Below are positions 1 through 55,464 of a stretch of DNA of 55,464 nucleotides, in pieces. This DNA is from Paludibacteraceae bacterium. Its GTDB lineage: Bacteria; Bacteroidota; Bacteroidia; Bacteroidales; Paludibacteraceae. The stretch's first letter is position 1; each line of letters starts with the position of its first letter. The notes below the pieces were generated by a model that worked only from the letters and a program-made list of their open reading frames with translations, ran no database searches and was not told the origin of the DNA. The position numbers and the translations under genes were made by a program. The stretch spans positions 1 to 55,464 of the forward strand of contig JAFYWK010000066.1 of NCBI GenBank assembly GCA_017558065.1. Direction: 5' to 3'.

Positions 1-6
1 AAGAAA

Positions 7-108
7 ATGAGACTTTTTGAACGGTTAAAAGCGTACCTTATTTTGGGCATTATCTTCTTTGCGATTTTTGCCCTTGTCCAACTTTTGCAACATTGGTTCA
101 ATTCTTAA
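7..108 (+). CDS. small single-span membrane protein, or tail of a longer gene
   Basis: An ATG at 7 opens a 33-residue reading frame with one hydrophobic segment (about residues 11-27) and a basic N-terminus. The frame is still open at base 1, so this could equally be the C-terminal end of a gene that begins outside the window. No family is recognised. It sits beside the small accessory genes that follow. Confidence 0.4.
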   Translation: MRLFERLKAYLILGIIFFAIFALVQLLQHWFNS

Positions 109-124
109 AAAACGACACTTTTCG

Positions 125-150
125 ACTACCACACTACCACATTACCACAT
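125..150 (+). repeat. ACTACCAC iteron-like words
   Basis: Three imperfect copies of an 8-9 base ACTACCAC word lie here. The same word forms the core of the inverted repeats at 294-333 and 4742-4781 and recurs inside the primase gene at 2922-2943. Together with the AT-rich palindrome at 241-256, it resembles a replication or recombination region, which is an inference only. Confidence 0.6.
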
Positions 151-156
151 ATTTTT

Positions 157-324
157 ATGAGTGAATTTCCGCTACATACTGCCCAACTGCTTAAAAACTA
201 CTTTCCAAAAATCGGCGATTTTTTAGGGGACTTTGGGGTAGTATATAATTATATACATAGTATATATTATATTTTTTTCGAGCGATACACCAACGACACA
301 TTTTTTTATGTGGTAGTGTGGTAG
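157..324 (+). CDS. hypothetical 55-residue ORF running into the left inverted repeat
   Basis: An ATG at 157 opens 55 codons that end with a TAG at 322-324, inside the left inverted repeat. The first 30 residues look protein-like. The rest translates AT-rich palindromic DNA and the repeat itself, so this may be a chance frame. No family is recognised. The 109-362 stretch otherwise holds only the repeats and the palindrome listed separately. Confidence 0.25.
   Translation: MSEFPLHTAQLLKNYFPKIGDFLGDFGVVYNYIHSIYYIFFERYTNDTFFYVVVW
241..256. promoter_or_regulatory. 16-bp perfect AT-rich palindrome
   Basis: GTATATAATTATATAC is a perfect palindrome, followed by about 20 bases of almost pure A+T. 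It lies between the ACTACCAC words and the left inverted repeat. It could be an operator or an unwinding element of an origin. The sequence alone cannot tell. Confidence 0.4.
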
Positions 325-333
325 TGTGGAAGT
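294..333 (+). repeat. left copy of a perfect 40-bp inverted repeat
   Basis: These 40 bases are identical to the reverse complement of 4742-4781. The repeat starts CGACACATTTTTTT and ends in tandem GTGTGGTA-type words. Identity stops abruptly at both edges. The pair encloses the accessory genes from 363 to 4588. Confidence 0.9.
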
Positions 334-362
334 AGAACAACAAAAATACACAATCTTAATAA

Positions 363-734
363 TTGACATATTATGAACGCAAAAATCACCCCCCCCAACC
401 TGCGAAAATCAAAGTAGATGAGTGTATCACTACCCTTCGCACCGCCCTCCGCCAAACCGAGCAACTCGCTCAGTATCTCCTAACCGCCAGCGCGCAAGCG
501 CAATTCTTCCCTGCCAACGACTATCGGCGTATCTACATCGAAGTCAAGGCGCACGCCCAAATTGGGCAGATCTTCCCCGCTCCTTATTCCTCTTTTTCCC
601 AACTCGCCGACCTTCTCACGCCTATCGTGGGCTGGGCGGTCGATGCTGCTTGTCTACAATCGTATTTCTATCGCGCTAACAAGCAGCACGCTCTAAAATC
701 CGATGTTTCTCGCCGTGCTAACCAGTTAAAATAG
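363..734 (+). CDS. hypothetical protein with a poly-C frame problem at its start
   Basis: The frame is open from a TTG at 363 for 123 codons. The natural-looking start is the ATG at 373, which lies in another frame and meets a stop after 14 codons. A run of eight C at 389-396 separates the two. One extra C, a loss of two, or a -1 slip would join ATG 373 to the long frame. The product is soluble, alanine-rich and unrecognised. It precedes a clear terminator at 743-790. Either the poly-C tract is a real on/off switch, or one base is wrong in the assembly. Confidence 0.55.
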   Translation: MTYYERKNHPPQPAKIKVDECITTLRTALRQTEQLAQYLLTASAQAQFFPANDYRRIYIEVKAHAQIGQIFPAPYSSFSQLADLLTPIVGWAVDAACLQSYFYRANKQHALKSDVSRRANQLK

Positions 735-742
735 CACTATTC

Positions 743-790
743 AAGCAAACGCTTGCGATTTCGTAGATTTCGCAAGCATTTGCTTTTTTA
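743..790 (+). terminator. Rho-independent terminator
   Basis: A 15-bp stem with a single mismatch (arms at about 744-758 and 770-784) closes an 11-base loop and runs into six T. It lies just after the stop at 734, so it ends the transcript of the poly-C gene. Confidence 0.85.
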
Positions 791-808
791 CACCCCGTAA
801 AATCCCAC

Positions 809-816
809 TACCTTTG
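809..816 (+). promoter_or_regulatory. -7 element TACCTTTG upstream of the DUF3127 gene
   Basis: TACCTTTG matches the Bacteroidetes -7 consensus and lies 58 bases before the ATG at 874. A TTTG about 26 bases upstream overlaps the terminator, so spacing is not ideal. Confidence 0.5.
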
Positions 817-873
817 CACCCGATTTCAATGCGCAACGAAATCCGCAATGTTTAACTACTAATTTTTAACAAC

Positions 874-1146
874 ATGGATTTTACAGGAATTATCAAACAC
901 ATCGGACAAATCGAACAGTTTGACACAAAAGACGGTAAGCATTGTCTTACCCGCGACATCGTCCTCGAAACGGACGAGCAGTACCCACGTTCGGCATGCG
1001 TTACACTCCGTAACGACCTTGCCCAGTCTTTCAACCTCAATATCGGGCAGCGCGCACACGTGAGCTTCGACATCTACGCACGCCCTAACCGTGAGGGTAC
1101 ACGTTATTTCAACCAACTAACCGCATGGCGTATCACTCCATGCTAA
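874..1146 (+). CDS. DUF3127 OB-fold protein, likely single-stranded DNA binding
   Basis: The 90-residue product has the hallmarks of DUF3127: a beta-rich N-terminus, the ILETDEQYP-type motif (VLETDEQYPRSACV), then VSFDIYARPNREGTRYF and a final LTAWRI strand. DUF3127 proteins are predicted OB folds found on Bacteroidetes mobile elements and phages, so a single-stranded DNA-binding role in replication fits. It begins a same-strand run of small genes leading to the primase-like gene at 2318. Family assignment is from remembered motifs. Function is inferred from fold and context. Confidence 0.8.
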   Translation: MDFTGIIKHIGQIEQFDTKDGKHCLTRDIVLETDEQYPRSACVTLRNDLAQSFNLNIGQRAHVSFDIYARPNREGTRYFNQLTAWRITPC

Positions 1147-1159
1147 AAAACGTACTACT

Positions 1160-1678
1160 ATGGCTACAAAGAAGAAACACGTGGAACTTCCACAATCGCA
1201 AGCGATGGGTTCAGTCGTTTATTTTTCGAACGCCGATAACGAGCTTTTTCAGTACATGCGCATCCGGCGGGTAGATAAAGAGCCAGACAACCAACTGCCT
1301 AACATCAACCTACCATTCGACAAGGCACTCAAGGGCTCTATCACCTTCCAGCGCGAACCGTCCGTCAAGAACGGTAAGTACATCCGCCAAGTCATTCGCC
1401 TTTACAAGAAGACCACCGCCAAACGTTCGGCTTCTATCTACGAAACGCGCTACTCCAAAGTGCGTGTCAGTAACTCCCGCGTGACCGTCACCATGTCTTT
1501 CCCGCTCACTGATGACCCGCTGCGCCTTAAGGCTCGCATGCAGAATTTCGCCAACGTCATCGTGGATGAATCCGACGAGATTGCTGCGCTCCTCAACCAA
1601 GAGGGCGACATCAAGGTGCAAGAGGCTTGGCACGACCTCAACGAGAAAACCGCTGATGAGGAAGGAGGCGCACAATGA
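1160..1678 (+). CDS. hypothetical protein, 172 residues, accessory
   Basis: I do not recognise this protein. It starts with a lysine-rich MATKKKH, has a basic middle (about residues 65-110) with alternating beta-type residues, and an acidic C-terminus. The basic, strand-rich character and its place 13 bases after the DUF3127 gene would suit a nucleic-acid-binding role, but no motif proves it. Its TGA overlaps the ATG of the next ORF, which suggests translational coupling. The last codons contain GGAGG and so double as a ribosome binding site for the next gene. Confidence 0.65.
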   Translation: MATKKKHVELPQSQAMGSVVYFSNADNELFQYMRIRRVDKEPDNQLPNINLPFDKALKGSITFQREPSVKNGKYIRQVIRLYKKTTAKRSASIYETRYSKVRVSNSRVTVTMSFPLTDDPLRLKARMQNFANVIVDESDEIAALLNQEGDIKVQEAWHDLNEKTADEEGGAQ

Positions 1679-1797
1679 TAGGCACATTTTTCGCAGGATT
1701 CTTTCTTGGCTTCGCTGCTACTTTTGCTGGTGCTATCCTTGCTATTACCAGGAAAGGAAAACAAAACAAGGAAGGAGGCAACCATGATCAATGTTGA
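1675..1797 (+). CDS. 40-residue membrane peptide, translationally coupled
   Basis: ATG at 1675 overlaps the upstream stop as ATGA. The peptide has one glycine/alanine-rich hydrophobic helix (residues 2-25) then a lysine-rich tail. GGAGG stands 7 bases before the ATG. Strong Shine-Dalgarno sites are unusual in Bacteroidota, so this one marks the gene set as foreign or phage-like. It overlaps the next gene by 14 bases and its own codons supply that gene's GGAGG. No family is recognised. Confidence 0.55.
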   Translation: MIGTFFAGFFLGFAATFAGAILAITRKGKQNKEGGNHDQC

Positions 1798-1999
1798 TGC
1801 AACCGTCATGCTGTTCTCGGACAGCCAACAGCAACGCGCTTCTGCCTACCACCGCGGCGAAGCTTCTGGTATTATTGCCTTGCTCGTTGTAGCTGGCGTA
1901 GATGACCCTGATTTCGGACAAATGATTTTGCACGCTTCTTTACGTATCTGCGATGAGTTAGAGAAACGTGGGGTAAAGGAGATACCCGCCGAAGACTAA
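1784..1999 (+). CDS. small hypothetical protein, 71 residues
   Basis: The frame is open further upstream, but the start is set at ATG 1784 because AAGGAGGCAACC lies directly before it. The product shows a pattern YHxG-x4-I-x2-LL-x2-A-x3-D-x2-F-x3-IL-xAS-xRI. The 68-residue product at 2087-2293 shares this pattern, so the two look like diverged duplicates. Role is unknown. It ends 13 bases before a strong inverted repeat. Confidence 0.65.
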   Translation: MINVDATVMLFSDSQQQRASAYHRGEASGIIALLVVAGVDDPDFGQMILHASLRICDELEKRGVKEIPAED

Positions 2000-2012
2000 C
2001 ACTTTTTTCACG

Positions 2013-2059
2013 AGCGGGGAGTTCTGCAACGAACACCTTTCGGGCATTTACTCCCCGCT
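2013..2059 (+). other. hairpin between the two small paralogues
   Basis: AGCGGGGAGT (2013-2022) and ACTCCCCGCT (2050-2059) are perfect 10-base arms around a 27-base spacer. The long loop and the short T run after it make it a poor terminator. It may be an attenuator or an RNA structure controlling the following gene. Confidence 0.5.
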
Positions 2060-2086
2060 ATTGTTTAACTATTAACTATCACTATT

Positions 2087-2293
2087 ATGCCTAAAAAAAA
2101 TAACCTTCTGAGGATTACAGGCGATGCGCACATCGCGTTCAATATCCTCAAAAAAGAAGAAGAAACGTCATTTTTCTATCACGGCTCAGATACCAACATC
2201 GCTATGATGCTCGCGCTCGCAGCACATGCCGACAAACGTTTTGCCCGTATCCTTGATATGGCAAGCCGTATCACTATCGAAATTCAACCCTAA
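2087..2293 (+). CDS. small hypothetical protein, 68 residues, paralogue of the 1784 gene
   Basis: ATG at 2087 opens a 68-residue product with a lysine-rich start. Its centre (FYHGSDTNIAMMLALAAHAD) and end (ILDMASRITIEI) follow the same residue pattern as the 71-residue protein encoded at 1784-1999. Function is unknown. It precedes the primase-like gene by 24 bases and is probably on the same transcript. Confidence 0.65.
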   Translation: MPKKNNLLRITGDAHIAFNILKKEEETSFFYHGSDTNIAMMLALAAHADKRFARILDMASRITIEIQP

Positions 2294-2317
2294 TGTATAA
2301 CCCCTAATCATTTTACT

Positions 2318-4588
2318 ATGCTTCCAAGAATTTGCATACAAGATTCTATCATCGCGGGCAAACCGCGCCCTGTCCTTTGGGCAGACATCGAGGCAGCCAT
2401 GCGCCAGCCGTCTGTCCAAGACATCTGCGATAAAATCAAACTCCTCGACGGCAAAGACCCCGACGAGATGGCGCTCCTCAAAAAGCACCTACCTATCATC
2501 ACGCCGCACACATGCCGTTTCCGTGGCGATGGCGCGCGCAGGTCGTCCAACGCCGTCCCATCGGGACTGGTCATGCTCGATATCGACCACATCGACGACC
2601 CACGCGATTTCTTCTCACGTTGGATTGCTCAACAACTCACATCGGAGAATAAAATCTACTTCGTAGCCATCACTCCAAGCGGGCACGGCTTACGTGTCAT
2701 CGCCGAGCGTGAGCCCGAGGAGTCTATCCCCGCTGCACAAAAGCGCCTTGCTACTTGGTTCGCACTCACCGAGTTCGACGCAGTTACCAAAGACCTGGCA
2801 CGAGCGTCCTACCTCATGCCATGGTCGTATGTCCTCTACTGCGAACCCGCAGGGCTCAACTTCGGCACACCCGAGCAAGAGGCAATCGTTACCACCCATT
2901 TCGCTCAACTCGAAGCGCAGTCCCACACTACCACACTACCACAACAAAATGTGAGCGAATCACCCCAAGAAAAGTCCGCCCCTTCAGGGGAGGATTTAGG
3001 AGGGGCTACTTTTCGTGGTATCGAATACGCTGCCATTGTCCGCGAGTTGGAGAATCTCCTTGGCGGGACACCTGCAATGGGCGAGCGAAACCAGTTTTAT
3101 TTCACGTTGGTGCGTTACATGCGCTATATCTGCGATTTCAATGCAGACAAGTGTGTAGCCGTCCTGCCTGATTATGGACTATCCCTCGGCGAGCGCCATG
3201 CCACCGCGATGTCTTCTGTCAATCGCCCACGCAAAGGCGATATGCCAGAACTCCTCCAACGCGCCATCACCGCCGCAGAACACGCCCTAAACAACGACAC
3301 CGAAGGCTCGCCTATCGCCAATAGCCAATCGCCTAATAGCCTCCCACCCCTTCCACGTGTGCTGGAATTGATCTGCCGTCGCTTGCCCGAGCCCTTCCGC
3401 CCTGCCATGGTCATTGCTGCCTTGCCTATCCTTGGCGCGTTGGCTACACGCGTGCGCTTTCAGTACCTCGACAAGCAGGAGCACTCTTTCTCCTTCATGT
3501 CATGTATCACCGCGCCAGCGGCTACAGGTAAGTCCTTTATCCGCAAGCCCGTCAATCTGCTACTAACCCCTATCGACCGCCAAGATGAACTCGAACGAAA
3601 ACGAGAAGAGGAGTACAAAGAAGCCCTCCGAGCTGCCAAGAACAGCAAGATGCAACCTACCAACCCGCGCGCCTGCCCTCGAAACAACGGTATTAACGTA
3701 TCCATCGCCAAACTGCTACAACTCCTTGCCTATTCCGATGGTAAGCACCTCATCGGCATTGGCGAAGAGATTGATACTTTGGTTAAGTCCGAACGCGCAG
3801 GGGTATGGTCACAGAAGTCAGATATCTATCGTCTTGGTTTCGACAATGCCAAGTACGGACAAAACTACATGTCTGACAACTCTTTCTCTGCCAATGTGCC
3901 TGTTTTCTACAACCTTTTGCTCACTGGTACTCCAGGCGGAATGTATCGTTTCTTTAAGGATGTTGAAGACGGATTGGTCACCCGTTTTTGCTTCGCGCAA
4001 TTACCCGATATGTTTGGTTCAGACATCCCTGCCTTTGAGAATTACACTGAAGCCGAAGAGCGTGAGATCATTGATATAGCCGAGTGCTTGGATAAGGCGG
4101 CAGGTACTATTGCATGTTCGCATGTAGGAGTGCGTATCCGTAGGTGGCTGAATGAGAAGCGCGATATAGCAATCCGTGAGGATAGCCGTGCCGTGGACAC
4201 CTTGCGCAAGCGTGCGGCTGTGATTGGCTATCGTGCGGGCATGTTGGCTTATCTGCTCAATGAGTGCGTGTATGAGAAATCGGTGGGTGAGTTTGCAAGT
4301 TGGGTAGCGGAGTATGTCTTCCAAAATCAAATGCAGCTGTTTGGCAGTAAGTTTGAGGAGGTAGCGCAGAGCCAATTGGTGATGAATGAGCGCAAGAGTT
4401 GTGTCGTGAGTTTATTGCAACAATTGTCAGAGCAGTTTACGAGGAACGAACTGATGGCGTTGCGAGCAAGGAATGGTCAGAGTACTCGTGTGGATATGGT
4501 CTTGAATCGTTGGAAGTCCTCGGGCTTTATCACGCAAGTGGACAAAACCACCTACAAAAAGACCCCTAAAGCCCACCTTCCAAAATAA
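2318..4588 (+). CDS. BT4734-like primase domain plus DUF3987 helicase-like protein
   Basis: The 756-residue protein begins with a BT4734-like (VirE_N) domain, about residues 30-210. It carries VMLDIDHIDD and TPSGHGLRV, which match the acidic and sGHG-type motifs of the archaeo-eukaryotic primase superfamily. A DUF3987 helicase-like region follows at about 340-650, with a P-loop variant APAATGKS (399-406) and an acidic GEEID (482-486). Such proteins sit in Bacteroidales mobile elements and are thought to start replication. Three in-frame low-complexity inserts (residues about 202-210, 218-230 and 330-343) lie in linkers. It is the main gene between the 40-bp inverted repeats. Family calls come from motifs. 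The replication role is inferred. Confidence 0.8.
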   Translation: MLPRICIQDSIIAGKPRPVLWADIEAAMRQPSVQDICDKIKLLDGKDPDEMALLKKHLPIITPHTCRFRGDGARRSSNAVPSGLVMLDIDHIDDPRDFFSRWIAQQLTSENKIYFVAITPSGHGLRVIAEREPEESIPAAQKRLATWFALTEFDAVTKDLARASYLMPWSYVLYCEPAGLNFGTPEQEAIVTTHFAQLEAQSHTTTLPQQNVSESPQEKSAPSGEDLGGATFRGIEYAAIVRELENLLGGTPAMGERNQFYFTLVRYMRYICDFNADKCVAVLPDYGLSLGERHATAMSSVNRPRKGDMPELLQRAITAAEHALNNDTEGSPIANSQSPNSLPPLPRVLELICRRLPEPFRPAMVIAALPILGALATRVRFQYLDKQEHSFSFMSCITAPAATGKSFIRKPVNLLLTPIDRQDELERKREEEYKEALRAAKNSKMQPTNPRACPRNNGINVSIAKLLQLLAYSDGKHLIGIGEEIDTLVKSERAGVWSQKSDIYRLGFDNAKYGQNYMSDNSFSANVPVFYNLLLTGTPGGMYRFFKDVEDGLVTRFCFAQLPDMFGSDIPAFENYTEAEEREIIDIAECLDKAAGTIACSHVGVRIRRWLNEKRDIAIREDSRAVDTLRKRAAVIGYRAGMLAYLLNECVYEKSVGEFASWVAEYVFQNQMQLFGSKFEEVAQSQLVMNERKSCVVSLLQQLSEQFTRNELMALRARNGQSTRVDMVLNRWKSSGFITQVDKTTYKKTPKAHLPK
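2922..2943 (+). repeat. ACTACCAC words inside the primase gene
   Basis: CACACTACCACACTACCACA repeats the core of the 40-bp inverted repeat, here in frame within the linker after the primase domain. The reading frame is kept. Confidence 0.7.
2977..3007 (+). repeat. CCCCT/AGGGG hairpin word in the primase gene
   Basis: CCCCTTCAGGGG (2979-2990) is a small perfect hairpin followed by GAGGATTTAGGAGGGGC. It reads through in frame as a glycine-rich linker. It resembles dispersed GC-rich repeats that I recall from other Bacteroidetes. Confidence 0.55.
3309..3345 (+). repeat. GCCAATAGCC/GCCTAATAGCC words in the primase gene
   Basis: Three to four variants of CGCC(T)A(A)T(A)GCC follow each other in the linker before the DUF3987 region. 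They are in frame and encode a serine/proline/asparagine-rich segment. Confidence 0.5.
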
Positions 4589-4638
4589 CCATTTTCATGC
4601 ACCAAATAACCGACCGTTTGTATAATACATTCGCGGTG

Positions 4639-4670
4639 CAAAGGTACGAAAAATATATGATATATGCAAA
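4639..4670 (-). promoter_or_regulatory. orphan Bacteroidetes promoter pointing left
   Basis: On the minus strand, TTTG (4667-4670), 20 bases, TACCTTTG (4639-4646) is a textbook promoter. It faces the 3' end of the primase gene. The only downstream frames are about ten codons long or shadows, so it would make an antisense RNA, or it is a relic of a gene cut by the element. Together with the repeat at 4742-4781, it is all that 4589-4847 holds. Confidence 0.7.
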
Positions 4671-4741
4671 TAAAATCAACCAAAAAATCGCGGGGAAAAG
4701 CCGCGAGGTTTGAAACAAAGACACGATGCCACGCGGCGCGC

Positions 4742-4781
4742 ACTTCCACACTACCACACTACCACATAAAAAAATGTGTCG
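4742..4781 (-). repeat. right copy of the perfect 40-bp inverted repeat
   Basis: This is the exact reverse complement of 294-333, including a run of seven A/T. Sequence outside the 40 bases is unrelated. No transposase or integrase lies between the two copies. Confidence 0.9.
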
Positions 4782-4847
4782 AAGGATTATCTGGTGATTT
4801 GCAGGTCAGAAATTTGCACGCGATTCCAATGACGCGGTCATCCTTCA

Positions 4848-5690
4848 TTATTTCTTGATTTCGAAGTGGTCCACATCTTTCCAGAGTGGTAGCACCTCGC
4901 GGAAATGGTGGAGTTTGGCAATATCAAAATCGGCAATCTTGGTGCCTTCTTCATCGTCTGCGAAAGACACTATCGGTTGCAAGCGAGTGTCATACGCCAC
5001 CGAATGACCATTATAGTGCAAGCCCATGCCATCATCGCCCACGCAGTTCACCGCCGCAATATAGCACTGGTTCTCCGTAGCACGCGCTGCAATGAGCGCA
5101 TCCCAATACTGAATACGGATATCGGGCCAATTGGCTACCACCAAAATAATATCATAGTCACTTCCCGACTGATTGCGTGCCCAGACTGGGAAACGCAAGT
5201 CGTAGCAGACGAGCAAAAGAATCTTCACACCCTGGTACTCGAAGATACAGCGTTTCTCAGCAGGTTGGAAGAACAAATCCTCGCCGCCGTGGGCATATAA
5301 GTGGCGTTTGTCTTGAATTTCAATCGGATATCGGTTATCGGACGCTTCGCTATCGGTTATCGGTTTTTGATGAGGTTTAATCATAAAGCCACGGTTGACG
5401 AGCTTTACTCGGACATCGGATATCGGATATCGGTTATCGGGTACGCAGATGAATGAGCTAACGATGGCTACGCCACTTTGGTCGGCTGCCGCTTGCAGGC
5501 GGCGGATAATGTCGCCGTCCATCGTTTCTGCCAATTCGGGATGATCCGTACAGAAGCCTGTGGCAAACATCTCAGGCAGTACCGCCACATCGGCTTTGCC
5601 AGCCAATGCGGCGATACGCTGTTCTGCAAGGCGGAGGTTGGTTTCCTTATCCGCCCATGCAATGGGGTATTGTAGTAATGCTATTCGCAT
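4848..5690 (-). CDS. nitrilase-superfamily amidase, omega-amidase-like
   Basis: The 280-residue protein has the nitrilase triad Glu40 (VLPEMFATGF), Lys128 (QDKRHLY) and Cys162 (LLVCYDLRFP). The spacing and GLHYNGHS near the end fit the omega-amidase (YafV/Nit2) branch, which hydrolyses alpha-ketoglutaramate or alpha-ketosuccinamate in the cytoplasm. Two stretches, about residues 84-93 and 110-125, come from TATCGG word repeats inserted in frame ahead of the catalytic lysine. Family members are usually shorter there. Start is ATG 5690, abutting a tandem repeat. It is on the same strand as the four-helix ORF and floA but separated from them by repeats. Substrate is inferred. Confidence 0.85.
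   Translation of the reverse strand: MRIALLQYPIAWADKETNLRLAEQRIAALAGKADVAVLPEMFATGFCTDHPELAETMDGDIIRRLQAAADQSGVAIVSSFICVPDNRYPISDVRVKLVNRGFMIKPHQKPITDSEASDNRYPIEIQDKRHLYAHGGEDLFFQPAEKRCIFEYQGVKILLLVCYDLRFPVWARNQSGSDYDIILVVANWPDIRIQYWDALIAARATENQCYIAAVNCVGDDGMGLHYNGHSVAYDTRLQPIVSFADDEEGTKIADFDIAKLHHFREVLPLWKDVDHFEIKK
5323..5441 (-). repeat. TATCGG word mosaic inside the nitrilase gene
   Basis: ATCGGATATCGGTTATCGG-type words appear in two clusters (5323-5366 and 5411-5441), the first broken by ACGCTTCGC. Both stay in frame and encode NRYPI twice. This looks like recent in-frame insertion of a mosaic repeat into a conserved enzyme. Confidence 0.75.
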
Positions 5691-5696
5691 AATTGG

Positions 5697-5740
5697 TTAA
5701 TGGACGCTACGCTAATGGTTAATGGACGCTACGCTATTGG
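5697..5740. repeat. 22-bp tandem repeat, two copies
   Basis: TTAATGGACGCTACGCTAATGG (5697-5718) is followed by a copy with one change (5719-5740). The tract encodes the last residues and the stop of the four-helix protein and lies 7 bases from the nitrilase start. Confidence 0.9.
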
Positions 5741-6092
5741 ATAGCCTGCGACTCTTTAACCCTGTTATTATTTTAGCTAATGTATGAATCTTTTTATACA
5801 TGAAGTCATATTCATCGCTTGATATATAATTTAAATCTTTTGCGATTTCAAGCTGACAGTCTGTTTCCATTAATGAACCAAAAGCAATGTCTAAAAAATG
5901 GCATTGCTCTTTAACTGCAGATCTAGATAATCCTTCCGCGATATTGGAGGGAACGGAAATTGCTGCTCTCCGAATTTGGTTACAAAGAACAAACTTTTCT
6001 TCATCGGGAAATCGTTTAGTTGCATCATATATCATTCTGACAAGTTCCTTTGCCATGATATAAGCATCTAGTTTCTTATACGAATTATCCAT
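5712..6092 (-). CDS. four-helix bundle protein, S23/IVP family
   Basis: The 126-residue protein matches the four-helix-bundle family first seen in 23S rRNA intervening sequences. It shows the hallmark RRAAISVPSNIAEGLSR and the helix ending in EFLxxAxGSxxE-like HFLDIAFGSLMETDCQL. The family is structurally like Avd of diversity-generating retroelements and is scattered through Bacteroidetes genomes. Its last eight residues and stop are encoded by the 22-bp tandem repeat. Another mosaic lies immediately upstream. It is therefore enclosed by repeats between two unrelated conserved genes, as if it moved in with them. No reverse transcriptase or rRNA is near. Function is unknown. Confidence 0.85.
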   Translation of the reverse strand: MDNSYKKLDAYIMAKELVRMIYDATKRFPDEEKFVLCNQIRRAAISVPSNIAEGLSRSAVKEQCHFLDIAFGSLMETDCQLEIAKDLNYISSDEYDFMYKKIHTLAKIITGLKSRRLSNSVASINH

Positions 6093-6096
6093 AAGC

Positions 6097-6180
6097 CTTT
6101 TTCCCTTACCCCTTATCCAATATCAATTAGGCGGAACGCCGTCCATTATCCCTTAGCAGCATTGCTGCGTCCATTATTAG
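6097..6180. repeat. ATAATGGACG word/hairpin mosaic at the floA 3' end
   Basis: On the minus strand ATAATGGACG occurs twice, around the small hairpins GCAGCATTGCTGC (6156-6168) and GGCGGAACGCC (6130-6140), followed by TTGG/TAAGGG words. It supplies the last ten codons and the stop of floA and fills the gap to the four-helix gene. Confidence 0.8.
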
Positions 6181-7135
6181 CAGGCTTGCCGATGGCTTCG
6201 CGCATGGTGGTGTCTGCTTGGATATTTTGCATGCGGTAGTAGTCCATGATACCCAAGTTGCCATTGCGGAAAGCCTCTGCCATCGCTTGTGGCACCAATG
6301 CCTCTGCTTCAATCACTTTCGCCTTTGCCTCTTGCGCCTTGGCCTTCATCTCTTGCTCGGTAGCAATAGCCATAGCACGACGCTCCTCTGCCTTAGCTTG
6401 AGCGATGTTCTTATCCGCCTCTGCTTGGTCCATTTGGAGTTGTGCACCAATGTTCTTACCTACATCAATATCCGCAATATCAATACTGAGAATCTCAAAT
6501 GCTGTACCAGCGTCCAAACCCTTGCTGAGCACCAGTTTAGAGATGCTATCTGGGTTCTCAAGCACCATCTTGTGGCTATCTGAAGAACCGATAGAAGAAA
6601 CGATACCCTCGCCTACACGAGCAAGGATAGTGTCCTCACCAGCACCACCGACCAATTGGCGGATATTAGCACGCACAGTCACGCGGGCCTTAGCAATGAG
6701 CTGAATACCGTCCTTAGCCACAGCAGTCACAGGAGGCGTGTCAATCACGCGAGGGTTAACCGACATCTGCACTGCCTCAAACACATCACGACCCGCCAGG
6801 TCAATGGCAGTAGCCATTTGGAAAGTCAATGCCATATTCGCTTTGCTGGCACTCACAAGCGCATGCACCACGCGCTCGATATGTCCACCTGCAAGGAAGT
6901 GCGCCTCCAGTCCATCGCGCTTCACATCGGTGAGACCCGCCTTGTGCGCCTCAATCAGACAGTTCACAATACGTGTTGGTGGTACCTTACGGATACGCAT
7001 CAGGAAGAGCTGAACCAACGACACATGTACGCCGCTCACTACTGCGTTGATCCACAGCATGAAAGGTACATAATAGAAGAAAATAATCACGAAAATGGCA
7101 AGAATAGCCACTAATACAATTTGTAGTAGTTCCAT
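6146..7135 (-). CDS. floA: flotillin-like protein FloA
   Basis: The 329-residue protein has an N-terminal membrane hairpin (about residues 5-27), a PHB/SPFH domain with the conserved [19 protein letters not shown], and an alanine/glutamate-rich coiled segment (about 235-285). It ends in the [13 protein letters not shown] motif typical of FloA. FloA organises functional membrane microdomains. The natural end is near GKPANN. The last residues are encoded by a mosaic repeat. The nfeD-like gene lies upstream on the same strand, the usual nfeD-floA pairing, and both probably use the promoter at 7779-7810. Confidence 0.93.
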
Positions 7136-7150
7136 ATTATTTGAATTTAA

Positions 7151-7285
7151 AGGTGATTAGAGTGGTGTAGAATTCTTATCTCGCTCCGCTCGAACGATCA
7201 CTCGCTGTGGCTCGTGTACGTTTAGAGTAGTGTAGAATTGTTTAGAGTGGTGTAGAATTGTTTAGAGTGGTGTAGAATTGTTTAA
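7151..7285. repeat. 20-bp tandem repeat GTTTAGAGTGGTGTAGAATT
   Basis: Three head-to-tail copies start at 7220, 7240 and 7260, with a partial copy at 7280 and a diverged one at 7154-7173. Variants of the unit recur at 26140-26195 and 40637-40678. Its complement forms the starts of lptE (15908-15950) and sufD (42378-42417). It fills the floA-nfeD gap. Confidence 0.9.
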
Positions 7286-7288
7286 AAG

Positions 7289-7618
7289 TTATTTTTGTAG
7301 CTCTTCCATGTGTTTACCTGCGGAAGGCATGTCCACACCGCCTTCAATCTTGGTGTCGAGCGCCATCTTGTTGAGCGCTTTGCTCTTGAGGAACACCCAG
7401 ATGGCAATACCGCAGAGCACGACGCATGCCGCCAATGTCACATGACCCGCCCATGCCCAAAGCACCACAAGCTTGAGGTAAGCAATCACTACGGCTGCAA
7501 CCAAACTGGCAAGTCCAAACACACCAGCAATACCAAAACCAGGCAAGAGAAACATCTCTGCCAACAAAAGTCCAACACCAAAAAGGACGAGAATAATGGT
7601 TAGAATTAAGTAAGTCAT
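7289..7618 (-). CDS. NfeD-like membrane protein, shortened
   Basis: The 109-residue protein has three hydrophobic helices (about 3-22, 28-50 and 54-75) with the LLAEMFLLPGFGIAG motif of the NfeD family. It keeps the linker ending in DTKIEGG, where the C-terminal OB-fold domain normally begins. It stops about 15 residues later. The OB domain is not present in any frame downstream, where the 20-bp repeat array starts. NfeD partners flotillins in membrane microdomains. I infer truncation linked to the repeat array. Confidence 0.75.
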   Translation of the reverse strand: MTYLILTIILVLFGVGLLLAEMFLLPGFGIAGVFGLASLVAAVVIAYLKLVVLWAWAGHVTLAACVVLCGIAIWVFLKSKALNKMALDTKIEGGVDMPSAGKHMEELQK

Positions 7619-7627
7619 ATTTCTTTT

Positions 7628-7760
7628 AGGTTAAAGGTCATAGGTGAAAGGTTAAAGGTTAAAGGTTAAAGGTTAGAGGCGAGGAGTATGCGGCTTTGCC
7701 GCTGTTTTCTTGCCTTTTGCCTCTTGCCTAATGACCATTTGCCTTATCGCCTCATCGCCT
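7628..7760. repeat. GGTTAAA / TTGCC word mosaic with hairpin
   Basis: AGGTTAAAGGT words (7628-7678) lead into GCGGCTTTGCCGC, a perfect 5-bp hairpin (7690-7702), then CTTGCC/TTTGCC/ATCGCC words. Together with two promoters, this is the content of the 361-base nfeD-topA gap. Confidence 0.8.
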
Positions 7761-7778
7761 CAATTATTAAACACGGTG

Positions 7779-7810
7779 CAAAGGTACAAAAAAAAAAGTA
7801 TATATGCAAA
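7779..7810 (-). promoter_or_regulatory. promoter of nfeD-floA
   Basis: Minus strand: TTTG (7807-7810), 20 bases, TACCTTTG (7779-7786). The nfeD start is about 160 bases downstream, so the leader contains the word mosaic. Confidence 0.8.
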
Positions 7811-7874
7811 CAAAAAAGCAAAAAAACAAAAAACTTTACTTTATATAAGTAATCAAGAAAAGGTGAAAAATAAA

Positions 7875-7906
7875 TTTGGCACATTCAAAAAAATGTTGTA
7901 CCTTTG
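7875..7906 (+). promoter_or_regulatory. promoter of the topA operon
   Basis: TTTG (7875-7878), 20 bases, TACCTTTG (7899-7906), 73 bases before the topA ATG. Confidence 0.85.
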
Positions 7907-7979
7907 TCGGCGCGTTCGGCTGATAGCAGTTGGCTGGGCGCTACAGAACATAACAAAAAACTACACCTTATATATAGTA

Positions 7980-10310
7980 ATGAGCAAACATTTAGTGATT
8001 GTAGAGTCGCCCACCAAGGCGAAGACCATCGGTAAATTTTTAGGATCAGATTATCAGATAATGTCTTCTCAAGGTCATATTCGTGACATTGAGGGCATGG
8101 GCAAAAATAGTATCGGCATTGATTTCAAGAACGATTATCAACCCCATTACGTCATCGACGCGCAGAAAGAGCAGTTGGTGGCTCAACTGCGTAAAGCCGC
8201 CCAAAAAGCCAAGACCATCTGGCTGGCAAGCGATGAGGACCGCGAGGGAGAAGCCATAGCATGGCACTTGAAAGAGGTATTGGAGCTGCCAACAGAAAAC
8301 ACACATCGCATTGTGTTTCACGAGATTACAAAGACTGCAATCGAAGAAGCATTGCAGCACCCTCGTGATATAGACTACAATCTGGTGGACGCGCAGCAAG
8401 CCCGCCGCGTGTTGGACCGCATTGTGGGATTTGAGTTGTCGCCCGTGCTGTGGAAGAAAGTGACAACAGGTCTGAGCGCAGGACGCGTACAATCGGTAGC
8501 CGTAAGATTGATAGTGGAACGCGAACAAGAGATAGAAGCGTTTGAGAGCCAAGCGCACTACCGACTGACCGCCACCTTTGCAGGCGAGACCGCCAGCGGC
8601 GAACAGGTGAGTTTCGACACCGAACTCAACCACCGTTTTGCGAGCAAAGAGGAGGCGCTTGCGTTCTTGGAGGCATGCCAAAAGCAGTCATACACCCTAA
8701 GTTCTGTGACTCACAAACAGGGTCGTCGCAGTCCAGCACCTCCATTCACCACCTCATCGCTGCAACAAGAAGCCGCCCGCAAATTGCACTTCACCGTATC
8801 GAAGACCATGCGTCTGGCACAATCATTATACGAGGCAGGACACATCACATATATGCGTACCGACTCGGTGAACCTGAGCAACCTAGCATTGAACACCGCC
8901 AAAGAGGAGATTCTGAAGGAATACGGCGCCACCTACCACCGCAGTCGCAAATACCAAACCACCTCCAAGGGTGCACAAGAGGCCCACGAAGCCATTCGTC
9001 CCACCTACATGAGCGTGGCAAGCGCTGGCAACAACAACGACGAGCGCCGCTTATACGACCTGATTCGCAAACGCGCATTAGCCACACAAATGGCGGATGC
9101 CGAGACCGATACCACACGCGTAGAAGTAGCCATGAGCGATATGCCATACCTATGGGTAGCCACACACGAAGTGGTGACCTTCGACGGCTTCATGCGCGTC
9201 TATACACAGAGCACCGACGATGATAATGCCGCAGACTCCATGGGCATGCAGTCATTGGCGCAATTGGAAGCACCTATGGCATGTCAGTTGGGCACCGTAC
9301 ACGCACAAGAGTCGTTTAGCAAAGCACCCCTCCGCTACAACGATGCTACGCTGGTGAAACGCATGGAAGAGTTGGGCATCGGTCGCCCATCTACCTACGC
9401 CACCGTGATCGAAACCATACAAAGTCGCCAATATGTGGTGAAAGGCAACGTGGAAGGCAAAAAACGCTCATACAACGTGCTCACACTGCAAGGCAACAAG
9501 ATTAGCGACAAAACAAAATCAGAGATTGTAGGCGCAGACACCGGCAAATTCCTGCCAACCGACTTGGGACGCATCACCAACAACTTCTTGGTGGAACAAT
9601 TCCCTACGATATTGAGTTACGATTTCACGGCTCGCTCAGAAGAGAGTTTTGATGCCATCGCCGAAGGCGAAGCCAACTGGGTGAAGACCGTAGATGAGTT
9701 CTATCAGACTTTCCATCCGCTGATTGCACAAGTGCCTTCGGGCAAGATGGCAGCACGCGTGATAGGTAAGCACCCCGAGACGGGCGAAGTGGTGTTGGCA
9801 CGCATCACCAAGAACGGCCCATGCGTGCAGATAGGCGATAGCGATGAGCAGAAACCGCGTTTCGCTTCGTTGCAGAAAGGTCAGAGCATCTTCACTATCA
9901 CGCTGGACGAGGCGTTGGCGTTGTTCGCGACAGCACTCCCCTACACCCTGACCACATGGAACGGACAAGAGGTGGTGATAGGCGAAGGTAAGTTCGGTCC
10001 CTACGTGCGTTGCGGTAAGACGTTTGTCAGCATTCCTAAAGGACAAAACCCTCACGCCATCAGCGCAGAAGCAGCCATTGCCCTGCTGGAGAACCACCAG
10101 CAACAACAGTTGCCTATTCACGATTTTGGCGATATACAAGTGCTGAACGGCCGATACGGTGCGTACATCAAAACCGCCGAAGGCAATTATCGTATCCCTC
10201 GTTCGGTAGATGCTCACACACTCAGCAAAGAGCAGTGCCAAGAGCTCATCGCCGCTGGCAACAACACCACCAAGACACAGAAACCCTATAAACGATACGC
10301 TAAAAAATAA
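7980..10310 (+). CDS. topA: DNA topoisomerase I
   Basis: The start is set at ATG 7980, giving MSKHLVIVESPTKAKTIGKF, because the promoter lies inside the longer open frame. The 776-residue type IA topoisomerase has an N-terminal Toprim domain (about 3-115, with DEDREGEAIAWHL), the body domains, and the catalytic Tyr291 in ITYMRTDS. The C-terminus carries lysine-rich TopoI repeats (GKFGPYVRCG, GRYGAYIK) in place of zinc fingers, usual for Bacteroidota. It relaxes negative supercoils. It heads an operon with rpe, comEC, xseA and a ComEA-like gene. Confidence 0.97.
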   Translation: MSKHLVIVESPTKAKTIGKFLGSDYQIMSSQGHIRDIEGMGKNSIGIDFKNDYQPHYVIDAQKEQLVAQLRKAAQKAKTIWLASDEDREGEAIAWHLKEVLELPTENTHRIVFHEITKTAIEEALQHPRDIDYNLVDAQQARRVLDRIVGFELSPVLWKKVTTGLSAGRVQSVAVRLIVEREQEIEAFESQAHYRLTATFAGETASGEQVSFDTELNHRFASKEEALAFLEACQKQSYTLSSVTHKQGRRSPAPPFTTSSLQQEAARKLHFTVSKTMRLAQSLYEAGHITYMRTDSVNLSNLALNTAKEEILKEYGATYHRSRKYQTTSKGAQEAHEAIRPTYMSVASAGNNNDERRLYDLIRKRALATQMADAETDTTRVEVAMSDMPYLWVATHEVVTFDGFMRVYTQSTDDDNAADSMGMQSLAQLEAPMACQLGTVHAQESFSKAPLRYNDATLVKRMEELGIGRPSTYATVIETIQSRQYVVKGNVEGKKRSYNVLTLQGNKISDKTKSEIVGADTGKFLPTDLGRITNNFLVEQFPTILSYDFTARSEESFDAIAEGEANWVKTVDEFYQTFHPLIAQVPSGKMAARVIGKHPETGEVVLARITKNGPCVQIGDSDEQKPRFASLQKGQSIFTITLDEALALFATALPYTLTTWNGQEVVIGEGKFGPYVRCGKTFVSIPKGQNPHAISAEAAIALLENHQQQQLPIHDFGDIQVLNGRYGAYIKTAEGNYRIPRSVDAHTLSKEQCQELIAAGNNTTKTQKPYKRYAKK

Positions 10311-10315
10311 CACCT

Positions 10316-10960
10316 ATGCGCCACATCTCACCTTCTCTCTTGGCAGCCGACTTCGGCAACCTGCAACGCGAATGCGAAATGATAAACCGCAGCAGCGCAG
10401 AATACCTGCACATCGACGTGATGGACGGAGTCTTTGTACCCAATATATCGTTTGGTTTTCCCGTGATGAAAGCCGTAGCGAAGCACTGCCAGAAACCCTT
10501 GGACGTGCACCTTATGATCACCGAGCCAGAGAAGTATGTGGAGCGTTTTTGCAAGGCAGGAGCATGGAGTGTGGGTTTTCATATAGAAGCCACCGACCAC
10601 CCCATGGAAGCCATTCGCATCATCCGCGAGCAAGGCGTGAGAACTTGCCTAACTATCAACCCAAAAACGGACATTCACACCCTGGACCCCTATCTAGGCG
10701 AAGTGGATATGGTGCTGCTGATGTCGGTGGAGGCAGGTTATGGAGGACAGTCATTTATCCCAGAGTCGGTTGACCGCCTGCGTTATTTGCGCGAAGCGAT
10801 AGACAGTCGCGGACTGAAAACCCTCATCGAGGTGGACGGCGGCATCAATACCAAGAACGCCTCTATGCTTTGGGAAGCAGGTGCCGACATCCTGGTGGCA
10901 GGTAGTGCCGTCTTCCAAGCCAAAGACCCTATAGCCACTATCGAAGAACTCAAGCAATGA
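10316..10960 (+). CDS. rpe: ribulose-phosphate 3-epimerase
   Basis: The 214-residue TIM barrel shows SPSLLAADF, HIDVMDGVFVPNISFG (metal ligand His and catalytic Asp), GYGGQSF and VDGGIN, all diagnostic for Rpe. It interconverts ribulose-5-phosphate and xylulose-5-phosphate in the pentose phosphate pathway. It starts 5 bases after topA and overlaps comEC by 4 bases. Confidence 0.97.
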   Translation: MRHISPSLLAADFGNLQRECEMINRSSAEYLHIDVMDGVFVPNISFGFPVMKAVAKHCQKPLDVHLMITEPEKYVERFCKAGAWSVGFHIEATDHPMEAIRIIREQGVRTCLTINPKTDIHTLDPYLGEVDMVLLMSVEAGYGGQSFIPESVDRLRYLREAIDSRGLKTLIEVDGGINTKNASMLWEAGADILVAGSAVFQAKDPIATIEELKQ

Positions 10961-12360
10961 AATGGATAGCAGCACATACTTGGCTGCTTATTCTTATCCC
11001 GCTGATAGCAGGCATCTTGCTATGCTATCATACGCAATTCCCCGTCAATCTGTTGGCTGCGAGCGAGGTGGATTACCTGGATCGCGATACTGCCCTATGC
11101 CTACATCTGGTGAGCGAAGGGCAAGAGCGCAGCAAGACCATTCGCTATACCGCCGAGGCAACCGACGGCAGCCGACTGCTACTCTATTTGCAGAAAGATA
11201 GTCTGCCGCAACCGCAGTTGGGCGATGTGCTATTGGTGCAGACCACCGTCAGACGCGGCGAGAGGTTGGGCGACTTCGATTATGGTCGTTACCTGCGCAT
11301 GCAGGGACTGGTAGGCAGCGCATGGGCCAACCGTCGCCATTGGCAACAAGTAGGTCACGAGCCACTTAGCGGACTACGTGCCACCGCCGAAAAACACCAA
11401 CGAGGATTGCACCAACGGTATCAGCAATTAGGAGTGCGAGAGCCCGAATTGGGGATACTATCTGCGCTCACATTGGGATATAGAGAGGAATTGGATAAAC
11501 ATGTGCAGCAGTCCTTCTCCGCCGCAGGAGCCATGCATATCTTGGCCGTGAGCGGACTGCATACGGGCATCGTGTGGGGGCTGATCGTGTGGTTGCTCAC
11601 GCTGGGCGGGCTGGCGAAGCCCTTATGCGAGCAACGCGTGTGGCAAACCATACTGACCACAGTGACCCTGATCGCCCTATGGACATACGCCTTCGTGACT
11701 GGATTGAGTCCGTCGGTCATGCGCAGCGCGCTAATGGTGACCATCGTGGAAGTAGGGTGGCTATTCCGACGCAACGTGGTGGGAATGAACACGCTGGCAG
11801 CGGCAGCCGTCATCATACTGCTCATCCGTCCATTGACACTATGGAGTGTGAGTTTTCAGTTGAGTTTTGCGGCAGTAGCATCACTAATCCTGGTTGGCAG
11901 TTGGCTACAACAGCACACGATACTTCGCGGCAAGCTGTGGCAATACATAGGCGGATTGCTCATCATGTCGTTTGCCGCGCAGATAGGCACCTTACCGCTG
12001 ACGCTCCACTATTTTGGGCAGACAAGCAACTATTTCGCCCTCACCAACTTGGTGGTCATACCTGTGGCTTTTGTATTGCTGCTATTGGGCATTGGGTCAC
12101 TGGCCATGTCGTGGTGCTTCGTGGGCGAATGGTTAGCCGATACCGCACAATGGTGCACCTACGGTTTGCGGCTGTTTGTGGAATGGATAGAAGCCCTGCC
12201 CTACTCCACTACGCATATCGACATGAGCGCCCCTGCTATGGGATTGTGCTACGGCGCAATGGCTTGTGCGGTAGCCATGATGCAGGGCGAAAGAGTGAGA
12301 TGGTGGTGGCTCGTAGGAGTAGCAGGATGCCTGGCAGGAGCAATTGCATTAAACCGATAG
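10957..12360 (+). CDS. comEC: ComEC/Rec2-type membrane channel, no beta-lactamase domain
   Basis: ATG overlaps the rpe stop (ATGA). The 467-residue protein has an N-terminal DUF4131-type part (to about 150), then the Competence domain with many membrane helices and the signature HILAVSGLHTGIV. ComEC forms the inner-membrane channel for imported single-stranded DNA. The C-terminal metallo-beta-lactamase nuclease domain of full-length ComEC is absent. A ComEA-like gene three genes on supports a DNA-uptake role. Confidence 0.88.
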   Translation: MKWIAAHTWLLILIPLIAGILLCYHTQFPVNLLAASEVDYLDRDTALCLHLVSEGQERSKTIRYTAEATDGSRLLLYLQKDSLPQPQLGDVLLVQTTVRRGERLGDFDYGRYLRMQGLVGSAWANRRHWQQVGHEPLSGLRATAEKHQRGLHQRYQQLGVREPELGILSALTLGYREELDKHVQQSFSAAGAMHILAVSGLHTGIVWGLIVWLLTLGGLAKPLCEQRVWQTILTTVTLIALWTYAFVTGLSPSVMRSALMVTIVEVGWLFRRNVVGMNTLAAAAVIILLIRPLTLWSVSFQLSFAAVASLILVGSWLQQHTILRGKLWQYIGGLLIMSFAAQIGTLPLTLHYFGQTSNYFALTNLVVIPVAFVLLLLGIGSLAMSWCFVGEWLADTAQWCTYGLRLFVEWIEALPYSTTHIDMSAPAMGLCYGAMACAVAMMQGERVRWWWLVGVAGCLAGAIALNR

Positions 12361-12394
12361 GAAACCAGACGACAAAGCCAAAAACAATAGAACA

Positions 12395-13558
12395 ATGAAA
12401 CAATATAGTCTAATAGAATTATGCCAAGGCATTGAGCAGGTGCTCCAAGCCGAATTGGAGGAGAGCTACTGGGTGCGTGCCGAGATTGCTTCGCTCACCG
12501 AGCGCGGACACTGCTACATGGAGTTGGTGGAGAAAGCCAAGAACAATAGCATTGCCGCCAAAGTGCGTGCCACATGTTGGCAGCAGGTTTATCACCTGCT
12601 ATCGGCGTATTTTGCCAATGAGACAGGGCAGACACTCTCCGTGGGTATGCAGGTGTTGCTGCAAGTGGAGGTGAGTTTTCATGCGGTATATGGGCTGAGT
12701 CTGAATATCGTGGGCATTGATCCCACCTTCACGTTAGGCGATTTGGCTCGACAACGCCAGCTCACTATCCAGCGCTTGCAAGAAGATGGTGTGATGGACT
12801 TGCAGCGGGCAATGAAGATGCCCCTGTTGCCTCGTCGCGTGGCAGTCATCTCGGCGGCGGATGCCGCGGGCTATGGCGACTTCTGCCATCAGTTGCAGAG
12901 CAATAGTAGCGGTTTTAGCTTCCGCACGCAACTCTTCCCTGCCCTTATGCAAGGCGAACAATCGCCCGCCTCTATCATAGCAGCACTGGAGCAAGTAGCA
13001 GCGGTGATGGATGCATACGACGTAGTGGTGATTGTTCGCGGCGGCGGCGCGACTACCGACCTGAGGAACTTCGACGACTATAGTCTGGCGTTCCACTGTG
13101 CTAATTTCCCGTTGCCCATCATTGCGGGTATTGGTCATACACGCGACATCAGTGTCGTGGATATGGTTGTGCACACCAGCGTCAAGACCCCTACCGCGGC
13201 TGCCGAATGGCTCATTGCCGCAATGCAAGAGCAAGCCGACCGATTGGGGGACCTGCAATGGCGTTTGCAACGCGTAGCACAAAACGCCATCCGCAGACAT
13301 CAGAACATACTGGATAACCTATGGCAATCATTGCGCTTCGCCACCCAGCGGCGCTTGCACCGTCAACGCACCCAACTCGAACTCTGGACAAAAACGATCG
13401 CACTTCATTCGCCCGAACGTATCTATCGCATGGGGTATAGTCTGACGACTGTGAACGGTAAGATTGTCAAGAGCATTCACGATGTAAAAGCAGGCGAGCA
13501 GTTGGAGACACATGTAGCAGATGGCGTTATACGGTCGGAGGTGAAAAGTGAAAAGTGA
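12395..13558 (+). CDS. xseA: exodeoxyribonuclease VII large subunit
   Basis: The 387-residue protein has an N-terminal OB fold (YWVRAEIASLTERGHCYMEL) and the ExoVII catalytic region with AVISAADAAGYGDF and VVIVRGGGATTDLRNFDDY. A coiled helical part and a short C-terminal GYSLTT segment follow. ExoVII degrades single-stranded DNA. The final SEVKSEK is encoded by GTGAAAA word repeats. The small-subunit gene xseB, often next door, is not seen here. The last codons overlap the GTG start of the next gene. Confidence 0.93.
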   Translation: MKQYSLIELCQGIEQVLQAELEESYWVRAEIASLTERGHCYMELVEKAKNNSIAAKVRATCWQQVYHLLSAYFANETGQTLSVGMQVLLQVEVSFHAVYGLSLNIVGIDPTFTLGDLARQRQLTIQRLQEDGVMDLQRAMKMPLLPRRVAVISAADAAGYGDFCHQLQSNSSGFSFRTQLFPALMQGEQSPASIIAALEQVAAVMDAYDVVVIVRGGGATTDLRNFDDYSLAFHCANFPLPIIAGIGHTRDISVVDMVVHTSVKTPTAAAEWLIAAMQEQADRLGDLQWRLQRVAQNAIRRHQNILDNLWQSLRFATQRRLHRQRTQLELWTKTIALHSPERIYRMGYSLTTVNGKIVKSIHDVKAGEQLETHVADGVIRSEVKSEK

Positions 13559-13563
13559 AAGGT
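13539..13563 (+). repeat. GTGAAAA words at the xseA/ComEA junction
   Basis: GAGGTGAAAAGTGAAAAGTGAAAGG contains three copies of GTGAAA(A). It encodes the xseA C-terminus, its stop, and the GTG start of the following gene. Confidence 0.6.
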
Positions 13564-14541
13564 AGGAAGATCATATTTTTATTGACGCGTGAGCAGTGGC
13601 TGGGCATGGCGATATTGGTCATATTGGCAGGTTTGACCCTGTTCTGCTTGCACCGTTTTCAGCCGCCGAAGGAGAGCAGCATACAAGTCAGCGACTCCAC
13701 ACGCACGCGTTTTGCGGTCTATCAAGCACAACAGGATAGTATCCGACAAGCACAACGCAAAAAGCAATATACGCGCGACACGATTGCCATACACATGCAG
13801 GCGTTTGACCCCAATACAGCAGATAGCAGCACATTGGTACACCTCGGGCTGAAACCCTGGCAAGTGAGCAACATGCTCAAATACAGAGCCAAGAATGGCC
13901 GTTACCGCAAAGCGGAGGATATGCGCAAGTTATACGGCATGACCGATAGTATGTACCATGCACTATTGCCTTATATTCAGATTGATACGCTGGCTATCCG
14001 TCTGTTTCGAGATAGTCTGTACCGCGCCCAACGCCCTCGGATATCTCCCAGTAGAGCAGACAGCGACACGCTCACATGGGATACAATGCCGCAGTACGTG
14101 AGTCACAAGCGCGATACGGTGCTCAATCTGCGCACGGCAGATACGACCGAACTGAAGATGATTCCAGGCATTGGCACCTACCGCGCCAAACAGATTGTGC
14201 GCTACCGCGAGCAGTTGGGTGGTTTCGCTTCGGTGGAACAGTTGCGCGAGATTAAAGCCCTGCAGCCATTGCTCAAAGATAGTCTATCCGCAGATAGTCT
14301 ATTGGCGCATTTTGTGCTGGATAGCGTGATTGTAGAGCCACTGCGAGTGAATAGTATGCGCACGGAACGACTGCAAAAACACCCCTACCTCAGCTTTGAG
14401 CAAGCCAAAGCCATATACGAACTCCGCCGAAGAAAAGTGCATATAGAGAGTATCGACCAACTGCAACGTTTAGATGGATTTACGCAAGAAGATTGGCAGC
14501 GGTTAGCCCCCTATCTCAACTTTGAGAAACGAGAAAAATAG
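13555..14541 (+). CDS. ComEA-like helix-hairpin-helix protein, membrane anchored
   Basis: A GTG at 13555 gives one N-terminal membrane helix (about 16-34) and a 328-residue protein with three helix-hairpin-helix units. These are near residues 82-128 (FDPNTADSSTLVHLGL), 195-240 (LNLRTADTTELKMIPGIGTYRAKQIVRYRE) and 275-325. The middle one is a full HhH with the GIG hairpin. ComEA-type proteins bind DNA nonspecifically outside the membrane. The gene overlaps xseA by 4 bases. Function is inferred from domains and the comEC context. Confidence 0.85.
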   Translation: MKGRKIIFLLTREQWLGMAILVILAGLTLFCLHRFQPPKESSIQVSDSTRTRFAVYQAQQDSIRQAQRKKQYTRDTIAIHMQAFDPNTADSSTLVHLGLKPWQVSNMLKYRAKNGRYRKAEDMRKLYGMTDSMYHALLPYIQIDTLAIRLFRDSLYRAQRPRISPSRADSDTLTWDTMPQYVSHKRDTVLNLRTADTTELKMIPGIGTYRAKQIVRYREQLGGFASVEQLREIKALQPLLKDSLSADSLLAHFVLDSVIVEPLRVNSMRTERLQKHPYLSFEQAKAIYELRRRKVHIESIDQLQRLDGFTQEDWQRLAPYLNFEKREK

Positions 14542-14569
14542 CGCTAAAAACGAGTTTTTCTTCGTTTTT

Positions 14570-14601
14570 CTTGCATATTTACATTTTTTGTAGTACCTTT
14601 G
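14570..14601 (+). promoter_or_regulatory. promoter of the sigma-54 activator-lptE genes
   Basis: CTTG (14570-14573), 20 bases, TACCTTTG (14594-14601), 69 bases before the ATG at 14670. Confidence 0.75.
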
Positions 14602-14669
14602 TCTGCCATTTTGGCAGATTGTGTAACATTAAACATGGAGAACCTGAAACTTTGAACATTTGATTGATT

Positions 14670-15905
14670 ATGGAACAACAGGAATTACAAACTATCAAAC
14701 AGCGATTCAGTATCATAGGTAACAGCCCATTGATTAATCGCGATATAGAAGTGGCCGTGCAAGTAGCTCGCACCGATTTGAGCGTACTCATCACGGGTGA
14801 GAGCGGTGTGGGAAAAGAGCATTTCCCACAGATTATTCATCACTATTCTACACGAAAACACGGTCCATACTTTGCTGTCAACTGTGGTGCTATACCCGAA
14901 GGCACCATTGATAGCGAACTTTTTGGTCATGAGAAAGGTGCCTTCACCGATGCCAAAGCAGATAGAAAAGGTTACTTTGAGATTGCCAATGGCGGCACAT
15001 TGTTCTTAGACGAAGTAGGCGAACTGCCCCTGCAAACACAAGTGCGTCTGCTGCGCGTGTTGGAAACGGGAGAGTTTATCCGCATGGGAGCCAGCCAAGT
15101 GCAAAAGACCAACGTGCGCGTGGTGGCAGCCACCAATCTGGACATGAAACGCGCCATCTCAGAAGGCCGCTTCCGCGAGGATCTGTACTACCGATTGAAC
15201 ACGGTGGAAATCAAGGTGCCAGCATTGCGTGATAGAAAAGATGATATACCTCTACTCTTCCGCAAGTTCGTGGTGGATTTTAGTGACCGTTACCGCATGC
15301 CCGCCATCCGACTGACGGAAGAGGCAAACGAAATGCTCAAGAACTACTACTGGAATGGCAATGTGCGCCAACTCAAAAATGTAGCTGAGCAAATCAGCAT
15401 TATCGAAAAGACGCGAGAGATATCTGCCGACACACTGCGCAAATACTTGCCTACCAACGAGATGCACAGCGGGCTGGCATTGCTGGGTGCACATACACAA
15501 ACGAGTCAAGACACCTATATGAACGAACGCGAATTGCTCTACAAGGTGCTCTTTGACATGAAACGCGACATGACAGAAATGCGACAACAACTGAATGGTT
15601 TGCTCTCATCAGCCGCTACACCCGCTCACCGCCAAACAGAGATTGTGGTAGGTAAACACGCCGAATACGAATCGGTGGAAGAGATAAAAGATACTTTTGA
15701 GCAACCCTCTAAGCCAATCCCCTCGTCTGAGGTAGAAGATATTATCATGGATGATGAGGCACCCCTCTCAACTATGGAAGATATCGAACGCGAGAGTATT
15801 CGCCGAGCACTGGAGCGCAACAACGGAAGTCGCAAAATGGCTGCTGGCGAATTGCACATATCGGAGCGAACGCTGTATCGCAAAATCAAAGAATACGGAT
15901 TATAA
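14670..15905 (+). CDS. sigma-54 interacting transcriptional activator
   Basis: ATG 14670 is preferred over the TTG two codons upstream. The 411-residue protein has no receiver domain. It starts at once with an AAA+ core: Walker A GESGVGKE, the sigma-54 contact loop at residues 90-95, Walker B TLFLDEVGE, and R-finger sequences. A linker and a C-terminal Fis-type helix-turn-helix (NNGSRKMAAGELHISERTLY) follow. The contact loop reads GAFTDA in place of GAFTGA (Asp94), which could alter sigma-54 binding. It sits before lptE and secG, an arrangement I recall from other Bacteroidales. Confidence 0.9.
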   Translation: MEQQELQTIKQRFSIIGNSPLINRDIEVAVQVARTDLSVLITGESGVGKEHFPQIIHHYSTRKHGPYFAVNCGAIPEGTIDSELFGHEKGAFTDAKADRKGYFEIANGGTLFLDEVGELPLQTQVRLLRVLETGEFIRMGASQVQKTNVRVVAATNLDMKRAISEGRFREDLYYRLNTVEIKVPALRDRKDDIPLLFRKFVVDFSDRYRMPAIRLTEEANEMLKNYYWNGNVRQLKNVAEQISIIEKTREISADTLRKYLPTNEMHSGLALLGAHTQTSQDTYMNERELLYKVLFDMKRDMTEMRQQLNGLLSSAATPAHRQTEIVVGKHAEYESVEEIKDTFEQPSKPIPSSEVEDIIMDDEAPLSTMEDIERESIRRALERNNGSRKMAAGELHISERTLYRKIKEYGL

Positions 15906-15907
15906 AT

Positions 15908-15950
15908 CACACTACACCATGCTACACCACACTACACTACGCTACTCCAT
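15908..15950 (+). repeat. CTACACCACACTACAC words at the lptE start
   Basis: CACTACACCATGCTACACCACACTACACTACGCTAC carries the complement of the 20-bp unit at 7220. The ATG at 15919 lies inside it. The same ATGCTACACCACACTACAC string begins sufD at 42397. Confidence 0.8.
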
Positions 15951-16452
15951 CATGTTATGGATATGGACTCTTGGTTCGCTATTTCTGTTGAATAGTTGCT
16001 CCATATCCTATAAATTCAATGGCGCCAGCATTGATTATGCGACTACAAAAACCATTTCGGTGGCAGACTTCACCAACAATGCAGCATTGGTATATCCCCC
16101 ATTGGCGACCAATCTCACCGATGGCATCAAGGACCTGTACCAACGGCAAACGCGCTTGGAGCAGGTACGCCGAGGCGGAAACTTGGAATTGGCTGGCGAG
16201 ATCACGGGCTACAACCTGACTCCTATGGCAGTATCGGCAGATAGTTATGCGGCAGAAACCAAACTGACTATCACAGTGAAGGTTCGATTCACCAACAACG
16301 TGGCACCAGAAGAGAGCTTTGAAAAGACCTATTCTGCCTACCAAACATTTGATGCATCGCAGATGCTCACCGATGTGCAAGATGAACTCTGCAATACGAT
16401 GATTACTGAGATTGCAGAACAAATCTACAACGATACGGTAGCAAAATGGTAA
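15919..16452 (+). CDS. lptE: LptE-family outer-membrane lipoprotein
   Basis: The start may be ATG 15919 (inside a repeat) or ATG 15952. The second gives a cleaner signal peptide, and both lead to the lipobox LLNSC. The mature part (SISYKFNGASIDY, then NLTDGIKDLYQRQTRLEQV and a basal ELAGEITGY) matches the Bacteroidetes LptE/LPS-assembly lipoprotein family. LptE plugs the LptD barrel that inserts lipopolysaccharide. It follows the sigma-54 activator by 13 bases and precedes secG. Confidence 0.85.
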   Translation: MLHHTTLRYSIMLWIWTLGSLFLLNSCSISYKFNGASIDYATTKTISVADFTNNAALVYPPLATNLTDGIKDLYQRQTRLEQVRRGGNLELAGEITGYNLTPMAVSADSYAAETKLTITVKVRFTNNVAPEESFEKTYSAYQTFDASQMLTDVQDELCNTMITEIAEQIYNDTVAKW

Positions 16453-16456
16453 AAAA

Positions 16457-16488
16457 TTTGGTCATATCAAAAAAAAGTTGTACCTTTG
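16457..16488 (+). promoter_or_regulatory. promoter of secG
   Basis: TTTG (16457-16460), 20 bases, TACCTTTG (16481-16488), directly after the lptE stop and 64 bases before the secG ATG. Confidence 0.85.
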
Positions 16489-16552
16489 CACCCCGATATC
16501 CGTTTTTCGATATCCCATAACCGACAAAATAAACTTTTTAAACAATAATATT

Positions 16553-16891
16553 ATGTACATTTTATTAACTATTTTGATTATCATTGCAGCAGTATTGCTC
16601 ATTCTTTTGGTGTTGGTACAAAACAGCAAGGGTGGCGGTTTGGCTGCAGGTTTCGCAAGCGGCAACCAAGTGATGGGCGCTCCTAAGACAGCAGACTTCT
16701 TGGAGAAAGCAAGTTGGACATTGATTGGTATCATTTTGGCTTTGAGCATCCTCGCAGTAGGTGTGAACAAAGGTCAAGGCGCTGAAGTTGAGGCTGGTAG
16801 CGCTATCACCGAGCAAGTACAAGAGGCTTTCGAGGCAGAGCAAGCTGCTCAAGCAGTACCTGAGTTTGAGACAGAGGAAGTGGCTGAATAA
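16553..16891 (+). CDS. secG: preprotein translocase subunit SecG
   Basis: ATG 16553 is chosen because the promoter overlaps the longer frame. The 112-residue protein has two membrane helices (about 1-20 and 52-72) and the SecG signature VLVQNSKGGGLAAGF between them. It has an acidic glutamate/alanine-rich tail typical of Bacteroidota SecG. It is part of the SecYEG channel. The stop abuts, with no spacer, the stop of the convergent glycosyltransferase gene. Confidence 0.95.
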   Translation: MYILLTILIIIAAVLLILLVLVQNSKGGGLAAGFASGNQVMGAPKTADFLEKASWTLIGIILALSILAVGVNKGQGAEVEAGSAITEQVQEAFEAEQAAQAVPEFETEEVAE

Positions 16892-17704
16892 TCACCACTT
16901 GCGGCGGAAGATACCTCCCACAATACTAATGATTGTATAAAAGGGATAAAGTATCTCAAGCAACAAAGCAGTAAAGAGAGAGACGGACGCGTCTCTCTTT
17001 TTTATGAGCGCATATTCGATGGGAAACTTCAGCAGTAACACCAACGGGCAACACAACTGCAACAAATTAGCCATCAGCATGATTGCTCCGCACAGCAGGA
17101 TATCTCTATCGGTGTATTTTGGAGCTTTGCCTGCCCAACGCATACGCTGATGGAAGAACGCACGCCATGAGGTGTGTGGACGTACGATGGCAGTCATCTC
17201 TTCGCTTACGCAGACGGATATATTGAGTCCGCGGCGCTTGAATGACTCCAAGAGAAACATATCATCGCCGCTGGGTATCTCAGGGTGTAAGTCGGGATAG
17301 GACTCTAACCACCTATCGCGTTTGGCAATGAGGTTCGCTCCGCTACACATGACCGCATGTCCCCGCTTGGCTGTCTCGATGGTCAGTTGCTGAATAGCCG
17401 CATACTCCGCTATCTGCAAGCGCTCCAATAGCAATGGGCGCTCATTCTCCGATTCCATCCGTAAAGGCAGGATGAGGAGATCGGACGCCTCGTAGAGGCT
17501 ATTGGACAGTGTTCCACCTATTGGACGCTCGCATAACGAGCTATTGGCTATAGGAGCAGGTAATACATCGTCATCCATCATCCACACATACTCCGTCTTC
17601 GCAGCAGAGATGAGGCGATAGAGAGCATGTTTCTTGCCCTTGCCTTCGTCATTGATTCCCTTTCGTGGAACGACTATAGTAATATGCTCTTGAATATTTT
17701 TCAT
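16892..17704 (-). CDS. glycosyltransferase family 2, N-terminally short
   Basis: ATG 17704 gives 270 residues. It begins at EHITIVVPRKGINDEGKGKKHAL and goes straight to the YVWMMDDDV acidic motif. A usual GT2 has about 60-80 more residues before this point, including the nucleotide-binding VIVPARNE-type strand. ETAKRGHAVMCSGANLI, SGDDMFL (the acidic base) and HQRMRWAGK (the QxxRW-like motif) are present. Three C-terminal membrane helices follow. The upstream gene stops only 40 bases away, so the missing part is not nearby. It may be inactive. A repeat-derived segment lies at about residues 52-70. Confidence 0.75.
   Translation of the reverse strand: MKNIQEHITIVVPRKGINDEGKGKKHALYRLISAAKTEYVWMMDDDVLPAPIANSSLCERPIGGTLSNSLYEASDLLILPLRMESENERPLLLERLQIAEYAAIQQLTIETAKRGHAVMCSGANLIAKRDRWLESYPDLHPEIPSGDDMFLLESFKRRGLNISVCVSEEMTAIVRPHTSWRAFFHQRMRWAGKAPKYTDRDILLCGAIMLMANLLQLCCPLVLLLKFPIEYALIKKRDASVSLFTALLLEILYPFYTIISIVGGIFRRKW
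17499..17553 (-). repeat. CTATTGGAC word/hairpin mosaic in the GT2 gene
   Basis: CTATTGGAC occurs at 17499 and 17518, then the hairpin GCTCGCATAACGAGC (17527-17541), then CTATTGGCTATAGG. The whole block is in frame inside the glycosyltransferase gene. Confidence 0.75.
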
Positions 17705-17744
17705 TTTAACCTTCCTCGCTTTCAACCTGTAGAATCGTCAAGTA

Positions 17745-19961
17745 TTAGCGCGGAGTAACGCCCGTGCCAGGTTTATTGACTAACGTCAGTTTGCCATCCA
17801 CCAACTGAATACCCTCGTAAGGGTCATTAGCAAGCAGTACATGACCATCCAAGTCGGCATAATCGACCAGCGGGCTGAGCGTTGTAGCCGCAGAGATACC
17901 CGCACTAGTCTCCGTCATACAACCAATCATCACCTGCATACCCAAGTCGCGTGCCAAAGCAATCATCTTACGTGCCTCAGCCACGCCGCCACACTTCATC
18001 AGTTTGATATTGATACCGTCGTAGTAGGGTTGCAAGCCTGCTACATCGGCATAGGTTTGGCATGCCTCGTCGGCGATAATTGGCAGTTCCACCCGCTCGC
18101 AGAGCCAAGCATGTTCCTCGTTCATGTGTTTGGGCATGGGTTGCTCAATCAGCACCACACCCCGCTCTGCCAACCATTGGCACATCTTCAGCGCGTGCTC
18201 CTTGGTGGGCCAACCTTGGTTGGCATCCACGTAGATGGGTTTGTCGCTAATGCTACGGATAAGGTTGATCATACGTTTGTCCTCCGCTTCCTCGCGACCG
18301 AGTTTGACCTTGAGAATCTTCGCCCAGTCAGCCTCGCGCACCTTGAGCAACACAATCGAGTCATTGGCATCGTAGCCAATCGTATAACTGGTGCAAGGGG
18401 TAGCAGCAGGGTTGATGTCCCACATCTGCCATAGAGGTTGCTCGTGTAGCTTGCCATAGAGGTCGTGCAAAGCAATATCAATACTCGCCTTCGCTGCATG
18501 ATTGCCTGGTGACAAGGCATTGACTACCTGCATGATACTATCCACATTCAGTGGCTCGGTGCAGCCGTTGATGACAGGCAGAGCCAACTTTAGAAAAGCG
18601 CAGACCGACTCCTGTGTCTCTTTGAGATAAGGTGGCAAGGCTGCCTCGCCGTATCCTGTTTGGTCGCCCAGCGTGATGCGAGTGAGCACGATGGGGGTTG
18701 TGGTGCGCGTGTTGGTAGAGATACCAAAAGCGTGGCGCAACTCGCCCGTAAAAGGTTCGTAGGTCAGCTGAGCCGTATTGCCACACGATTGGGACAAACC
18801 AAAATACGCCTTATAGATGGCATTGGCTAATGTTTCGATGAGATCTTGATCGGGATTGTACACATATCCATTGGTGATGGCTACGATACCCCAACCATCC
18901 GCTGGGCTCCACATCATGATACTGCGCAATCCGTAGGCGTCTCCCGTATGTCCCACAGGGTAGTTGCCGGGTGTATTGTAGTGAGGATCATCTAGGAAGT
19001 CCACAAACTCCTGGAGGCATAATCCGTATTGGTCTTCGTAGTAGTCGTTTGTTAGCTTAATCCATACGGGTGTCTGCATGGTTTTGGCACTCTCCTCAGA
19101 GATGATTCGCACGCCATTGAGCTGGCCATAGTTCATGTGCATCATCATATAGGTAGCTAAGTCGTACGCGGAGATCTTCACGCCGCCAGTAGGCGAGAAG
19201 ATGGGTGCTGAGTAGCCCATGATGTAATCATCGAGTTGATGTGCTACGCTGCCGTAGGCGTTGGATTCTACGTATTGTCCGTTGCGATAGCGGTATATGG
19301 AAGCACGTCTTGTGCTATCAAGCTCGTCGTTGTTGTGACCTGCATGCAAGCCAAGTGGTGTAATCACGCTATCCTTCACATAGCGGTCGAAACGCACGCC
19401 AGACACCTTCTCGAGAATAGCGCCTGCGAAGTTAAGACCTAGATTCGAGTAGTTATAGCCCGTTCCTGGCGCATAGTCGTAATAGGTGGCACGGCAATCG
19501 CCATTCACGGCAGGATTGATATGGTCGAGCGTGGAATAATTCTCAGGGTCTCGGAAACTGGCTGTATGCGAGAGCACCATGCGCAATGTGATAGGTACCT
19601 CTGGGTGATACGGGTTGCGTACTTGGAAGCCAATGAGTTCGCTCACATCATCATCAAGAGAAATGACACCTTTTTCCACCAACTGCATGAGGGAGGTAGC
19701 GGTGAAGGACTTGGAGATAGATGCGATACGCATGAAATGATTGGTAGTCAAAGGTATTTGACTGTCGAGATTGGCATGGCCAAAGGCCTTTTCATATACG
19801 ATCTGTCCATCTTGGACAACGACAGCTGCGATACCTACTGCTTGGTAGTCGTTCATCACTTGCTGAATAGCTTGGTCGGTGCGTTTCTCTGCGCTTGGAG
19901 CGCAACTCATCATCAGCAATAGCACGCCTGTTAAAGCCACTAAAACATGATTGTTTCTCAT
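17745..19961 (-). CDS. lipoprotein fusing a serine beta-lactamase-like domain to a dipeptide epimerase
   Basis: ATG 19961 gives 738 residues with a lipobox (LLLMMSC, Cys20). Residues about 28-390 form a class C beta-lactamase/DD-peptidase-like domain with SxxK (Ser81-Lys84), YSN (171-173) and HTG (338-340). Residues about 400-738 are an enolase-superfamily dipeptide epimerase: the KVK pair (551/553), metal ligands Asp579, Glu606 and Asp631, and Lys653. Ala-Glu epimerases convert L-Ala-D-Glu from murein to L-Ala-L-Glu. The upstream NlpC/P60 gene could release that dipeptide. The lipid anchor places both activities outside the cytoplasm, which is unusual for the epimerase. All catalytic residues are kept. 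Confidence 0.9.
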   Translation of the reverse strand: MRNNHVLVALTGVLLLMMSCAPSAEKRTDQAIQQVMNDYQAVGIAAVVVQDGQIVYEKAFGHANLDSQIPLTTNHFMRIASISKSFTATSLMQLVEKGVISLDDDVSELIGFQVRNPYHPEVPITLRMVLSHTASFRDPENYSTLDHINPAVNGDCRATYYDYAPGTGYNYSNLGLNFAGAILEKVSGVRFDRYVKDSVITPLGLHAGHNNDELDSTRRASIYRYRNGQYVESNAYGSVAHQLDDYIMGYSAPIFSPTGGVKISAYDLATYMMMHMNYGQLNGVRIISEESAKTMQTPVWIKLTNDYYEDQYGLCLQEFVDFLDDPHYNTPGNYPVGHTGDAYGLRSIMMWSPADGWGIVAITNGYVYNPDQDLIETLANAIYKAYFGLSQSCGNTAQLTYEPFTGELRHAFGISTNTRTTTPIVLTRITLGDQTGYGEAALPPYLKETQESVCAFLKLALPVINGCTEPLNVDSIMQVVNALSPGNHAAKASIDIALHDLYGKLHEQPLWQMWDINPAATPCTSYTIGYDANDSIVLLKVREADWAKILKVKLGREEAEDKRMINLIRSISDKPIYVDANQGWPTKEHALKMCQWLAERGVVLIEQPMPKHMNEEHAWLCERVELPIIADEACQTYADVAGLQPYYDGINIKLMKCGGVAEARKMIALARDLGMQVMIGCMTETSAGISAATTLSPLVDYADLDGHVLLANDPYEGIQLVDGKLTLVNKPGTGVTPR

Positions 19962-20001
19962 AATCAATATATAGTTTTAAGATTCATTCGTTTTCGTTAT
20001 C

Positions 20002-20553
20002 TTATTTCACCACGACGAGTGTCGCACCTTCTTCGTAGCGAGCAAAGTCTGCATCATGGACCTCGATTTGCGTTCCGAAGTCGCGTTTGAGTATCTGCCG
20101 TATCTCGTTGCGCAGTACGCCATTACCTTTCCCGTGGATAATCACCAGACGTCGTCCGCGGTGGCGAATATGTTGCTGCATGCCCATGCGAAAGTAGCGC
20201 AGTTGATATTGATGTTTCTCTACATCTGTCATTCCGTTGCCGTTGGTAGGCAATGCTTCCAGATGGAGGTCTATCACATGCTCATCGCGTTGTCGTTTAG
20301 GTCGTTTCGCGGGAGCTGCTTTGGGAGTGCTGACAGGTGTAGTCGGCGACTCATTTTGCTTGTGTGTACCTATACACCCTTTGCGCTGGTAGCTGGTAGC
20401 AGCAGTGTCCATTACGCATTTGGCTGCGGGTATCGGTCCCACATCAAAGCCGTCATCGGTCTCCACCCAAACGAGTTCACGCTGCACGTCATATTGCACG
20501 ATAGTACCACCGCCCACCGCATCCAAAAATCGTATTTTATCACCTTTCTGCAT
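20002..20553 (-). CDS. DUF2027 / Smr domain protein
   Basis: ATG 20553 (MQKGDKIRFLDAVGGG) is chosen because it removes an implausible leader and avoids overlap with the upstream gene. The 183-residue protein has the short N-terminal DUF2027 beta domain, a charged proline-rich linker (about 65-88), and a C-terminal Smr domain with VIDLHLE and IHGKGNGVLR. Smr domains, as in MutS2, cut or bind nucleic acid. It lies 19 bases after the NlpC/P60 gene and 40 before the fusion gene. Its link to murein salvage may only be positional. Confidence 0.85.
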   Translation of the reverse strand: MQKGDKIRFLDAVGGGTIVQYDVQRELVWVETDDGFDVGPIPAAKCVMDTAATSYQRKGCIGTHKQNESPTTPVSTPKAAPAKRPKRQRDEHVIDLHLEALPTNGNGMTDVEKHQYQLRYFRMGMQQHIRHRGRRLVIIHGKGNGVLRNEIRQILKRDFGTQIEVHDADFARYEEGATLVVVK

Positions 20554-20572
20554 CTTGCTTCCTCTCCCCCGC

Positions 20573-21469
20573 TTACAGATAACGTTTGATTTGTGCCAAA
20601 TGGTGTGACAGTTTGCCATTAGCGAGGCGAATCCCCATATCGTCTATCTTAGCCACGTGTACCCATCCTGCACAATGTATTACTTCCGTTGGACTAATCA
20701 GCAGACCTACATGCGTTATTCTCGTGGCATTCGGATCGCGATCAGCATGGTCGAAGAACACCAAGTCGCCGGGTTGTGCTTCTGCCAAAGAGTTCACCAC
20801 TTGGCCTTGTGTGACTTGTTCGCGGGCATTGCGCAATATATTGATACCAAACACGCTATATACCGTTTGTGTGAATCCCGAACAATCGTAGCCCATCATG
20901 TTCTTTCCGCCCCATAGATAGGAGACATTCATCAGTGATTTTGCCACGCGTACAATATCCTCGCCTCGTACCAATTGCCTCTCACCATTAGGCAAAATTA
21001 TTGCCTCATGGCCTTGATTTTCTAAGGTATAAACACAAGTAGAATCTATCTGATATTGTTTTCCCAGTACTTCGAACGTGCCGTTGGTATAGTTAGGCAA
21101 TCGTGTGCCGATGGTAAGCATAAGTTTCTCGCCTGTTTCTGTGGCGGTCACCACGGCCATAGGCTTTGCTACTACCCCTATCGCTCTCTCGCCTAATAGT
21201 CGTATCGCCTCTTCACCTACAGGTGTCGTCATCTTAGCGCTCACCCATCCTACTTGTCCGTCAATAGTCGAGCGGACCTTGACCCATCTGGATTTGCGCT
21301 CCTCCACTTCGCATAGTTCGCCGAAAAGCAATTGTGTTGATTGTTCTGCGGCTTCGGATGGTTCTTCACGCACGGGTGTCACGGGACAATTGTTTACGAC
21401 AAATTCTGCGCCACGAACGAGACAGGTTGTTGCTACGAGAAGTACAAAAAATATAAGTAATTTTTTCAT
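20573..21469 (-). CDS. NlpC/P60 murein peptidase with SH3 domain
   Basis: The 298-residue protein has a signal peptide (1-20), an SH3-like wall-binding region (about 24-80, ending in GQVGWVSAKM), and a C-terminal NlpC/P60 domain (about 168-298). The triad is Cys196 (YDCSGF), His253 (THVGLL) and His265. The domain order is that of YkfC-type gamma-D-glutamyl-L-diamino-acid endopeptidases, which free L-Ala-D-Glu, the substrate of the epimerase two genes on. The operon promoter is at 21519-21550. Confidence 0.92.
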   Translation of the reverse strand: MKKLLIFFVLLVATTCLVRGAEFVVNNCPVTPVREEPSEAAEQSTQLLFGELCEVEERKSRWVKVRSTIDGQVGWVSAKMTTPVGEEAIRLLGERAIGVVAKPMAVVTATETGEKLMLTIGTRLPNYTNGTFEVLGKQYQIDSTCVYTLENQGHEAIILPNGERQLVRGEDIVRVAKSLMNVSYLWGGKNMMGYDCSGFTQTVYSVFGINILRNAREQVTQGQVVNSLAEAQPGDLVFFDHADRDPNATRITHVGLLISPTEVIHCAGWVHVAKIDDMGIRLANGKLSHHLAQIKRYL

Positions 21470-21518
21470 ATGCTATTGTTGTTGATGATAAATAATGCGT
21501 TTCAAACAATTTTGCATG

Positions 21519-21550
21519 CAAAATTAGCAATATTTTTTGACATGTGCAAA
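21519..21550 (-). promoter_or_regulatory. promoter of the murein-peptide operon
   Basis: Minus strand: TTTG (21547-21550), 20 bases, TAATTTTG (21519-21526), 50 bases before the NlpC/P60 start. Confidence 0.75.
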
Positions 21551-21613
21551 CTTTGACACATTTTTTATAGTATATGATTGTTGTGGGAATTCTCTTTAGC
21601 TCACTCCCTTTAG

Positions 21614-21643
21614 ACGCAAAAAGACAATCACTACTTTTTGCGT
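21614..21643 (-). terminator. inverted repeat over the aroA stop
   Basis: ACGCAAAAAG (21614-21623) and CTTTTTGCGT (21634-21643) are perfect 10-bp arms around 10 bases. They overlap the aroA stop. It probably ends the long minus-strand transcript, though no T run follows. Confidence 0.5.
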
Positions 21644-22824
21644 AGTTGGCGGAAATGCTCCAAGAATTGCGGATAGGATTTGCTGATGCAGGCAGTGTTG
21701 TCCACTTCGTAACCCGCGATCAATAATGCCATTGCCATGCGGTGGTCGGCATCCGTGCGATGTTCACGCACGGCACGCAGGCGGTCGGATTCTTTTAGCG
21801 GTAAGGACTCGACACCAGTGGCGTGCAGGGTAATGCCAAGGCGCTCGCAAGTGAGAGCAACAGCGGGATAGAGGTCGGGGCAGGCGGAGAAATCTTGGCA
21901 TAAGATTTCTTCCGCAGATCGCTGCGCTGTAGATCGGGCATCAATGCCCTGAAGATCACTGCGCTGTAGATCGGCTCCGCCTGTAGAAGCGATGGTGATG
22001 CCTTCGGCGGTGAAAGTGGTGTGGACACCAAGGTGGGCGAAGATGCCAGCAACCACTTTGTCACCCTGCAAGGAGTCACGAGAGAGACCCGGGAGCGTGA
22101 TCTCACCGCCATGGAGTGCTATATACTCGTACCAGAAGGCGGCGGAGGACCAATCGCGTTCGATTTCTGAGTAAGGTGCGAGGAGCAAAGAGCCAAGATT
22201 TGTTACCTGCGTCTGATTTGTCGTTAGTAATTTGTCTTTGTTCTTGGTTCCTTGTTCCTTATTCTTTATCATCTCGCGGGTGAGGGTGATGTAAGGGGAA
22301 GTGCTGTCGGTCTGAACGTTGGCTCCGATGAGCAACAAGGCAGAAACAAACTGCGTGGACTGTGGGTTGTTGATAGTCACTATCCTAAGCTTATCCAATA
22401 TACATCCCTTTATACGCAAAGGAGGGAAACCTTCTTCGCCCAAATACTCAATATCTGCTCCTATCTCACGCAAGGCGTCCACTAACTGACCAATCGGACG
22501 GTGGTGCATGCGTTCTACCCCGTCCAAGATGGTTGTTTGTCCCTCTAACTGCGCGCAATAGGCGGTGAGGAAGCGCATGGCGGTTCCACAATTGCCCACA
22601 TCAATATGTGGGGTTGAAAGAGTTTTAGAAGTTTTAAAAGTTCTAAGGGTTGTTAAGGCATTGCGAAGAATCTGCACATCTTCAGGCAAATCAGCGGAGA
22701 CGGGCATAAGTGCACCCCACAACGCAAGCGCCGTCGGGGACCCCGCAGGCTCGTCTCCGTGTATAGCCTGAAGTATGAGCCAACGGTTGGCTATAGACTT
22801 CGATATTGGCAATTCAATCTGCAT
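21631..22824 (-). CDS. aroA: 3-phosphoshikimate 1-carboxyvinyltransferase (EPSP synthase)
   Basis: The 397-residue protein has LPISKSIANRW at its start, GNCGTAMRFL, the IERDWSSAAFWYEY strand and KESDRLRA near the end, all typical of EPSP synthase in the shikimate pathway. Several regions absent from usual family members come from mosaic repeats: residues about 20-35 (with the hairpin CGGGGACCCCG), 58-66, 185-208 and 278-300. The enzyme frame survives all of them. Start ATG 22824 overlaps the stop of the dipeptidyl peptidase gene by one base. Confidence 0.93.
   Translation of the reverse strand: MQIELPISKSIANRWLILQAIHGDEPAGSPTALALWGALMPVSADLPEDVQILRNALTTLRTFKTSKTLSTPHIDVGNCGTAMRFLTAYCAQLEGQTTILDGVERMHHRPIGQLVDALREIGADIEYLGEEGFPPLRIKGCILDKLRIVTINNPQSTQFVSALLLIGANVQTDSTSPYITLTREMIKNKEQGTKNKDKLLTTNQTQVTNLGSLLLAPYSEIERDWSSAAFWYEYIALHGGEITLPGLSRDSLQGDKVVAGIFAHLGVHTTFTAEGITIASTGGADLQRSDLQGIDARSTAQRSAEEILCQDFSACPDLYPAVALTCERLGITLHATGVESLPLKESDRLRAVREHRTDADHRMAMALLIAGYEVDNTACISKSYPQFLEHFRQLRKK
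21916..21987 (-). repeat. TGTAGATC word/hairpin mosaic in aroA
   Basis: AGATC words alternate with GCTGCGC, the hairpin GGGCATCAATGCCC (21936-21949), ACTGCGC and the hairpin GGCTCCGCC (21973-21981). TGTAGATC or TGAAGATC separates them. It is in frame. The same architecture stands between genes at 25738-25822. Confidence 0.85.
22199..22270 (-). repeat. AAGGAACAAG-type word tract in aroA
   Basis: The minus strand reads AAGAATAAGGAACAAGG followed by AACCAAGAACAAAGACAAAT, a string of AA(G/C)(A/G)A words. It is in frame and encodes a lysine/asparagine/glutamine-rich loop. Confidence 0.6.
22613..22659 (-). repeat. TTTTAGAAGTTTTAAAAG word tract in aroA
   Basis: TTTTAGAAGTTTTAAAAGTT words in the N-terminal third of aroA encode a threonine/lysine-rich segment (RTFKTSKTLST) just before the conserved GNCGTAMRF. 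Confidence 0.6.
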
Positions 22825-24800
22825 TAATTGATGTCAGGCAAGAAGGAATAGTCGCGCGAGTAGCGGAGGTGCTGCTCAATGTAACCCTCTGTGTAGTCGA
22901 GAGTGACATCCGTGATATTGCCTTCTGCATCGTAGTGCGCGGTGTAAACTGGGTTTACGAAGCCCTTGTATGGTGCGAGGTTGAGTTTCTCATAACGCTC
23001 CAAAATCTCGCGGTGCAAGTCTTGATCCACCTTCACAGCATATTCCTCTACCATTGCTTTAGCAGCAGGATAATCGCCCTCGGAGGTGATGCGCTGAATC
23101 TCGCGGAGCAACTCGCCATAGAGGCGGCGAACGCCCTCGTAATCATTGATTTGGAGGTAGTGTTTGCCATCGCGTTCGATAATCTCTACCTCTTTGTTTT
23201 GAGCGTTCTTATATACCCAAAGAGCAATCAACTGACGGTTGCGCATGTGTGATTCTTCGATATCTTTGCCTGGCTCAATGCGCACAAGTTGGGTCATCAG
23301 ACCATTCATCATTTGTTGGTAGTAGAAGCCCTTGTATGCCTCCTCGTCCTCCAGGAGTCCGAGTTCAACCAATTTAGGATCTGCCATGTAGTAGAGACCT
23401 AGCAAGTCTGCACGTGCCTCCTCGATAGTAGAAGCATGCTCTTTGAGGGCATCTTTAGTAACACCTGGCATCAATTTACCCGAACCGTGACCTACGCACT
23501 CGTGGAGGTCGGTGTGCAAGTCGCCGCAAGCACCTGCTTTCTCGTACATAGCGATGACCTCGGGGCTAATCATAAACTCCTCGTTGAAGCCATTACCCTT
23601 AGCTGCCTCGTTGTAGGCATGGGTGATATTGTCGATGGTCACTGACTTAGAGCCATAGTCCTTGCGAATCCAGTTGGCGTTTGGCAGATTGATACCAATA
23701 GGGGTAGCAGGATAGCAGTCGCCTGCGAGGATAGCTGCGGTAATCACCTTTGCACTCACGCCCTTGACTTCCTCTTTCTTGTATTTGAGGTCGGTTGGCG
23801 AGTTGTCCTCGAACCATTGTGCGTTGTCGGAGATGGTTTGGCAACGGTGGGTGGCACGCATGTCTTTGAAGTTTACGAGTGACTCCCAAGTACCTGTAAT
23901 ACCCAGAGGATCAGCATATGTCTCGGTAAAACCATTCACATAGTCCACGCGACTGTCGAGGTCTTTCACCCATGCAATGCAATACTCGTTGAAGGCCTTG
24001 AGATCGCCCGTCTTGTTGAACTCAATCATCTTTTCAATCACGAGGCGTTGTTGGTCATTCTCAGCGAATGGTAGCGCCTTCTCAAGGTGCTCTACCACTT
24101 TTTCGAGGGCAGCGCTGTACATGCCCCCTACTTTGTAGGTACGCTCAACGACTTTGCTGTTCTCCTTCACGAGTTTGCTATTAAGGCCAATCCAGAGAGG
24201 CTCAGCAGAGTTGTCCTTGTGTGCCTCGTAGTATGCCTCTGCTTCGGCTTGGGTCACGCCCTCGTAGTAGTTGTTGGCAGATGCAAGAAGGAGATCTTCG
24301 CCCTCAAGGCTGAGCGATTTAGGCATCACGGTTGGGTCGAAGATGACAGGTAGGATTGCCTCGTCATAGTTCACGCCTGCTTCGGCACAAGCGTTTACGA
24401 ACCACTCTTGAGAGAACTCTGGCTGGAACTTGTCAGATGCGTAGTGGTGGTGAATACCATTGGCAAACCATACGCGTTTGAGGTATTTCTCGAAGTTGAT
24501 GAATTCCTGGCTAGTCTTATCGCCCTTGTATTGGGTATAGAGCGCTTCAAGGGCACGACGGATACGCAGGTTGTAGCGACCGTTTTGGTCAAAGAGAATA
24601 TCACGGCCGTGCAAGGCAGCTTCGGTAAGGTGATAAACGAGGGTCTTTTGTTGCAGACTCAGAGAGTCAAACTCTGGCACTTGGTAGCGCAGAATCTCGA
24701 GGTCATAGAATTTGTCCACGGTGTAGTCGAATGTTTGTTCTTGTTTGCAGCATGCGCTGAGTGCTACGAGCGCAAGGCTGAGGATGGCTAATTTCTTCAT
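22824..24800 (-). CDS. dipeptidyl-peptidase III family metallopeptidase, lipoprotein
   Basis: The 658-residue protein has an N-terminal lipobox (VALSAC) and belongs to the M49 family. The zinc motif is HECVGH, a Bacteroidales-type variant of the family's hexapeptide, with EEARADLLGLYY as the second motif. It removes dipeptides from the N-termini of short peptides, here outside the cytoplasm. Position between a nucleoside phosphorylase and aroA suggests a shared transcript more than a shared pathway. Confidence 0.9.
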   Translation of the reverse strand: MKKLAILSLALVALSACCKQEQTFDYTVDKFYDLEILRYQVPEFDSLSLQQKTLVYHLTEAALHGRDILFDQNGRYNLRIRRALEALYTQYKGDKTSQEFINFEKYLKRVWFANGIHHHYASDKFQPEFSQEWFVNACAEAGVNYDEAILPVIFDPTVMPKSLSLEGEDLLLASANNYYEGVTQAEAEAYYEAHKDNSAEPLWIGLNSKLVKENSKVVERTYKVGGMYSAALEKVVEHLEKALPFAENDQQRLVIEKMIEFNKTGDLKAFNEYCIAWVKDLDSRVDYVNGFTETYADPLGITGTWESLVNFKDMRATHRCQTISDNAQWFEDNSPTDLKYKKEEVKGVSAKVITAAILAGDCYPATPIGINLPNANWIRKDYGSKSVTIDNITHAYNEAAKGNGFNEEFMISPEVIAMYEKAGACGDLHTDLHECVGHGSGKLMPGVTKDALKEHASTIEEARADLLGLYYMADPKLVELGLLEDEEAYKGFYYQQMMNGLMTQLVRIEPGKDIEESHMRNRQLIALWVYKNAQNKEVEIIERDGKHYLQINDYEGVRRLYGELLREIQRITSEGDYPAAKAMVEEYAVKVDQDLHREILERYEKLNLAPYKGFVNPVYTAHYDAEGNITDVTLDYTEGYIEQHLRYSRDYSFLPDIN

Positions 24801-24847
24801 TAGTTAAAATGTTTCACGCGCAAAAGCGCTATTTCAATGTTTCAATA

Positions 24848-25726
24848 TTAAATTCTTTCTAATACGGTTTGTACCAATTGTTTGATACGAGGTTTGTAGT
24901 CGGTGTTGGCAGCCTCTACCTTACGTTGGGCGATGACGCAGCAGACGGTCATAGCCTTATGTCCCATCAGTAAGCTGAGACCTGCAATGGCACTACCTTC
25001 CATCTCGTAGTTGGTGATGCGTTGTCCTTCGTAACGGAAGTCGGTAATCAGGTCGTTGATCTCCTTCACCGCCAAGTCGCATCTAAGTACGCGACCTTGA
25101 GGACCATAGAAGCCGTTGGCAGCAATGGTGCAACCATGCATCATATCGTCGCCCGCAATGCGGTTGACAAGTTCTGGGTTAGCCGCCACCACATATGGGC
25201 GTGCCGCTTTGGCGGGATAGTGGATGAAGTCCACCAATGCATCCTCAAAACCGAGGTCAGCAATTTCGTCGCGACCTTCGTAGAAAGCCAGAACACCGTC
25301 CCAACCGATGGACTTCTCGCTCACGAGGAAAGTGCCAAGAGGGATATCCTCTTGCATGCCACCGCAAGTGCCGATGCGCACGATTTCAAGGGTGCGGTGC
25401 TCGTCTTTCTCGGTGCGAGTGGCGAAGTCAATATTCGCGAGAGCATCGAGTTCGTTGAGCACAATATCGCAGTTATCAGTGCCGATACCTGTGGAGATAC
25501 ACGAGATGCGTTTGCCATGGAATTTACCTGTGATAGTATGGAACTCGCGGCTTTGGATATCGCACTCAATCGAGCCTTCGTCAAAGAACGAAGCCACCAT
25601 ATTGACGCGACCTTGGTCGCCGACCAGTATCACCTTATCCGCCAGATGTTCGGGGCGAATGTGAAGGTGGAATATGCTACCATCCTCATTGATAATGAGT
25701 TGGCTGGCAGGGAATGTCTTTTTCAT
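24848..25726 (-). CDS. nucleoside phosphorylase (uridine phosphorylase type)
   Basis: The 292-residue protein has the PNP/UDP fold signatures VILVGDQGRV, STGIGTDNCDIVLNEL, IVRIGTCGGMQEDIPLG and NYEMEGSAIAGLS. The Glu-Met-Glu binds ribose. It splits nucleosides with phosphate for salvage in the cytoplasm. Exact base preference cannot be read from sequence. It is preceded by a word/hairpin mosaic (25738-25822). Confidence 0.88.
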   Translation of the reverse strand: MKKTFPASQLIINEDGSIFHLHIRPEHLADKVILVGDQGRVNMVASFFDEGSIECDIQSREFHTITGKFHGKRISCISTGIGTDNCDIVLNELDALANIDFATRTEKDEHRTLEIVRIGTCGGMQEDIPLGTFLVSEKSIGWDGVLAFYEGRDEIADLGFEDALVDFIHYPAKAARPYVVAANPELVNRIAGDDMMHGCTIAANGFYGPQGRVLRCDLAVKEINDLITDFRYEGQRITNYEMEGSAIAGLSLLMGHKAMTVCCVIAQRKVEAANTDYKPRIKQLVQTVLERI

Positions 25727-25737
25727 AGGTTAGAAGT

Positions 25738-25822
25738 TTTTAGATCGCTCGCTATGCTCGCTTGAAGATCGGGCAAAGCCCTGTAGATCGCGCGCTGTAG
25801 CGGTCGCAGAGCGGTCGGGTTA
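25738..25822. repeat. TGTAGATC word/hairpin mosaic between genes
   Basis: TAGATC, GCTCGCTATGCTCGCT, TGAAGATC, the hairpin GGGCAAAGCCC (25771-25781), TGTAGATC, GCGCGC and TGTAGCGGTC follow in order. This shares words and layout with the in-frame block in aroA at 21916-21987. Confidence 0.85.
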
Positions 25823-25826
25823 ATGA

Positions 25827-26132
25827 TTATGCTTGACCGCCGCCGAAGGACATTGGGATCGTACTTCCTGGAGGAGGTGTGCCGTTGAGTTTGATCGTAC
25901 CAAATTGCTTCTCGTATTTTGCTACATTCTCTTGGAGAGCGAAGAGGAGTTTTTTGGTATTCTCAGGGGTCATCACGACGCGTGATTTCACATTAGCACC
26001 TTTCTGACCAGGCATCATGCATGCAAAGTCCACTACGAACTCCGAAGCGGAGTGCGCTACGATTGCCAAGTTGCTGTAGGTACCTTCTGCTACCTCTGGA
26101 GAGAGGTTGATGTTGAGTTTTTGTTCTTCCAT
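25827..26132 (-). CDS. DUF3467 protein
   Basis: The 101-residue protein matches DUF3467, with INLSPEVAEGTYSNLAIV, EFVVDFACMMPG and SRVVMTPENTKKLLFALQEN. The family is widespread in bacteria with no proven role. The C-terminus is glycine/proline rich. It lies between GT2 and nucleoside phosphorylase genes, with repeat tracts on both sides. Confidence 0.88.
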   Translation of the reverse strand: MEEQKLNINLSPEVAEGTYSNLAIVAHSASEFVVDFACMMPGQKGANVKSRVVMTPENTKKLLFALQENVAKYEKQFGTIKLNGTPPPGSTIPMSFGGGQA

Positions 26133-26139
26133 ATGAGTG

Positions 26140-26195
26140 TTGTTTAGAGTTGTTTAGAGTAGTGTAGAATTGTTTAGAGTGGTGTAGAGTGGTTT
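26140..26195. repeat. 20-bp GTTTAGAG repeat, second locus
   Basis: A partial unit at 26142, then GTTTAGAGTAGTGTAGAATT (26152) and GTTTAGAGTGGTGTAGAGTG (26172) follow head to tail, the same unit as at 7220. They occupy the whole gap between the DUF3467 and GT2 genes. Confidence 0.85.
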
Positions 26196-27333
26196 ACCAG
26201 TATATGGGGCGTTTGCGCCAGCGTTGGGAGATGAGTATCCAGCTGGTGATGAGCGGCAGTGCTATATCGTATGCCACAATCTCTATGCCAAACAGTCGTC
26301 CGCCCAAGCGATGTGCAGCGGTATTGATGACACAGAGTTGCATCACCAGTCGCAGGCAGCACGCCGCAGCCGCAATAACGAGTGCCCAGAATGAGCCCAT
26401 GACTGCAATAGCAATGAGCAGGGCATAGAACAGACCTCGTGTCATAGGTTCGATGCCTAATCGCAGCTTGCTTTGGCTTTTATAGTGTGGCGACACGGAT
26501 AGGTGTCTGCGTTTCTGGTGCAACCATTCGCCCCAAGTCGTTTTGGGGGCAGACCAAGTGACGCTCTCTTGGGAGCAGACGATTTGCGTATTTCGTTTGG
26601 TGGTTACCTTATTGACAAACAGGTCGTCATCGCCTGCGCGTTCGCCCAGCAGTCCACGGAATCCGTTGTTGCGGAAGAAAGTCTCTTTCTTATACGCCAA
26701 GTTGCGTCCCACGCCCATATAGGGGTGTCCTGCCGCAGCCATACCCAGGTACTGCAATCCGATGAAGAGGGTGTCGTAGCTGATTAGACGGCTCAACAGC
26801 GATTTCTTCTCGAAGTATGCACCGTAACCCAGCACCACTTCTGTTTGTTCGTCTGCAAACCCTTGCATCATTTCGCGTATCCAGTAGGGCGATTCGGGTC
26901 GGCAATCGGCATCGGTGAGCAAGATATAGTCATAGTTGGCTGCTTTCACGCCGATGGTGAGTGCCAGTTTCTTGCTGCTGATGACCCTGGCATCTTTGGG
27001 CACGAAAGTGATATAGAGATGGTTGCACTGCTGCGCGTAGCGTTCGAGGATGAGTTGTGTATCATCTTCGGAACCATCATTGACCACAATCACCTCGTAG
27101 CAGGGATAATCTTGTGTGAGTAGGGTGTGCAGGTAGTCCTGCAAATTGGTTTGTTCGTTGCGTGCGCAAACAATGACGCTCACTTTGGGTGTGAAGTCCT
27201 TGTTGGGTTGGTGTTTGCGTTGTTTGCGGCTGACCGCAGTCATATATCGAAGATAGAAATAGCATTGGTAGCACAGCATCAGTAGCAGTGCAGCCAACAG
27301 TCCATAATCTATATATGACAATACGAACGTCAT
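26194..27333 (-). CDS. membrane glycosyltransferase family 2
   Basis: The 379-residue protein has an N-terminal membrane helix (about 8-28), a GT-A domain beginning KVSVIVCARNEQTNL, the nucleotide-sugar motif LTDADCRP, and GDDDLFVNK. The QxxRW position reads QKRRH. C-terminal membrane helices (about 290-370) follow. It probably transfers a sugar at the cytoplasmic face of the membrane. Product and acceptor are unknown. It begins 6 bases after the SGNH gene. Confidence 0.87.
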   Translation of the reverse strand: MTFVLSYIDYGLLAALLLMLCYQCYFYLRYMTAVSRKQRKHQPNKDFTPKVSVIVCARNEQTNLQDYLHTLLTQDYPCYEVIVVNDGSEDDTQLILERYAQQCNHLYITFVPKDARVISSKKLALTIGVKAANYDYILLTDADCRPESPYWIREMMQGFADEQTEVVLGYGAYFEKKSLLSRLISYDTLFIGLQYLGMAAAGHPYMGVGRNLAYKKETFFRNNGFRGLLGERAGDDDLFVNKVTTKRNTQIVCSQESVTWSAPKTTWGEWLHQKRRHLSVSPHYKSQSKLRLGIEPMTRGLFYALLIAIAVMGSFWALVIAAAACCLRLVMQLCVINTAAHRLGGRLFGIEIVAYDIALPLITSWILISQRWRKRPIYW

Positions 27334-27339
27334 GATGGT

Positions 27340-28062
27340 TTAATGCACGTTTGTGTGTAGCATTTGTTTGCTCAGGTAAGGTATTTTTTGAGCAACTATT
27401 TCTTTTGCCACCATACGACTGACTTCCACCGCACCTGTTTCGGTGAGGAGATACTCTCTTGGGGTAGTGTTGTTAGACACTTGTTTGTAGAACAATTGTG
27501 CATTTTCCTTGCCCATATTGTTGAGCCACTCTTCAGTGAGTTGGTAAAGGTCAATCAGGTCCACCTTTTTGAGTTGTGCCACTCGTCGAATCACATCCAC
27601 GTAGCCGCCGTAACGATTCACCACTTTGCCGTCCACGTAAAAGGGGTGCGCGATAGGGGTGCAGAGAATAACTTTCATTTTATTGTCCTTGAGTTTCTCC
27701 ACGACTGCGCTCAATTGTTCTACCAGGTCCGCTGTAGAAGAATACATACTGCCATACTCTTCGCGCAAGTCGTTTTGTCCCACTTGCAGGATCACATAAT
27801 CTCCCGTGGCACATTGTTCGATGATTTTATCCAGACGTTTGTCAATGAGTGTGCGTGCGCTTTCGCCAGCTTGCGCAAAGTTGCGCACTTCCACATTTTT
27901 GGTAAAACATTTTTCCAGTTCTTCGCCCCACCCTCTTACGTCGGGGTTAGCGATACTGTGTTGCGCCATAGAGGCATCACCCATGAGCACTAATGTTTTC
28001 TTTGCCATGCACAATGTGGGTAAAGAGAGTGCGATGGCCATGCAGAGTAAAATCTTTTTCAT
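27340..28062 (-). CDS. SGNH/GDSL-type protein lacking catalytic residues
   Basis: The 240-residue protein has a signal peptide (1-20) and the layout of rhamnogalacturonan-acetylesterase-like SGNH hydrolases: block I LVLMGDASMAQHS, block III VGQNDLREEYG and a C-terminal LTETGAVEVSRMV. In active members block I is GDS with Ser as nucleophile. Here it is GDA. The final Asp-x-x-His is replaced by Pro-x-x-Tyr (PREYLLT). All three catalytic side chains are therefore missing and it is probably a binding or structural relative. It lies between the PCMD and GT2 genes. Confidence 0.75.
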   Translation of the reverse strand: MKKILLCMAIALSLPTLCMAKKTLVLMGDASMAQHSIANPDVRGWGEELEKCFTKNVEVRNFAQAGESARTLIDKRLDKIIEQCATGDYVILQVGQNDLREEYGSMYSSTADLVEQLSAVVEKLKDNKMKVILCTPIAHPFYVDGKVVNRYGGYVDVIRRVAQLKKVDLIDLYQLTEEWLNNMGKENAQLFYKQVSNNTTPREYLLTETGAVEVSRMVAKEIVAQKIPYLSKQMLHTNVH

Positions 28063-28100
28063 AATTCCAGTCTTTTAACTATAAACATTTTGACTTTCAA

Positions 28101-29066
28101 CTAATCTTCATATACGAGGCAGACGTTATCCACCCAGAGGGTATTGCCTTCATGTCCTTCGAAGGCTTCCATCTTGCCAGAGGTGAGTACGATGACCATG
28201 TGTGTAGGTTCCAATGTTGCGTCCCATCCTTCTTCTTGGATAGGAGTAATTTTTCCGCGACTATTCATCGCGCGTTCGATGCCTTTGAAGCCCATGTACT
28301 CTTTGTACCAAGGTTCATTGGTTATATCGCCATAGTGGATAGGTACGCGATGTGCGTTTACCCACTCGGTTTGCGTTTTGGAGAATCGTTCGTAGCCAGT
28401 ACCTACGCGAATGGAGTGTATTTTGCCTTTCTCATCCTCCCAACGGTGTTGCAGATAGATGTATGCCTCTGCTTCGTCTATTTCTCCGTTTTCGTATTCA
28501 CGTTTTTTAGGTTTGGCAGTACCTTTGGCAAACCAATACCAGCTCTCTTGTTCCACCACGCATTTGTAGTCGAACATCAATGCTGTGGGACGCCCTGTAA
28601 AGGGGACGCCGAAGTCGATATTCTGGTATGGATCTGCGGCTGTGGTGATGGGTTCAATGTTACGCCCCGTGAACAATGTACCTGACACAAGCACCTGAAT
28701 ATCAATCATGCCCATCACTTTTACGCCGAGCATATCTACGTCCAAACGACAGCAAGTACCTCCGTCCTCACGCGCTTCGGGAGTCATTGTTCCTGCTGCT
28801 TTCTCTATACCCACGATATTGGCGTATGCGTTGCTGGTTGCCCAAGGGTTGCCATTCTGTCCAAAAGTGTATGGTGCATTATCCCATATCGTGTCGGTTG
28901 GAGCAAGGCAATAGAGTGTTTTGTCTTTACCGCCAAGGAGTTTTGATTCTTTGATATATCGCACTGCCCATTGTTCCATATCGCCGAATGGGATAGGTTC
29001 GATGCGTTCTGCCATCAGGGACAAGGACAGCGCCAACATTGGTAGGAAGAGTATTTTTTTCATCAT
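28101..29066 (-). CDS. PCMD (putative carbohydrate metabolism) domain protein
   Basis: The start is ATG 29066 (or 29063) because the promoter at 29124-29155 lies within the longer frame. The roughly 320-residue protein has a signal peptide and the PCMD pattern: an N-terminal GDMEQW, a central beta-sandwich with GRPTALMFDYKCV, and the end LWVDNVCLVYED. PCMD proteins are exported Bacteroidetes proteins often found near glycan genes. Ligand is unknown. It leads the long minus-strand transcript toward aroA. Confidence 0.8.
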   Translation of the reverse strand: MMKKILFLPMLALSLSLMAERIEPIPFGDMEQWAVRYIKESKLLGGKDKTLYCLAPTDTIWDNAPYTFGQNGNPWATSNAYANIVGIEKAAGTMTPEAREDGGTCCRLDVDMLGVKVMGMIDIQVLVSGTLFTGRNIEPITTAADPYQNIDFGVPFTGRPTALMFDYKCVVEQESWYWFAKGTAKPKKREYENGEIDEAEAYIYLQHRWEDEKGKIHSIRVGTGYERFSKTQTEWVNAHRVPIHYGDITNEPWYKEYMGFKGIERAMNSRGKITPIQEEGWDATLEPTHMVIVLTSGKMEAFEGHEGNTLWVDNVCLVYED

Positions 29067-29123
29067 TGCTGTTGTTTGTAATATTTTTATCGTTAGTTTT
29101 TCTATTAGTGCATAAAAAGCGTG

Positions 29124-29155
29124 CAAAGGTACGAAATATTTTGCATATTTCCAAA
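29124..29155 (-). promoter_or_regulatory. promoter of the PCMD-to-aroA gene set
   Basis: Minus strand: TTTG (29152-29155), 20 bases, TACCTTTG (29124-29131), 58 bases before the PCMD start. Confidence 0.85.
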
Positions 29156-29265
29156 TAAGAGGCGTTTATTTTGCAAAATATAGATTCAAATAACATCCCT
29201 TGCACTACTTGCAGGCTGCGATGGCTGCAAAAACTATTAAAAATAAGCATAATACATAAACAAAA

Positions 29266-29297
29266 TTTGCATATTTACAAAAATTATACTAATTTTG
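29266..29297 (+). promoter_or_regulatory. promoter of aroC, almost leaderless
   Basis: TTTG (29266-29269), 20 bases, TAATTTTG (29290-29297). The ATG at 29307 is only 9 bases after the -7 box, so the 5' leader is at most a few bases. Confidence 0.75.
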
Positions 29298-29306
29298 CAG
29301 CGATTT

Positions 29307-30305
29307 ATGAATACCTTCGGTGAGAAGTTTGCTTTTACCTCCTTCGGAGAGTCACACGGTCGGGCAATCGGCGGTGTGCTGGACGGCGTGCCTGCAGGTT
29401 TGCACATCGACCTTGACCTCATACAGCGTGAATTAGATTGCAGAGCAGGGCGAATAGGCAATAAGGCGAGAGGCGAAAGGCGAGAGGCTGGGGTTTCACC
29501 ACGAGCGGTGAGAGAGGCGGATGAGGTGGAATGGCTGAGCGGAGTGATAGATGGTGTGACACTGGGTACACCTATTGCCTTCATCATTCGCAATAGCGAT
29601 GCACGACCCGAAGACTATGAATGGCTGCGCCATACGTATCGCATCGGACACGCCGATCGCGTTTATCAAGAGAAATATGGCATACGCGACCACCGAGGTG
29701 GCGGACGCGCTTCTGCCAGAGAGACAGCCGCACGCGTAGTGGCAGGCAGCATAGCCAAACAGATACTTGCCGAAAAAAACATACACATCGAAGCCAAACT
29801 GGTGCAAGTGGGTGAAGAAACCAACGCCGAACGGTTTGATGCATACATCGCTGCTATTCAACAAGATGGCGATAGCATTGGCGGCATCGTGGAGTGCCGC
29901 ATCACAGGTATGCCCGTAGGCGTGGGCGAACCCATCTTCGATAAACTGCAAGCGCACTTGGCCTTCGCGATGATGAGTATCAATGCCTGCAAAGGATTTG
30001 AGTACGGTTCGGGCTTTGAGGGCGTGAACAAGAAAGGCAGCGAGATGTATCTCTCGGAGGACACAAGACTGATTTCTGGCGGTATAGCAGGCGGAATAAG
30101 CGACGGAACGCCTATCGTGTTCCGCTGCGTGTTTAAGCCGACGGCGTCGAATCGCAAGACACTGGAGGAAGTGTTTCAGGATTCAAAAGTTTCAGAGTTT
30201 CAAGGTTTCAAAGTAGGTAGGCATGACGCGTGCGTGGCGGTGCGGGCAGTGCCCGTGGTGGAAGCCATGGCAGCAATGGTATTGGCAGATTGGCATGATT
30301 TTTGA
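29307..30305 (+). CDS. aroC: chorismate synthase
   Basis: ATG 29307 gives 332 residues beginning FTSFGESHGRAIGGVLDGVP, the chorismate synthase signature. DHRGGGRASARETAARVV and the late PTASN segment follow. It makes chorismate from EPSP with reduced FMN, the step after AroA encoded nearby. Where relatives carry a short basic loop after the Gly-Arg turn, this one has an expanded arginine/glycine-rich insert (about residues 48-66) from AGGCGA words. A second word tract (about 292-302) lies before GRHDACVAVRAVPV. Confidence 0.95.
   Translation: MNTFGEKFAFTSFGESHGRAIGGVLDGVPAGLHIDLDLIQRELDCRAGRIGNKARGERREAGVSPRAVREADEVEWLSGVIDGVTLGTPIAFIIRNSDARPEDYEWLRHTYRIGHADRVYQEKYGIRDHRGGGRASARETAARVVAGSIAKQILAEKNIHIEAKLVQVGEETNAERFDAYIAAIQQDGDSIGGIVECRITGMPVGVGEPIFDKLQAHLAFAMMSINACKGFEYGSGFEGVNKKGSEMYLSEDTRLISGGIAGGISDGTPIVFRCVFKPTASNRKTLEEVFQDSKVSEFQGFKVGRHDACVAVRAVPVVEAMAAMVLADWHDF
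29449..29491 (+). repeat. AGGCGA word tract in aroC
   Basis: AATAGGCAATAAGGCGAGAGG then CGAAAGGCGAGAGGC are repeated AGGC(G/A)A words, in frame in the first third of aroC. Similar words lie at 7675-7692 and 35372-35396. Confidence 0.65.
30181..30213 (+). repeat. GTTTCA word tract in aroC
   Basis: AAGTTTCAGAGTTTCAAGG and TTTCAAAG give three GTTTCA-type words in frame near the 3' end of aroC. Confidence 0.55.
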
Positions 30306-30359
30306 AGAAGAGTGCTATAAATTAAGGAAACAACTAATTAAGAAAACAACCACAATGCA

Positions 30360-33227
30360 ATGAAAAAGATAGTATCATTTATATTCTTCATCGCTATAAC
30401 GATGACCATGCAAGCGCAACACACGCTTTCGGGCACGCTCCTCTCTAAGACCGACGGAGCACCTGTGGAGATGGCAACCATACGCCTATTCTCCTATCAC
30501 CCAACTGCCCAAGGCACCGACTCCACCCTCGTACAAGGCGCGCAGACGACCTATGACGGTATATTCATATTGAGCAATATTCGTCAGGGTGAATATAAGT
30601 TGATTATCTCATCGGTCGGTTTTGCAGAAATCACCAAAACCATACAAATGCCTAACCACGACCTTGACCTGCCTACTATCCGTTTGGAGGAGCAAGTGCA
30701 ACACTTGGCTGAAGTGAGCGTACAAGGGCGTGCCGCAGAGATGACCGTCAAAGGTGACACCATCGAATATAACACCGCTGCATACCAAGTCAGCGAAACC
30801 GCCACCGTAGAGGAACTGCTCAAAAAGATGAACGGCGTGGAGGTGGACAAAGAAGGTAATGTGACCATCAACGGCGAAGAGATAAAAGGCGTACGCATCG
30901 ACGGAAAGAAATTCTTTGGCGACGATGTACAGACTGCCACCAAGAATATCCCTGCCGACATGATTGAGAAGATACAAGTGATTGACGAGAAGAGCGAAAT
31001 GGCTAAACTGACTGGTTTTGAGGACGATGAGACAGAACGAATCATCAATCTCAGCCTGAAGAAAAACCGTAAGAAAGGTGTGTTTGGCAACTACTCGGGT
31101 GCCGTAGGCGCAGACATGGTAGCAGACAACGGCAAGTGGTTTGACTACGACTCGCACTTCTTGGAAAACGATGCACGCTACAATGCAAATATCTTCACGA
31201 ACCTGCTACTGGGCGAGAGCCAAACGACTATCGTAGGCGGTGCCAACAACACCAATGAGATTCGTTCGCGCCGCGGACGCGGTTGGTTTGGCGGACAGAA
31301 TGCTGGTATCACCGCCTCGGAGAACTTGGGTGTGAACACCAATATTGACATGACAGGACAGCTGGAGAAGAAAGATGATAAGACAGAGCTTCTCTTGGGC
31401 GGCGATGCGACCATCAATCACTCCACCAATGATACACGAACTCAGTCACAGAAAGAGAGTTATAGCGAGGAAGCAACCTACATTGACCAAGACTCAACCA
31501 TGAAGATGACCAATGCTTGGGACGCACAAATGCGTCTGGAGATGGAGTATCAGATTGACTCGATGAACAAGATTATTCTGCGTCCACAAATCAGCTACTC
31601 CAATTCGCGATCTGAGCAAAACAACGACTATACGTACGAGCGCGATTCGGTGCTTATCAATGACGGTTATCAAAATCAAAAGAGTCTGCAAGAAGAGATT
31701 TCTGCCTCCATGCGTGCGACATACAACCATAAGTTTGCGAAGCCAGGTCGCGCACTGACAATGCGAGCTAACTTCACCTTTAAGAACACCGAGAAGAACG
31801 ACACCACATTCGCTTTTGATAACCTAACCAGCGATACTTTGGTGGACCAAAATACCTTCGCTACTAATAATGCCTTCAGTTATTCGCTGCGCACATCGTT
31901 TGTGGAGCCAATCTATGGTAAGAACCACTTCATCGAAACGGTATTGTCGCTGTCGGGTAGCAATCGCAACTCAGTGAAAGACCAATACTCCAAGATGGAC
32001 GGATCGTATCAATACGACAGCGTATATTCCAACGCGCTCAGCAACAATATGTACACCGAGCAGTTGGAGCTGAACTACCGTTGGGTGAGCGAGAAGATTG
32101 ACCTGACAGCAGGTGCACGCGTGCTGGCTACGCAGACCTATTCCAAGACCTATTATGGCGGCATCCTCGCGCGCGATACCTTATATAATAGATGGAACTG
32201 GTCGCCAAACGTGCGTTTCCGCTATAAGTTCGGTCAGAAGGAGTTTGCCCGTATCGTCTATCGCGGACGCGTCAATCAGCCCACTATCCAACAGATGGAG
32301 CCCGTGCGCAACAACTCCGACGCGATGAACGAGACGGTGGGTAACTTGGGACTGAACCCTGCCTTCAACCACAATATCTTTGCGATGTACTCGAAGTTCA
32401 ATCCAGAGAAATTCTCCAGTATGATGGTGGGCATGAACGCCAACCTCACGCAAGATGCGCTGACCAATAATACTATTTACGACAAGACGGGTAAGCGTTA
32501 TCTGCAAACCGTGAACGCGGAGATGATTCCGTGGTATGTGGGGTCGCACTTTATGAGCAATACGCCATTCTGCAATAAGATGTTTCAGTTCCACTCGCGC
32601 ACGGCGGTGAGCTACAACCAACGCGTGGCGTATGTGCTTCGCGAACAGGATGCGGACGAAATAGCAGCATTGATAGCTGCGGATCAATTGCCTTTGGGTG
32701 ATGCGTCCAAGACGGGTAACTTCCGCATGAGTAGCGACCTCACGTTGCGTTTCACCCATAAGATTGTGGATATAGGCATAAAGAACACCAATATCTACTC
32801 GCTGACACACAACTCACTCAACAAAAAGAATATCAGCCATGTAGGCGACTGGATTGTGTCAGGCGACGTGACATTCCACTTGCCAAAGTCATGGAATATC
32901 GCCACCGATGTGAGCTACACCTCACGCCACGGCTATCAAGGACTGACCGATGTGAATGAGTTGATATGGAACTTCTCGCTGGATAAGACATGGGCTAATT
33001 CGACCTTGACCCTCAAGGTGTATGACCTCTTGAACGACAAGAAGAACATCGTGCAAACGGTGAATGAGACCAGCGTTAGTTACCAGAAATTCAATACCTT
33101 GCCCACGTATTTCATGCTGACCTACACCTACAAACTCAACCGCATGGGTGGTTTGAAAGCCAAAGGTGCAGCGGCATGGCAACAGCAGATGTACGAGAAC
33201 GGTGGACGTCCACCAATGCATAGATAA
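30360..33227 (+). CDS. large outer-membrane beta-barrel protein with carboxypeptidase-like N-domain
   Basis: The 955-residue protein has a signal peptide (1-19, ending MQAQ). A carboxypeptidase-regulatory-like beta domain follows (about 22-110, SGTLLSKTDGAPVEMATIRL). A plug-like part contains VEELLKKMNGVEVDKEGNVTINGE and DKSEM-type motifs (about 125-225), and the rest is a long barrel. This is the outer-membrane beta-barrel/TonB-dependent-receptor-like family common in Bacteroidota. The cargo is unknown, and no SusD-like partner is adjacent. It follows aroC by 54 bases and converges on recG. Confidence 0.85.
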   Translation: MKKIVSFIFFIAITMTMQAQHTLSGTLLSKTDGAPVEMATIRLFSYHPTAQGTDSTLVQGAQTTYDGIFILSNIRQGEYKLIISSVGFAEITKTIQMPNHDLDLPTIRLEEQVQHLAEVSVQGRAAEMTVKGDTIEYNTAAYQVSETATVEELLKKMNGVEVDKEGNVTINGEEIKGVRIDGKKFFGDDVQTATKNIPADMIEKIQVIDEKSEMAKLTGFEDDETERIINLSLKKNRKKGVFGNYSGAVGADMVADNGKWFDYDSHFLENDARYNANIFTNLLLGESQTTIVGGANNTNEIRSRRGRGWFGGQNAGITASENLGVNTNIDMTGQLEKKDDKTELLLGGDATINHSTNDTRTQSQKESYSEEATYIDQDSTMKMTNAWDAQMRLEMEYQIDSMNKIILRPQISYSNSRSEQNNDYTYERDSVLINDGYQNQKSLQEEISASMRATYNHKFAKPGRALTMRANFTFKNTEKNDTTFAFDNLTSDTLVDQNTFATNNAFSYSLRTSFVEPIYGKNHFIETVLSLSGSNRNSVKDQYSKMDGSYQYDSVYSNALSNNMYTEQLELNYRWVSEKIDLTAGARVLATQTYSKTYYGGILARDTLYNRWNWSPNVRFRYKFGQKEFARIVYRGRVNQPTIQQMEPVRNNSDAMNETVGNLGLNPAFNHNIFAMYSKFNPEKFSSMMVGMNANLTQDALTNNTIYDKTGKRYLQTVNAEMIPWYVGSHFMSNTPFCNKMFQFHSRTAVSYNQRVAYVLREQDADEIAALIAADQLPLGDASKTGNFRMSSDLTLRFTHKIVDIGIKNTNIYSLTHNSLNKKNISHVGDWIVSGDVTFHLPKSWNIATDVSYTSRHGYQGLTDVNELIWNFSLDKTWANSTLTLKVYDLLNDKKNIVQTVNETSVSYQKFNTLPTYFMLTYTYKLNRMGGLKAKGAAAWQQQMYENGGRPPMHR

Positions 33228-33244
33228 TTTATTGGGTATTGGTA

Positions 33245-35344
33245 TTAAGAGATTTCGCCCCAATTACCAGCAGCGATTCGAAGATAGTCGAGTCGCTGTT
33301 TGTATATACGGTTGTGTGATTGTTCGAGCAATGGATCCGCATCCAATACCTCCATCGCTGCTTGGCGTGCCACCTCCAGCAACTGTCCATCGGTACTCAG
33401 ACTGGCGATATGCAAGTCGAACGGCAAACCCGACTGCTGTGTACCCTCTAAGTCGCCCGGACCACGTAGTTGCAAATCCGCCTCCGCGATGCGGAAGCCA
33501 TCGTTAGTCGCCACCATAATATCCATACGTTGGCGCGTGTCCTTGCTCATCTCCGTACGTGTGAGCAGAAGACAATGGCTCTGCTCCGCGCCACGCCCTA
33601 CTCGACCACGCAATTGGTGCAATTGGCTGAGACCAAAACGCTCGGCATTCTCAATAATCATCACACTGGCGTTGGGCACATTTACGCCCACCTCTATGAC
33701 CGTAGTTGCCACCAGAATCTGCGTTTCGCCAGCGACAAAACGTTGCATCTGCTCATCCTTATCCTTCGCCTTCATCTGTCCGTGTACCATGGAGATACGG
33801 TAGTTGGGGAAAGTCTCGCAGAGTTGGTTGTAGCCATTGGTGAGGTCATGGAGGTCAAGTTTCTCGTTCTCGTTGATGAGCGGATAGACAACATACACCT
33901 GACGCCCCATATCAATCTGCTGCGAAATAAACTGATTGATGGACGCTCGACGCTGGATGGAATAGTGGAGCGTATGCACCGGTTTACGTCCAGGAGGAAG
34001 CTCGTCGATAATACTCACCTGCAAATCGCCATACACCGTCATAGCCAAAGTACGAGGGATAGGCGTTGCCGTCATCACAAGGATATGCGGAGGACGGGTG
34101 TTCTTGTTCCAGAGCTTGGCGCGTTGCGCTACACCAAAACGGTGTTGCTCGTCAATGATACACAAACCCAAGTTGGCAAACTGCACCGTGTCCTCCAGCA
34201 AAGCATGCGTGCCGATGAGGATATTGATCTCGCCCGAGCGCAGTTGCTCATGGATAGGCTGGCGCTGCTTGGCAGTAGTGGAACCCGTGAGGAGGGCGAT
34301 ATTTGCTATGGGTTGTGTAGAGTTGTGTAGCAGTTGTTGGATGGTCTCGTAGTGCTGGTTGGCGAGGATCTCTGTGGGAGCCATGATACATGCCTGATAG
34401 CCATTGTCCACAGCCAATAGGGCTGTGAGCAATGCAACAATGGTCTTACCGCTACCTACATCGCCCTGCAAGAGGCGGTTCATCTGTTTGCCCGACTTGA
34501 GGTCGGTCTGAATCTCACGCACCACACGTTTCTGCGCATTAGTGAGCGGAAACGGCAATGCATTCTGATAGAACGAATGGAAAGCTTTTCCTACAATAGG
34601 CATGGTGAAACCAACATTCTGTTCGCGGCGTTTCATCTGCCTGAGAATCTGCAGCTGGATATAAAAGAGTTCTTCGAACTTGAGTCGTTCGCGCGCCTTC
34701 TGCATAGTAGGCGTATCCTTTGGGAAATGGATATTGCAGAGCGCTTCGCTCAGACGCAAAAGGTGGTAGCGTTGCACCAGATCCATACCAAGCGTATCTA
34801 CCATGCCCTGCTGCTGGAGTTCGGGTATGAGGTGCGCAATGATGGTGCGGAGGGCCTTGGAATTGAGCCCAGCGCGCTTCATAGGTTCGGTGGTGTTGTA
34901 GTGCGGTTCGAGCCCCTGCATGAGTTCGGGTTGCACTTTGCTCATAGGCGTGAGTTCGGGGTGAACGAAGTTGTACTGATGATTGAATCGCGATGGTTTG
35001 CCAAAAAGCAGATACTGCACATTGCGCTCCAGTTTGACATACTTCACGCCCTTGAACCAGACCAGTTCGATGGTATGCCGTCCGTCGGTAAAAGTGGCGG
35101 ATAGGCGCTGCGCATTGCCAATACCGATGGTGTGCCACTCGGTGATATGACCGATGATCTGCACATAGGTGTCATCGTCCTCAATCTCGTGGATAAAATA
35201 GAAGCGACTGCGGTCAATATACTTGTACGGAAACTGGTACAGCATATCGAGCGCCGACTTCACACCCAGCTCTTTACGAAGAATGTCGGCACGTTTAGCG
35301 CCGACACCCTTACAGTATTCGATATTTCGAATGGATAAATCCAT
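33245..35344 (-). CDS. recG: ATP-dependent DNA helicase RecG
   Basis: The 699-residue protein has an N-terminal wedge/OB region, helicase motif I (LQGDVGSGKT), the DEQH box (CIIDEQHRFGVAQR), VMTATPIPRTLAMT, and the C-terminal motifs EVGVNVPNASVMII and QLRGRVGRG. RecG remodels stalled forks and Holliday junctions. Length is normal for the family. The gene is downstream of tonB on the minus strand, separated by a repeat tract. Confidence 0.96.
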   Translation of the reverse strand: MDLSIRNIEYCKGVGAKRADILRKELGVKSALDMLYQFPYKYIDRSRFYFIHEIEDDDTYVQIIGHITEWHTIGIGNAQRLSATFTDGRHTIELVWFKGVKYVKLERNVQYLLFGKPSRFNHQYNFVHPELTPMSKVQPELMQGLEPHYNTTEPMKRAGLNSKALRTIIAHLIPELQQQGMVDTLGMDLVQRYHLLRLSEALCNIHFPKDTPTMQKARERLKFEELFYIQLQILRQMKRREQNVGFTMPIVGKAFHSFYQNALPFPLTNAQKRVVREIQTDLKSGKQMNRLLQGDVGSGKTIVALLTALLAVDNGYQACIMAPTEILANQHYETIQQLLHNSTQPIANIALLTGSTTAKQRQPIHEQLRSGEINILIGTHALLEDTVQFANLGLCIIDEQHRFGVAQRAKLWNKNTRPPHILVMTATPIPRTLAMTVYGDLQVSIIDELPPGRKPVHTLHYSIQRRASINQFISQQIDMGRQVYVVYPLINENEKLDLHDLTNGYNQLCETFPNYRISMVHGQMKAKDKDEQMQRFVAGETQILVATTVIEVGVNVPNASVMIIENAERFGLSQLHQLRGRVGRGAEQSHCLLLTRTEMSKDTRQRMDIMVATNDGFRIAEADLQLRGPGDLEGTQQSGLPFDLHIASLSTDGQLLEVARQAAMEVLDADPLLEQSHNRIYKQRLDYLRIAAGNWGEIS

Positions 35345-35396
35345 TTCGCTACGCGATTTAGCTAAAGGCGATTAGGCGATTAGGCTAAAGGCGAGA
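35345..35396. repeat. GCGATTAGG/AAAGGCGA word mosaic
   Basis: The hairpin TCGCTACGCGA and the palindrome TTTAGCTAAA precede AGGCGATTAGGCGATTAGGC and TAAAGGCGAG words. The tract fills the gap between the recG start and the tonB stop. Confidence 0.75.
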
Positions 35397-35398
35397 AA

Positions 35399-36079
35399 TT
35401 ATTGCAAACGGAAGTTTACTGGAATAGTATATTTCACGCGTACTGGTTTACCACGTTGCTTACCTGGTTTCCACTTAGGCATGCTATTGATGACACGCAC
35501 AGCTTCCTTATCCAATGATGGTTCACCAGAAGAACGAACCACCTGAATATCAGTAACCTTACCATCCTTCTCAATCACGAATTGGCAGATCACACGACCT
35601 TGGATACCGTTCTCTTGTGCGATAACAGGGTACTTGATATTCTCACCGATATAGCGCATCATAGCTTGTTGACCACCAGGAAACTCAGGCATAGACTCTA
35701 CAACCACGAAGATAACCTCTTCTTCCTCCTCTTCAACAGGAGCCTCTACAGGAGGAGCGATAACCACTTCTACATCCTTGTCATCCTCGGTGTTAATCTC
35801 GATTTCTTCTACCTCTACGTCATCTTCAACCACGTTGAGCACTTCTACCTCAACTGGTGCTGGTGGTGGTGGAGGAGGAGGAGTCTCTTGTGAAGTTTGT
35901 TGGATATCGATTTCTTCCTCGAAGATAAAATCGGTGTCCACTACATCATACTTGGTAACTTCTCGCTCTGTCCACTCGAAAGCGACATAGCAGATGCTCA
36001 ATACCAAAACCAAACCCATCAATACATAGGTCAGTTTTTTGTCTTCCAAGCTCGCTTGGGGGTTCTTTTTTAGTTGCAT
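35399..36079 (-). CDS. TonB-family energy transducer
   Basis: ATG 36079 (MQLKKNPQASLEDKK) fits the promoter position. The 226-residue protein has one membrane helix (about 18-36), a proline run of eight, a very acidic valine/glutamate-rich spacer (about 75-125) in place of the usual Lys-Pro region, and a C-terminal TonB domain (about 135-226) with FPGGQQAMMRYIGENIKYP and the end VKYTIPVNFRLQ. It passes proton-motive energy to outer-membrane receptors such as the barrel protein encoded nearby. Confidence 0.92.
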   Translation of the reverse strand: MQLKKNPQASLEDKKLTYVLMGLVLVLSICYVAFEWTEREVTKYDVVDTDFIFEEEIDIQQTSQETPPPPPPPAPVEVEVLNVVEDDVEVEEIEINTEDDKDVEVVIAPPVEAPVEEEEEEVIFVVVESMPEFPGGQQAMMRYIGENIKYPVIAQENGIQGRVICQFVIEKDGKVTDIQVVRSSGEPSLDKEAVRVINSMPKWKPGKQRGKPVRVKYTIPVNFRLQ

Positions 36080-36142
36080 ATTGTTTTGTGTTTTTATGTT
36101 TTGCGTTTTCTGTGCTTTTACAGGCACTACCATTTCGGACTG

Positions 36143-36174
36143 CAAATTTACTGCTTTTTTCTGAATTGTGCAAA
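36143..36174 (-). promoter_or_regulatory. promoter of tonB-recG
   Basis: Minus strand: TTTG (36171-36174), 20 bases, TAAATTTG (36143-36150), 64 bases before the tonB ATG. Confidence 0.8.
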
Positions 36175-36210
36175 TATCTCCCCTGTTTTTTACATTTTTT
36201 TCACAAAATA

Positions 36211-36242
36211 GTTGTTATTTTGAGATAAAAGCAGTACTTTTG
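36211..36242 (+). promoter_or_regulatory. promoter of the flippase gene, almost leaderless
   Basis: GTTG (36211-36214), 20 bases, TACTTTTG (36235-36242). The ATG at 36251 follows 8 bases later. Confidence 0.6.
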
Positions 36243-36250
36243 CGCTCGAA

Positions 36251-37534
36251 ATGGGTAAGTTGAAGGATTTTATATCATCAATACATGTGCAGAATATAGC
36301 CAAATTATTATCTGCAAATGTGGTCGCGCAAGTGATAGGATTGGTGGTCTATCCTATCTTATCACGCATGTATGCGCCCGAGGATTTTGGGCTGCTGAAT
36401 CTGTTTCTGAGTATAGGCAATGTGCTGGTCGTGCTCTCGTTGATGGACTACTATTATGCCATCGTTTTGCCCAAGCAAGAGCGGCATGCTGTGGCGCTGG
36501 TGCATGTGAGTAGTTTGGTGCTACTCATCACGGTAGCACTGGTGGCATTGAGTGTGATACTGGCAGGTCCGATAAGCGCGCTCTTCAAGTCGCCCTATTT
36601 GGAACGCTACTACTGGCTAATGCCCATATATGTGCTCACCATGGGAGCATGGAACATACTGAATTACTGGTATATACGCCAAAAACAGTTCGGACAGATA
36701 AGCCAATATCTCATGTCGCAGAGCATATTGTCGGCAGGCGGCAAGATCGGTATGGGATATGCGGGGGTGTTGCAAGGCGGCATGATCTATGCTATCGTCG
36801 TAGCGCCATTGCTATCTTTAGGCGCCAATATCGTTCGCAACTTCAGAGGCGCTTTGCAGCCGTTGCTACGTGTTTCTAAGGCAGATATGGTGGAGCAGAG
36901 CAAGCAGTATCGCAATTTCCCCTGCTTTGTGCTGCCACGCAGTTTTCTGAATGTGCTGGCAGGACAACTGCCTATTCTATTGCTCACTCCTTTCTTCGGT
37001 GCAAAATATGTGGGACTGCTGAGTATGGCGCTACTGTTAGGATACACGCCTATCGGGACTATCACGCGTGCCATTTATCAGGTATTGTACCAGCACACCA
37101 CGGAGCGCGTGCATGCCACACAACGAATAGGTGGCGTCTTCTGGCGCTTCGTTGTTTGGAGCAGTGTGATTATTCTACCCGTCTTCGGTGGACTGTTTTT
37201 CGTATTACCCGATATAACATCTTGGTTGTTGGGTGAAGAGTGGCGCGTGGTAGGAACGTATATCCGCTGGATGCTGCCATGGCTATATTTGTCGCTACTA
37301 ACAGGCAGCACCTGTTACCTGTCGGACGTATTCATGAAGCAGCGAATAGGATTATTCTTCGAAATACTGTTGGCAGTATGCCGCGTTTCGGGACTATGTA
37401 TCGGCATCGCGGCAAAAGACTTCACGACTGCCATAGCCGCCTACTCCATTAGCACAGCCATAGCCGTATTGGCACAACTCATATGGTTGGCTTCGCTGGT
37501 AAGAAAATACGATCGAGGAATTACAGCGGCTTAA
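36251..37534 (+). CDS. oligosaccharide flippase (Wzx-like)
   Basis: The 427-residue protein has about twelve membrane helices. Its start, IAKLLSANVVAQVIGLVVYPILSRMYAPEDFG, is typical of the polysaccharide-biosynthesis/MATE-like flippase family. It probably moves lipid-linked oligosaccharide across the inner membrane. Its end overlaps by 4 bases the end of a convergent GT4 gene, and a FemAB-like gene follows. The three together look like a small surface-glycan locus. Confidence 0.85.
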   Translation: MGKLKDFISSIHVQNIAKLLSANVVAQVIGLVVYPILSRMYAPEDFGLLNLFLSIGNVLVVLSLMDYYYAIVLPKQERHAVALVHVSSLVLLITVALVALSVILAGPISALFKSPYLERYYWLMPIYVLTMGAWNILNYWYIRQKQFGQISQYLMSQSILSAGGKIGMGYAGVLQGGMIYAIVVAPLLSLGANIVRNFRGALQPLLRVSKADMVEQSKQYRNFPCFVLPRSFLNVLAGQLPILLLTPFFGAKYVGLLSMALLLGYTPIGTITRAIYQVLYQHTTERVHATQRIGGVFWRFVVWSSVIILPVFGGLFFVLPDITSWLLGEEWRVVGTYIRWMLPWLYLSLLTGSTCYLSDVFMKQRIGLFFEILLAVCRVSGLCIGIAAKDFTTAIAAYSISTAIAVLAQLIWLASLVRKYDRGITAA

Positions 37535-38586
37535 CCCATCACCTTTTGATATAGCTCAACTAATTGCTTGCCCACGACGGTATAGCTATATTTGCGTCCG
37601 TGTTCGCGAATCTGTTGAGGCGGATAGTTAGACATATAATCCATTATCCATAACATAGCATTGGTAAGCTGGTGTTCGTTCTGGGTATTCACTAAGATAC
37701 CATCCTGCTCAGTCACCATTTCGGGTATGCCACCCGCTCTGCTACTGATAATAGGCAAGCCAGTGGCCAAGCATTCGGAGAGAACAACGGGAGCGTTCTC
37801 GTAATTGGAAAAGAGCACGAAGCAGTCACTCTCTTGCATCCACTGTGCCACTTCGTGAGGCGTCTGTTCGCCCGTGAAAGTGAGCAAACCATGCGGAAAC
37901 ATCAGTTCGCGAGCATACGCCATGGCTTGTGCATGGTCCACGCCCGTGCCCACAATAATACATTCGAAATCCTGCCTCTTGTTAGCAAGTCTCCTGATGG
38001 CGCGCAACATACCCTGCACGTTCTTGGCCTTCTCATCAAAGCAACTCACGTGTAGGAAACGAAACTTGTTTCCTTTCGGCGTAATGGTGAGCGGGGAGAT
38101 AGGTTGGTAGAAGAAATCATCCACCACATTGTGTATGCGTTGCCAATGTTCATTCTCGATGCCGCATGCCTTCATAGCCTCTTCCAGCATCTGGCTCACG
38201 GGCAGGATACAAGAGGCACGTTTAGCAATATGGCGCATCAGCCAACCATGCCATCCGCCACGAAAAGAGAAATTAACAGGCAGATAGCCCGACCAATGTT
38301 CGATGATAACGTATGGTATATGATAACGCCATTTCAGCCAAAGTGCCAAGAGTCCATTCTTGTCCAGCACGTTCATCTGCACCACCTGGGGTAATCCCCA
38401 TTCGCGTCGCAAGCGCCTCCAACCCTGATACATGTCGCGCAGCCACGCCAAACCAGTATTCTCAGAGTATAGGACACGCACATCCGCGCCTTGCTGCTTG
38501 ACCGCTTCGGCATGTTTTTGCACAAACAAGCCAGCCATCGCATCGCGCTCCGTAGGATACCATGCACTCAGAAACAACACCCTCAT
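37531..38586 (-). CDS. glycosyltransferase family 4
   Basis: The 351-residue GT-B enzyme has the N-terminal MRVLFLSAWYPTERDAMAGLFV and the C-terminal GT1 motif with the EX7E pair in SNYENAPVVLSE. SRAGGIPEMV binds the donor. It adds a sugar from an activated donor to a glycan. Acceptor and sugar are unknown. ATG overlaps the stop of the FemAB-like gene (ATGA), so the two are co-translated. Confidence 0.9.
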   Translation of the reverse strand: MRVLFLSAWYPTERDAMAGLFVQKHAEAVKQQGADVRVLYSENTGLAWLRDMYQGWRRLRREWGLPQVVQMNVLDKNGLLALWLKWRYHIPYVIIEHWSGYLPVNFSFRGGWHGWLMRHIAKRASCILPVSQMLEEAMKACGIENEHWQRIHNVVDDFFYQPISPLTITPKGNKFRFLHVSCFDEKAKNVQGMLRAIRRLANKRQDFECIIVGTGVDHAQAMAYARELMFPHGLLTFTGEQTPHEVAQWMQESDCFVLFSNYENAPVVLSECLATGLPIISSRAGGIPEMVTEQDGILVNTQNEHQLTNAMLWIMDYMSNYPPQQIREHGRKYSYTVVGKQLVELYQKVMG

Positions 38587-39542
38587 CGCATTCGCCTTTC
38601 TCTCAACCAGTTATAGGCATTTGCCAAACGGAACCACCAGCGATAATACTTTTCTACGCCATAGTAGGTAGTTGGCGTACTGCCAAATTGCTTATAATGT
38701 TGCGCAACGCCCTTAATCATACTACCCTCAAAATCAAATGCCACATGCTTCTCACGCGCCAACTTGATAGACTCCAACACGAGCAATGCGCTGGCTCCGG
38801 AGTTCTTGTATTGCTCACTGTAACAAGGAATAAGATAGTACATCGAGTGCTGATCCCACACCAGGAACGCAGCCGCCAACAACTCATTATCCGCGTTGCG
38901 TATAGCCAAGATTTGGCACTGATTCAGGCGCTGGGTCTTACGCTCCAACACCAACAAAAACTCGCGAGAATAACTAATCTGCTTGCCCAACTCTTGCAAA
39001 CACTGCACATGAAAACGATAAAAATCCTCCACATGCAAATCTCTATCCACATGCAGCGACAGGGCTTTTTGCAGTTGGCGCTTCTTATTCTTAGAAAACG
39101 CATTGATCACCTTATCCAGGTCAGTAAGATCTTCTATGCGATATGTGATGCGTTTTGTCAGTTTAAAGCCCAACTCCTGCATAGCTTGAGGGGCAATGCT
39201 GTGCAAGGGATATTGTTGATAATAGTAGCACAACTTCAACGATTGCAGCTGTTCGTTCAGCGATGCACACACACGTTTCACCGCCTGAGCATCATTGCGA
39301 ATGTCACTTCTCAACCATAGTCCCCCTATCTGCGTCATTTGGGGCATGACAATGTAGTTCATGCGCGCACGGGTGCGAAATAAGTATGGTAATGCTGCGC
39401 AAATCTCACCATTTGCATCCTTCTCCACAAAGACATCCCACTGCTTACCAGCACACACAGCATCCAGCCACCAATCGCGCATAAAAAGCGGCAAATCAGG
39501 GTTTGATTCGCAAAACTGAGCATATAATTGTTTATTGGTCAT
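38583..39542 (-). CDS. FemAB/GNAT-like acyltransferase
   Basis: ATG 39542 (MTNKQLYAQFCESNPDLPLF) is chosen because the promoter covers the longer frame. The 319-residue protein has the GNAT-type Acetyltransf_6/FemAB fold, with KNKKRQLQKAL, FLVWDQHSMYYLI and the late ALLVLESIKLAREK and FDFEGS motifs. Relatives add acyl or aminoacyl groups to polysaccharide or peptidoglycan precursors. The pairing with GT4 and a flippase suggests glycan decoration. Confidence 0.8.
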   Translation of the reverse strand: MTNKQLYAQFCESNPDLPLFMRDWWLDAVCAGKQWDVFVEKDANGEICAALPYLFRTRARMNYIVMPQMTQIGGLWLRSDIRNDAQAVKRVCASLNEQLQSLKLCYYYQQYPLHSIAPQAMQELGFKLTKRITYRIEDLTDLDKVINAFSKNKKRQLQKALSLHVDRDLHVEDFYRFHVQCLQELGKQISYSREFLLVLERKTQRLNQCQILAIRNADNELLAAAFLVWDQHSMYYLIPCYSEQYKNSGASALLVLESIKLAREKHVAFDFEGSMIKGVAQHYKQFGSTPTTYYGVEKYYRWWFRLANAYNWLRERRMR

Positions 39543-39566
39543 ACTACCGCAATTTATATTTGCGTG

Positions 39567-39598
39567 CAAAGTTACACTTTTTTATCGAAATATACAAA
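39567..39598 (-). promoter_or_regulatory. promoter of FemAB-like/GT4 genes
   Basis: Minus strand: TTTG (39595-39598), 20 bases, TAACTTTG (39567-39574), 24 bases before the ATG. It is back to back with the prs promoter. Confidence 0.8.
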
Positions 39599-39603
39599 TA
39601 AGG

Positions 39604-39635
39604 CTTGCAAAATTCAAAAAAAAGTAGTACTTTTG
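39604..39635 (+). promoter_or_regulatory. promoter of prs
   Basis: CTTG (39604-39607), 20 bases, TACTTTTG (39628-39635), 38 bases before the prs ATG. Confidence 0.8.
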
Positions 39636-39673
39636 CACTTTATTTCAAAATAATCAATAAAAATCTGTTTGTC

Positions 39674-40636
39674 ATGATTGTGGAAACAAGTCCCTACAAG
39701 GTTTTTGCTCTTTCTCAAGGCGGAGAGCTCGCTAAACGCGTATGTGAGTATTTAGGATGTTCGTTGGGTAATATCCAAGTGGCTCGTTTTTCTGATGGTG
39801 AGTTTGCCGTTAGTTTCGAGGAGTCGGTTCGTGGTCAGTCGGTGTATATCGTACAATCCACCTGCCCCAGCAGCGATAACATCATGGAGCTCCTGCTCGC
39901 TATTGATGCTGCCAAACGTGCCAGTGCATACAAGGTCATTGCTGTCATCCCATATTTCGGTTGGGCTCGCCAAGACCGCAAGGATAAACCACGCGTGTCT
40001 ATTGGTGCAAAAGTGTGTGCAAACTTGTTGCAAGGTGTGGGAGTTGACCGCGTGATTACTGTAGATTTGCACGCAGACCAAATCCAAGGTTTCTTTGATG
40101 TACCTGTAGATCACCTCTATGGTGCCAACGTGTTGGCGGACTACGTACAAAGTCTCAATTTGGAAAACCTGATCGTGGCGTCTCCCGATGTAGGCGGCAC
40201 TAAGCGCGCATCGGTGTTTGCTAAGAAGCTGACCGCTCTTACCAAGCAAGACGTACCTATGGTCATCTGCTACAAGCACCGCCCTAACGCTAACCAGATT
40301 GGCGAGATGCGCGTGCTCGGCGATGTCAAGGACAAGAACGTAGTGATCATTGACGATATTGCAGACACCGCAGGTACACTCTGCAAAGCCGCAGAGGTGA
40401 TGAAAGAGGCAGGAGCAAAGTCCGTTCGCGCACTGGTAAGCCACGGATTGATGTCTGGTCCAGCATGCGAACGCGTTGTTAATTCGGCATTGGAAGAGTT
40501 GATCTTTACCGACTCTATCCCATTCAATACTGAACGCTGCGCAAAGGTACATATCGTGTCTATGGCTAAACCTATTGCAGAAACCATTTTGGCAATCCAA
40601 AACCACCGTTCCGTAAGCGAATTGAATATCCACTAA
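39674..40636 (+). CDS. prs: ribose-phosphate pyrophosphokinase
   Basis: ATG 39674 gives 320 residues with FSDGEFAVSFEESVRGQ, DLHADQIQGFFDVPVDHL (metal and ATP loop) and the PRPP site VVIIDDIADTAGTL. It makes PRPP from ribose-5-phosphate and ATP for nucleotide, histidine and tryptophan synthesis. Length is normal. The next gene starts inside a repeat tract 23 bases on. Confidence 0.97.
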   Translation: MIVETSPYKVFALSQGGELAKRVCEYLGCSLGNIQVARFSDGEFAVSFEESVRGQSVYIVQSTCPSSDNIMELLLAIDAAKRASAYKVIAVIPYFGWARQDRKDKPRVSIGAKVCANLLQGVGVDRVITVDLHADQIQGFFDVPVDHLYGANVLADYVQSLNLENLIVASPDVGGTKRASVFAKKLTALTKQDVPMVICYKHRPNANQIGEMRVLGDVKDKNVVIIDDIADTAGTLCKAAEVMKEAGAKSVRALVSHGLMSGPACERVVNSALEELIFTDSIPFNTERCAKVHIVSMAKPIAETILAIQNHRSVSELNIH

Positions 40637-40678
40637 GTGGTGGTTAGAATAGTTCAGAATTGTTTAGAATTGTTCAAT
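40637..40678 (+). repeat. GTTTAGAATT repeat variant at the M28 peptidase start
   Basis: GGTTAGAATAGTTCAGAATTG then TTTAGAATTGTTCAATATAG are variants of the 20-bp GTTTAGAG unit. They cover the region where the following gene should start. Confidence 0.7.
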
Positions 40679-41646
40679 ATAGTATCTATGTATTGTTGCT
40701 GTTATGCGTGTCATGCGCAAAACAGCAACAGTCATCTCATTCGGCAGTCCGCTACGCTTTCTCGGCAGACTCGGCGTATCACTACATTGCTCAGCAAGTG
40801 GCTTTTGGTGCACGCGTACCAGGCACTGAGGAACATGCGGCGTGTGGCGACTGGTTGGTGAAGAAACTGGCGCAATACGGAGCACAAGTGCAGAATCAAC
40901 ACGGCACTATGCCCAACTATGCAGGCGAGGAGCAAGCACTACGCAACATCGTGGCGTACTTAGAAGGCAATACGCAGCACGCCATATTGCTATGTGCCCA
41001 TTGGGATTCGCGCCCATGGAGCGATGAGGAGCCGCTCTACGAGAATCGTTTCGCTCCTGTCATAGGTGCTAACGATGGCGCCAGTGGCGTGGGCGTGATA
41101 CTGGAGATTGTGCGCCAACTCTCTATACGCAAAGCACAAGGCGAATACATACCATCTGTGCAGATCATCCTGTTTGACTGCGAGGACATGGGCACCCCTA
41201 CTCACTACACAGGCAAAGAACGCGAACACACATGGTGCCTCGGTAGCCAATACTGGGCAAGAGAACTTAAAATTCAAAATTCAAAATTCAACATTCAATA
41301 CGGTATCCTTCTCGATATGGTAGGCGATCCATCTGCCACTTTCCCACGCGAGTACTTCTCCATGACTCACGCTGGCAACTACGTGGAGCAACTATGGCGC
41401 ACCGCCGCTCAACTTGGCTATGGTCGCTATTTTGTCAATCAAGCCGCCTACCCTATCACCGACGACCATTATTATGTGAATACCATCGCAGGCATCCCTT
41501 GTGTGGATATCATTGACTATAAACCACAGAACGGCACAGGTTTTGCAGAATGGTGGCATACACAGCAAGACGACATGCGAAATATTAATCGACAAACCCT
41601 AAAAGCAGTTGGAGAAACTGTTATCACTACAATATGCTCGAGATAA
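40660..41646 (+). CDS. M28-family peptidase or glutaminyl cyclase-like lipoprotein
   Basis: The 328-residue frame has a lipobox (LLLLCVSC), then an M28 fold with the zinc ligands His in LCAHWDSRP, Asp in GANDGASG, Glu in FDCEDMG, Asp in ILLDMVGD and a late His. The WxGS-type CLGSQYW resembles glutaminyl-peptide cyclotransferases. There is no in-frame ATG before the signal peptide. The only upstream options are TTG 40660 or later non-ATG codons, all inside a repeat tract. A repeat-derived insert (about residues 203-213) lies before ILLDMVGD. It overlaps sufC by 13 bases. Confidence 0.8.
41267..41300 (+). repeat. AAAATTCA word tract in the M28 gene
   Basis: TTAAAATTCAAAATTCAAAA then TTCAACATTCAA is four copies of AAAATTCA-type words, in frame, giving [10 protein letters not shown] between the fourth helix and the ILLDMVGD strand. 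Confidence 0.7.
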
Positions 41647-42374
41647 AGAACTTACACGCCACTATCGCTGGCAAGGAAATACTCAAAGGTCTCAACCTCA
41701 CTATCCACGAGGGCGAGGTACATGCCATCATGGGACCTAATGGTGCTGGCAAATCGACCCTGTCGAATGTACTCACAGGACACCCCGCTTATACGGTCAC
41801 TGAAGGTGAGGTCATCTTCCGCGGCAAGAACCTCTTGGACATGGCACCTGAGGTGCGCGCACGCGAGGGAATCTTCCTATCCTTTCAATATCCCGTAGAG
41901 ATTCCTGGCGTGTCGGTAGTCAACTTCATGCGTACCGCAGTGAATGAGAAACGCCAACACGAAGGAAAAGAGCCCCTGAAAGCAGCAGAGTTTCTCCGCC
42001 TCATGCGCGAGAAAAAGGCATTAGTGGGCATGGATAACAAACTCACCAACCGCTCCGTAAACGAAGGATTTTCAGGTGGAGAGAAGAAGCGCAACGAGAT
42101 TTTCCAAATGGCCATGCTCGAACCCTGTCTCTCAATCCTTGACGAAACAGATTCGGGTTTGGATATTGATGCACTGCGCATTGTGGCAGAGGGCGTGAAC
42201 AAACTCAAGACACCTCACACCGCCTCTATTGTCATCACCCACTACCAACGCCTGTTGGACTATATCGTGCCCGACTTCGTGCACGTACTAGCTGATGGAA
42301 AGATTGTGCGCACTGGCGGCAAGGAACTGGCACTCGAACTCGAAGAAAAAGGTTATGCGTTCCTTAACGAATAA
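41634..42374 (+). CDS. sufC: Fe-S cluster assembly ATPase SufC
   Basis: The 246-residue ABC ATPase shows Walker [10 protein letters not shown], signature [11 protein letters not shown], Walker [13 protein letters not shown] and the SufC-type [11 protein letters not shown]. SufC drives the SufBCD scaffold that builds iron-sulphur clusters in the cytoplasm. sufB, normally just upstream, is absent and the M28 gene takes its place. sufD follows 22 bases on. Confidence 0.97.
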
Positions 42375-42377
42375 CCA

Positions 42378-42417
42378 CCCTACACCACACTACACAATGC
42401 TACACCACACTACACCA
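42378..42417 (+). repeat. CTACACCACACTACAC words at the sufD start
   Basis: CACCCTACACCACACTACAC, AATGCTACACCACACTACAC and CATAT fill the sufC-sufD gap. The ATG of sufD (42397) lies within the word string, exactly as for lptE at 15919. Confidence 0.85.
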
Positions 42418-43056
42418 TATATCATCTCCGCAGGCGAGACGCGCGAACTCGTTTTCATCAACGAGCCGAGTACGCATTGGCACATAGTGCAAGAGGAGAA
42501 CTCCGCGCTGCGCGTGCATATCATCTATCTATCCGAGCACGATACGAATGCCCAATGGCAATCCACGCTCACCATCGAACAGAATGCGGCCAATTGCCGA
42601 ACGGAAATTTATGCTATGGGCTTGCTGCACGAGTCGCAACAGGCACATCTTCTCACGCGCGTGTACCATAATATAGGTGGTGGTTATTCGTCGCAGATAC
42701 TGAAGTTTGTGCTGGACGACCAAGCCAAAGGCAGTTTCCGTGGCGAATTGAAGATTCTCCCCAACGCTCAGCAGACAGAGGCATACCAAACCAACCGCAA
42801 TATCCTGCTCTCGCGCCAAGCGGAGATGCTCACCGAACCACAACTGGAGATCTATGCCGATGATGTCAAGGCGAGCCATGGTGCAACCACAGGACAACTG
42901 GATGAGGCGGCACTCTTCTATATGCAACAACGCTGCATCGACCGCGATACCGCAGCCAAACTGCTCTTGTGCGCCTTCTTTGATGAAGTGATCAAAACAC
43001 TCACCGACACACAACTGCAAGAAGAACTTGTGGAAAAAATCAACCGAATACTTTGA
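42397..43056 (+). CDS. sufD: SufD, short form
   Basis: ATG 42397 gives 219 residues. From about residue 15 to the end it matches the SufB/SufD beta-helix core and its closing SHGATTGQLDEAALFYMQQR motif. SufD is normally about 430-450 residues, so the N-terminal helical half is missing. The first seven codons are encoded by a mosaic repeat, which suggests rearrangement at the start. Its partner would be SufC. Whether the core alone works as a scaffold is uncertain. It abuts the convergent polyprenyl synthase gene with no spacer. Confidence 0.85.
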   Translation: MLHHTTPYIISAGETRELVFINEPSTHWHIVQEENSALRVHIIYLSEHDTNAQWQSTLTIEQNAANCRTEIYAMGLLHESQQAHLLTRVYHNIGGGYSSQILKFVLDDQAKGSFRGELKILPNAQQTEAYQTNRNILLSRQAEMLTEPQLEIYADDVKASHGATTGQLDEAALFYMQQRCIDRDTAAKLLLCAFFDEVIKTLTDTQLQEELVEKINRIL

Positions 43057-44049
43057 TTACTTCACGCGACTAATGGCGTATCCCAACAAAGCCACCAAAC
43101 ATTCCTTATATTTGTTATCTGGGAAAATGGACAACGCCGCAAGAGCTTTCTTGCGGTGTTTTTCCATCTCTTGGTGCGCATAACGGATGCCCTCATAGCG
43201 CAAGACAAAAGATTTAATCTCCTGTTCCACCTCAAACGGATCTATATGTGGCGACTTGAGAGCCAATGCTTCGGCTATTTCGCGAATATGCTCTGCTTCC
43301 TCTTTCGGAGCCCGTTGCAGCGAGATGAGCAACGGCAGCGTAGCTTTCCCGTCGCGAATATCATTCATTGTGGGTTTGCCAATATCCTCTATATCGGAAT
43401 AATCCAGCACATCATCTTTGAGTTGGAAGCACATACCTAAGTGCAAGCCAAACTGCTTCATAGCCGTCATCTGGCGCATAGTAGCGCCCGTACTCGCAGC
43501 TCCTGCCTCGCTGCACGCAGCGAACAGGCAAGCCGTTTTCTGCTCGATGACCTTATTGTATTGTTCCTCGCTAATCCACATGGATTGCCCCGAATGGAGC
43601 TGCAATAGCTCGCCAGAAGTGAGCGCTGCACCCATGTTAGACACAATGTTAAGGATAGTCGTATTGCGCAATTCGGCAAGGATATGGATTACACGTGTCA
43701 GTATATAGTCGCCTACCAACACCGCTATCTTATTGGTCCACTGAGCATGCACGGACTCACTACCACGTCTCATGGGTGAATTATCCACCACATCATCATG
43801 TATGAGCGAAGCGGTGTGCATCAGTTCGAGCGCCACAGCCGTTTGCAGGGTCTTATCAGTCACTCCTCTGCAGAGCGCAGCAGACAGAAGCACCATGATG
43901 GGGCGCAACTGCTTTCCTCGCTTGGAGTGGATATAATCTAATACCTCCGCAAGAAAACGGTTGTCCGTCTGCAATGATTGAGCAAATGCTTCCTCATACA
44001 GGCGAAACTCCGATTGTATGACTTTACGAATATCTTGAGGACTGGTCAT
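43057..44049 (-). CDS. trans-polyprenyl diphosphate synthase
   Basis: The 330-residue all-helical protein has both aspartate-rich motifs, LIHDDVVDNSPMRRG and QLKDDVLDYSD, and GKQLRPIMVLL. It condenses isopentenyl diphosphate onto an allylic primer to make the long chain used for quinones or related lipids. Chain length cannot be read safely. It lies just after the DUF6242 gene on the minus strand (7-base gap). Confidence 0.93.
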   Translation of the reverse strand: MTSPQDIRKVIQSEFRLYEEAFAQSLQTDNRFLAEVLDYIHSKRGKQLRPIMVLLSAALCRGVTDKTLQTAVALELMHTASLIHDDVVDNSPMRRGSESVHAQWTNKIAVLVGDYILTRVIHILAELRNTTILNIVSNMGAALTSGELLQLHSGQSMWISEEQYNKVIEQKTACLFAACSEAGAASTGATMRQMTAMKQFGLHLGMCFQLKDDVLDYSDIEDIGKPTMNDIRDGKATLPLLISLQRAPKEEAEHIREIAEALALKSPHIDPFEVEQEIKSFVLRYEGIRYAHQEMEKHRKKALAALSIFPDNKYKECLVALLGYAISRVK

Positions 44050-44056
44050 AGCAATA

Positions 44057-45418
44057 TTACCACTTCATAGAATTGAGATAGCCACGATACACATCGCTAA
44101 ATGCCTGTGTATTATTCTGACCACCAATAATGTAGATATTATCATCACCATCCACAACGACAGATGGTTTTTGACGGGAATTATAATCTTCTGGCAAGCG
44201 GTTTTGTGCCGTATCAGGCACAGACCAATTCATACCTTCATCGTATGAATACAGGATGTTGCTGCGATAGGTCAAGTCATTATCAATACCACCAAACATG
44301 ATTAGGTGGTTATTGTATTGTATAATGGAGATGCCAGTGAGCGAATTAAACGATGGTTGCTCTATGGAGAAATCCACCATACGATAGCCAGCGGATAATT
44401 CATATTCCAAATTCCATCGTGTATTAACCGCTGTACCATCCATAGTGCGACCACCTACAATCATTGCACGCGGACGTTCGCTGCTGCTACGGAATGGCAA
44501 TGCAGCAAAATCACTGACAGGGAAATTCTGTGGCAATGCCCCATTCTGCAAACCATAAATATCCTTCATAGGCACAACATCGCCACCCTGCAACACACCT
44601 AAATATAATTGCTCAGACTGTTGCAATATGCACCATGGTTTATCATCAAACGCAACCAGCATGTTCACCACCGAATAATCTGTGCTGGTGTATTCCACCG
44701 TTGTCCAATCCACCATGTTGTCGGTAGTATAGATTATTCCGCCATCTACGTAATACAATCTATCCTGATGCTGAAGTATATCTCGCACGGCGCATGGCGT
44801 AGGCAAACCCGTAGGAGCGTCTATTTCTTTCCAGAACGAACCATCTACCGACTGATGTATGCTCGTGCGGAATCCGTCGTTCACAAACACCGAGATCACT
44901 CCGCCCATATAAAACGCCTTCATATCGCAATATTGAGGGGCTGACTGAGGAGAGAACAGATTGCTTGATACGCGTTTCCAAACATACAGATTCGGATCTT
45001 GCTGATGCACCTTGATGTCGATACGATATACACGCTTATTTTCAAAATCAGAGGATTGCACCTCCAGATAAATAGGGTCTTTGGTAAAGTCCAGGGTATC
45101 AGCACCTGTACTCATAACCGTATCATTGGGGAGGTAAAAGACTGCCGAACCAGGAGTGGCCTTGTAGGTCACGAGAGGGACAACGCTATCCAGACGTGTT
45201 CCATATCGCAACGAATCGCGACTATAGATTCGCCCCGTGTCGCTCAAGTGCTCAACGATATAGGTGGTTTCTGTCAGACCCAAATTGGTCGTATCCTTAT
45301 AAAAAGTAAAGGTGTTTACTCGTGCTTCGGATGATGTAGTAACAATATCGTCCGCTTTATTACACCCCATCAAAGCAACCAACAGGGTTAATATATACAA
45401 ATATTTGCGCATTTTCAT
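44057..45418 (-). CDS. DUF6242-type lipoprotein with kelch-like repeats
   Basis: ATG 45418 (MKMRKYLYIL) gives about 453 residues with a lipobox (VALMGC). An Ig-like N-terminal part (about 30-140, VYRIDIKVHQQDPNLYVW) is followed by a beta-propeller-like region with repeated sequences of the type LIMFGGIDND and IYIIGGQNN. This matches the Bacteroidetes DUF6242 surface lipoproteins of unknown role. It is expected to face the periplasm or the outside. Confidence 0.8.
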   Translation of the reverse strand: MKMRKYLYILTLLVALMGCNKADDIVTTSSEARVNTFTFYKDTTNLGLTETTYIVEHLSDTGRIYSRDSLRYGTRLDSVVPLVTYKATPGSAVFYLPNDTVMSTGADTLDFTKDPIYLEVQSSDFENKRVYRIDIKVHQQDPNLYVWKRVSSNLFSPQSAPQYCDMKAFYMGGVISVFVNDGFRTSIHQSVDGSFWKEIDAPTGLPTPCAVRDILQHQDRLYYVDGGIIYTTDNMVDWTTVEYTSTDYSVVNMLVAFDDKPWCILQQSEQLYLGVLQGGDVVPMKDIYGLQNGALPQNFPVSDFAALPFRSSSERPRAMIVGGRTMDGTAVNTRWNLEYELSAGYRMVDFSIEQPSFNSLTGISIIQYNNHLIMFGGIDNDLTYRSNILYSYDEGMNWSVPDTAQNRLPEDYNSRQKPSVVVDGDDNIYIIGGQNNTQAFSDVYRGYLNSMKW

Positions 45419-45450
45419 AAAATTATTCATAGTACTGCAAAATACGCAAC

Positions 45451-45482
45451 AAAGGTACTGCTTTTTTCTGAATTATGCAAAT
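45451..45482 (-). promoter_or_regulatory. promoter of the DUF6242 gene
   Basis: Minus strand: TTTG (45479-45482), 20 bases, TACCTTTG (45451-45458), 33 bases before the ATG. Confidence 0.8.
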
Positions 45483-45491
45483 ATATTTTGA

Positions 45492-45698
45492 TTATTTGCC
45501 AAAAAGCCCATGAATGTTTGCAAATATTGTGCGAGTGCTTCTAAATTTCGTTCTAACTATGGCGTAGATGAATAGTAGGGCAATGAGTGTCCACAACAAG
45601 GCTGTTAGCGCTTCAGGATTGTCTTCTTTGAGTTTAGGCGCGGTCTTCTGCGTATTGGCCAGCAGGCTTATCTTATATCTTTTCCATACCCTTACCAT
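45492..45698 (-). CDS. hypothetical 68-residue membrane ORF
   Basis: ATG 45698 opens a frame with one membrane helix (ALTALLWTLIALLFIYAIV) flanked by basic residues. The ATG lies in a CCATACCCTTA repeat, and no promoter is visible. No family is recognised. It may be a remnant. The 1.1-kb interval 45431-46508 otherwise holds the DUF6242 promoter, repeats, one further small ORF, a palindrome cluster and a terminator. Confidence 0.35.
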   Translation of the reverse strand: MVRVWKRYKISLLANTQKTAPKLKEDNPEALTALLWTLIALLFIYAIVRTKFRSTRTIFANIHGLFGK

Positions 45699-45727
45699 AC
45701 CCTTATGCTACCCCTGCCTGCGGGGCT
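45684..45727. repeat. CCATACCCTTA words plus GC hairpin
   Basis: CCATACCCTTACCATACCCT then TATG is two 11-bp copies. CCCCTGCCTGCGGGG follows (4-bp stem). The layout is that of the other word/hairpin mosaics. Confidence 0.6.
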
Positions 45728-45791
45728 CACTGCGCCGTTCACATATACTATTCCGTATTTTTCTAAAAAACGGAACAGTTTTCACTCACAT

Positions 45792-45929
45792 TTAACCATT
45801 TTTAATATTTTTCTCTTTCCGCATGCGGTTTTTCCATTTCTTCATGTAAATGGTGGTTAATACTGGGTCGCAGAGGACCTTCCATGTCGCAGTTAGGGTG
45901 CGAACAAATCGAATTTGATTCTTTGTCAT
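45792..45929 (-). CDS. hypothetical 45-residue basic ORF
   Basis: ATG 45929 to the TAA at 45792 encodes a very basic peptide (MTKNQIRFVRTLTATWKVL, then KKWKNRMRKEKN). No promoter of the usual type and no family is recognised. It could be a real small protein or chance. The palindrome-flanked -7 box at 46258-46265 points toward it from about 330 bases away. Confidence 0.35.
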   Translation of the reverse strand: MTKNQIRFVRTLTATWKVLCDPVLTTIYMKKWKNRMRKEKNIKNG

Positions 45930-46023
45930 AATACTAAAAATTAAAGAGATTATTTTTTACTACAAAAATTATAAACAATTAAACAAAAATTATCAAAAAT
46001 TAGTCTATTACATCTTATTCATT

Positions 46024-46135
46024 GTGGGACTGTGGGGGACAGCAGGGACGGCTGGGACAGCACTTTTCTCTTTCTCGTCCCCGTACGTGCGCGGACGAGT
46101 TTATAAAATCTGCTGTACCTGCTGTCCCTCATCAG
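46024..46135. repeat. GGGACAGC words and their complement
   Basis: GTGGGACTGTGGGGGACAGC then AGGGACGGCTGGGACAGC (46024-46063) face TGCTGTACCTGCTGTCCCT (about 46112-46131). CGTCCCCGTACGTGCGCGGACG lies between. It recalls, with another word, the inverted words around the primase element. Confidence 0.6.
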
Positions 46136-46257
46136 TCTTTCAATGTTCGCCTCAAAGCGGAAATTTCATTCGTATCTCGTTGATACACAATCCATCCGCG
46201 TGTTTTTATTCCTCCTATTCGTGGGCGGACCGACTGATATCCTGCTGTCCACAGGTG

Positions 46258-46340
46258 CAAAGGTAGTGCTTTTATGTGACATAAATGTGGACAATTTGTC
46301 CAGAAAAAACAGCAGAATTGGACGATTTGTCCAATTCTGC
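46258..46340 (-). promoter_or_regulatory. palindrome cluster over a -7 box, likely operator region
   Basis: A minus-strand TACCTTTG (46258-46265) is followed upstream by the palindrome TTATGTGACATAA (46272-46284). Two copies of TGGAC(A/G)ATTTGTCCA come next (46288-46302 and 46319-46333), 31 bases apart and so on one helical face. The second is extended to 12-base arms (46312-46340). This looks like binding sites for a dimeric repressor. The controlled gene is not obvious. Confidence 0.6.
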
Positions 46341-46363
46341 ATACTTTATTTGCCGAAAGGCAT

Positions 46364-46398
46364 AAAAAACTCGCCCAGTTCCGAAGAACTGAGCGAGT
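46364..46398 (-). terminator. terminator of the seven-gene operon, UUCG loop
   Basis: On the minus strand, a 6+6 bp stem with one mismatch (46369-46398) closes on the extra-stable C(UUCG)G loop and runs into TTTTT (46364-46368). It lies 111 bases after the sstT stop. Confidence 0.9.
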
Positions 46399-46508
46399 AA
46401 ATGTAATTCAATACATACGATTAATATTGTGTCGTTTTTTAGAAAACACCTGCCAGAAGGAAAGGGATAAATGCTTTCATGGTCAGAAGGATGGCGAGAT
46501 AAGAGTTA

Positions 46509-47771
46509 TTATTTATTTTCGTTCGAAGCGCTTTTTTTCTCGCGCTTCATACGTTCGCGCATATCTGCAGCGATGGTGAATAGGGCATCGCCGCTGGAGT
46601 TGAGGGCTGTCTCTACAGAGTCTTGTACCACACCGATAATAAAGCCCACAGCCACCACTTGCATGGCGATATCATTCGAGATACCAAAAAGCGAACATGC
46701 CATTGGAATCAGCAATAACGATCCGCCTGCTACGCCAGAAGCACCACAAGCACCCAATGTGGCAATAATACTAAGCAACAATGCACTACCAAACGATGCC
46801 TCAATACCCAAGGTGTGGCAAGTGGCGAGCGTCATCACGGTAATAGTGATAGCAGCACCGTCCATATTGATGATACTGCCCAGTGGAATACTGACAGAAT
46901 AGAAATCTTCGTCTATTCCCATGCGTTTGCATAGTGCCATATTCACAGGGATATTAGCCGCAGAGGAGCGAGTAAAAAAGGCGCTTACAGCACTTTCTTT
47001 GAGGCATTGCCACACCAGCGGATAAGGGTTGCGGCGAAGCATGCATCCCACAATAATAGGATTGAGCACTAGCGACACAAGTACCATACAGCCCACTAAT
47101 AGCAAGAGGAGTTTGCCGTATGTGGTAAAGATCTCTAATCCGCTTGTAGATACAGAGGCATACACCAAACCGAGGATACCAAATGGTGCACACTGGATAA
47201 TCCATCCCACCACTTTTGAGACAGCTTCTGCCCAATGGTGTAGGCTGCTAATCGTCTGTTCGCTGGCAACCAACTTCAGTGCTAGACCTATGACTACTGC
47301 CCAAAAGAGGATACTCAGATAGTTGGCATTGGCTATTGCTGTGATAGGGTTGCTCATTATCCCATTCAGAAAATTTCGGAAGACATCACTGAGTTGTCCA
47401 GGTGCGGAACCTGTAGCACTTTCCACATTTACCAATGCGATATTCACTGGAAAAAGGAAACTGCCTACTACTGCTATTACCGCTGCCATGAGTGTAGTGA
47501 GCATATAGAGCAAGATGATGGTGCGGAAGCGGCTGCCGATGCTGTTGCGTGCAGTAGCTACGGACGACATCACCAATATGGCCACCAGCACGGGTGCCAT
47601 AGCCTTGAGCACACCTACAAACAAGTCACCTAATATAGCAATGATACTGTGACCAGGTATCGTAAGAGCGAGTACCGCACCGATGATGATACCGATTAAA
47701 ATACGCAGCATGAGGTTGCTTTTTTGCCATGCTTGTAGGATAGACTGGAGGGTAATAGTGATTTTTGACAT
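46509..47771 (-). CDS. sstT: SstT-type Na+/serine-threonine symporter
   Basis: The 420-residue protein has the dicarboxylate/amino-acid:cation symporter fold with eight membrane helices and two re-entrant loops. SAFFTRSSAANIPVN (the serine-rich loop), PLGSIINMDGAAITI and GACGASGVAGGSLLLIPMAC are typical of SstT. It would import serine and threonine with sodium. It is the last gene of the operon that starts at 54032, 20 bases after the ABC permease gene. Its presence ties the signalling genes to amino-acid uptake. Confidence 0.93.
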   Translation of the reverse strand: MSKITITLQSILQAWQKSNLMLRILIGIIIGAVLALTIPGHSIIAILGDLFVGVLKAMAPVLVAILVMSSVATARNSIGSRFRTIILLYMLTTLMAAVIAVVGSFLFPVNIALVNVESATGSAPGQLSDVFRNFLNGIMSNPITAIANANYLSILFWAVVIGLALKLVASEQTISSLHHWAEAVSKVVGWIIQCAPFGILGLVYASVSTSGLEIFTTYGKLLLLLVGCMVLVSLVLNPIIVGCMLRRNPYPLVWQCLKESAVSAFFTRSSAANIPVNMALCKRMGIDEDFYSVSIPLGSIINMDGAAITITVMTLATCHTLGIEASFGSALLLSIIATLGACGASGVAGGSLLLIPMACSLFGISNDIAMQVVAVGFIIGVVQDSVETALNSSGDALFTIAADMRERMKREKKSASNENK

Positions 47772-47791
47772 GATAGTTCGTTAATAAAATA

Positions 47792-49315
47792 TCATTTGAT
47801 ATGTTTGTATTCTTGAATTTTGTTGCCTATTATATCCAATACTTTAGAGAAAAGCCATGCCAGAATGAAATAGACAATGGCTACCAAAATCAATGGGAAG
47901 AATGCGTCGAAAGTGCGTGAGCGAATGATATCTCCTGCCTGTGTAAGGTCCGCCACAGCGATATATCCTACAATAGAGGTCGTCTTAACCAAGGATATTA
48001 CTTCGCCTTTGTAACTAGGCATAATCAGTCGTAATGCTTGAGGCAGTACGATATATATAAAGGTCTGCGCTTTGGTAAATCCCAATGCCACACCTGCCTC
48101 TGTTTGAGAATGAGGAATATTCTCAATGGAGTGCCTGAAAATCTCGCTGGCGTATGCAGCAAAGTTCATGGAGAAAGTGATGATGGACACAATCACTGCA
48201 CTCATGCCTGATTGTGCTAATACCACATAGAACATCAGCAATAGGAATACCAACACGGGGGTACCTTGCATGATATTAATATACACTTTTGCTATGGAGC
48301 GCAGCGTAAGAGATGGACTCATACTCATCCAACAAACGATAATGGCGAGTAGCGTACCTAATAGGATAGAGAATAGCGATATCCAAGCGGTGATTTTGAG
48401 ACCATCAACAATCAATAGGTACCGATTTTCTTCTATCAGATTTTGGTAGAAAGTCTTTTTTAGTGATTGAAAGAAAGTTTCATTGGTTTCTTCTGCCGTA
48501 TCAGCCACTTCGTCATCAGCAACCGCTACCACTGAGGAGCAAAGGAAATACGTGTCGCTGAAGATAACATTCTTGGCACGCTCTTCGCTATAATTGATGC
48601 TACATACTGCCGCATCGCAGCGTTTGCTAACAACAGCAGGTAGCACACCAGAGAAGTCCATGTCCCACCATTCAATAGGGCGATTGATGTGCTGAGCAAA
48701 CAGGGTCATTATTTCTACTTCTAAACCAACTAACTTGCCATCTTTGATAAACACAAGCGGTGCGCTACATGAGGTGGTGGCTACACGAAGCGGCTCTCCT
48801 ACAGTAGGCAATGGTATGTCGCTCATGTGAGAGGTTTGTCCGTGTTCGATCCATTTTTCGTATAGTTGTTCGTATTGCCCATCTGCCTTTAGTTGTCGAA
48901 TGAATACATTGAACTCATCGCGCAATGCTTCACTCTCAGGATGGAAGATTGCACCTACATCCGCTGTCATATAGGGTTCTTTCAAGATACGGATTCCGCT
49001 GATGCTCTGCATGTGGAACTTCAATGTGTGTTCATCAAATAGGGCAGCATCGCAGCGATGTGTCTGTAGGCTTTGCAGCAGGCCGATCTCATCGTCGATG
49101 TACATGACATGCATATCAGGGAACTCTTTAGACAGAGCTTCCTCATATACTACGCCTGTGATCACACCTACTCGGCTAGTGCTCAAATCGCGTATTGATT
49201 CGAGTTGATCGATCTTCTTCTGTTGGTCTGTGGCTGCTTGCTTGTCAGCACAAGCAGTCAGAAGAGTTAGACATATGTATGCTAATGTAAGTAAGTATTT
49301 TCTTGTTTTCATCAT
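47792..49315 (-). CDS. amino-acid ABC transporter: substrate-binding and permease fusion
   Basis: The 507-residue protein has a lipoprotein-type signal (LTLLTAC), two substrate-binding lobes, then a GlnP-type permease (about 305-500) with LKITAWISLFSILLGTLLA and the EAA loop EAGVALGFTKAQTFIYIVLPQ. In ordinary SBP_bac_3 proteins the GKLVGLEVEIM...FSGVLPAV lobe comes first and the RVGVITGVVYEEAL...LKADGQYEQLYEKW lobe second. Here the second-type lobe (about 45-160) precedes the first-type lobe (about 178-275), so the domain looks circularly permuted. Polar amino acids are likely substrates. Its ATPase is encoded two genes upstream at 49733-50845. Confidence 0.88.
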   Translation of the reverse strand: MMKTRKYLLTLAYICLTLLTACADKQAATDQQKKIDQLESIRDLSTSRVGVITGVVYEEALSKEFPDMHVMYIDDEIGLLQSLQTHRCDAALFDEHTLKFHMQSISGIRILKEPYMTADVGAIFHPESEALRDEFNVFIRQLKADGQYEQLYEKWIEHGQTSHMSDIPLPTVGEPLRVATTSCSAPLVFIKDGKLVGLEVEIMTLFAQHINRPIEWWDMDFSGVLPAVVSKRCDAAVCSINYSEERAKNVIFSDTYFLCSSVVAVADDEVADTAEETNETFFQSLKKTFYQNLIEENRYLLIVDGLKITAWISLFSILLGTLLAIIVCWMSMSPSLTLRSIAKVYINIMQGTPVLVFLLLMFYVVLAQSGMSAVIVSIITFSMNFAAYASEIFRHSIENIPHSQTEAGVALGFTKAQTFIYIVLPQALRLIMPSYKGEVISLVKTTSIVGYIAVADLTQAGDIIRSRTFDAFFPLILVAIVYFILAWLFSKVLDIIGNKIQEYKHIK

Positions 49316-49323
49316 TATTACAA

Positions 49324-49731
49324 TTATAGTTCCTTTTCTAACGTGAGCACATTTTTTCCATCAATGCGTTCGTATTTTACTTCGTTCATTATTTTGCGAA
49401 TAAGAAAGATTCCCAATCCTCCAATCTGTCTATCATCGGCAGATAGCGTGATGTCAGCATCGGGTGCCTGTGTGGGATCAAAGGCTTTGCCAGAGTCTGT
49501 AAGGATAAATATCAATTTACCTTCCTGCTCTTTGGCTGTGAGGTGGATGTATTCGTGCTCCTCCTTGGGATAAGCATACATTATGACATTCGTGACAGCC
49601 TCTTCTAAGACCAGATTGAGATTCATCACCGTCTTCATAGGTAATGCGAAAGCTTCTCCTACTTCTTCGATAAAAGAGTGCAGGCGATTGATTTCTTCTA
49701 TATTGTTCTTTAAAGCGAGTGTAAGTTCCAT
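49324..49731 (-). CDS. RsbW/SpoIIAB-like serine protein kinase
   Basis: The 135-residue protein is a GHKL ATPase of the HATPase_c_2 class. It has the N-box LVLEEAVTNVIMYAYP, the G1 box LTDSGKAFDP and the G2 box IGGLGIFLIRKIMNE. RsbW-type proteins phosphorylate STAS antagonists and hold an output partner when the antagonist is phosphorylated. A STAS gene and a SpoIIE phosphatase gene are in the same operon. No sigma factor is present. It lies 1 base after the ABC ATPase gene. Confidence 0.93.
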   Translation of the reverse strand: MELTLALKNNIEEINRLHSFIEEVGEAFALPMKTVMNLNLVLEEAVTNVIMYAYPKEEHEYIHLTAKEQEGKLIFILTDSGKAFDPTQAPDADITLSADDRQIGGLGIFLIRKIMNEVKYERIDGKNVLTLEKEL

Positions 49732-49732
49732 A

Positions 49733-50845
49733 TTACTTCTTCTCTTTTAGGGTCTTGTCTTTTAGGGTCAAGCATATACGCAATTGTCCAGTGTCTTCAG
49801 TATGTTGGTATTCAATATTCTGACAGAGTCCTTGGATAATCATCATCGCCAAATCATCGATATTTTCGTCGTTCTCCAATACCTGTTCTACACCTTGTGG
49901 CATGGTGAGTTCGAGGGAAACCTTCTCTCCCTTTTCAGAATAGCGCAATGCTAATTCCACGTCTCCCTTATCTAGTGGCACTACCTTCAGCACTTCTTCT
50001 ACCAGCAACTGCACATTGAATTGTTTTTTCTCGGACAAGAAATACTTTTGGCAGAATCCAATCAAACCGCCTTGCAGTTCGTATAGGTCGTATTGTGCCG
50101 AGTGGATAGTATAACGATAGTCGCGTATGCGGTTGATAAAGACGCGTGTGCGTTCCTGCAGAGGGTTGCCGAATATCTGTTCGGGCGTTCCATCTTCGTA
50201 GATGATACCTTGATCCATATAGAAGATACGCGTACTCACATCGCGTGCAAATCGCATCTCGTGTGTCACAATGATCATCGTCATTCCCTGTTGAGCCAAT
50301 GTTTTGATTACGCCCAACACCTCACTTACCATCGTAGGGTCAAGAGCAGATGTGGGCTCATCAAATAGGATAATCTCAGGGTCCATAGCCAGACAACGCG
50401 CAATAGCCACACGCTGTTTCTGACCACCCGAGAGTTGTGACGGCATTGCATCGGCTTTCTCTACCAAACCGACCATCGCCAAGAGTTCTAAACCGCGTTT
50501 CTTGGCCTCCTCCTTACTCTTACCCAACAATCGGATAGGAGCCAAACAGAGATTGTCGATGATGGATAAATGCTCAAAAAGGTTGAAGCTTTGGAACACC
50601 ATACCCATCTTTTGGCGAATCTTGGTGATGTCTGTTTTAGGCGAGGTAATATCTTCGCCATTCACGAGAATCTGACCGCCAGTAGGTGTTTCCAGCATAT
50701 TCAAACATCTGAGAAAAGTACTCTTACCAGTACCAGAGGGGCCAATGATAGAAATCACTTCGCCACGCTTGATGGTTGTATTCACATCGCGCAGCACTTG
50801 TAGCCCGTTGGAGTATTGTTTTTGTAAGTGTGTAACTTGTATCAT
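49733..50845 (-). CDS. GlnQ-type ABC ATPase fused to a degenerate RsbW-like domain
   Basis: Residues 1-240 are a complete polar-amino-acid ABC ATPase: Walker A GPSGTGKS (35-42), LSGGQ (138-142), Walker [14 protein letters not shown] and the H-loop IIVTHEM. Residues about 246-362 are extra. They run parallel to the RsbW-like protein of the next gene: [12 protein letters not shown] against [31 protein letters not shown] against the beta strands, and [18 protein letters not shown] against IGGLGIFLIRKIMNEVKY. The N-box Asn, G1 Asp and G2 glycines are lost, so it should not bind ATP as a kinase. It may be a docking surface for the STAS protein or the kinase. The domain call is my own reading. Confidence 0.8.
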
Positions 50846-50870
50846 ATTATTTGTTACTTTTTTATCTTAA

Positions 50871-52712
50871 TTAATTTTCCGTACCCTCATAGCGTATAGC
50901 GAGCATGGTAATATCATCGAATTGTGGTGCTTCACCCACGAACTTATCCACATCTTTCTTCACCTCTGCGCAAATGGTTTCTGGGGTGGCATCTTTATGT
51001 TGTTCCAAGATTTTTTGCAATCGCTCTTCACCGTAGAGTTCCTCGTTGAGGTTGGTAGCCTCGGTCACACCATCGGTATAGAGATAAATAGCATCACCAG
51101 GAGCGAGTGTCAATTCGTTTTTGCGATAGCGTACACCCTCCATACCAGCCAATACAAAGCCAGCACGCGATTTGAGGTACTCGTATGTGCCATCTGCATG
51201 TCTTACCAATGGTGGGTTATGACCAGCATTAGCAAATTGCACTTGCCCCGTCTTCGTGTTTAAGATTCCCAACCATGCGGTCACGAACATACCCGCATCG
51301 TTACCCTCGCAGAGCTTGGCATTGGCATGCGTAAACACCTGTTCTACACTCAGTCCCGACTCGGCAAAACTCTTAATAAAAGTCTTGGCTGTCATCATAA
51401 ACATAGCAGCAGGAATACCTTTTCCAGACACGTCTGCCATGAGGAATGCAAGATTCTCGTCGTCCACAAAATAGAAATCATAGAAGTCGCCTCCCACCTC
51501 CTTGGCGGTATGCATGGTGGCAAAGATCTCAAACTCCTTGCGCTCTGGATAAGGCGGAAAGACAGAAGGCAAAGCTGCATGCTGAATGGATTTGGCAAAA
51601 GCCAACTCGGCATCAATACGCTCTTCTGCCTCTTTGATATAGCGTTTTAGGGTATCTACTGTGGCGTTGATATCGTTGGATAATGCATCAAACTCCTCGT
51701 GCGAGCGCACATTCACCACCGTTTCCAAATTGCCATCAGTAATGGCAGATAGAGCATGATTGACTTGGTGCAGATTCTTCACTATCAATCGACGCACCAA
51801 TAGGAAGATCATCACAAACAACAGACCAAAGATAAGGATTTGCATCACTGTCATTACTTTCAGCGACACATTGCGCGACACCATAGCCTCGCTATATGGA
51901 TAGACGGCTATAACCTTATACCCTTCTATCTCATTGTGCATACAGAAACAGCGTTGGAGGGTACCATCTATATAGATTCCCTCTTCAAACATCTCATCCT
52001 TGCCTATCGTGGTCAAGTCCTTGGTCATGGCCGTGACGATAGTCACTGGCTGGTTTTTGTTGTTGGCTCGATCGCTAATGATACGCCATGCGCTATCCGT
52101 AACAATCAAAAATCCACTCTCACCCACATGGCGATTCTTCACCACCTCATTTATCGCTACTTCTATTGCTCGGTAGTAAGCTTCCTCATCATAACCCACT
52201 TGAATAAATCCACCAGCAGCCAAAGTTACTCCTGCGTATTTGCGGGATCTTTGCGCATCAAATCCTATCGGTTGGAAACGCTGCACATATTCGGTTCTAG
52301 CTCCTAATAGAGACCAGAACTCGGATGTTTGTACGCCGCCTTCACCTATAGTATAACCTACAAAATCAGCATTGCTACTAGCTAGAATAACACCTGTAGA
52401 GGAAAAATAGTTGATCTCCGTCACATTGTATTTCTCCAACATGCCTGTTAGCAGTTCTGATGTGATTTTGTCTGCATTGTTCACTTCTGTGGCAACTGCT
52501 CTGGTGAGTATCAGCAGATTCTTATCCGTAACATCCATGATGTCATGACGCACATCTTTGATGTATATATTTAGCAGATTATTTGCACTATCGGTGAATA
52601 ATTTGGTCTGATATTGCCCTAGGAAGACCAAGGTCACAATAAAAGCGATGCCTACTATCAATAGCAACCACTGTTGAAACGAAGTGGATATTTTTTTCAG
52701 TTTATTGCTCAT
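50871..52712 (-). CDS. membrane SpoIIE-type PP2C phosphatase with Cache sensor and HAMP
   Basis: ATG 52712 (MSNKLKK) is preceded by AGGAGGAGTGAT, an unusually strong ribosome site for this phylum. The 613-residue protein has a membrane helix (about 14-34), an extracellular double-Cache-like sensor (about 40-270), a second helix (about 280-302), a HAMP domain (about 303-360), and a SpoIIE/PP2C phosphatase (about 385-613) with EVGGDFYDF, MADVSGKGIPAAMF and DDITMLAIRY. It would remove phosphate from the STAS protein when its external ligand binds. Such Cache domains often bind amino acids, which would suit the transport genes. Confidence 0.93.
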   Translation of the reverse strand: MSNKLKKISTSFQQWLLLIVGIAFIVTLVFLGQYQTKLFTDSANNLLNIYIKDVRHDIMDVTDKNLLILTRAVATEVNNADKITSELLTGMLEKYNVTEINYFSSTGVILASSNADFVGYTIGEGGVQTSEFWSLLGARTEYVQRFQPIGFDAQRSRKYAGVTLAAGGFIQVGYDEEAYYRAIEVAINEVVKNRHVGESGFLIVTDSAWRIISDRANNKNQPVTIVTAMTKDLTTIGKDEMFEEGIYIDGTLQRCFCMHNEIEGYKVIAVYPYSEAMVSRNVSLKVMTVMQILIFGLLFVMIFLLVRRLIVKNLHQVNHALSAITDGNLETVVNVRSHEEFDALSNDINATVDTLKRYIKEAEERIDAELAFAKSIQHAALPSVFPPYPERKEFEIFATMHTAKEVGGDFYDFYFVDDENLAFLMADVSGKGIPAAMFMMTAKTFIKSFAESGLSVEQVFTHANAKLCEGNDAGMFVTAWLGILNTKTGQVQFANAGHNPPLVRHADGTYEYLKSRAGFVLAGMEGVRYRKNELTLAPGDAIYLYTDGVTEATNLNEELYGEERLQKILEQHKDATPETICAEVKKDVDKFVGEAPQFDDITMLAIRYEGTEN

Positions 52713-52713
52713 A

Positions 52714-53733
52714 TCACTCCTCCTTTTCAATGCGAATATATGGGTCGGTATATCCATAGTTGTTTATCTCTTTCTTAGCGACACTAGTCTCGTTTGCACC
52801 AGCTACTATCGACACCCCGTTTAGGTGCAAGTCATTGGAGAACAACTTCACACTCTTAGGGTTATGTTGCATATCGCTTATGGTGAACACTCCACCAGTT
52901 ATCTCCGCTTTCGTCACCAATCGGCATACGCCGTCCGCGAAGTAGTCCAATGCTTGCGCTAGCACCTCACCACCTGCGATATGCGTGAGCTTAGCATTGA
53001 TCGCATCATCCAAACCATAGACGCTGACCTTACCGCCATTGATGGTCAATTGCCCAGAGGTAATCAGTCCCACAGCCATCAACTGTGAGTCGTCGGGATT
53101 AATATGGATATTACCCCCATTGATTTCCAGTTCACTCACACTATATAATCCGTAGGAGATAGGCGAAAAGGAGGCGGTGTAATGTATCGCAATATCTCCG
53201 CCGTTGATAATCATCTTATCTTGTGTCCATAATGCTACGCCCATGAAACTTGCCACCTCCTCATCTGCTGTTTTGATATAGGTATCTATCTTGCCTGACT
53301 CGATGAGCAAAGTGTCCGCTTTGAAGCAACTAGCACGAGCACCTACTGCGAGGCTCCCCTCGCCAGTGACGCTAAGATTTCTAGTAGCGATAGCATTCAC
53401 AGGAGCGTTGTCGCCCAAACCTATTTTGTTATCTCCTTCTAGTTTAATAGTCAGATTTGGAATATTTGACACAACAACAGCATCTGCATCAGGGTCGATG
53501 GTTTCTGTGATATTGGCATTAGTTAGAACAAGAGTACCCGACTCTCGATCACCTTCGTAGCGCACTGCGCCATCGCCGAGGATATCGGATTGGTTACGCG
53601 TAGTGACTTTCACGCCACCCACCCACAACTCGTAGATCTGGTAGTGCTTGTCATACTTATTACACGCAAAAAACATCGTTGCTAGCAAGAGCATTGCCCA
53701 ACAACGAGTGATTATATGTATTTTTCGGTTCAT
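52714..53733 (-). CDS. lipoprotein with beta-helix repeats (DUF4353-like)
   Basis: The 339-residue protein has a lipobox (TMFFAC) and repeated LTINGGKVSV / LEINGGNIHI / MIINGGDIAI units forming a right-handed beta-helix, as in DUF4353 carbohydrate-binding-domain proteins. The N-terminal part (ELWVGGVKVTTRNQSDI, then GTLVLTNANI) is also typical. It is 2 bases from the STAS gene and 1 base from the phosphatase gene, so a partnership with the sensor is plausible, for example capturing a ligand in the periplasm. That link is inferred from position. Confidence 0.8.
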   Translation of the reverse strand: MNRKIHIITRCWAMLLLATMFFACNKYDKHYQIYELWVGGVKVTTRNQSDILGDGAVRYEGDRESGTLVLTNANITETIDPDADAVVVSNIPNLTIKLEGDNKIGLGDNAPVNAIATRNLSVTGEGSLAVGARASCFKADTLLIESGKIDTYIKTADEEVASFMGVALWTQDKMIINGGDIAIHYTASFSPISYGLYSVSELEINGGNIHINPDDSQLMAVGLITSGQLTINGGKVSVYGLDDAINAKLTHIAGGEVLAQALDYFADGVCRLVTKAEITGGVFTISDMQHNPKSVKLFSNDLHLNGVSIVAGANETSVAKKEINNYGYTDPYIRIEKEE

Positions 53734-53735
53734 TA

Positions 53736-54032
53736 TTATTCGATATTCAGAATATCCACGAAACCGGTCATCTCAAACACTTCGTTGATGGTTTCATTGA
53801 CATTTTTGATAAGCATATCCCCTTGCTTATTCATGGTCTTTTGCGCTTGCAATATCACACGCAAGCCAGCAGAGGAGATATAGTCCAATGCTGCGAAATC
53901 CATTACTAGATTAGCAACACCATCCAAACTCTCTTTGAGACACGCCTCCAACTCGGGAGCGGTAACGGTGTCCAAACGACCAATGATTTTCAAGGTAAGC
54001 TCTGTACCATTAAGTGCTTTTTCAATTTCCAT
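53736..54032 (-). CDS. STAS-domain anti-sigma-factor antagonist
   Basis: The 98-residue protein is a single STAS domain: the ELTLKIIGRLDTVTAPEL strand, MDFAALDYISSAGLRVIL with the phosphorylatable serine pair, and a C-terminal VFEMTGFVDILNI helix. SpoIIAA/RsbV-like proteins switch partners according to phosphorylation by an RsbW kinase and dephosphorylation by a PP2C. It is the first gene of the operon, 26 bases after the -7 box. Confidence 0.95.
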   Translation of the reverse strand: MEIEKALNGTELTLKIIGRLDTVTAPELEACLKESLDGVANLVMDFAALDYISSAGLRVILQAQKTMNKQGDMLIKNVNETINEVFEMTGFVDILNIE

Positions 54033-54057
54033 ATGTTATCTTATATTATTTTGCGTG

Positions 54058-54089
54058 CAAAGGTACTAATTTTATTCAAAATATGCAAG
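54058..54089 (-). promoter_or_regulatory. promoter of the partner-switching/transport operon
   Basis: Minus strand: CTTG (54086-54089), 20 bases, TACCTTTG (54058-54065). No other promoter of this type is seen in front of the next six genes, whose gaps are 1-25 bases. Confidence 0.8.
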
Positions 54090-54166
54090 AAAATGCACGA
54101 TTTGGTACGTTTTTTTGTTTGGCAGGTGTAGGAATTAGGGATGTTAGTAGTTTTTTTTATAAATTT

Positions 54167-54198
54167 CTTGGTAGTATGCATTTTTTGTAGTAACTTTG
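54167..54198 (+). promoter_or_regulatory. promoter of the arginine deiminase-like gene
   Basis: CTTG (54167-54170), 20 bases, TAACTTTG (54191-54198), 14 bases before the ATG at 54213. It diverges from the operon promoter 78 bases away. Confidence 0.8.
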
Positions 54199-54212
54199 CA
54201 CCGTTAAACTCC

Positions 54213-55464
54213 ATGAAAATAGATATGATGAAATCAGTTCGTTTTATTCCGTTGGTATTGCTGTGTGTGCTAACAGCATGCCATAGCAATACATCTTCTT
54301 GTTCAAGTGCTTCTCCTGTGGCAGAATGGAATCGTGCTACCCAGATTTTGATGCATACACCAGGTGAGGAATTGTTTAATGGTGCTATCAATCCGTTGGC
54401 GGCATTGTTTGAGTATTATTTTGATGTGGATTCGGCAGCTATAGAACATAAGAATTACATAGCGATGCTTGAGGCAAATGGCATAGAGGTGATGACCGTG
54501 TCGAAAATCTTACAACAAGCTCCTATAGAGGCACTTCGCGATTATGTGAGCAATGTTTTGCAGTACGAAAGCGATATTGATGAATCGGATCATCTGGCTG
54601 TAAGTGATAGCTATCGCAGGGAAACGATCGCGCAGATGTCGCGAAATGATCTTATTAGTTGCATACTGCTGCAACCTACTGTTCGACTGACGGCTACAGA
54701 CATCAATACGGGCGTGGAGGCGCAATACCTGCAATCGCCATTGTTCAATCTGTATTTCACGCGTGACCAAAGTATCTCTACTCCCAAGGGGCAGATTATC
54801 TGCAATATGAACTCTGCTCAGCGAAGCAAGGAGACGGATTTGATAGCGTTCTGCTACGAGCAGATGGGTGTGAAGCCTATTCTTCGTATTACAGGTGATG
54901 GTCGTTTAGAAGGTGGAGATTATATCCCAGCCGGTACGCGAGCGTTCATAGGTTGTGGTATGCGCACCAATATAGAGGGCATACAGCAGATTATGCGTGC
55001 CGATGGCTTTGGTCATGATACGGTGGTGGTAGTGAAGGATCGGAAATGGTGGCAGATGCAGATGCACCTTGATACTTATTTCAATATCATTGACCGCGAT
55101 CTGTGTACCTTGGTGGAAAGTAGATTGCATGCCACGGACCAAGACCCTGAGTGGGTGACGGTGGATTTGTACACACGCGCAGAAGATGGCATATCCTATC
55201 GTTTAGATCAGGCAGATATTCCATTGGTAGCCTATCTACAAGGCATCGGCTTTAGTATCATACCTATTAGTGAGGAAGATGAGTTGCATTATGCCAACAA
55301 CTACCTGACTATCGCTCCGCGCCATATTATGGCAGTGGCTAATCAATCGCACACCCTTGTTCAAGCGTTTGAACAACATGGCGTAAAAGTAGAATGGGTG
55401 CCCCTTGATAACCTAATTAAAGGTTACGGAGCAGCCCATTGTATGACGCAGGTGATTCGTCGTA
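54213..55464 (+). CDS. arginine deiminase-family lipoprotein, cut by the window end
   Basis: From ATG 54213 the frame stays open to the last base (417 codons). The protein has a lipobox (CVLTAC, Cys23), then an arginine deiminase-type five-bladed fold. The start is ILMHTPGEELFNG, followed by YFTRDQSI, the EGGD motif in GRLEGGDYIP, MHLDT, and near the end AAHCMTQ with the nucleophile Cys410. ADI hydrolyses arginine to citrulline and ammonia, usually in the cytoplasm. An exported lipoprotein form is unusual and might act on peptides or external arginine. It is divergent from the amino-acid uptake operon, so shared control is plausible. Confidence 0.85.
   Translation, partial: MKIDMMKSVRFIPLVLLCVLTACHSNTSSCSSASPVAEWNRATQILMHTPGEELFNGAINPLAALFEYYFDVDSAAIEHKNYIAMLEANGIEVMTVSKILQQAPIEALRDYVSNVLQYESDIDESDHLAVSDSYRRETIAQMSRNDLISCILLQPTVRLTATDINTGVEAQYLQSPLFNLYFTRDQSISTPKGQIICNMNSAQRSKETDLIAFCYEQMGVKPILRITGDGRLEGGDYIPAGTRAFIGCGMRTNIEGIQQIMRADGFGHDTVVVVKDRKWWQMQMHLDTYFNIIDRDLCTLVESRLHATDQDPEWVTVDLYTRAEDGISYRLDQADIPLVAYLQGIGFSIIPISEEDELHYANNYLTIAPRHIMAVANQSHTLVQAFEQHGVKVEWVPLDNLIKGYGAAHCMTQVIRR

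Follow-up and report, generated by a model that had tools for sequence, protein, structure and literature searches.

An operon of a Paludibacteraceae bacterium joins a partner-switching gene set to amino-acid transport genes. The C-terminus of the importer's ATPase is a degenerate copy of the kinase of that switch, a hint that the switch controls the transporter directly. The classic role of partner switches is to release sigma factors, and there is no sigma factor among the seven proteins of this operon. On balance we favor a partner-switching circuit that has amino-acid transport as its target.

The operon and its proteins

The window is the whole stretch of DNA that was analysed, 55,464 nucleotides of contig JAFYWK010000066.1. 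The first-pass annotation proposed a seven-gene operon on its minus strand, and all seven open reading frames were found with family support. The intergenic gaps are 2, 1, 25, 1, 8 and 20 bases if SpoIIE starts at its second Met. Its first ATG would give a 44-base overlap with the lipoprotein gene. The proposed single promoter corresponds to a promoter-like site, TTG-N20-TACCTTTG, read from the sequence at 54058..54088 (minus strand). The site fits the Bacteroidota-type promoter consensus. The strong terminator is also there, as a 13-pair stem followed by a T run at 46369..46398 (minus strand). The host of the operon is a gut bacterium.

Judged by their domains, three of the proteins form an RsbVWU-type set: a STAS-only protein, a HATPase_c_2 kinase and a SpoIIE PP2C phosphatase. 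The STAS protein (98 aa, 53736..54032, minus strand) matches PF01740 (1.1e-16) and TIGR00377 (71.4 bits, cut-off 53.45). The Ser context in its YISSAGLR motif aligns with that of other STAS proteins, and this Ser is presumably the conserved phosphorylatable site. The predicted stand-alone RsbW-like serine kinase (49324..49731, minus strand) matches PF13581 (1e-25) and the RsbW in PDB entry 6m36 (2.5e-7), and it retains the N-box, G1 and G2 residues. The membrane SpoIIE PP2C phosphatase (50871..52757, minus strand; PF07228, 6.7e-55) has an extracytoplasmic domain and a HAMP domain (PF00672, 2.5e-5). The SiaA model gives it 79.8 bits, far under the cut-off of 700. SpoIIE, HATPase_c_2 (RsbW) and STAS-only proteins each occur once in the window genome; its second STAS match is in a 577-aa frame that is probably SulP. 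Between STAS and SpoIIE lies a lipoprotein of the beta-helix type (339 aa, 52714..53733, minus strand; PF14262 Cthe_2159, 8.5e-9), whose signal peptide was recognised by eye. All four of these proteins are what the first-pass annotation took them to be, except that its Cache label on the SpoIIE sensor is not established. Cache families gave no Pfam match to this protein at E<=1, and searching the PDB with its sensor region returned nothing useful. When profiles are compared with those of true dCache sensors, the score is 0.7 for the window and L066 alone and reaches 94.2 only once the relatives L105 and L111 are added.

The transport genes have the domains of a polar amino-acid ABC importer, namely a family-3 SBP, a HEQRo permease and a GlnQ-type ATPase. 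The SBP and the permease are indeed fused in a single 507-aa protein (47792..49315, minus strand; PF00497 SBP_bac_3, 8.6e-27; PF00528 BPD_transp_1, 1.9e-19), which also scores 63.6 bits with TIGR01726 (HEQRo permease, cut-off 42.2). The GlnQ-type ATPase domain is aa 1-240 of its protein (50126..50845, minus strand; PF00005, 1.3e-37; conserved alignment columns), and has Walker A, LSGGQ, Walker B and the H-loop. Its best-scoring models are GlnQ, EhuA and TcyN; the best NCBIfam model, NF007027, gives 299 bits, below its cut-off of 379. The last gene encodes SstT, a Na+/serine-threonine symporter of the SDF family, as claimed (46509..47771, minus strand; NF010151, 562.4 bits, cut-off 308). An RsbW-only HMM has no match in this SstT. 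The data do not support SstT as a constant member of the system: an HMM search of the first 88 loci finds SDF genes nowhere but at L113, L114 and the window.

A degenerate RsbW domain on the ATPase

The extra domain that had been noticed on the GlnQ ATPase (49733..50125, minus strand) is a degenerate RsbW-family (HATPase_c_2) domain. By sequence it belongs to the RsbW/SpoIIAB family over its whole length. In an initial iterative HMM search the RsbW and GlnQ C-terminal models recruited each other, so the test was repeated non-iteratively, using RsbW taken from genomes that lack the fusion. The homology rests on profile-profile comparison and an RsbW-only HMM. A profile of 87 GlnQ C-termini matches stand-alone RsbW with an hhalign probability of 97.9% (E 3.5e-12), while four unrelated control profiles give 0.0-0.2. 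Against 10 RsbW from fusion-free genomes (13 stretches were fetched, and the three that yielded no RsbW were dropped) the value is 95.3 (E 2.4e-8; controls 0.2-0.9). An HMM built from 12 stand-alone RsbW, 11 of them distinct, matches 18 of the 87 C-termini at E<=1e-3 and 27 at 0.01; it matches 0 of 1740 shuffles at E 0.1. Pfam alone is weak on the window domain (E 0.23 with the full-length protein as query and 0.017 with just the domain) and detects RsbW in 5/86 C-termini at E<=0.01, the best at 9e-4. Phmmer and profile searches of the PDB with the GlnQ C-terminus gave no usable match. The fused ATPases form one clade (87/87) with none of 18 unfused ATPases inside it (support 0.86).

The domain has decayed. 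The N-box Asn is found in 12/12 stand-alone RsbW versus 5/87 GlnQ C-termini (it is lost in 82), and the ATP-lid glycines (GG) are missing from all 87. With the lid glycines and the Asn lost, its residues suggest that this domain is a reader, not a kinase. Loss of the ATP lid may also have taken part of the STAS-binding face.

Other transporter types carry RsbW-like domains too. One is fused to SDF symporters (hhalign 96.6), although this N-terminal SDF domain does not match the RsbW of fusion-free genomes (5.7 for 4 sequences and 9.8 for 9). On MATE transporters PF13581 is above its cut-off in 4/6. By their sequences, the SDF-fused domain is of the same worn kind as the one on GlnQ and the MATE-fused copy is fresher. 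Identity between the fused SDF proteins and the SstT of the window is 21-25% in the main alignments, which again gives no support to SstT as a constant member. At L207-L209, in three relatives of a Lachnospiraceae MAG, the gene row is STAS / SpoIIE-RsbW / RsbW-SDF / SBP-permease-GlnQ-RsbW.

Recurrence and the output of the switch

Going by record titles, carriers of the GlnQ-RsbW fusion occur in Bacteroidales, Clostridia, Coriobacteria and other groups; cultured ones include Acetobacterium dehalogenans DSM 11527 (L096) and Oligosphaera ethanolica DSM 24202 (L084). The gene set recurs beyond the window strain, in an order that varies. At least one switch gene is present at 18/77 fusion loci and all three kinds at 7/77; in two of the 18 (L115 and L136) a MATE-fused RsbW is the sole switch gene. 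Within the taxonomic order of the window genome, the fusion or its permease also lies beside switch genes in G016, G256, G402, G210, G238 and G141.

One can imagine that the GlnQ C-terminus is an ATPase-dimer or substrate-feedback domain made from the RsbW fold, like those of MetN and MalK, and that the switch genes are adjacent through shared expression. Importers often carry C-terminal regulatory domains. At the other 59 of the 77 fusion loci, the stretch examined holds no switch gene, though many of these loci are short, and in several genus members the SBP-permease and GlnQ fusion stand alone at the locus. However, SpoIIE is found in 10/50 loci checked versus 0.86 expected. Moreover, at L207-L209 the same kind of domain is found, by STAS and SpoIIE, on an SDF symporter, a transporter that lacks an ATPase dimer altogether. 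We consider a feedback domain quite improbable.

SpoIIE is present in 28/28 fusion genomes tested within the order (27 of the fusions are full length, that of G119 partial), and at 1e-20 it is absent from 1/49 fusion genomes. No STAS match turned up in the sister MAG RGIG125. Strict co-occurrence of fusion and switch was dropped, as 12 of 18 fusion-lacking genus-mates, several of them incomplete MAGs (down to 54%), still have SpoIIE. A cluster of SpoIIE-HATPase, STAS and a RelA-like gene is found in all 11 of the fusion-lacking, SpoIIE-bearing genus-mates inspected. The switch exists there without the GlnQ-fusion transporter. In the order sample, a SpoIIE, HATPase and STAS cluster within 5 kb occurs in 21/28 fusion genomes versus 0/20 others, a tally made by eye in which the SpoIIE rows of G031, G033, G034 and G040 are partly unlisted, G152 counts through a 777-aa frame that contains a STAS domain, and the 20 others are a listed subset of 371 negatives. 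With the 11 genus-mate clusters added it is 21/28 versus 11/38 (p = 4e-4, on related genomes).

These RelA-like neighbors bear on a scenario in which information flows the other way. The transporter would be the sensor, its pseudo-RsbW would link the ABC ATPase, and likewise SDF and MATE, to the switch and let transport flux set STAS phosphorylation, and the output would lie elsewhere. RsbW proteins are dimers, and transporters that act as co-sensors are known elsewhere. The route could be pairing with the kinase via the RsbW dimer face and the output an alarmone synthetase, for example. RelA-APH-HD is the usual neighbor of the switch in the genus, and one G016 locus (L038) has SpoIIE-RsbW / STAS / RelA-like / APH / HD / SBP-permease / GlnQ fusion on one strand. 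Against this, no RelA-like gene was found in the window operon or at L207-L209, and SpoIIE already has a sensor region of its own. We regard reverse flow as unlikely, and the same goes for this particular route.

Most known partner-switch outputs are sigma factors. The output here could be transcription, through an ECF sigma or another factor, with the transporter genes merely in the operon served. The first-pass annotation saw no sigma factor, which holds for the operon and the contig but not for the genome. A region 2 search of the window genome finds six sigma proteins, none on the window contig. Five are ECF-like, all on other contigs, in addition to the one with region 3. There is a single sigma70_r3 protein here, as there is in 7 further members of the genus, and no SigB/SigF-type sigma was found in the window genome. 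At L159 the genes for SpoIIE, RsbW and STAS are followed, on the same strand, by those for an ECF sigma (PF04542, 3.7e-16) and a PrsW protease. An ECF-like gene occurs in only 3/57 loci with STAS or SpoIIE, by an HMM seeded from two ECF proteins that may miss some, and L159 is the one of the three where it is in line with the switch. The co-conserved sigma factor that had been named as a possible real output was not seen among these loci. A transcriptional output also gives no reason for GlnQ to carry an RsbW fusion, and we think it very improbable.

Proposed mechanism and known systems

We argue for the transporter as the target. In the window genome, the membrane SpoIIE phosphatase would sense something extracellular, a putative ligand, and dephosphorylate STAS, which the RsbW-like kinase would rephosphorylate. 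Dephosphorylated STAS would dock on the dead RsbW-like C-terminal domain of the GlnQ ATPase, a domain predicted to be able to bind but no longer to phosphorylate. Docking would set ABC import without new transcription. The sign we favor, by analogy with MlaB and SiaC, is that import would be switched on. SstT, which has no such RsbW domain in the window genome, may or may not come under this control. The first-pass annotation had already named the transporter as output. Comparison supports this strongly, as the GlnQ extension is of the RsbW family and RsbW-like domains occur on SDF and MATE transporters; its direction and sign do not gain the same support.

It is an even bet, in our judgment, that in several phyla the dead RsbW copy is a portable docking tag by which unrelated transporters (ABC importers and SDF symporters, along with MATE transporters that have a less worn copy) answer to one common switch based on STAS phosphorylation. 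If true, this would let an external signal adjust nutrient import quickly and without transcription.

RsbU/RsbV/RsbW and SpoIIE/SpoIIAA/SpoIIAB share with the window the PP2C phosphatase, the conserved STAS serine and the motif residues of the HATPase_c_2 kinase. The differences are that neither the operon nor the genome it belongs to was found to have a SigB/SigF-type sigma, and that here an inactive RsbW-like copy is fused to transporters. Likewise, the GlnHPQ/TcyN polar importers share SBP_bac_3, BPD_transp_1 and the GlnQ-type ATPase with the window system, but here the SBP is fused to the permease and the ATPase has a pseudo-RsbW. The passages on SiaABCD of Pseudomonas aeruginosa describe a partner switch of a SpoIIE-type phosphatase, a kinase and an anti-sigma-antagonist-like protein with a non-sigma output (PMC7647112, PMC8457831). 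That output is a diguanylate cyclase, and there is no GGDEF among the seven window proteins. In E. coli MlaFB, as its authors' passages on MlaB have it, a STAS protein binds and regulates an ABC ATPase, and a phospho-mimic at the STAS site lowered binding (PMC7367683). In the same passages MlaB binds the ATPase body directly and no kinase or phosphatase appears (PMC7367683), whereas the window has a GlnQ-family ATPase with an added RsbW domain. The window STAS scores 18.4 bits with NF033618 (MlaB-family STAS, cut-off 90), which places it outside MlaFB.

Full-text searches, covering titles and abstract openings, found no published description of a transporter with a fused RsbW domain. By term search, a STAS-only review does not mention ABC, MATE, Bacteroid-, SiaC or MlaB (PMC8256260). 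SiaABCD is a precedent for a cyclase output, and a transporter-directed switch, if true, would be a new output class. It would also provide a complete kinase-phosphatase circuit for STAS-ABC regulation, given that the MlaFB authors, in the passages on MlaB, leave its regulation open (PMC7367683). The pseudo-RsbW domain is a simple sequence mark for transporters that may be under switch control.

The operon of the window

The operon spans 46369-54088: seven minus-strand genes separated by gaps of 1-25 bases, a site that resembles a promoter, and a terminator with a stem of 13 pairs. This is the single operon that the first-pass annotation had described. Of its family labels, just the Cache part of the phosphatase is unproved; the others hold. 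The window is contig C78 in an 83-contig genome of 2.44 Mb. The closest named record is RGIG125 (L066), a dairy-cattle MAG of the Paludibacteraceae; across 4.4 kb of the operon its DNA shows 92.9% identity. Its contig diverges from the window within the lipoprotein gene (L066 6043-7441 against window 53001) and no STAS match was found in its genome, so the operon head differs there, by assembly or by evolution. That lipoprotein, the product of the second gene (52714-53733), is of the Cthe_2159 type and has no obvious place in the switch. A scan of the other loci with its own HMM matched the sister MAG only. In L066 the operon sequence begins inside this gene, directly after two genes that by eye resemble an AbiEi/AbiEii pair.

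The C-terminal domain of GlnQ

The GlnQ protein has 370 aa. Its ATPase domain runs to about residue 240, and the 130 residues beyond it match nothing in Pfam above cut-off. A set of 87 such C-termini (with two identical pairs, window and L066, L033 and L080) aligns at full length with stand-alone RsbW kinases (hhalign probability 97.9, E 3.5e-12), while control profiles of STAS, SpoIIE, permease and solute-binding protein (SBP) score at most 0.2. Ten RsbW were also taken from fusion-free genomes to avoid circularity, and these give 95.3 (E 2.4e-8) with controls at most 0.9. An HMM built solely from 12 stand-alone RsbW matches 18/87 C-termini at E<=1e-3 and 27/87 at 0.01, against 0/1740 shuffled ones at 0.1. 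Two results count against homology: Pfam's own model finds only 5/86 at E<=0.01, and the C-terminal profile has no match in the PDB.

The kinase motifs (N-box, G1, G2 and ATP lid) suggest that this domain has changed its role. In the window's stand-alone RsbW, and in every one of the 12 in the set, the N-box, G1 and G2 residues are retained. In the 87 fused copies the N-box Asn is kept in five, the G1 Asp is replaced in at least 76 and the GG of the lid is absent from every one, all three counts being alignment-dependent. The simplest reading is that the domain is a reader, which would have retained partner binding and lost phosphorylation. SpoIIAB grips its STAS partner by one face, which loss of the lid may also have altered here, so we infer docking on the GlnQ domain rather than observe it.

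A scan of genome contigs gave at least 80 loci, and 77 of those listed have the fusion of GlnQ to this domain. Isolates by record title among the matches listed include Oligosphaera ethanolica, Acetobacterium dehalogenans, A. tundrae, Olsenella intestinalis, Oribacterium and Candidatus Formimonas warabiya; many of the remaining titles are MAGs. An SBP-permease protein is within the fetched DNA at 65 of the 77, and at some loci a single protein comprises permease, SBP, GlnQ and RsbW domain. In a tree of ATPase domains the fused ones form one clade (87/87, support 0.86) with 0/18 unfused inside. Within the window's order the C-terminal profile, which may miss genomes because it was built from 8 near sequences, matches 22/393 genomes. 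All 25 matches there are within GlnQ frames (G119 partly). Some permeases carry several fused solute-binding domains, four in L077 (6264-10004) and five each in L094 (5491-10008) and L115 (5404-10008).

Possible outputs of the switch

In the window genome SpoIIE, an HATPase_c_2 protein and a STAS-only protein each occur once; a second STAS domain is in a 577-aa frame, probably a SulP transporter. The operon of the sole GlnQ fusion thus holds the one switch of this genome that was found complete. Sigma70 region 3 occurs in one protein and a region 2 search adds five ECF-like proteins. None of the five is on the window contig. An ECF sigma could still be the output. With two ECF proteins as its seed, an HMM finds such a gene at 4/134 loci, three of them among the 57 with STAS or SpoIIE. 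At one of these three, L159, the ECF gene is lined up with those for SpoIIE, RsbW and STAS and for a PrsW protease. PrsW-family proteases are found by partner-switch genes in some genomes of the Bacteroidales order (L159 997-2563, L150 15950-17537, L161 11497-12522), and an ECF gene adjoins the protease gene in L159 and L150.

At least one of STAS, SpoIIE and separate RsbW is in the fetched DNA of 18/77 listed fusion loci, the window's sister counted; at two of these (L115, L136) a MATE-fused RsbW is the sole switch gene. All three kinds are present at seven (L069, L078, L094, L103, L105, L111, L132). SpoIIE is at 10/50 fusion loci where chance predicts 0.86, a figure from whole-genome SpoIIE counts for 50 of the 77 loci, mostly those with longer DNA. 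The fetched DNA of 59/77 has no switch genes, partly because many loci are short. The first-pass annotation had proposed a search of related genomes for the gene set, and in the window's order the fusion does adjoin switch genes in G016 (L038), G256 (L154), G402 (L153), G210 (L146) and G238 (L155). In G141 the SBP-permease adjoins them (L165) and the fusion is on a separate contig. SpoIIE is in 28/28 tested fusion genomes of the order, and occurs without the fusion in 11/20 genomes of an order sample and 12/18 further genus-mates; the genomes compared are relatives, and these tallies are counts, not independent events.

We propose that an outside signal would act through SpoIIE to yield dephosphorylated STAS. 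Free STAS would then dock on the inactive RsbW domain that GlnQ carries and set import, and the RsbW kinase would reset STAS. That the effect is activation is a guess from SiaC and MlaB, two precedents for a STAS-like protein with a non-sigma target (PMC7647112; PMC7367683). A search of the open full-text literature, with subscription papers outside its scope, returned no description of such a system. In the principal alternative the flow is reversed and the transporter would serve as the switch's sensor. It draws on L038, which has the same transporter lined up with SpoIIE-RsbW and STAS as well as with a RelA-like gene, an APH-like kinase and an HD hydrolase, and on the RelA set being the usual switch neighbour in the window's genus.

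RsbW-like domains are also found on SDF and MATE transporters. In L113 and L114 the GlnQ fusion precedes two SDF symporters whose N-terminus is RsbW-like, and the DNA fetched there holds no switch gene. Full-length relatives are in 6/116 genomes of L113's order (L113 is titled Lachnospiraceae), query genome counted. The five others divide into three and two. In L207, L208 and L209 STAS, SpoIIE-RsbW, RsbW-SDF and SBP-permease-GlnQ-RsbW are side by side on one strand, with the SBP-permease-GlnQ protein of L209 in two frames; L206 and L210 have no switch gene within the 13-20 kb fetched. The profile of nine SDF N-termini matches RsbW at 96.6 and the GlnQ domain at 97.1, but reaches just 9.8 with the independent RsbW set. 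MATE proteins with a C-terminal RsbW-like domain are at six loci (L095, L096, L103, L115, L132, L136). Pfam's model scores 4/6 of these domains above cut-off, and 4/6 keep the N-box Asn, so they may still be kinases. L132 has STAS, SBP-permease, GlnQ fusion, MATE-RsbW, an unassigned stretch, SpoIIE and RsbW on one strand.

Other partner-switch neighbourhoods

A cluster of SpoIIE-HATPase, STAS, RelA/SpoT-like synthetase, APH-like kinase and HD_4 hydrolase recurs in the window's genus-mates (L166-L181, L184) and in L038 (13184-18170), the only one with a dCache shown. APH and HD are missing in L175 (contig end) and L180, and HD in L169; STAS is present in L178. It is possibly a phosphorylation switch on alarmone synthesis.

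A protein of about 420 aa with an N-terminal STAS (L146 11526-12779, L147 3297-4568, L149 14651-15907, L160 4272-5558) adjoins a second ABC transporter near SpoIIE/RsbW/STAS genes. The parts of this transporter, perhaps another one under such a switch, are an ATPase, a BPD_transp_2 permease (L160) and an ABC_sub_bind protein (L146, L160). Directly upstream of SpoIIE in L160 is an NMT1/THI5-like binding protein (11288-12268, PF09084 7.1e-40), with similar ones by eye in L157, L159 and L165; it could feed a signal into SpoIIE. Proteins of about 750 aa near partner-switch genes pair an N-terminal STAS with a TCAD9 domain that has kinase-like matches (L147 15813-18119, L148 5922-8159). Others of about 490 aa begin with an RsbW domain, and their remaining part is unassigned (L148 8219-9700, L163 5731-7194, and by HMM L156, L158 and L164).
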